33,725 nt of DNA from an archaeon (GTDB taxonomy: Archaea; Asgardarchaeota; Heimdallarchaeia; Heimdallarchaeales; JAJRWK01): the NCBI GenBank assembly GCA_024276795.1, contig JAJRWK010000038.1:1-33725 (forward strand). The letters are read 5' to 3'. Below, piece by piece: positions 1 to 33,725 of the stretch (position 1 is its first letter; every line of letters starts with the position of its first letter). A program made the position numbers and the translations under genes. The notes under the pieces are model-generated. The model was not told where the DNA came from. It saw nothing but the letters and a program-made list of their open reading frames with translations, and did no database searches.

Positions 1-1266
1 AGGGTATTTCCTGCAACACAATATGTGGCAGAGGGACATCTTCTGGAAAATGCGTTACAGGAAATAGAAAAAGAAATGATTGAGCAATGCGCGAAGCTCG
101 AAAGGGAAGGCAAACAAATTGAAACGGCTAGGCTTAGAGAACGCACGCTATATGATATGACATTATTGCGAGAAACAGGGATGTGCCCCGGTATTGAGAA
201 TTATACGCGGTTTTTTGACGGGAGAAAACCTGGTGACCCCCCATATACTCTACTAGATCATTTCCCGAAAGACTACTTCTTAATCATTGATGAGTCACAT
301 GTGACGGTACCTCAAATTAGGGGGATGTACGGCGGGGATTATTCGCGAAAAGTAAACCTAGTAAATCATGGATTTAGGCTTCCCTCCGCGTTTGACAATA
401 GACCTTTGAAATGGGAAGAATTTGAGGAAAAGATGGGAAAAACCTTGTTCATGAGTGCGACTCCGGGTCCATATGAGGTGAAGGTTTCTCAACAAATCGT
501 TGAACAAGTCATTCGACCGACAGGACTAGTTGATCCAGAAATTATTGTTAGACCCACAAATAATCAGATTGATGACCTAATTGCGAGGCTTAGGGCAACC
601 ATTGATAAGGGGCATCGGGCAATAGTTGCCACTCTAACAAAGAAGATGGCAGAGCAGTTGGCGGAGTACTTGCAAGAAATTGGCCTCAAGGTTGAATATT
701 TGCACAGTGAGATTGACACTATTGACCGTGTTGTTCTTCTTCATAGTTTACGTGAAGGAATATTTGACGTGATTGTTGGAATTAATCTTTTGCGAGAGGG
801 TATCGATTTGCCCGAGGTGGCACTTGTAGCGATCCTTGACGCGGATAAGGAAGGATTCTTACGATCGACAAGAAGTCTAATTCAGATAATGGGCCGGGCA
901 GCACGTAACGTAGAGGGTACGGTTGTTTTGTATGCGGATGAAATGACGGGAGCAATGAAGCAGGCAATAAGAGAGAATAATCGTAGAAGGAGAAAACAAC
1001 TAGAGTATAACAAAAAGCACGGAATCACTCCTAAAAGCATTTCCAAAGAGATCATTCAGGTTCTTGACCCAATAAGGGATCAAAATTTAGGGAAATCGAA
1101 GAAGAAAAGAAAAATAGAATTGGCCAAAACATCACGATCAGAATTTGAACAGCTAATAGAGGAACTAACTTTGGAAATGTTAAGCGCAGCAAAGAAAATG
1201 GAGTTTGAGAGAGCAGCAGAATTACGAGACGAGATTAGGGAATTACAAGAGATACTGGGGAATTGA
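1..1266 (+). CDS. uvrB: Excinuclease ABC subunit B, 5'-truncated by window edge
   Basis: Frame is open from base 1 (RVFPATQYVAEGHLLENALQEIEKEM). Contains GIENYTRFFDGRKPGDPPYTLLDHFP, DYFLIIDESHVTVPQIRGMYGGD, helicase motif LLREGIDLPEVALVAILDADKEGFLRS, and a C-terminal UVR domain (EFERAAELRDEIREL). Confidence 0.97.
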   Translation, partial: RVFPATQYVAEGHLLENALQEIEKEMIEQCAKLEREGKQIETARLRERTLYDMTLLRETGMCPGIENYTRFFDGRKPGDPPYTLLDHFPKDYFLIIDESHVTVPQIRGMYGGDYSRKVNLVNHGFRLPSAFDNRPLKWEEFEEKMGKTLFMSATPGPYEVKVSQQIVEQVIRPTGLVDPEIIVRPTNNQIDDLIARLRATIDKGHRAIVATLTKKMAEQLAEYLQEIGLKVEYLHSEIDTIDRVVLLHSLREGIFDVIVGINLLREGIDLPEVALVAILDADKEGFLRSTRSLIQIMGRAARNVEGTVVLYADEMTGAMKQAIRENNRRRRKQLEYNKKHGITPKSISKEIIQVLDPIRDQNLGKSKKKRKIELAKTSRSEFEQLIEELTLEMLSAAKKMEFERAAELRDEIRELQEILGN

Positions 1267-1267
1267 A

Positions 1268-4198
1268 ATGGAACAAGTCGTAAAAGAGACCATTGTAGCA
1301 ATCAAAGAGTCGGATAAGGACACAAAACAAATTCTCGAGGAAGCGAAGTGGATTAGAGTCAGAGGAGCAAGAGAGCATAATCTGAAGAATATTAACGTAG
1401 ATATTCCTCGGAATCAATTTGTTGTAATAACCGGACTATCTGGTAGTGGCAAGTCCTCACTTGCAATCGACACTTTATTTGCAGAAGGTCAGCGAAGATT
1501 CTTGGAGTCACTTAGCTCTTATGCTAGACAGTTTGTTGGTAAGCTAGAAAAACCATTAGTAGATCATATTACCGGACTGTCCCCTGCGATTTGTATTGAT
1601 CAAAAAACAACTTCTGCGAATCCTCGATCAACTGTGGGTACTGTAACTGAAATTTATGATTACTTACGCGTGTTGTTTGCATCGATTGGTGTTCCGTTTT
1701 GTCCCAGGGGGCATGGAGAAGTTTTGCCCACGTCGGTACAGGAGATCATTAATGCTGTTTTGTCGCTTCCAGAAAAAACAAAGATTTCAATTATTGCACC
1801 TGTTGTTCGTCAAAGAAAAGGCCATTACAAAGCGCTTTTTGAGGATATGGTTGCAAAAGGCTATACTGAGGCGATCGTAGATGGAGAACGATTAGATTTA
1901 ACCGAAAAAGAACTTGACTTAGATAAGAAGAAAAAACACTCTATTGAAATTGTTATTGACAAATTGCGAGTAGTCGAGAAAAATAAGGAAAGAATTGCGG
2001 ATGGCATAGAACAAGCTCTGCAACTTGCAAACGGGATCGTTTCGGTCAAAGTCCTACGTGAAGACAAAACTGAAGAGCAGATGCTATTTAGTGAAACGGG
2101 TTCCTGTCCTAAATGCGGTTTTGCTGCCCCAGAATTAGAGCCACGATTATTCTCATTCAATTCCCCACAAGGTGCGTGTCCTTCTTGTACAGGACTCGGC
2201 GTAGTCCTTAGAGCGGATCCAGATCTAATAATCCCCGACAAAACAAAGACGATAAGAGAAGGAGCAATTCTCCCTCTCAGCAAATCCCCTGATTCTTGGT
2301 CCCTTAGGATAATTGCTAGCCTTGGTGAACAATACGGTTTCACACTGGATACACCGATTAATCAAATTTCTAGTGAAGGATTAGATGCATTGCTCTTTGG
2401 AAGCAAGAAAGCAGTCAATGTTGAGATTTCCAGCAAGTCAGTAGATAGTGAATTCAGTTGGTCATACAAGAAGCCAACAGAAGGAATCGTAAATGCCATT
2501 CAGCGAAGACATCGCCAGACAAAATCGGAGAGCATGAGGACGTATTACGAGTCTTTTATGAGTGAATATATCTGCGAAGAATGCAATGGCACTAGGTTAA
2601 ACCCAACGGCTCTTTCAGTTAAAATAGCGGGATATTCTATTGCTCAGATCAACGAGATGTCAGTTAGAGAAGCATATGAATTTTTGAGTAATCTTGATCA
2701 GAGACTTTCCAAAAAGGAGAGGCTCATTTCAGAACAGATCCTTAAGGAATTGCGTGAAAGACTGGGATTCTTGATTTCAGTTGGACTCGATTATCTTACA
2801 CTTAATCGGAAGGCATCTACGCTATCCGGGGGAGAAGCACAGAGAATTCGTTTAGCAACCCAGATTGGGAGCAAGCTTGTTGGGGTTCTTTATGTTCTTG
2901 ATGAACCTTCCATTGGTCTTCACCCGAGAGACACCGCTCGATTAATTGCGACTTTTAAGCAGCTTAGATCCCTTGGAAACAGTGTTTTGGTTGTCGAACA
3001 TGATGAATTAACTATTCGCTCTGCGGATTATGTGTTAGATATGGGTCCGGGAGCTGGATTGAATGGGGGATGGGTTGTAGCCCAAGGTACTGTGGAAGAG
3101 ATCTTGCATCACAGAGAAAGTTTGACGGCGAAATACTTGAGAGGAGAATTAAAGATTAGGGTTCCCGAGAAAAGAAGGCAAGCAAAAGGATGGCTTGTTC
3201 TTACAGGAGTCAGACACAATAATTTGAAAGACGTTACTGTAAAATTCCCCTTGGGAACATTTACTTGCATCACAGGAGTCTCGGGATCGGGTAAAAGTTC
3301 GCTAGTACAAGAAGTATTATGGAGAATCCTTGCTCGAAAATTCTATAATAGTAGAGAACGACCCGGCGAATACAAGACGATTGAAGGGTTAAACCTAATT
3401 GACAAAGTGATTCTCATTGATCAAAGCCCAATTGGTAGGACGCCTCGTTCGAATCCAGCGACTTACACGAAAGTTTTTGACCATATTCGTGATTTCTTCG
3501 CAAAGCTCCCAGAGAGTCGAAAACGCGGGTATAAACCGGGAAGATTTTCGTTCAATGTGAAGGGCGGGCGTTGTGAAGCGTGCAGAGGAAACGGGGATGT
3601 CAAAGTTGAATTACATTTTCTTCCAGACGTGTATGTTCCTTGCGATGTGTGCGGAGGAACCCGATTCAATGAAGAAACATTAGAAGTCAAATATAAGGAA
3701 AAGAACATTAGTGAGGTGCTCGACCTTACTATTGACGAGGCTTTCGAGTTTTTTGAGGGATTGCCCAGGATTCAGCGAATTCTGAAAACCCTGATTGATG
3801 TTGGCTGTGGATACCTAAAACTGGGGCAATCTTCAGTAACACTTTCGGGAGGAGAGGCACAGCGAATAAAACTTAGTAGAGAACTGGCAAAACGAACGAC
3901 TGGTAAAACAGTGATCTTGCTTGATGAACCGACCACAGGGTTACATTTCCATGATGTTCGAAGACTCTTATCAGTAATTCACAGACTAGTCGATAAGGGG
4001 AATACAGTTATGGTAATTGAACACAACTTAGACGTTATCAAGAATGCTGACTACATTATTGATCTAGGTCCGGAAGGCGGAGATTTGGGTGGAGAAATCG
4101 TAGCAACAGGCACTCCTGAAGAGGTCTCAAGGCACTCCAAATCCTATACTGGAAAGTTCTTACGGGAAGTGCTAGACAATGATCCTCAGACCGAGTGA
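1268..4198 (+). CDS. uvrA: Excinuclease ABC subunit A
   Basis: Two ABC ATPase modules (GLSGSGKSSLAIDTLFAEGQRR; GVSGSGKSSLVQEVLW), two LSGGEAQRI signatures, CxxC zinc modules. Start set at ATG 1268 just after the uvrB stop rather than the ORF-track start at 1205, which overlaps uvrB. Confidence 0.97.
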   Translation: MEQVVKETIVAIKESDKDTKQILEEAKWIRVRGAREHNLKNINVDIPRNQFVVITGLSGSGKSSLAIDTLFAEGQRRFLESLSSYARQFVGKLEKPLVDHITGLSPAICIDQKTTSANPRSTVGTVTEIYDYLRVLFASIGVPFCPRGHGEVLPTSVQEIINAVLSLPEKTKISIIAPVVRQRKGHYKALFEDMVAKGYTEAIVDGERLDLTEKELDLDKKKKHSIEIVIDKLRVVEKNKERIADGIEQALQLANGIVSVKVLREDKTEEQMLFSETGSCPKCGFAAPELEPRLFSFNSPQGACPSCTGLGVVLRADPDLIIPDKTKTIREGAILPLSKSPDSWSLRIIASLGEQYGFTLDTPINQISSEGLDALLFGSKKAVNVEISSKSVDSEFSWSYKKPTEGIVNAIQRRHRQTKSESMRTYYESFMSEYICEECNGTRLNPTALSVKIAGYSIAQINEMSVREAYEFLSNLDQRLSKKERLISEQILKELRERLGFLISVGLDYLTLNRKASTLSGGEAQRIRLATQIGSKLVGVLYVLDEPSIGLHPRDTARLIATFKQLRSLGNSVLVVEHDELTIRSADYVLDMGPGAGLNGGWVVAQGTVEEILHHRESLTAKYLRGELKIRVPEKRRQAKGWLVLTGVRHNNLKDVTVKFPLGTFTCITGVSGSGKSSLVQEVLWRILARKFYNSRERPGEYKTIEGLNLIDKVILIDQSPIGRTPRSNPATYTKVFDHIRDFFAKLPESRKRGYKPGRFSFNVKGGRCEACRGNGDVKVELHFLPDVYVPCDVCGGTRFNEETLEVKYKEKNISEVLDLTIDEAFEFFEGLPRIQRILKTLIDVGCGYLKLGQSSVTLSGGEAQRIKLSRELAKRTTGKTVILLDEPTTGLHFHDVRRLLSVIHRLVDKGNTVMVIEHNLDVIKNADYIIDLGPEGGDLGGEIVATGTPEEVSRHSKSYTGKFLREVLDNDPQTE

Positions 4199-5969
4199 GA
4201 TAAATTTAGCTCCAAACAGTCCAGGAGTCTACATCATTTTTGACAAGAGTAACAAAATCATTTACATAGGTAAGTCAAAAGCGCTCCGCAATCGCTTACA
4301 AACACATTTTCATCCTTCCACGCCAGCGACAAAGTCAAGAATCATTCAACAACTTGCACATCAAATTCAGCTGATCGAGACCGAAACGGAAGCGGAGGCA
4401 TTATTGTTGGAATTCAACCTCATCCAAGAACATCGCCCTTCTCTTAATTCTAGGCAGAAAGATAGCAAATCGTTTCCTTATCTTAAGATTACCACAGAAG
4501 AGAAGTATCCAAGAGTTCTCATTGTTCGGGAAGAAAAAAGCAGTAATGCGATTTATCTCGGCCCATACGCTAACGTGAAAAGCCTTCGGAAATCACTCCG
4601 ATTTGCATTAAGACATTTCCCGGTTGCAGACTGTGAAGCGGATATTGATTCTGAGAAAGGAAAAAAGTATGCAAGAATATGTATGAGGAAAAAGTTAGGA
4701 ACCTGTTTTGCACCATGTAGCAAGAATATCGCAAAGGAAATTTATCAATTGAATATAGAAAGGCTTATTCAGTTCTTCTCTGGCGAATTTGAGCCATTAA
4801 TCTCGGGATTAGAACACGAGATGTGGAATCTAGCGGAGAGACAAGAATATGAAGGAGCAGCAAAAATAAGAGACACCATACGAGCTCTCAGGAAAACCAT
4901 GCAACGACAAAACGTCTTTCTCTCGAGTCCAATCTCTGCGACCATAATTGCAGAGACCACACATTCTCCTCAAATAATTATTATCATAGAACTACGAAAT
5001 GGGAGAGTAGTTAATTCTATTGAGTTACCCATCTCGAAGACGAAAAACCGAAAGAGCTGGATTCCTTTTATCCTAGAACGCCTAAGCAATCCTCCAGGAA
5101 ATATGGTCATCACGGAGCCGCATTCACCTTTGTGGAAATATCTCGAGAACGAACTAATTGAGAGGGGAATAATGCTTAGACCACCTTCAAGTAACACTGA
5201 ACAAGAACTGTACAACTATGCATTACAACATGCAATGCTTTCAAGAAAGAGATTAGCCCAGATCAAGTCAGGCCGAAAAACAGCTAGACAGCAACAGAAA
5301 GACTTAGCAGCAATATTTGGAAAGAACATCCAAGTTATTCATTGCTTTGACGTTTCCACACTCCAAGGTCGCCAGAATGTTGCTGCGAGTGTTGTATTTT
5401 ACGAAGGAAACCCTCGCAAGACAGAATATCGAAGATATAAGAGTGTACTTCACAGCCACCAAGATGACTACAAAGTTATCGAGGAAGCTGTTTATCGGAG
5501 GTACGTAAAAGAAGACACTCCGGACTTGCTACTTATTGATGGTGGTTTAGGTCAGGTGAACGCTGCTCTTCGTGGGTTAGAAAAAGCCGGGAAAAACACC
5601 TCTTCATTAATCATCGCTGGTCTCGCGAAGAAAGAAGAAACGCTGATATTCCCAAATGGAAGAACCAAAAAGCTTGATTTAGAGCGGCCAGCAATGTTAT
5701 TGTTAAGAAAAATTCGTGATGAAGCTCATAGATTCGCAGTGACTTATCATCGAAAGTTAAGACAGAAGCAGAACTTGAAGTCGATATTGGATGAGATCGA
5801 GGGAATCGGTCCCAAACGGAAAAAAGCGATTCTGGAGACGTTTCCTTCGATAGAATTTATGCAAAAAGAGAACGTCTCTCCGGAGCTATTATCAAGAAAA
5901 GCAAGGATCCCTTTGGAACTTGCCAGAAGGATCACAAAGCATATCCACGATCAAGATTCCACGGCATAA
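4179..5969 (+). CDS. uvrC: Excinuclease ABC subunit C
   Basis: GIY-YIG domain (PGVYIIFDKSNKIIYIGKSKALRNRL), UVR motif (YEGAAKIRDTIRAL), RNase H-like endonuclease region (LLLIDGGLGQVNAAL), C-terminal HhH (LDEIEGIGPKRKKAIL). Overlaps the uvrA 3' end by 20 nt. Confidence 0.96.
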   Translation: MILRPSEINLAPNSPGVYIIFDKSNKIIYIGKSKALRNRLQTHFHPSTPATKSRIIQQLAHQIQLIETETEAEALLLEFNLIQEHRPSLNSRQKDSKSFPYLKITTEEKYPRVLIVREEKSSNAIYLGPYANVKSLRKSLRFALRHFPVADCEADIDSEKGKKYARICMRKKLGTCFAPCSKNIAKEIYQLNIERLIQFFSGEFEPLISGLEHEMWNLAERQEYEGAAKIRDTIRALRKTMQRQNVFLSSPISATIIAETTHSPQIIIIIELRNGRVVNSIELPISKTKNRKSWIPFILERLSNPPGNMVITEPHSPLWKYLENELIERGIMLRPPSSNTEQELYNYALQHAMLSRKRLAQIKSGRKTARQQQKDLAAIFGKNIQVIHCFDVSTLQGRQNVAASVVFYEGNPRKTEYRRYKSVLHSHQDDYKVIEEAVYRRYVKEDTPDLLLIDGGLGQVNAALRGLEKAGKNTSSLIIAGLAKKEETLIFPNGRTKKLDLERPAMLLLRKIRDEAHRFAVTYHRKLRQKQNLKSILDEIEGIGPKRKKAILETFPSIEFMQKENVSPELLSRKARIPLELARRITKHIHDQDSTA

Positions 5970-6043
5970 TTCAAGCAGACACCAAAAGACAAATGGAAAA
6001 GAGAAAAGTCAGATATGGCGAAAAGCGGAAAGGTTAGAGTGAT

Positions 6044-6427
6044 CTACATCCATCTGAGTGCTCTTTTCTTCCACCAATAGCCAAAACCTACAAAGATAAT
6101 AGCCAAGAAAGCAGAGGCTGTGACGACGCCAGAAAGTCTCAGAGTCTGAGCAGAAACACTCCATGTGAGCAGAAACGCTGTAATCACATCAAATAAAACA
6201 AAGACAAGTGCAAAGACATAATATTGAAAACTAAAACGTTGATGGGCCTCACCAATGGGGATTTCACCACATTCATACGCAATAAACGTCCCTAAGGGTT
6301 GCCCGTCGGGACCCAAGAATCCTTGACGCTTAGGAGCTAAAAGTCTATTGAGGGCGAGAAATGCGATAACGGTAATGGACCCTATGAGCAACAGAACCGC
6401 AACTGAAATGTATTCTACTAGTGCCAT
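6044..6427 (-). CDS. nuoA: NADH-quinone oxidoreductase subunit A-like protein (complex I NuoA/NdhC family)
   Basis: 127 aa with three predicted TM helices and YECGEIPIGEAHQRFSFQYYVFALVFVLFDV, the NuoA signature. Confidence 0.88.
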   Translation of the reverse strand: MALVEYISVAVLLLIGSITVIAFLALNRLLAPKRQGFLGPDGQPLGTFIAYECGEIPIGEAHQRFSFQYYVFALVFVLFDVITAFLLTWSVSAQTLRLSGVVTASAFLAIIFVGFGYWWKKRALRWM

Positions 6428-6742
6428 GGAATCGCCTCAGTACTTACTAAGATCAACAAGTGTAACGGTTTTAAAAATTTGTTTACAGAGAAAAGCCTTA
6501 TTGATAAGAATTGGAGTGCAATTCACGCACATTATTTAATTCATGATTCTTCGTTAGTTCTTCAAACAAGGCAGGGGATCACTTGGGCGCGTTGAACCAT
6601 TGTGTTCTGAGGGCGAAAAACGAGACATCTACGTGAGACTATTGATTCTCATGATTTTCCCACGGATTTAGGGGGCTTAAATACCAAACTTCGCATTACG
6701 TATCGAGCATTAGCTCACTCAACAGTCAAACAGTGATGTAAA

Positions 6743-6820
6743 ATGGAACCCAAAGACACACGTGATTTGGACAATTACTATTTTTGGCCTGAACCCCCAA
6801 TTGGTGGACGCTGGGGATAA
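6743..6820 (+). other. Possible micro-ORF, 25 aa: MEPKDTRDLDNYYFWPEPPIGGRWG
   Basis: ATG 6743 to TAA 6818-6820 in an otherwise empty intergenic region; aromatic-rich and protein-like, but too short to be sure. Confidence 0.25.
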
Positions 6821-7014
6821 AACCCACTAGTTTGTTCACCTATCCCCTCCTTTTTCTCTTTTGACACTAATGATTCCTGACAGGTTCAACAAGGAATAAT
6901 CTTATTTCCTTTGACTTCTGGGAAACGCTTCTTTGAATACTCCAAGTAATGCTTAAAAACAAAAGTGAACATATCATAGAAAAATTTGATAACTTCCACT
7001 AATTAATAACAATA

Positions 7015-9792
7015 ATGAGTTCTGGAGACCAATCCCGAATCGATGAATTCTTTGAAGATAAGACTGATTCGGAGAAGAAGAGGCAGAATAAAGTAAGTAG
7101 CCACCCAAAGAAAGCTGATTTGAATACAAGCCAGAACTCAAAGGAAACAAGTTCAGGTAGACAAGTTGGGAAAAAAGCAGAATCTGGAGAGCAGAAAATC
7201 TTACAAAACTTGCCAAATAGCAAGATATTGCCTCCTCCCGATGGAAAAGAGATCTATCTTTTGGATATCCAATACTCTGGAAATAAAAACAAAGCAGTGT
7301 TAACATTTGTAGATCCAATTTCCGGTCAGCTATTTCAATGGATTGATCAAACAGGACACAGGCCTTATCTCTTGACGACTCTAAAGCCTGATGAGATCAT
7401 GCAGGTTGATCGTGTCGCGAGTTCTAAGAATTTTGTAGGGATTGAGAGCGTTACAAGAACCAACTTGCTATTGTTTCAAGAAAGAAAGTATTCTCGAATA
7501 ATTGGCTCGAATCCATTGGCAATTGGTGGAAGGCAAGATTCGTTTAGACAACTTATCGGCCCTGCGTATGAGGCAGATATTCGTTATCATTTGAACTATA
7601 TTTGTGACAGAGCAATTACTCCGGCAAGCTTCTTTGAGTTTAGAGATAATAAGCCCCATGAGCGGACAATGCAAATCGATGAAGAGATCCAAAATGCCTT
7701 GGAAAAGGCATTTGAGAACGAGGAAAAAGAAGAAAAAGATCTCCTACAAGAGTACATGCCGCTTTTGTTCTCTCCAATGCCTGATGTATTACGAGCGTCC
7801 TTTGATATTGAGGTTGCTTCAGATGAAGGAAGAATGCCAAATGTGGTTGAAGCCGAGCAAGCAATCATTAGTATCGCATTGACTGATACCTTGGGAAATC
7901 GAGTGGTTTGGGTTCTTTTGAGAAAAAAAAAGAGTGGCTTATTGCTAAAGCAAGATGTAATAATCCGAGTATTTCACAATGAGAAAGAACTAATTCGTGA
8001 TTTCTTTTCGATTATTTCCAGATATCCAATTGTTGTCACATTTAATGGAGACAATTTTGATATCCCTTATTTGATACGAAGAGCTATGAGATTGGAATTC
8101 AGCGAGCAAGAAATCCCATTTGAGATAAAGAATAAAGAGGGTTATTGCAAGAGCGGAGCAGTACACTTGGATCTTTATCAATTCTTCAAGCAAGCGGCGA
8201 TCAAGGTCTATGCGTTTGGCAACGCCTATGACAGCGCTAGTTTGGATGAGTTGTCCAGTGCATTGCTTGGCAAACAGAAAATAGAGTTTGAAGGGACTAT
8301 TGAGAACCTAACCCTAGATAAATTATTAGAGTATAATCTTAGAGACGCAGAACTCACGCTAGAGCTTACGAGGTTCAACAATAATCTCGTAATGGATCTG
8401 ATCTGGACCTTAATGAGGATAACCAAAATGCCGATGCACGACTTCATTCGCAATACTGTAAGTACATGGATCAGAAATTGGTTTATTTTTGAGCACCGAA
8501 AAAAGAAGCTATTGATTCCAAATAGGAGTGATATTTTATCACTCAAAGGGTCAGCTTCAACGACTGCAATGATTAAGGGGAAAAAATACCAAGGGGCAAT
8601 AGTCATTACTCCCAAAGCAGGGATTTGGTGGAATGTCCACGTCATGGACTTCGCATCTCTTTATCCTTCTCTCATCAAAGTTCGAAATCTATCCTACGAG
8701 ACCATTAATTGTCCTCATCAAGATTGTCAGGAAAATGTTGTTCCCGGTACAACGCACTGGGTTTGTACCAAAAAGCAGGGATTCATGTCAGCATTGGTAG
8801 GATTCATTAGAGACGTTAGGGTAAATTGGTTCAAGCCAAAAACCAAAGATAGTAGTCTGCCGAAACGCGTTCGAAACCAGTACAATGTTATTCAAGCTTC
8901 GCTGAAGGTTCTAATAAACGCAGCCTATGGTGTATTTGGAGCGGAGTACTTTTCTTTCTACTGCCCACCTGTTGCAGAGTCAACTGCAGCACTAGCAAGA
9001 TTTGCAATTTCAAAAACCAAAGAATATTGTGAAAATGTGTTAGGGCTTGAGGTTATTTATGGAGACACAGATTCTGTTTTTCTACTTAATCCAAGTGATG
9101 AAGCAGTGGAGGAATTGAAAAAATGGAGCAGAAAAGAACTCCAAGTCGACTTAGGAACAGATTATGTTTTTCGATACGTTGTACTTTCAGAGAGAAAAAA
9201 GAATTATTTCGGAGTCACAAATGATGGAAAAATTATTGTCAAGGGGTTGCTAGGAAAAAAGAGAAATACCCCTCCAATGGTTAGAAAAGCATTCCAAAGA
9301 GTACTAAACACTCTAAGAAACATCCACAGCGAAAAAGATTTTGAGACTGCCCGCGCAAAAATCATTTCAGAAATTAGAATACTTATCAAGAAAATAAAGT
9401 CATTCGATTTTGATATTGAAGAAATTGCGATTAGTCAGACGGTATCGCAATCGTTGAAAAATTATAAGGCTTGGACCCCCGTCTTGCAAGCAATCGCTCA
9501 ATTATTCAGTGATGAGGACACGACTCGACAATTGGGAGAAGGATCGACAATATTCTTCGTTCCAGTTAGGCCTTTCCGATTTAACGTTAATACAGAAGCA
9601 ATACCCAAACAATATCAGGGCACCCAAACCTGTAGCGTGAAACCCATTGAACGTGTCAAAAAACGAGATGAGATTGACACAGAAAAAATAATTGAACACG
9701 TCAGAAGCACGTTTTCACAAATCTTAGAAACACTTGAGATCTCTTGGGATGAGATACAGGGTGTGCAATCTATTGATCAATTTTTTGATTGA
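7015..9792 (+). CDS. polB: DNA polymerase family B (replicative type, with 3'-5' exonuclease motifs)
   Basis: Exo I SFDIEV, Exo II TFNGDNFDIPYL, Exo III YNLRDAELT; Pol motif A MDFASLYPSLIKVRNLS, motif B KVLINAAYGVFGAEY, motif C VIYGDTDSVF. Confidence 0.97.
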   Translation: MSSGDQSRIDEFFEDKTDSEKKRQNKVSSHPKKADLNTSQNSKETSSGRQVGKKAESGEQKILQNLPNSKILPPPDGKEIYLLDIQYSGNKNKAVLTFVDPISGQLFQWIDQTGHRPYLLTTLKPDEIMQVDRVASSKNFVGIESVTRTNLLLFQERKYSRIIGSNPLAIGGRQDSFRQLIGPAYEADIRYHLNYICDRAITPASFFEFRDNKPHERTMQIDEEIQNALEKAFENEEKEEKDLLQEYMPLLFSPMPDVLRASFDIEVASDEGRMPNVVEAEQAIISIALTDTLGNRVVWVLLRKKKSGLLLKQDVIIRVFHNEKELIRDFFSIISRYPIVVTFNGDNFDIPYLIRRAMRLEFSEQEIPFEIKNKEGYCKSGAVHLDLYQFFKQAAIKVYAFGNAYDSASLDELSSALLGKQKIEFEGTIENLTLDKLLEYNLRDAELTLELTRFNNNLVMDLIWTLMRITKMPMHDFIRNTVSTWIRNWFIFEHRKKKLLIPNRSDILSLKGSASTTAMIKGKKYQGAIVITPKAGIWWNVHVMDFASLYPSLIKVRNLSYETINCPHQDCQENVVPGTTHWVCTKKQGFMSALVGFIRDVRVNWFKPKTKDSSLPKRVRNQYNVIQASLKVLINAAYGVFGAEYFSFYCPPVAESTAALARFAISKTKEYCENVLGLEVIYGDTDSVFLLNPSDEAVEELKKWSRKELQVDLGTDYVFRYVVLSERKKNYFGVTNDGKIIVKGLLGKKRNTPPMVRKAFQRVLNTLRNIHSEKDFETARAKIISEIRILIKKIKSFDFDIEEIAISQTVSQSLKNYKAWTPVLQAIAQLFSDEDTTRQLGEGSTIFFVPVRPFRFNVNTEAIPKQYQGTQTCSVKPIERVKKRDEIDTEKIIEHVRSTFSQILETLEISWDEIQGVQSIDQFFD

Positions 9793-10025
9793 ACCGCAGA
9801 AAAAAGAGTTCACAATATTGGGATCAGCGTAGAATAAGAATACCCAAGTAGCTCACATAGTGTGCATCTGTAAAAAGAAGTGGATCACAAGTTACTAGAC
9901 TCTTTATCAACAAAAGTGTTTTTCACACAAGAATAGGGATTATCTTTGCATTTTCTCCTAGTTTATAACCGCAATTCTCTTATTTGAAACCCATAAGGCA
10001 ATATTAGAGCGGCTTAGGGATCACC

Positions 10026-10337
10026 ATGACGAAGGATTTACTTTTGGAAGTCAAACAACTAGAACAAACTATTGAGCATCAAATTCAAGAAAAAAGGAAA
10101 TGGGCTGGAAAAGAGATTGAAAATGCGCGCAAAACAGCTCAGGAAATAGTAGATAAAGCAAAAAAGGAAGGAAGAAAGGAAGCTGATTCAATTCTCAAGA
10201 AAATAGAAGAGGAAACAGAACAAGAGATCAGCAGTATTCAAAAAGAAGCCCAAGCAAGAAAAGAGCGACTAAGAAAACAATACGCGGAAAATAAAAGGAA
10301 AATAATTGACACAATCGTTAATATGATTGTTTCCTGA
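10026..10337 (+). CDS. A/V-type ATP synthase peripheral-stalk subunit H/G-like coiled coil
   Basis: 103 aa, highly charged heptad-like coiled coil, immediately upstream (3 nt gap) of an ATPase subunit F gene. Confidence 0.72.
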   Translation: MTKDLLLEVKQLEQTIEHQIQEKRKWAGKEIENARKTAQEIVDKAKKEGRKEADSILKKIEEETEQEISSIQKEAQARKERLRKQYAENKRKIIDTIVNMIVS

Positions 10338-10340
10338 GGG

Positions 10341-10676
10341 ATGGTTATGTCCACATTTCCTGTTGCTATTGCTTGTGTAGCCGATGAAGATACAGTGCTG
10401 GGGTTAAAACTAGCAGGTATCCAAAAGGCAGCCATTATTAACGACGCGTCTGAGGCCCGTCAAAAGATAATCGAATTTGCAGAAGACCAAGAAGTTGCAG
10501 TCTTAATTATTAGTGAAGAAATTGCAGCAAAAAACGAAGAGCTAATTAATTCGTTATTGGAAAGACCTTTTCCGATCATTATAGAAATCCCCAGCTCAAA
10601 GGGAAGAATCGAAAAAGAGCATGACACGCTGAAAGAGCTAGTGAAGAGAGCAGTCGGTATCGAACTCAACATTTGA
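10341..10676 (+). CDS. atpF: A/V-type ATP synthase subunit F
   Basis: FPVAIACVADEDTVLGLKLAGI...VAVLIISEEIAAK...PFPIIIEIPSSKG match the A-ATPase subunit F pattern. Real start may be ATG 10347. Confidence 0.87.
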   Translation: MVMSTFPVAIACVADEDTVLGLKLAGIQKAAIINDASEARQKIIEFAEDQEVAVLIISEEIAAKNEELINSLLERPFPIIIEIPSSKGRIEKEHDTLKELVKRAVGIELNI

Positions 10677-10778
10677 AGTTTGAAATAATTGAGCTCTGAA
10701 CCAGAATAGCTTATGATAAAGAGTCACAAATCTCGTAGTTTTTGCAAGCATTTGGCAACAATGATCAATTGGTAAAAC

Positions 10779-10786
10779 CTATAAAC
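10779..10786 (+). promoter_or_regulatory. TATA box-like element upstream of tRNA-Pro
   Basis: aaacctataaaccc lies about 30-35 nt before the tRNA 5' end, the spacing expected for archaeal tRNA promoters. Confidence 0.45.
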
Positions 10787-10814
10787 CCAGAGAAACACCA
10801 GTAGACTTGAAAAT

Positions 10815-10921
10815 GGGCTGGTGGCGAAGCTTGGTATCGTCCCTGGTTTGGGAATGACACTCGCTAGAGAGTGTATCAAGTATCCAGGAGATCCTCGGTT
10901 CAAATCCGAGCCAGCCCACCA
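10815..10921 (+). tRNA. tRNA-Pro(TGG) with a 30-nt intron (10853-10882) and encoded CCA
   Basis: Acceptor GGGCTGG/CCAGCCC; anticodon stem CCTGG/CCAGG with TTTGGG; T arm CTCGG-TTCAAAT-CCGAG. Intron AATGACACTCGCTAGAGAGTGTATCAAGTA fits a bulge-helix-bulge at 37/38 (central helix TTTG/CAAG, bulges GG^A and TA^T). Confidence 0.93.
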
Positions 10922-10931
10922 CAATCTTCTT

Positions 10932-11822
10932 TCACAATTGTTTGAGCATATTGTTTAGATGATCCGCAAGAATTTTTTCTTCAATATCCTTGCCTGAACC
11001 AACATATGCTATACCTTCCAACAGACTCACTTCCAACACAGGAAAATGAAGACCAAGCTGTTGAGCAATGCTTTCAATATCCTGCTTACGCAAAAATTCG
11101 TTACACTCCTTCGTAAGGTACAAATCAAGTTTGTTTATTAGAATAATCCCATTTGATTTCTCGGATCTGCTCAGAGTAGAGATATGTCGTAATGCTTCTA
11201 TCTGCTCTTCGTCTCTGACTCGAGATCCATCTATTACATGAATGATAAACGTGGAATTTGAAACCGCTTCTTGCCAAAGATTCCAGAAGTCCCTCTGCCC
11301 ACCTAGATCAAGCAAAGTAATAGTTGAGCGGCCAATTTTTATTTCTCTCATGCTCTTTCCAAGAGTAGGAAGAGAAGTTTCATCTTGGAGTCTAAGCGGT
11401 TTTCCAGTAGCAAGATATCGAGCTAGAGTGGTCTTTCCAGCTTGTGAGGAACCAGTAATCGAAATGACTAATTGTTTCCCGAAAAGAATGTTAAACAGGG
11501 ATTTCCGAATGCGGGAAAAAAATGACCTTCTTGAACGCGACGAATTAGAAGGTTTCCCAGGATCCGACATCTCAAACTCAACAATCGAGTCGCCCAGATA
11601 GCTTCCATCGATAAGAAAGTATACAATGCGATCGTGATCTCTGTGGTTAATTATGACACTCCCAATTTCCAAATCTTTGTCTTCAACAAGGGCAGCGAGC
11701 TCTTCTTTACTGATAAATGCGCTGTCAAAGGATCGACATTTGGAACACTCCAATGTGCGGATCAATAAACCTTCCGATTCTGTGGAAAATGTGGAACCAG
11801 GGGTAATATTTCTTCGTTGCAT
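10932..11822 (-). CDS. Arf/Ras-superfamily small GTPase with about 110-aa N-terminal extension
   Basis: G1 GSSQAGKTT, G3 LLDLGGQRDFW, G4 NKLD. Start set at ATG 11822; the ORF-track start 11828 is TTG. Confidence 0.87.
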   Translation of the reverse strand: MQRRNITPGSTFSTESEGLLIRTLECSKCRSFDSAFISKEELAALVEDKDLEIGSVIINHRDHDRIVYFLIDGSYLGDSIVEFEMSDPGKPSNSSRSRRSFFSRIRKSLFNILFGKQLVISITGSSQAGKTTLARYLATGKPLRLQDETSLPTLGKSMREIKIGRSTITLLDLGGQRDFWNLWQEAVSNSTFIIHVIDGSRVRDEEQIEALRHISTLSRSEKSNGIILINKLDLYLTKECNEFLRKQDIESIAQQLGLHFPVLEVSLLEGIAYVGSGKDIEEKILADHLNNMLKQL

Positions 11823-11910
11823 TAACAATTAGTGATGATTACAACATATAAAACACGTAAAGTAGATAGATCCGTATCAAAGCGATTTGTGGCTCCAAAA
11901 TCGCCCGTGG

Positions 11911-12285
11911 TTAAAACCATGGAACTCGAGCGTGAATGTCAAAAAAATTAGAAAGTTGTTTCACTTTTCCGATATCATTATCCTTAGCAACACTTCTAAT
12001 GAGGTTAAGACCTTCAATATGATAGCAATAAGGTTTTTCGGGCCTTAGAAGAGACCTAGATATAAAATCAGGGCAACTGCAAAAAGTTTTTTCTAATACC
12101 AAATATGTTTTGGCTTGATCCTGACTCTGAATAAGGAATGCACGTAGACCCCCAAAAAGCTCTGGAGGAATAAGAGCGACTCTTGAAGGTGCAAGAGTTC
12201 CTTTTTGAGATTCCGGGGTTTTCAAAGGGTCATTTGACGGCACATCCTTGATTGAAGTCGATCTGTTTTTCGCTTTCCTTGGCAT
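11911..12285 (-). CDS. Small SWIM zinc-finger protein
   Basis: CSCPDFISRSLLRPEKPYCYH fits the SWIM pattern CxC-x(n)-CxH. Confidence 0.72.
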   Translation of the reverse strand: MPRKAKNRSTSIKDVPSNDPLKTPESQKGTLAPSRVALIPPELFGGLRAFLIQSQDQAKTYLVLEKTFCSCPDFISRSLLRPEKPYCYHIEGLNLIRSVAKDNDIGKVKQLSNFFDIHARVPWF

Positions 12286-12384
12286 TATTTCATAAACGGA
12301 TATGCTTAGAAAGTATCTATTTTTTTTGGTGAATGAAGTGTTGGAGAAAAAAGAAAGATTCAGACAAAGTTTTCCGAGATGCTC

Positions 12385-13170
12385 CTAAGATGTTGTGAGC
12401 AGTCGACTGTGACGAGACGAGGAAACTCTTTTTTTCATTAATTCACGGATCCATTTTGGAAAGACGATGCCCAATGTGAGAACAATCCACCCAAAGTCTC
12501 GACCTACAAAAATGATTGCAGAGCTTGTCCATTGTTCTAATTGCATGAAAAAAACACCAATCATTTCAAACAAGACCATTGAGACAAGACCAATCGTGGT
12601 TATCTTCACGCGTTGTTGAGCCCTCAAGTATGGAGTCGTTCGGATCACGCGTTGCAGTAGCATGATAAGAACGAGAAAACTAATGCTTGAAAAAATCGCC
12701 AATCCCATGGTCTGAATAATATGATTTTGTTTGAAGGTTCCCATTGCGAAGATTATCGCACCGATCAGCGTCAGCAACAGTACACCTCGGCGTGTAATAT
12801 TTGACCAATTCAATTGATAAGCGCTCCAGAAGCTGAAAAAAATAATGGTTAATGATCCGGAAATTAATGCTCCCCAGAATCGTATCACATGATTTGAATA
12901 AAAGATTCCATACGCTCTTGAGAATGTGGTGATCACTATTGCGAAGTATCCGGCGATTAAGTACCAAGAAGGAAGTTGCCTATTGGATCGTGAAAACAGC
13001 ACTAGCTTGAGGCGATTAAAGGCAAACCCTAGGAGTATGAGACCTAATATTCCCGCACTGAACTCTTCTATCATGAGAATTTGTAAAGATGTTAGCATTT
13101 GGTCATCAGCCGTTTTGTTTGGTTGAGAGCATAATCCAGTCAAAAGCTGTGTTACGTAGCGATAAGACAC
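12385..13170 (-). CDS. Multi-pass (about 7 TM) membrane protein, unknown function
   Basis: 261 aa with roughly seven hydrophobic segments and a basic C-terminal tail; no catalytic domain seen. Confidence 0.65.
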   Translation of the reverse strand: MSYRYVTQLLTGLCSQPNKTADDQMLTSLQILMIEEFSAGILGLILLGFAFNRLKLVLFSRSNRQLPSWYLIAGYFAIVITTFSRAYGIFYSNHVIRFWGALISGSLTIIFFSFWSAYQLNWSNITRRGVLLLTLIGAIIFAMGTFKQNHIIQTMGLAIFSSISFLVLIMLLQRVIRTTPYLRAQQRVKITTIGLVSMVLFEMIGVFFMQLEQWTSSAIIFVGRDFGWIVLTLGIVFPKWIRELMKKRVSSSRHSRLLTTS

Positions 13171-13371
13171 TAGGCCTGGACGGGGTGGTGTTGTGTTCGA
13201 CTGGTACTCTTCAACAGACTAATAGTATATTGATTATATAACTAGCTGAAATCAGTAAGTCTTAGCCACCGATTTTAGCGAGTGAAATCTCTCTTGGTGC
13301 AAAGAGAAGTACCATGTCGCCAACACGAAATACACAAAAATAACTTTCGAGAATTGTCCCATCGAAAAAAA

Positions 13372-13379
13372 GATATAAC
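13372..13379 (+). promoter_or_regulatory. TATA box-like element upstream of tRNA-Glu
   Basis: aaaaaagatataacaac about 30-35 nt before the tRNA 5' end. Confidence 0.45.
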
Positions 13380-13408
13380 AACAAGTGAACGTTGGTTTGA
13401 AATTGTGT

Positions 13409-13486
13409 GCCCCGGTAGTGTAGTCCGGCCCAGCACTACGGGCTCTCGCCCCGTCGACCCGGGTTCAAATCCCGGCCGGGGCACCA
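13409..13486 (+). tRNA. tRNA-Glu(CTC) with encoded CCA
   Basis: Acceptor GCCCCGG/CCGGGGC; anticodon arm ACGGG-CTCTCGC-CCCGT; T arm CCGGG-TTCAAAT-CCCGG; followed by ACCA. Confidence 0.95.
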
Positions 13487-15603
13487 GTATTTTTCATGTT
13501 ACTAGGAATGATAACTCCACTGCTTAGGTGAGTTAGAAACAGATCATAAGTTGAATAGACGTATCTATGAGAAACTCGTTGCGGACTAACCTTTAAAGTG
13601 GAAGACTCACGAGGAGAAACAGAATGCAGTAGTTTCACTCTTCTGATAGAGTCTAAGAAAGGAGATATGATTAGATATTCTCCAATTCCAAACTGGGTAA
13701 TCTCATTGCTAAGCTCCTCTGAGACTCCAATCGACCGTGACAAATATGTAGGAGAACTGCTTAGTTGAAAAATGAATTTAGTTGAAGAATTCCCTCGTAT
13801 AAGGGAAGAAAAAGCATCAGGGTCTTGAGAGACCAAGATAGATCCCATGCCATGAGCACGCCCAAGAAGGAGAAGAGTATCTGCGGTAGTTAGGCTCTTG
13901 TTGTCAGAAGCATGAGAAAAGGTGAAAAGTGATTCCTCAAACACAAGAAGTTGTTTAAGCGTGGCCACTTTCCCATCATTAATGGCTTTTCTAAGAAGAA
14001 GTCGCAGTATTATTGTTGTCAGAAATTTATAGTCCCAAATCCCTCTCACACCTTTTGTTAACGGGGTCATGTCAAGGATAAGAATGCTTCTAGGGTGATG
14101 ATTAAGGTGCTCATAAACAGCGTTGCGCCCAATTTCTGAAGTGTTGAGAAGATTGAACACTGATTCGCTAAACAGTAATGCCAATCGATTTATTAGACCA
14201 TCATAGCTCATTCTCTCAGCAGACCCAAATTTATCAATAAGCGCAGATCGTTTTTCGTGAAGAATTGAAACAAAGGTCTTCAAAGAAGGCGAGGGAGAGC
14301 TAGACGTAACCATTATTGTTTCTCTAAGAATACGAATCATACTTGGCGACAAATCGCTTCCAGAATCTCGTAAGACTTCTTGAAATAAAGCAACAATACT
14401 CTCAGAATCATCGAATAGGATCTTGTCAAACAAGTTGATACGAAGGCCATCTTCACTGCCTAGTTCCAACACTGTCGGGCCGAAACTCGAAAGGAGTTCA
14501 GCGTATTCTCCTTTAGGATCAAAAATAATCACCGCGACATTTGCCTGCGAGACTTGCGGAATTAAGAAAGAAAGCAATGTAGATTTCCCCTTGCCTACTG
14601 AGCCTATTATTTGAGCATTATAGTTTAGAGCAGAAAGAGGAAGGTTGACAGCTTCGTTTGTCATCACGTCATGACCAAGACATATCAGTGGCTCGTCCCG
14701 ATTCTGAAAAACTTGCCTTGAATCGTGGTGAACAATAAGAGAAGAAGAATTAGGAGGCATTAATTTCTCTTCAAAAGAAGAAGTTTCATTTCCTAAAAGC
14801 AAGTCTTTTACTTTTCGCTTAGAAATAGCTTTTCGAGAGAAGTGTGCGAGAAAAGAGAAACGACTTCGTTCAGCGAAAACCAACCGAAGCCGATTCTTGA
14901 ATCGGACGTAGAACGAGATATAAGGCTTCCCTCTAGCATTAAGAACGTCAAGGGGATTCAACAGTGGATCAATTGCAGATAAATCAGGTACTCGTAGCGA
15001 AGAATTGAATATATTTTGAAATTCACAAAGGAGGTTTTGAGAAACTGTTGGTAAAAGGAAAATCTGATTCTTACCCATGTGAGTCAAGAAACTGATGATC
15101 TGTTGTCTTGAATTAATCATTATGTCCGTTCTAGGTTTTGGTAGAACAGCAAGAAGATAGTGAGAAGGATCTTGGTCGGGCAATCCAATGTGAATGAGGT
15201 TACCCCCTATCTCTTGTAAGAATGAAAAAAGCTTAGAAGACAGAGCTAGACCTCTCGTATTATTATCCCAGGAAGATTTTGCCCGAACTCCAAATATGAC
15301 CACTTCTCGATTAGTCCGACCTATCTGAAGCTTCCCGGTTTTATGCAAGACAATCTTATGTGAAAAAGGATTTGCAAAGAAAGACAAAAAGAAGATGCCA
15401 AAAAAACCTAAAACAAGGATTGTATAGAGGATAGAATGAGTGAGAGAAAAAGGAGGAAAGAGAAATCTTTTCATCCGACTTATAACGTCCAAATAAAAAG
15501 TGTGAAGGACAGGATAGAGGAAGAACCAAAAAGCCAAAACTAGCATTGCCAAGAACGTTGAATTTGCGTACATTAAGCGATTGCGAAGAGAAAATCGAGA
15601 CAT
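13465..15603 (-). CDS. Membrane-anchored HerA/VirB4/TraG-type P-loop ATPase
   Basis: Two N-terminal TM segments; Walker A GSVGKGKSTLLSFLIPQ, then VAVIIFDPKGEYAELL; Walker B-like LKQLLVFEESLFTF; LVSQDPDAFSSLIRGNSSTKFIFQL. Confidence 0.8.
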   Translation of the reverse strand: MSRFSLRNRLMYANSTFLAMLVLAFWFFLYPVLHTFYLDVISRMKRFLFPPFSLTHSILYTILVLGFFGIFFLSFFANPFSHKIVLHKTGKLQIGRTNREVVIFGVRAKSSWDNNTRGLALSSKLFSFLQEIGGNLIHIGLPDQDPSHYLLAVLPKPRTDIMINSRQQIISFLTHMGKNQIFLLPTVSQNLLCEFQNIFNSSLRVPDLSAIDPLLNPLDVLNARGKPYISFYVRFKNRLRLVFAERSRFSFLAHFSRKAISKRKVKDLLLGNETSSFEEKLMPPNSSSLIVHHDSRQVFQNRDEPLICLGHDVMTNEAVNLPLSALNYNAQIIGSVGKGKSTLLSFLIPQVSQANVAVIIFDPKGEYAELLSSFGPTVLELGSEDGLRINLFDKILFDDSESIVALFQEVLRDSGSDLSPSMIRILRETIMVTSSSPSPSLKTFVSILHEKRSALIDKFGSAERMSYDGLINRLALLFSESVFNLLNTSEIGRNAVYEHLNHHPRSILILDMTPLTKGVRGIWDYKFLTTIILRLLLRKAINDGKVATLKQLLVFEESLFTFSHASDNKSLTTADTLLLLGRAHGMGSILVSQDPDAFSSLIRGNSSTKFIFQLSSSPTYLSRSIGVSEELSNEITQFGIGEYLIISPFLDSIRRVKLLHSVSPRESSTLKVSPQRVSHRYVYSTYDLFLTHLSSGVIIPSNMKNTGAPAGI

Positions 15604-15843
15604 CTCGGAAGGGATCTAACTAATTCTGTTGAAAAAGAACTGAATTCAGTCATAGCTCTTTTCTCCGCAAATTATGATATTTGGAGTAATGAGTGTTCCA
15701 AACCAGTGATTGTTATGGGGACATCCAGCCTTTGCACATAGGGATTAGATCTCAATAATACTACAGATAAGTAGATGAGATTCCAAAAAGATATTATCCA
15801 AATAATACATTAATTAAGAATACTATTCAAAGAATAATTATCG

Positions 15844-16050
15844 ATGTATATCCGTAGATTAGTAAAAAAATACAAGAATAAAGACGGAGAAATAGTTGAA
15901 AAAGTCTATTACTATAAATACAAGAGTGTTAGACGAGGAAAAAAAGTTGTAAGTGTTTACTTGGGAAAAGCTAACGAAGAGGAATTCTGGCATTACCAAA
16001 GAGAAGAAGGGAAGAAAAGAAAAGGCCCTTTGCAAACAATGAGAATGTAA
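15844..16050 (+). CDS. Small basic protein of unknown function
   Basis: 68 aa: MYIRRLVKKYKNKDGEIVEKVYYYKYKSVRRGKKVVSVYLGKANEEEF. Resembles the N-terminal segment of some transposases (YIRR..K.G....YYY.KS.R..KKV...YLG). AT-rich upstream region. Confidence 0.5.
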   Translation: MYIRRLVKKYKNKDGEIVEKVYYYKYKSVRRGKKVVSVYLGKANEEEFWHYQREEGKKRKGPLQTMRM

Positions 16051-16245
16051 GACAGAAAAGAATATCGGAGACGAATAAGTAGGAGAACTCTCTCTATAAC
16101 GTTGAAAGATACATAAGCAATGCAATTCTTTTTTCAAGAAAGCAACATCCCATTCGCTGTTTTCTATCAGCAAGTCGCAAGATCCAGGATCAGCGTCTTT
16201 TATATTGAGAGAGGAAGGGAGGAGTGATTTCCGAAGGAGATAGAA

Positions 16246-17115
16246 ATGTCGTTATTGATATCAGATGAAAAGATTCAGCAGAAGAATCTTGATTTGGAAA
16301 AGGCCCAAGCAATAATCCTACCAATTTTGAAGCAAGAATCTGGCCTGGCAAAACATGTATGGAAAGAAATTACAAAATTAGCATCAACTGCCTTGAAGGA
16401 AGTCGGATTAGGGATTATTTCTCGCAAACTAGTTTGGTGGTACTATTCAAGGATAATGTTCAAACAGGCTAGAAGGGGAAAATCATTATTGGAAATAGAA
16501 AAAATCCTTCGAAGATTGACTAGACAGCACTTTAGGAAAGAGCGTGATAAAATACCAAACTTAGAGATCCGAGCAACTCGCTGTTTTCAAACGATCTGCA
16601 ATTATATTAAAGGAAAAGACATTCTAGATCTTGGAGCTGGAGACGGACTTTTGGGAGAAAAAATTGCAACACAATTGAAGAAAAGAGTCTTGCTTTTCGA
16701 CATTATAGATTATAATTATTCAAATCTACCGATGAACACCTACAATGAGGGGGAAGCGGTTCCAGTTCCATCAAATTCGGTAGATACAACGATCTTGTAT
16801 ACTGTTCTCCACCACGCTAGAAATCCACACTTCTTGCTGAAGGAAGCCGTTCGAGTCACGAAACATAGAATAATTATCATAGAGGGATACATAGACACAG
16901 TAAAGCATTATCACGTCAATGCGTTCTTTGACTGGTTTCTAAATCGAGTTATTAAGGATGAAGACGTGCCCGTGCCTCTTAACTACAATACTACTACAAA
17001 ATGGGATCACATTTTTCGATCAATGAGATTAAGAATTGTTGAAAAGAGGTATTTGGGGATCGATGAACCACTAGCTCCCGAATTCCATATACTTTATGTT
17101 CTTGATAAGCACTAA
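16246..17115 (+). CDS. Class I SAM-dependent methyltransferase
   Basis: Motif I KDILDLGAGDGLLGEKIA; EAVPVPSNSVDTTILYTVLHHARNPHFLLKEAVRVTKHRIIIIEG, Methyltransf_11-like. Confidence 0.85.
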   Translation: MSLLISDEKIQQKNLDLEKAQAIILPILKQESGLAKHVWKEITKLASTALKEVGLGIISRKLVWWYYSRIMFKQARRGKSLLEIEKILRRLTRQHFRKERDKIPNLEIRATRCFQTICNYIKGKDILDLGAGDGLLGEKIATQLKKRVLLFDIIDYNYSNLPMNTYNEGEAVPVPSNSVDTTILYTVLHHARNPHFLLKEAVRVTKHRIIIIEGYIDTVKHYHVNAFFDWFLNRVIKDEDVPVPLNYNTTTKWDHIFRSMRLRIVEKRYLGIDEPLAPEFHILYVLDKH

Positions 17116-18596
17116 ATGAAAGATACCCAATCCCCTCCTAAAACTTGTTCAATTAGGAAATTAACGGAAGAAACAGAGAGAGGGATAGATTCTGTTCGCA
17201 AAAGCCATAGCTCATCTATATTATCTGATTTTCGACAAAAATCACCCAAATACCGTGGTTTGGAAGGTAATAGATATCTGATCTGAGCGAATTTTTCCGA
17301 GCTTTTTCTAGGAGAGCGCGCTTTCTTGTTAATAGATACTACTAAGCGATCCAGTTGAAAAGTGTAATCACGGGACTGCAAAAGAGAATCAAGAACCCTC
17401 TGTACTTGATCGGGAAGAGCGGTTTCGGATTTTAAAATCTCAAACGATATAAGTTTTCCTTTTGAAGCTTTAAAACGGATAAACAGGTTTGGTGAAAACA
17501 GCTCTATAACATGACTATTTCCCCTAGCAGAGTACCCAAGGCGTTTTGCAGTTTCCATTACTATTCTCGAATTAATAGGGATACCAATTCTGCCAGACCA
17601 CCACGTATTCTTAATTCCCTTGGGAAAAGTACCCACGTCACAAGCAGAAGGCATTCTTTTTCCTCGAATATTTTGAAACGTGGTGATTGAGGAAACGTTG
17701 TTTCCAATACATCTAAGGTCTCTTAGGAATGTAGAAACTTTTGAGAAGCGATCCACATCTCTTGGATCGGTCCAGAGTCTAATTAGCCACAGATCTCTAG
17801 TTCTGGTAATGTCAACAATTGGGAAGCATTCTAAGAGCGCTTCAAATTTCTGAATTTCGGATGAGGGGATAGGGTCGGTTCTAACAAGAATTGGTCGGTT
17901 ATAAGAGCCAATTATTGTTGGTGGTGATACCCAAGGATATTCATAAATTACTTCGTTGTCAATCATTTGAGTCAGCTTTTCTGTCGCTTTTGCAGTTCTT
18001 CTTTGTATTGAACCCCAGATGGTTTCTACTCTCCCACCATGCATGATCACATGGTTTTCTTCCAAGAAGCGTTCTGAGATCACATCGAGAAGTTCCGCCC
18101 CTGCACGAAAATAATAATGTCGGGAGATCATTTCAGATGGGATTTTATGCAAAATCTTTGGACTCAAATAATAAGAGTAGGACTCATATTCAGAGAAATT
18201 TGCGCCAAATTCGAAAGCTTCAAGGGGATTGCGTAACAGAACTTCAACATAAACACAGTCTGAAATAGGATCTTGAAATGCAACGCCAAGAAAAGTCATG
18301 GAGGGGATACTTTCCTCCACAACTCTTGTCTCAAGAGCAGCTTCAAGAGAAATTCGGCGTAACTGAAGCAAACCGTGAAATAGTCCTAGAGTGCGATAAT
18401 GGGGGACAACATAGATGCGGGGAACGAAATAAGCATCAAACCTACGAATGATGTGAAGAGTCTGTTTGGAAGAAGTGAATTCTAAATCAATGGCAACTAA
18501 AGGGCGCAGGATATAGGAATGCAGTAGTTCAACTAACCTTTCTTTGGATCTTTTTGCTTGTTGACCAAGCGAGAGGAAAAATGTATCTAATAGCAC
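17112..18596 (-). CDS. Hypothetical protein, 494 aa
   Basis: Long ORF on the coding strand of its neighbours; GTG start overlaps the 3' end of the 147-aa gene. Confidence 0.75.
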   Translation of the reverse strand: MLLDTFFLSLGQQAKRSKERLVELLHSYILRPLVAIDLEFTSSKQTLHIIRRFDAYFVPRIYVVPHYRTLGLFHGLLQLRRISLEAALETRVVEESIPSMTFLGVAFQDPISDCVYVEVLLRNPLEAFEFGANFSEYESYSYYLSPKILHKIPSEMISRHYYFRAGAELLDVISERFLEENHVIMHGGRVETIWGSIQRRTAKATEKLTQMIDNEVIYEYPWVSPPTIIGSYNRPILVRTDPIPSSEIQKFEALLECFPIVDITRTRDLWLIRLWTDPRDVDRFSKVSTFLRDLRCIGNNVSSITTFQNIRGKRMPSACDVGTFPKGIKNTWWSGRIGIPINSRIVMETAKRLGYSARGNSHVIELFSPNLFIRFKASKGKLISFEILKSETALPDQVQRVLDSLLQSRDYTFQLDRLVVSINKKARSPRKSSEKFAQIRYLLPSKPRYLGDFCRKSDNIDELWLLRTESIPLSVSSVNFLIEQVLGGDWVSFI

Positions 18597-19030
18597 ATCG
18601 AGTAGTTCAGAGGGGGTAGGAGCGTTTTGACTCTGAGAATCATCATTTCAGAGAAGTCGGGAGGCAATGTTACGAATCTTAATAGAGTGTTAAAGAGAAG
18701 AAGCTCCTCATCAGAAAGAGGAGTCCGGGTCTTGATAATAACCGCCTTCGAGTGAGCCTGTCGAATGACTCGAAGAAGTCCTGCGAAATAGGGATTAAAC
18801 CCGGGGGTAATAGAAGGATTCAAAAGAGCTTCGAGAAGAGCTTGCCTTAGCACATCAAACCAACTATGCGATTCATCAAATTGATTGAGAAAAACTAAAA
18901 CACTTTGAAAAAGTGTTTTTCTCCTCTCAAGAGGTATCCTTGCTTGAGCAAAAAGTTCATACAACCATTCTTGCACTTCACTCAGAGTCAAAAGCCCTTC
19001 CCAATAAGAGGATAGACGGTGTGAATCCAT
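18587..19030 (-). CDS. Hypothetical helical protein, 147 aa
   Basis: ORF stop overlaps the start of the 494-aa gene (ATGTGCTATTAG), consistent with coupled translation. Confidence 0.7.
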   Translation of the reverse strand: MDSHRLSSYWEGLLTLSEVQEWLYELFAQARIPLERRKTLFQSVLVFLNQFDESHSWFDVLRQALLEALLNPSITPGFNPYFAGLLRVIRQAHSKAVIIKTRTPLSDEELLLFNTLLRFVTLPPDFSEMMILRVKTLLPPLNYSMCY

Positions 19031-19143
19031 TACTATGCACCGACAGGTAAAAAGAGAAAAGGTTCATTTTCCTTGATGAATAGAAAATAATAAAAAAGAT
19101 TCTCTGAAGGATGTAACGAATATTCGGTGAACCAAGGAGAAAG

Positions 19144-19440
19144 CTAATGTTTTATCTTGCGCTTTAGAAAGGAACCAATCATCCGAATGGTTTTTACGTA
19201 ATGACGCATATCGGGATAATCTCCTCGAAGGGTAAACAATAATTGATTAAGTAGATCGTCTAGATGTCTTACTTGTTGATCTGTGAGTTTTTTTTCCGAG
19301 GCCAACTGATAGATCATTAGATCCAATTTTTCCATAGTTGTCCTGAGGACGGACACATCAGCGTCAGAAGGCAAACTAAAGTTCACACAATAATCAATGA
19401 GAGCCTCGATTTCTCGCGATTGCATCATGTCACTTTTCAT
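19144..19440 (-). CDS. Hypothetical helical protein
   Basis: Same strand, upstream of the 147-aa gene. Internal Met (MKSDMMQSREIEALIDYC) preferred over the ORF-track start at 19515. Confidence 0.6.
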   Translation of the reverse strand: MKSDMMQSREIEALIDYCVNFSLPSDADVSVLRTTMEKLDLMIYQLASEKKLTDQQVRHLDDLLNQLLFTLRGDYPDMRHYVKTIRMIGSFLKRKIKH

Positions 19441-19595
19441 TACTTGTGCGGAATTTAAATAGTTACGGAAACACCCAGTCTTTACTTTCCAAATTATCAT
19501 TGAACTCCAAAACAAATTTCCTTGGAAAGATTCCTAGTTAAATAAGTAGAAAGAGGCATGGATTAAGGAAAAACATGGGAGACTGTTTGGTTAAA

Positions 19596-20660
19596 TCAAA
19601 TGACCCCGGTTATTTCTGCAGCTTCCCGTGCCGCTTGTTCCGTCAGACCCGTGGAGCCTAAAATCGTGTATCTCTCCGGGCGAATACTATGAGCGATTAG
19701 TAATGCCTCAATAATTTTTTCCTCAGGAATGCCGGCCGCTCTTGCTGTCGTCGGCGCGCCAATTGTTTCAAGAGCGCTTCTGATGCGTTGCCAATTTCCT
19801 CCGTGGAGATACATCATGAGTATTGAGCCCAATGCGGTTTGTTCACCATGGAGCGCTGGTTTGTCGAGAATACGATCTAATGCATGTGAAAACAAATGTT
19901 CGGATCCGCTTGCAGGACGACTAGACCCTGCTAAACACATGGCAATGGAACTAGTGATCAATGCCTTGGTAATAATTTTCGCAGCAATAAGATCTCCTCT
20001 TGAAACCAATTTAGAATCACGGATAACGTGCTCGGCGGCCATATCTGCAAGTACTCTTGGATATTCACCAATCCTCTCTCCTTTCAGGCGATGCGCAAGT
20101 TCCCAATCCAAAACAGCGGTCTTATTAGCAATTGCATCTCCACTACCAGCAGCAAGGAATCTAAAAGGAGCATTTGAAATTATGTTTAGGTCAGCAATAA
20201 CAGCGATTGGTGGATTTGCTTCAAAGGATTTCTTCTTGTCTTTTTCCAACAAAGAGGCTCGCATACTAGCGATACCATCATGCGAAGCGTTTGTGGGAAT
20301 TGAGACAAATGGCAAATTTGCCTTCTTTGAACCTAATTTCGCCACGTCGATCACGCTCCCACCTCCTACGCCAAGTATGTGTGATGCTTTAATTTCGCTG
20401 GCAAGGGAGGATACGTTTTCAGACTCTTCAATTGTAGGTTGTCTGATACAGTAACTGTGTGAAGATATGCCCATATCTTGGAGTTGTTCTACGATTTCTT
20501 TTCCAGCGATATCCCAAGTAATATCATCATGGACGAGTACAATCGGGCAATCAGATTCATGAGCACCTAATTCAATTAAGGTTTCAGGAACTTGCCTTAT
20601 TAAATTGGGACCAACGGAAATGATACGCGGCAATCGTGTCTTGAGGATCTCGATACCCAC
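19596..20660 (-). CDS. egsA: sn-glycerol-1-phosphate dehydrogenase (NAD(P)-dependent)
   Basis: LGVGGGSVIDVAKLGSKKANLPFVSIPTNASHDGIASMRAS and AAGSGDAIANKTAVLDWELA match the archaeal G1P dehydrogenase signature. Confidence 0.94.
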   Translation of the reverse strand: MGIEILKTRLPRIISVGPNLIRQVPETLIELGAHESDCPIVLVHDDITWDIAGKEIVEQLQDMGISSHSYCIRQPTIEESENVSSLASEIKASHILGVGGGSVIDVAKLGSKKANLPFVSIPTNASHDGIASMRASLLEKDKKKSFEANPPIAVIADLNIISNAPFRFLAAGSGDAIANKTAVLDWELAHRLKGERIGEYPRVLADMAAEHVIRDSKLVSRGDLIAAKIITKALITSSIAMCLAGSSRPASGSEHLFSHALDRILDKPALHGEQTALGSILMMYLHGGNWQRIRSALETIGAPTTARAAGIPEEKIIEALLIAHSIRPERYTILGSTGLTEQAAREAAEITGVI

Positions 20661-20761
20661 AATTCTGTCTTAACTCCGCAGAATATAAGAGTGATTCTAC
20701 TTTTCGATTGACTGACCAGGGATAGGGGAAGGGAGAGCAAAAGGGTAGGGGAATAAATTTA

Positions 20762-22129
20762 CTATGTTGCAATAAGGGAAACATCTAATTTCTTTTCAGA
20801 GGTTGATAACTCTGATTCCTCGTCTTGTTTGTGTCCCTTAATATTATGATACCGCCACTTGAAAGCGAGAGGGAGAACAAAAAACCAAACCAATATTGTG
20901 TTGGTGTAAAAATACCATTTGAAACCTGAAAAGTCAATAATTCGTGCGAAACTGAGCTCATATGAGAAAACAAATATGGAGCCAATAAGACTAATTAGAG
21001 AAATTGTTGTTGCTCTTATATTTGCTTCTATATGCTGATTAATATGTGAGAAGAAAAAGGGGAGGAGAAGACCATAGATCGCTGAAACAGCAAAATATGC
21101 AACTATAACTATTTCTTTTGCCTCGATAGCCATGAGAAGATATGATAGTCCTAGAAGAGCGATTAAAGGGAAAATTATCGTTTCTCGCTTAGGAGAAATA
21201 ATTTTTGCTGAAAAAGAGTTTCCTACTCCAGTTATTGCGGATTTCAATCCGTAGATAAGACCAACAATTGCAATTCCAACTCCAACGGATCGAAGATATG
21301 CTTGCATGAATAGTAACATACTACCGGCGATCATTGACATTAGAATAATAATTGAACTAACCAGCATAATCGGAGGCGTTCTAAGAGTAAAAAGCGCATC
21401 GCTAAGCTGTGGATTTGGTCTTGTCTTACCGATCTTTGAGCTGTCTAAAGGGTGTTCAGGAATAGTAAACAACCAGAGTGCAGCACTCATATAAATTGTA
21501 AAGGCAACGAAGAAAGCCACTCGAAATGACGTATTTTCTGCAATTATTCCTCCAAGTATTTGACCTAGAGCAATTGCAAAAAGCCCAATTGTTCCAAAGA
21601 AACCGACAAATTGCTGAAATCGATACCGAATTTGTGTAGAAGGAATGCCGGAAACTTGCCCCAGATAATTGAGTTCATCATAAATCCAAGCTTCTTCAGC
21701 GCCAGATCTCATAGTAATCCCTATTCCCCAAACAAAGAAAATCAGTAAAAACTGCCAAAACTGTCTTGCAAAAAGAAAAGAGAGAATAACCGCCGCTTGA
21801 ATGAGATAGCAGATAATAACTGAAAGCTTCCTTCCAAACCAATCAGCAACAAAACCAGTCGGGACTTCAAACAAGAGTATTGCACCAAACAAGGCAACAT
21901 CGAAAACAGCGATTTGCCCTAGACTAAAACCTTTCGAAAGCATGAACAAGATCCAGATTCCGGCAACAATGTGAAACTTACTTAGAAGAAAATGAAGCCC
22001 AAATTTCAGCTTCAAAGATCTAAGAACCATAATTGAGACTTCCCTATTCTCAAAAGAGTTTTCGACTCTTTCCATATTATGAAGTTCCCCAACTAAGTAC
22101 TTAAACAACTTAAGCCTTAATTGTGGCAT
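20762..22129 (-). CDS. Major facilitator superfamily transporter
   Basis: About 12 hydrophobic segments; LLFEVPTGFVADWFGRKLSVIICYLIQ is the MFS loop 2-3 motif (D..GRK). Confidence 0.85.
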   Translation of the reverse strand: MPQLRLKLFKYLVGELHNMERVENSFENREVSIMVLRSLKLKFGLHFLLSKFHIVAGIWILFMLSKGFSLGQIAVFDVALFGAILLFEVPTGFVADWFGRKLSVIICYLIQAAVILSFLFARQFWQFLLIFFVWGIGITMRSGAEEAWIYDELNYLGQVSGIPSTQIRYRFQQFVGFFGTIGLFAIALGQILGGIIAENTSFRVAFFVAFTIYMSAALWLFTIPEHPLDSSKIGKTRPNPQLSDALFTLRTPPIMLVSSIIILMSMIAGSMLLFMQAYLRSVGVGIAIVGLIYGLKSAITGVGNSFSAKIISPKRETIIFPLIALLGLSYLLMAIEAKEIVIVAYFAVSAIYGLLLPFFFSHINQHIEANIRATTISLISLIGSIFVFSYELSFARIIDFSGFKWYFYTNTILVWFFVLPLAFKWRYHNIKGHKQDEESELSTSEKKLDVSLIAT

Positions 22130-22224
22130 TATGATTGACGGGGTTTCTTAGCCGCAAAAAAAGAATACTCTCAGTCAAAACGAAAGGTAGGTGCACATGG
22201 GCACGTTGTATGCGTTCAAAGTCT

Positions 22225-22490
22225 TTATGTGGCCTCATTGGTGGTCAGAGTTGCTCCCGGCAACTCAAGCACAACGGACGGCTCAAAACGCCCACTGTCC
22301 AGTAGCTCCAATAAGAGCTGAAGGAATACTTTTGCGTCCTACTTGTTGGCGATAGAGGCGTTTGGTGAGCCCGCTGTACTGTATCAAGGCCAAGGAAAAC
22401 TTCATCTTGGTTGCCCCAGCACGCGGCATTGTTGCTAATGGCATACAGAACACATCTTTGTTCTTCTTAGTATTGGCTTTCAGTATTTAA
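22225..22490 (-). pseudogene. Possible degenerate coding remnant, frameshifted, unknown origin
   Basis: Two minus-strand fragments in different frames: ...KKNKDVFCMPLATMPRAGATKMKFSLALIQYSGLTKRLYRQQVGRKS... and DAKVFLQLLLELLDSGRFEPSVVLELPGATLTTNEAT*. Visibly more GC-rich than flanks. Confidence 0.35.
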
Positions 22491-22714
22491 TCCCACGATT
22501 ATTATAAAATGAAGAGATTAAAGAAAGAAGATAATCCCCCCTAAAAAAGTATACAAAGGTTAAAGCATCAGTTATTATGTGCCCAATTCCAATGTCTCCA
22601 GTCGAATCACCCAAGCAATGCCTAAACAGCAACAAACGATGACAAGAAAGATTTGTTGATACATTTAGCATAATGAGTTTATCAATGAAAGTTAGGCTTC
22701 TTGAGTGATACTTA

Positions 22715-23008
22715 ATGTCATTCATTCATGGATATTCCGTAGATTACAAGAACATTCCTAGAGAAAGGCTGTCTCTCGCAATTTTATTGATTCTTCTGTT
22801 AATGCATCAGACAATGACATTAGAGGAACTAATTCTTGCTTCAGGACTTTCTCCAAAGGATGCAATTCAGGGGCTAAATAACTTACAGAGACTGAGGCTC
22901 ATCGACATTAAGAGATTCAAGCAAACAGTATTTTACAAGTTGGTCAACGCTGAAGACGCTTTGAGATACCTTCAAGAAGCTAAAATCATTCAAGCGAAAA
23001 ACGAATAA
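22715..23008 (+). CDS. Winged-helix/HTH transcriptional regulator-like protein
   Basis: 97 aa; LLMHQTMTLEELILASGLSPKDAIQGLNNLQRLRLIDIKRFKQTVFYKLV fits a wHTH with C-terminal wing. Confidence 0.72.
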   Translation: MSFIHGYSVDYKNIPRERLSLAILLILLLMHQTMTLEELILASGLSPKDAIQGLNNLQRLRLIDIKRFKQTVFYKLVNAEDALRYLQEAKIIQAKNE

Positions 23009-23051
23009 TCAGCTTGTAGGCGTTTTTATAGCTAACAGCCAACAGAAATTT

Positions 23052-24338
23052 GTGGAAATCCTATCTAAGATCTTTGAAAGCACTGAAAGGACACTTTTCA
23101 TTAAGAAATCGAGAAGGGAAATAATTTCGATTCGAGAATATGTTATTGATTTCTCTGCGATTAATGTTAACATAATCAAAGCAATTCTGAATGAAAGAAC
23201 AAATATCTCGTTCCAGATTTCAAACAAGGGTGTGCGCATGAGACTGATACAGATAGGTAAAAATGAACCTGAAACATCTGTTCTATTGGATGCCCATGAA
23301 TTCTTACTGAAAAAGGTAATCAAGAAAAAAATAACAGGTTATGAGTTAGAAGCGAGAGTTAGAGAAATCATACCTTTGCATTTGTTAAGCCATAATGATG
23401 GCATTGGAATAGTTGTTAATGGCAATGAAAAGAAATTCAGCCTGAGGATATTCACAATAGATCTAAATGAAAAGGAGAATGGGCTACAACTGCAAGAAAT
23501 AGAATCCATACTAGCTCTGAACAATGTAGTAATCGTTGTCAGCATCCAAAGGAAAAGAAAGGCGAACCTATTGTCAACTTATGCTTACATGACTCTTGAA
23601 AACGAGGAAGATGATCATGCCGAAGAAATGCATAGAATGGAGATAAAAGAATTGGATCAAAATCCGTTGTCAAAATCAATTCTCTCTCCCCCGTCGTACA
23701 AGAAATGGAGGGGCAACTTTTCGATAGGTACTCTTTTGAACCCCATTATAGAGGTGCAGAGCAATTCCCTAGCTATGATATTGTCGCATTTCGTAGATCC
23801 CTTGATAGAGAGACAAAAGGAAGATCCTCGAAGTGATCTCTTGAATCCAGAGTTTTTCTATTTACCACCACAGACTAAAGAAGTCTCGTTAGAAATAAAA
23901 CCGGATAAAGAACAGCCCTCCCAAATCGAAATGTCTCTGAATAGAATCCCAATTCCAAACAAGAAAGAAACTACCAAGGAGCAGCTTATTTTTGCCACAG
24001 TAGATACATCAGAGGAAGCCGTAGGTGATGAAGATGTTGTTAGTCGAATTGTCAAATCTTTGAAAAGAAAGGGATTTAAGATAATTGCTCGCCTTCCATC
24101 TCCAATCCCAATTGTTGGAGCACAGAAAAGGAATACTTGGATCGTGTTTTATTATTTGAGCTCATTAACCTCTGAAAGCATGCAAGGAATCATCAAAGAC
24201 ATGAGAGAGTTAAGAAAACTCTATCCTCAGATGAGAGGAATTGTCATAGTGAAAGGGAATGAAAAAAATTCAAACACCCCTCATCCCTTACCTCCCTTCC
24301 TAGAATTGAAAGGAGAAAATGAGATCTTGGCAAGCTAA
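23052..24338 (+). CDS. Hypothetical protein, 428 aa, two blocks joined by a charged/Pro-rich linker
   Basis: Long ORF with GTG start, co-directional with and 43 nt after the wHTH gene. Confidence 0.7.
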   Translation: MEILSKIFESTERTLFIKKSRREIISIREYVIDFSAINVNIIKAILNERTNISFQISNKGVRMRLIQIGKNEPETSVLLDAHEFLLKKVIKKKITGYELEARVREIIPLHLLSHNDGIGIVVNGNEKKFSLRIFTIDLNEKENGLQLQEIESILALNNVVIVVSIQRKRKANLLSTYAYMTLENEEDDHAEEMHRMEIKELDQNPLSKSILSPPSYKKWRGNFSIGTLLNPIIEVQSNSLAMILSHFVDPLIERQKEDPRSDLLNPEFFYLPPQTKEVSLEIKPDKEQPSQIEMSLNRIPIPNKKETTKEQLIFATVDTSEEAVGDEDVVSRIVKSLKRKGFKIIARLPSPIPIVGAQKRNTWIVFYYLSSLTSESMQGIIKDMRELRKLYPQMRGIVIVKGNEKNSNTPHPLPPFLELKGENEILAS

Positions 24339-24347
24339 GAATCAAGC

Positions 24348-24590
24348 CTACTTTGAGGACAACACGTAGCGGGCAACTTCAAAAGCCCACACCCCAACTA
24401 GTTTCTCGTCTTTTTCTCGCAGATCTACGATTCGAGAAAGAAACGCTTCCCATGGAATATCATTTTCTAGAGATTTCTGCCATGAGACCCAAGCTTCTCG
24501 TAGCTGGTTTAAGGCAAGAGAGTGATATGAGCAAAAATGATAGGTGTTATGAGATTCTGATGGTCTCTCATCAAGGGGACAGACATTCAT
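24348..24590 (-). CDS. Small Cys/His-rich protein
   Basis: 80 aa starting MNVCPLDERPSESHNTYHFCSYHSLALNQLREAW; start overlaps the stop of the topoisomerase gene. Confidence 0.6.
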   Translation of the reverse strand: MNVCPLDERPSESHNTYHFCSYHSLALNQLREAWVSWQKSLENDIPWEAFLSRIVDLREKDEKLVGVWAFEVARYVLSSK

Positions 24591-26761
24591 GTTGCTTCAC
24601 CACTAGTAGAGTTATTCCGGATCTTGCTATTTGGAGCCCAACTTTTCCTTTCTGGACAATCAGGATTCACACACCAATAATATGTTCTTCTCCCCCTTCT
24701 TACTCTAATCAGGGGATATCCGTCACCATCACATCTTTTGGTTGAAGGATATAATGTTCCTTTCTGTGGGAGGGGAAATGAGGCGGTACATGGATTTTCT
24801 GTATCAAAATAATTAGAACACCCCAGAAATCGTTTCCGGCTTGCTTTTGCTTGGCGAATAACTAGATTTCCTTGCTTACAGACGGGGCAACTACCGAATT
24901 TTTGCACTTCTCGTGGCCGCGATAATACCTGTGATAATTGCTCGCCAATAATTTCTCTCCCTCCATGGAGCTTCTTCAAGACTTGATGCAAGTATACGAT
25001 TCCCTGCAAGATCACTTTTTCATATGAAAGGCTGGCTTGAGTGATGCGTTCCATAGCATTCTCAAAGGTTCTCGTCAAAGAGGGCAGGGTAACAACAGGA
25101 ACAGACATTTTTAGAACTTCCATGACAGTAAAACCGAGATCAGAGAGTATGTACTCTTCTTTCCCCAAAAGATATCCTCTTTGTTCTAGAGTTTTGATTA
25201 TTTGAGCTCTCGTAGCTTTTGTTCCAAGTCCCACCTGTTCCATTTTCTTGAGGAGCGATCCGGGATTATATCTTGGAGGAACTTTTGTCATTTTTTCTTC
25301 AATATTGCTGGAAAGAATATGTATTTTGTCTCCTTCATTCAGATCGAGAATCTCATTATTCTGATCAGAACGAAATACAGACGCAATGGCTTTCCAACCA
25401 AGTTCAACTATCTTGTTGTGGGATAGTTTAACTTGTTCGCTAGCAATGTCCAGTACAACTTGCGTTTGCTCTTCCAAGGCATCAGGAGCTAATGTTGCGA
25501 GATATCTGCGTATGATTAGGTCTAAGATTTTGTATTCCTGTGGAGAAAGTTTTCTGCTATTTTTTTCACCAGTTGGAAAAATGGCTGGATGTGCGGGGTC
25601 TCGCTTACTACCCACTATAGGCCTCCCTTTACTGATAGGCAACACCAGAGTGGAATATTCTTTGTAGGGTCTCCTTTCGATAAGTTTCGAAATGATGGTA
25701 TTGTGATCGAGGTCTTTTGGATATTGCTGGCTGTCTGTGCGGGGATAAGAAATCAAGGCATCCAAGTAAAGGCGTTCAGCAATTGCTAGAGTTCGATCTG
25801 GAGGGATTCGAAAACGCCGATAAGCTTCTGCTTGAAGGGTACTCAAATTGAAGGGGGGAGGAGGAGGTATTTTTTTCATTGTTGTGGTTTTCTTTGTCAC
25901 ACAAGCGTGTTCATGCTTAAGGCGCTCATTTAGTTGCCTTGCTTCACTAATTCGTTCAATGGACTTCTTTATCGTTAGCGAAATTGGTGTTGGTTTTGTG
26001 TCAAGTGTTGCGACAACTTGCCAACTGAGGAAGGGAACTTGAGTCCTTATTTGGATTTCTCGCTCGTAAACAAATCTTAATGTTGGTCCTTGTACTCTCC
26101 CCGTAGAAAGAGTTTGGTATTTTCCAGATGATCGTTTGTAGGCAAGCATTAATGCTCGAGAGAGATTTACGCCAAATAACCAGTCAAGATAATGACGAGC
26201 TAAACCACTTTCAAATAAGCGAAAGTCTATATGCGGAATCATTGTCGAATATGCTTTTTTGATCTCGGTCTTTGTAAGAGTCGAAAATTTCATCCTCTTT
26301 GCTTTCTTAATTGCATGTTTTCCCCCTAGTTCTTGAAGAATGACCGCCCCAATAACTTCGCCCTCTTGGTCATAGTCTGTCATAATTACTAAGGAGGTAG
26401 CATGTTGTATCAGTTCTTTAAGAACACCAATAATTGCTTTGGTTTTGGAGCCAGAACGGGAAGTTTGCTTACCTTTGCTTCGCGATTTCTGGTGCAAGGG
26501 AACCCAGATGAAATCATAAGTGGGATATTCTGAACCATAACCGTCTTGGATAAGAGTAAAAACGTGTCCAGTGGCCGAAGCAATAACGAGATCTTGACCT
26601 TCATCTTCACTTCGAATGACGTGGACAGGAACATTATTGACCATCACTTTTCTTGCATTTTTCCCTCCAAGTGCTAAAGCAATTCTATTGGCGGCAGAGG
26701 GCTTTTCTGCAATCCCAAGTACGAATGGTTTATACAATTCAATCTGCTCAATAACGCCCAT
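24587..26761 (-). CDS. topA: DNA topoisomerase type IA
   Basis: TOPRIM LVIMTDYDQEGEVIGAVIL; active-site region LYLDALISYPRTDSQQYP; C-terminal zinc ribbons (CPVCKQGNLVIR, CVNPDCPERKSW). Confidence 0.95.
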   Translation of the reverse strand: MGVIEQIELYKPFVLGIAEKPSAANRIALALGGKNARKVMVNNVPVHVIRSEDEGQDLVIASATGHVFTLIQDGYGSEYPTYDFIWVPLHQKSRSKGKQTSRSGSKTKAIIGVLKELIQHATSLVIMTDYDQEGEVIGAVILQELGGKHAIKKAKRMKFSTLTKTEIKKAYSTMIPHIDFRLFESGLARHYLDWLFGVNLSRALMLAYKRSSGKYQTLSTGRVQGPTLRFVYEREIQIRTQVPFLSWQVVATLDTKPTPISLTIKKSIERISEARQLNERLKHEHACVTKKTTTMKKIPPPPPFNLSTLQAEAYRRFRIPPDRTLAIAERLYLDALISYPRTDSQQYPKDLDHNTIISKLIERRPYKEYSTLVLPISKGRPIVGSKRDPAHPAIFPTGEKNSRKLSPQEYKILDLIIRRYLATLAPDALEEQTQVVLDIASEQVKLSHNKIVELGWKAIASVFRSDQNNEILDLNEGDKIHILSSNIEEKMTKVPPRYNPGSLLKKMEQVGLGTKATRAQIIKTLEQRGYLLGKEEYILSDLGFTVMEVLKMSVPVVTLPSLTRTFENAMERITQASLSYEKVILQGIVYLHQVLKKLHGGREIIGEQLSQVLSRPREVQKFGSCPVCKQGNLVIRQAKASRKRFLGCSNYFDTENPCTASFPLPQKGTLYPSTKRCDGDGYPLIRVRRGRRTYYWCVNPDCPERKSWAPNSKIRNNSTSGEAT

Positions 26762-26776
26762 GTGTTTTCCCCTTTA

Positions 26777-28153
26777 TTAGTAGCTAGTGATTTCTGCTTC
26801 ATCCTTACTCTCTTTGCTACGAGAAAACCGTTTCAAGTCTTGAATGAGTTTACGATATTGGGCGTCAACATAAACACGAACAAGCAAGAAACGATCACTA
26901 AGGTTGACTCCTCCTTGGACACCAACGTACCGAGTTTGTTGTAGGGCATCTTCGATTGGAATGCTTAGTCGGTTTCGATCAATTTTGTGATTGGGATCCC
27001 AGATGAAAGTCTTATTTACGGAGAACTCACGAGGATTGATCGTACTCATTGGATATGTAAAATCAGTATAATACGGCGGCAATTCATGTCCTTTCTGCGT
27101 AGCAATTTCTCTTAACGGTTCAATGAATTGATTTTCAGCAATTTGTCTTGCTCCTTGTTCAAAATTCTGGCTTATTAGCTGAATTGTGTCTTCCTCAAGA
27201 ATTTGTTCCCAGACAAGTTTTGGAAGATCTCGATGCATAAGTCTCTTGCAGAGCGCTTTAGCAGGTTCTAATTCAGCAAGGTTAGAACTCATTATTTCCC
27301 CGATTAGTGTATATTCATTGAGGAGAGAAAATGCCTCCCAGTCATTAACCCGTTCAGGCAGACCCAGGGGGAGCGCAGCAGCTTCAAGCATCTTAGTTAT
27401 TAGGATATCTGCTGCTCGACTTGCCTTGTGGAAGTAGAGACCCTTATATTGGAAGAATCTTCCAAGTAATGCTTGGTAAATGTCATCAAGAATTTTTGCG
27501 TGATAATGCAATGAAGGAAGTCCATCATGGTCTCTGATAGAAGCATGATGGATAATGCGCTGGATCGGTAATTGACCAAATTGAGAAGTTCCGGCAAAAT
27601 AAGAAGCCCGGACAAGAAAATCCATCCGGTCTGCACCTAACGTTCCTTGAACAATTGCTAGTAGAATATGGTCTTTTCCAGACCATACCGCCATAAGTTC
27701 TTCAGGAGTGACGCCAGCGTTTTCTATTAGATCTTTGATCTCAGTCTCGGTGATTATTCTATTTCTATGTTTGTCGTGTCCGTGGAGGGTTGTTGGATAG
27801 ACATGTCGATAGACACTATCGTCAAATTGATGACTAAATGGCCCATGTCCAACATCGTGTAATAACCCTGCTAGGCGTGCAACGGCAATTTTGTGGTTCT
27901 TCTCAGGGTCTTCTTGAAAAATCCGCTCAGCATACATACCAGCAAGGTGCATGGTTCCGAGAACATGAGCAAGTCTTGTATGGACTGCCGATGGAAAAAC
28001 GAATTGTGCTCCGCTGAGTTGAGAAATCCATCTTAGTCTCTGTAGAAGAGGATGATCAACGATTTTTAGTTCTTCAGATGATAGTCGGATGTATTCATGA
28101 ACGGGATCACGAATGATGACTGTTTTTTGCATTTTTTTCACTCTCAATACCAT
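26777..28153 (-). CDS. HD-domain phosphohydrolase, SAMHD1/dNTPase-like
   Basis: VIIRDPVHEYIRLS...HTRLAHVLGTMHLAG...AVARLAGLLHDVGHGPFSHQFD. Start chosen at an internal Met; ORF-track start 28192 overlaps the upstream gene. Confidence 0.88.
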   Translation of the reverse strand: MVLRVKKMQKTVIIRDPVHEYIRLSSEELKIVDHPLLQRLRWISQLSGAQFVFPSAVHTRLAHVLGTMHLAGMYAERIFQEDPEKNHKIAVARLAGLLHDVGHGPFSHQFDDSVYRHVYPTTLHGHDKHRNRIITETEIKDLIENAGVTPEELMAVWSGKDHILLAIVQGTLGADRMDFLVRASYFAGTSQFGQLPIQRIIHHASIRDHDGLPSLHYHAKILDDIYQALLGRFFQYKGLYFHKASRAADILITKMLEAAALPLGLPERVNDWEAFSLLNEYTLIGEIMSSNLAELEPAKALCKRLMHRDLPKLVWEQILEEDTIQLISQNFEQGARQIAENQFIEPLREIATQKGHELPPYYTDFTYPMSTINPREFSVNKTFIWDPNHKIDRNRLSIPIEDALQQTRYVGVQGGVNLSDRFLLVRVYVDAQYRKLIQDLKRFSRSKESKDEAEITSY

Positions 28154-28173
28154 TTTTCTAGTACTATAAATAC

Positions 28174-28683
28174 TTAAATTGCGAAGTTCCAAAAGTCGTC
28201 TCTAAGGTGATGAAGGGTTCGAATTACTTTACCTTTATTTTTTCTAACAATTTCGTCTTTTTCGAAAAGGATTACCCCTAATGCCAAAGGCGAGTTTTTT
28301 GTTTCTTCAACAACTAACACTACTTGACCTTGTTTTGGATCCCCTTTAATTTCAACAATCCCGGGACGCATAACATCAGCACCATTTACAATGAATCTGA
28401 TGGCACCTTTGTCGACCACCACCATAGGTAACGTAAGATTGAGACCTTGAACAATCTTATTGAGATGGGGGAACACAAAGTTATCAACTTGGACTGCGAT
28501 GGGTGCTCCCTGGGAGAGATAGATGGCTTTATTCTCATCAAGCTCGATTCTTTCTACAGCTGTTTTTTTCTTAACTATGCGAGACGGATCATCCAAGAAT
28601 TGACTTAAGGTGGCGACAAATTCTTTTCGTTGCTTTACATTTAGTGGGATTCTATTATGAACCCGTTTCTTAGAGGAAACCAC
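28174..28683 (-). CDS. PUA-domain RNA-binding protein, MCT-1/Tma20-like
   Basis: LNLTLPMVVVDKGAIRFIVNGADVMRPGIVEIKGDPKQGQVVLVVEETKNSPLALGVILF fits a C-terminal PUA domain. Confidence 0.85.
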   Translation of the reverse strand: MVSSKKRVHNRIPLNVKQRKEFVATLSQFLDDPSRIVKKKTAVERIELDENKAIYLSQGAPIAVQVDNFVFPHLNKIVQGLNLTLPMVVVDKGAIRFIVNGADVMRPGIVEIKGDPKQGQVVLVVEETKNSPLALGVILFEKDEIVRKNKGKVIRTLHHLRDDFWNFAI

Positions 28684-28813
28684 ATGAACTTTGGGAAAGC
28701 AAAAGCTAAAAATCCTTACTTTGAGCCGCCTCGAAATAACGCGGATATATCGTGATAGGAGGAAAAGAGAAGACAGGACAGTTTCAAAATATTGAAATCA
28801 GCCTCTTCTAACA

Positions 28814-29155
28814 TTATCCATTCAATTTATCCTGAAGATGAGAAAGGGTGGTAATGATCTCTTCTATTATTGGGCCAACTTGTGAAGAATGGCGGGAACT
28901 TTCAGAAATTGTTTCAATATAGCTAAGTACATTCTTTACTGCTTGAAGCTCACTTTCAATTTCTCCGAGTCCTAAAGCAGGGGTTATTCGAACCAACACA
29001 TTTTGAACATTTATTGCAGTTTCGAATAGTTCTGCTTGCCCTAGCTCAAAGATCAATCTACAGAGAGCAAGGGAAACAATCTGTTCTTTAGTGAGACCAA
29101 TTCGTCTTGAAAGAGAATGTGCTAAGCGTAAGGAGACTTCATCTAGTATGCTCAT
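28814..29155 (-). CDS. Hypothetical helical protein, 113 aa
   Basis: ORF between radA and PUA gene on the same strand; helical composition, no family motif recognised. Confidence 0.6.
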   Translation of the reverse strand: MSILDEVSLRLAHSLSRRIGLTKEQIVSLALCRLIFELGQAELFETAINVQNVLVRITPALGLGEIESELQAVKNVLSYIETISESSRHSSQVGPIIEEIITTLSHLQDKLNG

Positions 29156-29274
29156 TTCCTACCAAACAAACTAGTAATGAAAAGAAATATGAATTCTAGG
29201 GTAATATTGCTAAGTAATTATCACGTTGGGCAAAAGATCAGCAAATTAGAACGCAACGGGGCTATTAGGGAGAA

Positions 29275-30630
29275 CTACTCTTCAGGATCAACAACACCAT
29301 CTTGAGTTATTGCAAAAATAGTCTCATTTTCAGGGAGAACGGGGGAGTCAAAAATACGAGCAATTCGTTTTTCACCTTTTGACTTTCGCAAATAAACTCT
29401 TGTTCTTGCCCAGTGACCGATAATATTACCACCCACAGCTTGAGTTGGATCTCCAAAAAATTGAGCGGGGTTTGCTTGTACTTGGTTCGTTACCACGATT
29501 GCGACCCCAAAGGTATCGGCTAAACGATGCAAGATACTTAAGTGATAGTTCAGTATTTGTTGTCTTTCAGCCAATGTCCCCCGGCCAGCAAATTCAGCTC
29601 GAAAATGCGCGGAAATGGAGTCAACTACAACCACGCCAAATTCGTTAGGATATTCATTAAAAACTTCAAAGAGTTTAGCCGCAATTGCTTGTTGGTGATC
29701 GCTTGTATATGCACGAGCATACAGAATATCCTTCAAAACATCTTCATAGCTTTTTTCCCAACCATATTCTCTTTGAAAGCGTTCAACCATTTGTTTTATT
29801 CTTGTGGGGCTAAACGTTCCCTCAGTATCAACAAAAACGGCTTTTGTCCCGATTCCCCCAAGCTCTTCAGGTAGTTGGACTGTTACGCAGAGTTGATGAC
29901 AAATTTGAGATTTTCCAGAACGGAATGCTCCAAAGAATTCATATGTTTCTGATAAGCGTATACCTCCCTTATTATCATCTGGTAAGGCAGTGAGTTGATC
30001 CAAACTCTTCGCACCAAAGGTGAACGTTGGTGCAACTTCTTGTCTTCGCAATACGGTTAAGCCGTCAATGAATATTTCTCCTCTAATGTATTGCCGAATA
30101 TAATTCTGATATTTTTGAGCCAATGTTGCAGAGAGTCCGTATTTTTCCTCCAATTCCCTGATAGGAGTTGTTTCTAGGATCTTAAGACTTAGGCCTTTTT
30201 CTCGTAGAGCCTTCGCAGTCGTTGGACCAATCCCTTCGATATCCTCAAGACTGAGTTCTTCCTCAAAGTCATGATACAATTCGGGGAATAACTCTTTTAC
30301 ACTTGCTCGAATTCTTTTTGCAAGAGGGCGTTTGATACCTAAGCTTTCAAGATATGAGAGCTTTGCTTTCATCAACTGGTGAGGGTCGTTAATATCCCCT
30401 GCTCTTAGTTTTTGAGCAGTTGTAGGTCCCACACCAGGGATCTCCTCTAGGGAGATTTGGGGAATGTCAGAGCCTTTCAAATCTGTTGAGGAAGAAACAA
30501 GGTCTTCGTTTTTAGAAGGGGATTGTTCTTTTTCACTAACAGAAACATCGGTAGTAGAGGTTTTTACTCGTTTTCGCTTGCTTCGGGATTTTTCATCAGT
30601 CTTTTCTGTCTTTTCACTAGGCACAATCAT
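29275..30630 (-). CDS. radA: DNA repair and recombination protein RadA
   Basis: Walker A GAFRSGKSQICHQLCVTVQLP; Walker B EFGVVVVDSISAHFRAEFAGRGTLAERQQ; VTNQVQANPAQFFGDPTQAVGGNIIGHWARTRVYLRKS; N-terminal HhH motifs. Confidence 0.96.
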   Translation of the reverse strand: MIVPSEKTEKTDEKSRSKRKRVKTSTTDVSVSEKEQSPSKNEDLVSSSTDLKGSDIPQISLEEIPGVGPTTAQKLRAGDINDPHQLMKAKLSYLESLGIKRPLAKRIRASVKELFPELYHDFEEELSLEDIEGIGPTTAKALREKGLSLKILETTPIRELEEKYGLSATLAQKYQNYIRQYIRGEIFIDGLTVLRRQEVAPTFTFGAKSLDQLTALPDDNKGGIRLSETYEFFGAFRSGKSQICHQLCVTVQLPEELGGIGTKAVFVDTEGTFSPTRIKQMVERFQREYGWEKSYEDVLKDILYARAYTSDHQQAIAAKLFEVFNEYPNEFGVVVVDSISAHFRAEFAGRGTLAERQQILNYHLSILHRLADTFGVAIVVTNQVQANPAQFFGDPTQAVGGNIIGHWARTRVYLRKSKGEKRIARIFDSPVLPENETIFAITQDGVVDPEE

Positions 30631-30735
30631 TTATTCTCAAAGGTACATAATCAAGATTCCCTTTTTAATACAAACACGGAGGTGAATAAAAGTGAAATGT
30701 ATGACTTGCAACGTGGTTTCTGTGTACAAGCAGTA

Positions 30736-31926
30736 TCAACCAAAGATTGATCGAATGACTATTTCTGTAAGAAACCAAATAATAGTAGTTGAGAGAAGGT
30801 AGAAGAACCACCTAGTAGCCTTCTTGCTGTAAATGGTAGAAATTGTTGAAAAAGTCAAAGATATTCCAGAGACTTTTGCAAGAATTTCAAGATTTGCAGA
30901 AGCGTTATTGAGCACACTTGCAAAAAAAGGGGTTAGGGAAAACATTAGAGCAGTTGTGAATGAGCCTAAAATCCCCATAACGACTGTTCTAAATCGCAAA
31001 ACATTCCACTTTATTTTTATCACGTCAATATGTTTTTCCAAGAGCTCCACTTGATCAATCAACAAGGTAAGTGCTTGAATACTCATATTTCGCGGAAGAA
31101 AGAGGATACTTTTCACGATTAAGGAAAGAGGCAGAAGCGAAAAACCAGGATTATCCAAGAATGAAAGCCAGTTACTTAGAAGGTTTCGGTTAGCAATAAG
31201 GGAAGAATATTCCCTATAAGCATCAACCAATGAACGTTGCACGGAATAATCAGACTTTAAAGAATCAAGTATTCGTTGTAGGATCGTAGTGTCAGAAATA
31301 TCAACTAGATCTGAGATCGCTAATTCTCGATAAATGTTAGAATCCTGAAGCAAAATTATGAAAAAAGGAATCCAAAGAATGGAAAGAGAAAGAAACGATA
31401 GGTGCGCGGGAGACATCTTTCCTAACATGAAGCCAATTGCAATGGGCAAGGGACCCATTATGCGAAAAATAAGAAAATAGGCATGATCATCATCTAGCCT
31501 TTCGCCTATAGAACCAATTTGATTTCGTAGTGAACTAAGCATTAGGTTCTTTTCTTTATTCTTGATCCAGCCTATGTTCTCCAAGATGACTTTTTTTTCA
31601 TAATAACTACTGTTAGATGAATAAAGCCACTCCTTAACTGAGAATCTCAAATCTGATCGTTCCGTATCTATTTGTACCATGATCGCTTCAAGCCAAGTTT
31701 CGAACGCCCCGTAGAATTCTTCATTGATTTCTTCAGCATGAGCAATGTGCCTTCGTCTAAGAAATTCGCCCAAAACAAAGAAGAAGAGGGCAAGGAGGAA
31801 AAGGAGAACGGCATTCTTGAAGTGGTATAAAAAGGAAAAACCAAGAATTATGAAGAGTGAAAGAAAAATATGGCTAATGTAGGTTTGAAGCATTATTGAC
31901 TGCAAATCTTGAATCCGTGAGCTCAT
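30736..31926 (-). CDS. TadC/GspF/FlaJ-like membrane protein of a type IV pilus/secretion system (tentative)
   Basis: 396 aa with N-terminal, central and C-terminal TM clusters separated by cytoplasmic helical regions; start overlaps the stop of the TadA-like ATPase gene. Confidence 0.65.
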   Translation of the reverse strand: MSSRIQDLQSIMLQTYISHIFLSLFIILGFSFLYHFKNAVLLFLLALFFFVLGEFLRRRHIAHAEEINEEFYGAFETWLEAIMVQIDTERSDLRFSVKEWLYSSNSSYYEKKVILENIGWIKNKEKNLMLSSLRNQIGSIGERLDDDHAYFLIFRIMGPLPIAIGFMLGKMSPAHLSFLSLSILWIPFFIILLQDSNIYRELAISDLVDISDTTILQRILDSLKSDYSVQRSLVDAYREYSSLIANRNLLSNWLSFLDNPGFSLLPLSLIVKSILFLPRNMSIQALTLLIDQVELLEKHIDVIKIKWNVLRFRTVVMGILGSFTTALMFSLTPFFASVLNNASANLEILAKVSGISLTFSTISTIYSKKATRWFFYLLSTTIIWFLTEIVIRSIFG

Positions 31927-33272
31927 AGTTCCACCTCGCCAATGGGAGAGAAGTTCAAAGAAATGGGAGAGCGAGGATAAAACGTAGAAGGATCACATTG
32001 TTCGGGAGAGGGAGTAAGAGCTGCTAAAAGAGTGATTCTTCGCTTATCAACCATTATTTTATAAATACCCTCAACAACACGCAGAAGGGTATTATTCTTC
32101 CAGATCCTTGACACGAGAATCAAGTAGTCCAGTGTTGCCATTTGTTGCAAGGGAATCTCATAGGAAAAGATCCATCGACGAATTAGGTTCTGCACTGAAT
32201 CTGCATGAACAGTATGCATGCCTCGGATACCAGCATTATATCCCTCAAAAAGGCTAAGCGTGTGCTCTTTATTCTGAATCTCACCAATGAACACATAGTC
32301 AGGGCTTCGATGAAGTAGCTTCGTAATCTCAGAAGATTTGGAGACATACTGAGTATTCTTTTCAACGGGAGGGACCAGAATGCTTGTTAGGTTGAGAAAC
32401 TTGTCAAGGGGAAGCCTAATCTCCTCTGCATCTTCAATGATGATGATCTTCCAAAAAGCAGGCAATTCTGCAAGCATAGCATTAGCGAGAGTGGTTTTCC
32501 CAGCATACGGTTCTCCAACGATTGCTAGGTTTGAGCGGGACTGAATCTCATCAACCAAGAATCTGGCAAAGCACGGATGGATCATTTTGAGTCCAACAAG
32601 TTCCCCTAAAGAGAACGGATTGGCAGGCATTTTACGAACTGAAATATCTATCCCACTAGGAGTCAAAGGAGGGCTATCAATGCTGGCACGGATTCGTTGA
32701 CCTTCGAAATGTAAAACAGCTTTTGCAGATGGTTGAGAAGGTATGAGAAGTGATCTTGCAGCAAACTCAATTCGATTCTTCAAGGCTAGAATTGAAGAAG
32801 AAGGCACTTGTTCTCCAAGAAGGCGACCAAACGTCATGTGATCAACAACAAGATTTCCACTTGGCCCCAGATGAAATTCTGTTACGTTTTTATCCAAAAA
32901 GAGGGGGAGGAATGGAAAAAGATTGAGAAGTTTAAAGGAGATCATTAAGGAGATAGTCTTGAATGGAATTGAAAGATTGAGCTTTTCTCTTAACTCACGT
33001 GCCTTTGGTACGCAATCCCTAGTTAAAATCTGAAGAACTTCATGAAATTCTAAAAGCCTTGTCCCAAGTTCTCTTCTTTTAATAATCTGCTTGAACAATT
33101 TCTGAGCAACTTGTGAGATAATTGCAGAAGGGATAAGAGGGTCTACTTGATAACGGCCCATCTTTCCATCTGGCTGAGAGGTAATAGTTATTCTAAAACC
33201 GTCTAAGTCATATATCTTCGTTTCAGTGTCTTGGCTTGCTATTGTCTTAGAATACGGGGACATATAATCCAA
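31923..33272 (-). CDS. TadA/VirB11-type secretion ATPase
   Basis: Walker A VGEPYAGKTTLANAML; Asp box IIIIEDAEEIRLP; Walker B SPDYVFIGEIQNKE; His box RGMHTVHADSVQNLIRRW. Confidence 0.88.
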   Translation of the reverse strand: MDYMSPYSKTIASQDTETKIYDLDGFRITITSQPDGKMGRYQVDPLIPSAIISQVAQKLFKQIIKRRELGTRLLEFHEVLQILTRDCVPKARELREKLNLSIPFKTISLMISFKLLNLFPFLPLFLDKNVTEFHLGPSGNLVVDHMTFGRLLGEQVPSSSILALKNRIEFAARSLLIPSQPSAKAVLHFEGQRIRASIDSPPLTPSGIDISVRKMPANPFSLGELVGLKMIHPCFARFLVDEIQSRSNLAIVGEPYAGKTTLANAMLAELPAFWKIIIIEDAEEIRLPLDKFLNLTSILVPPVEKNTQYVSKSSEITKLLHRSPDYVFIGEIQNKEHTLSLFEGYNAGIRGMHTVHADSVQNLIRRWIFSYEIPLQQMATLDYLILVSRIWKNNTLLRVVEGIYKIMVDKRRITLLAALTPSPEQCDPSTFYPRSPISLNFSPIGEVEL

Positions 33273-33325
33273 AGAACTTTGCTGAGGTTACTACAAAAAT
33301 GGGTGAAAAGCGATTTGCAATAAAA

Positions 33326-33399
33326 TGGTGCGTGGGCCGGGATTTGAACCCGGGTCAGCTCCGTGGCAGGGAGCTATCCTACCGCTAGACGACCCACGC
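33326..33399 (-). tRNA. tRNA-Gly(GCC) with encoded CCA
   Basis: Reverse complement GCGTGGG...GCTCC-CTGCCAC-GGAGC...CCGGG-TTCAAAT-CCCGG-CCCACGC-ACCA. Confidence 0.95.
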
Positions 33400-33603
33400 T
33401 TGTCTGATATATGGCGGAAACCAGATAGTTTTGAAGTTTTCGGTAGACACTTGAGTTATTGATTTTGACCAAAAGGACTGAAGAAGTCCGTGATAAAGAC
33501 CTTACAACCGGAAAAAATTCTCAAAAATGATTCAGATTCAGAAAACTTGCAAATTGATTTATGGTTTCAGTTGTTTATTAAGCGAGATAATTAGAAATCT
33601 GTG

Positions 33604-33725
33604 ATGAAAAGCTTCAAGCTGGATAAAAGGGGATCACCGTTAATTGAAGAAAGTGTATTGATAGGTCTGTCTCTTTTTACATTCTTAATCATTGCCCAAG
33701 TGGTATTTGACATAATTGGATTTGC
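33604..33725 (+). CDS. Prepilin-like protein, 3'-truncated by window edge
   Basis: MKSFKLDKRGSPLIEESVLIGLSLFTFLIIAQVVFDIIGFA: basic leader, Gly at -1, Glu at +5, then a hydrophobic helix, as in archaeal type IV/class III prepilins. Frame open to the end of the window. Confidence 0.72.
   Translation, partial: MKSFKLDKRGSPLIEESVLIGLSLFTFLIIAQVVFDIIGF

Follow-up and report, generated by a model that had tools for sequence, protein, structure and literature searches.

A PolB1-type DNA polymerase with a PCNA-interaction (PIP) motif at its N-terminus and a second, Gln-less PIP-like motif at its C-terminus is encoded in a 33,725-nucleotide stretch of Asgard archaeal DNA (the whole stretch that was analysed, here called the window). 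The N-terminal motif is genuine and common to nearly all Asgard PolB1 examined, and the C-terminal motif is near-universal in the same group. Both are likely to be PCNA-binding motifs: the N-terminal one, held on a flexible leash, would be the main anchor, with the C-terminal one as a second, weaker or conditional contact.

Identity of the polymerase and its terminal motifs

The features of the gene and its product are as follows.

7015..9792, + strand: family B DNA polymerase of the PolB1 type, 925 residues and a stop codon (NCBIfam NF004417, PDB 1s5j, motif residues, AlphaFold model)
7030..7053, + strand: N-terminal PIP motif QSRIDEFF, residues 6-13 (exact Qxx[ILM]xxFF; conserved columns)
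7054..7239, + strand: variable charged tether from the N-terminal motif to the polymerase fold, residues 14-75 (column entropy, pLDDT)
9763..9786, + strand: C-terminal PIP-like motif VQSIDQFF, residues 917-924, Gln-less at position 1 (conserved columns; aligns with Sulfolobus SIDSFF)

The open reading frame scores 919.9 bits against NF004417 (DNA-directed DNA polymerase I; archaeal PolB1), for which the cut-off is 780, it matches the Pfam DNA_pol_B and exonuclease domains, and its top PDB match is Sulfolobus PolB1 (1s5j, E 3e-181), with the next match at ∼1e-45. In an alignment of 71 PolB1 sequences, D264, E266, D545, and the Y682-G-D-T-D686 region are invariant or nearly so, and the exonuclease and polymerase catalytic motifs are intact. 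The AlphaFold model has a mean pLDDT of 87.6 with a confident core, and a Candidatus Heimdallarchaeota relative shares 91% identity with the polymerase across the C-terminal half. By these sequence comparisons, the product is identified as a full-length PolB1, the replicative DNA polymerase of a Heimdallarchaeia-type Asgard archaeon known from a metagenome-assembled genome (MAG).

Translation begins at the ATG at 7015, the earliest start in frame, which a stop codon of the same frame precedes by five codons; the four open codons between them (LITI) hold no alternative ATG, GTG, or TTG, and the next in-frame start is a TTG at residue 36. A wrong start codon is ruled out by the absence of an upstream alternative and by the position of the N-terminal motif, which is found at the same place in relatives, and the start on which the original prediction depended is thus correct.

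The exact fit of QSRIDEFF (residues 6-13) to Qxx[ILM]xxFF was confirmed, and the sequence also conforms to the canonical PIP-box pattern Qxx[ILM]xx[FY][FY]. It lies in an exposed flexible terminal segment of the kind expected for a PIP box, as residues 1-55 have a pLDDT below 50 and are predicted to be disordered, with a short helical turn at residues 9-11 and a short helix predicted at residues 53-65. The ∼60 charged, low-complexity residues that had been described after the motif are likewise present, and the tether at residues 14-75 has a column entropy of about 3-3.5 bits in the 71-sequence alignment, i.e., no conservation. At the other end, VQSIDQFF is followed only by D925 and the stop codon, and it was rightly described as lacking Gln at position 1, which is Val, with the Gln at position 2; the motif departs in this from a canonical PIP box and is hence called PIP-like only. 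Its hydrophobic position 4 and its aromatic positions 7 and 8 are conserved as in a canonical PIP box: among the aligned Asgard PolB1, 71/71 have L/I/M at position 4, 71/71 have F/W at position 7, and 53/71 have F at position 8. A short helical turn is predicted at residues 920-924 (AlphaFold).

Conservation across Asgard archaea

PolB1 loci were drawn from ∼150 genomes across the Asgard phylum and compared at both protein ends, and conservation of both motifs was found across Asgard PolB1. A close relative in the same genus (G002/L004) keeps the N-terminal motif as QTTLEDFL and ends in TQSIDQWF, so that the absence from close relatives which would have counted against the original prediction does not apply. 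In the 71-sequence alignment, column 9 of the N-terminal motif is L/I and column 12 is F/Y/W in all 67 tail-bearing Asgard sequences, while the Gln is present in 28 of 56 aligned rows. A match of this short, low-complexity tail could in principle have arisen by chance, as short motifs can; QxxhxxFF, however, occurs in shuffled copies of this PolB1 tail with a frequency of only ∼3e-4, and the full motif Qxxh xx[FWY]h is found in 75 of 141 Asgard PolB1 tails vs. 1.5 ± 1.2 in shuffled tails (two of the 75, L020 and L024, were later found to match upstream of the ATG). A chance match for QSRIDEFF is ruled out by this excess together with the conserved position of the motif, and chance or a mis-assigned start, given also the lack of an upstream alternative, is of negligible probability as an explanation.

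The form of the N-terminal motif varies among families, which are denoted here by search labels without names (f2, f3, etc.; f19 is putatively Loki-type). It reads QSSLEDFF or QASLDDFF in f28, QKSLFSFV or QTSLFSFV in f19, QPSLDSFF in f6, and QQTLDDFW in f2; in f3 it is the Gln-less SLEDFF, and f4 has degenerate forms. The N-terminal tail is missing in almost all f5 and in f7, which belong to the same class as the present PolB1. The f5 and f7 members L147, L149-L151, L156-L159, and L161 lack an N-terminal tail motif and have a canonical C-terminus, QVNLMEFF or QINLMEFF; L160 (f5) has a tail, with SPKLDEFV.

Two further observations were made on the relatives. Several of them carry a second, diverged PolB1-like gene (L162-L165, f3), in which the N-terminal motif is missing and the C-terminal one is variable. 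The PolB1 genes L153, L154, and L155 (f4), L145, L144, and L148 are interrupted by in-frame insertions of ∼350-450 aa, and L145 carries an Intein_splicing domain and LAGLIDADG, while an insertion of L153 that lies near the DFASLYPS motif has a LAGLIDADG match.

Clamp, partner genes, and genomic surroundings

One PCNA gene, an ordinary PCNA homologue by sequence, was detected in this genome (87% complete), and one in nearly all relatives searched; multiple PCNA genes are on this basis rejected as the reason for two PIP motifs. FEN1 of this genome ends in QASLDDFF, the same type of motif as at the PolB1 N-terminus, and the genome also encodes PolD DP2 and two more stretches of family B polymerase. 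A second full-length PolB of the same genome (L002, 817-3426, - strand) has its best NCBIfam matches among DNA polymerase II models, below cut-off, and its C-terminus, KVRLDDFL, is another Gln-less PIP-like end.

Other genes of the window include the consecutive uvrB (truncated at the window edge), uvrA, and uvrC (25-5969, + strand), a bacterial-type excision repair cluster beside an archaeal polB. A RadA/Rad51 protein of 451 aa (29275-30630, - strand) has an extension of ∼120 residues ahead of the usual RadA match, with an extra helix-hairpin-helix domain at residues 61-112, and an Arf-family small GTPase domain (10932-11828, - strand) is preceded by ∼110 residues without a family match.

Comparison with known polymerases

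The polymerase belongs to the same PolB1 group as PolB1 (Dpo1) of Sulfolobus/Saccharolobus solfataricus, which binds PCNA2 and for which QLTLF is reported as the PIP (PMC3504372). QLTLF is absent from the solved stretch 12-839 of 1s5j, the aligned part of PolB1, and therefore lies at a terminus of the Sulfolobus protein. It presumably occupies residues 4-8, which is a lead only, and by deduction QLTLF is N-terminal. In the 1s5j alignment, Sulfolobus PolB1 ends in SIDSFF, which is aligned with the C-terminal motif described here and is likewise Gln-less at position 1. The two systems differ in that Sulfolobus PolB1 has QLTLF where the present N-terminal motif is a full QxxhxxFF, and in that three different gene products make up the PCNA heterotrimer of Sulfolobus, whereas one PCNA gene was found here. 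The original prediction had stated that archaeal PolBs usually carry a C-terminal PIP, which is correct only in part. It fits PolB3-type enzymes such as P. furiosus PolB, whose only known PIP is C-terminal and which is not known to have an N-terminal tail. In the PolB1 group, of which the present protein is a member, the reported PIP is QLTLF of Sulfolobus (PMC3504372), N-terminal by deduction. P. furiosus PolB is a family B enzyme that combines its PIP with an extra contact between thumb and PCNA (PMC3504372), and a C-terminal PCNA-motif profile has been built from PolB1 polymerases (PMC11791011).

Another parallel is PolD of P. abyssi, which is likewise a replicative polymerase and has two PIPs (iPIP and cPIP of DP2), one of them Gln-less and C-terminal (SLEEFF), but which belongs to an unrelated polymerase family, both of its PIPs being located towards the C-terminus of a single subunit (PMC7101311). 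A crystal structure on PCNA exists for its Gln-less C-terminal PIP, KKRVISLEEFFS, which by itself binds more weakly and which also binds primase, and the two PIPs share one pocket in a proposed two-step recruitment (PMC7101311). Several PIPs are also found in Pol eta and Pol delta, known polymerases with two PIPs, and in human DNA ligase 1, which has a PIP in its disordered N-terminus and a second PIP (PMC9767926); the likeness of these three consists in having several PIPs and not in a shared origin of the motifs. A search of largely open-access literature found no description of both motifs together in PolB1. Two-motif PolB1 is real and well conserved, yet because Sulfolobus PolB1 has both the PIP QLTLF and a SIDSFF end, and because other polymerases have been described with two PIPs (PolD, Pol eta, and Pol delta), it is not new in kind and was largely foreseeable.

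Position of the canonical glutamine

Among 143 proteins, the position-1 Gln of the full motifs is found at the N-terminus only in 75, at the C-terminus only in 34, at neither end in 34, and at both ends in none, a count from which L020 and L024 were removed (their apparent Gln at both ends comes from the matches upstream of the ATG), for which the N-terminal pattern was relaxed after the sequences were looked at (last position free), and which is drawn from the same data in which the exclusivity was noticed. An apparent exchange between ends is seen in f4, where L152 has QMNLEKFL at the N-terminus and IKSLDTFF at the C-terminus, while its f4 sisters have QKSLDxWF at the C-terminus and no N-terminal Gln. 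Gln changes on the tree are few (11 for the N-terminal and 4 for the C-terminal motif), and an independent-pairs sign test of the exclusivity is not significant, with too few informative pairs. L093, L101, and L118 (f19) combine an N-terminal Gln motif with a C-terminal end of the form QxxLF; in these proteins the usual C-terminal xxMDAFF is replaced by a longer tail that ends in QKTLF, QKKLF, or QSTLF and resembles the QLxLF-type clamp motif. The exclusivity is therefore rejected as proven, owing to the few informative pairs and the QxxLF ends, and the observation that no PolB1 has the canonical Gln in both of its full motifs is a suggestive new lead, not statistically established. One reading of it, which we regard as rather unlikely, takes Asgard PolB1 to be ancestrally a polymerase with two PIPs, whose strong anchor (the one with the Gln) has moved between the ends in the course of evolution; selection would have acted against two strong anchors at once, because these would impede release of the clamp and its transfer to FEN1 or to other proteins that use it.

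Proposed mechanism and alternative explanations

From the sequences we infer that both motifs bind PCNA, that they differ in strength, and that they act at two sites or in two steps. QSRIDEFF on its disordered leash of ∼60 residues would be the main PCNA anchor of PolB1, and (V)QSIDQFF, joined directly to the folded end of the polymerase, would be a second clamp contact, probably weaker or conditional. As a single PCNA gene was found, the PCNA ring presumably consists of three identical subunits whose pockets are equivalent. During synthesis, the leash could hold PolB1 on one PCNA subunit, and the C-terminal motif could dock either on that subunit or on an adjacent one; alternatively, the C-terminal motif may let go, so that FEN1 can take the clamp site. 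A contact of PolB1 with two PCNA subunits, or a handover within the replisome, both of which were raised in the original prediction, is possible. The phylum-wide conservation of the N-terminal motif over a non-conserved tether speaks in favour of the two-motif model, as do the near-universal C-terminal motif, the predicted disorder of the tail on a confident core, the single PCNA gene found, the FEN1 end of the same motif type, the PIP of Sulfolobus PolB1, and the two PIPs of PolD with the Gln-less one crystallised on PCNA (PMC7101311), and the nearly complete loss of the tail in f5 and f7 and the mostly Gln-less N-terminal motif of f4 count against a need for two strong PIPs everywhere. A literature search found no PCNA-binding data for any Asgard PolB1.

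A single working PIP per enzyme, marked by the canonical Gln (N-terminal here and C-terminal in f4 and f5), with the other motif as a degenerate remnant, is a doubtful alternative. It would account for the absence of proteins with Gln at both full motifs and for the opposite Gln positions of L152 and its f4 sisters; however, both motifs keep their hydrophobic and aromatic residues almost without variation, which a decaying remnant would not do, PCNA binding is possible for Gln-less PIPs (PMC7101311), and the few independent Gln changes, the non-significant sign test, and the QxxLF ends of L093, L101, and L118 all weaken it.

Two further alternatives assign other partners to one of the ends. 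The C-terminal motif may alternate between two partners, PCNA and primase, in the manner described for the PolD C-terminal PIP, with anchoring and primer handover split between the ends, which seems improbable. (x)SIDQFF resembles the PolD cPIP ISLEEFF, which as a free peptide binds primase at 4 μM vs. PCNA at 49 μM (PMC7101311), but this likeness is at the motif level only, the literature search found no primase binding by PolB1, and PolD (DP2) in this genome could serve that role. That the N-terminal PIP-like sequence instead binds a different partner, such as an accessory subunit, the clamp loader, or a helicase, would be in keeping with the N-terminal extension of Aeropyrum PolB1, which alters neither catalysis nor heat stability and is of unknown function (PMC5911459). 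This is highly improbable, as the motif fits the PIP consensus and resembles the PIP that FEN1 of this genome carries, and QLTLF of Sulfolobus PolB1 has been reported as the PIP of that enzyme (PMC3504372).

Significance

Among archaea, the Asgard group is most closely related to eukaryotes, and a phylum-wide, single-chain polymerase with two motifs offers a simple system in which to ask what a replicative polymerase gains from having several PIPs. From the end at which the strong motif now lies, given that it has apparently swapped ends, one can predict for each lineage the mutant that should lose processivity.
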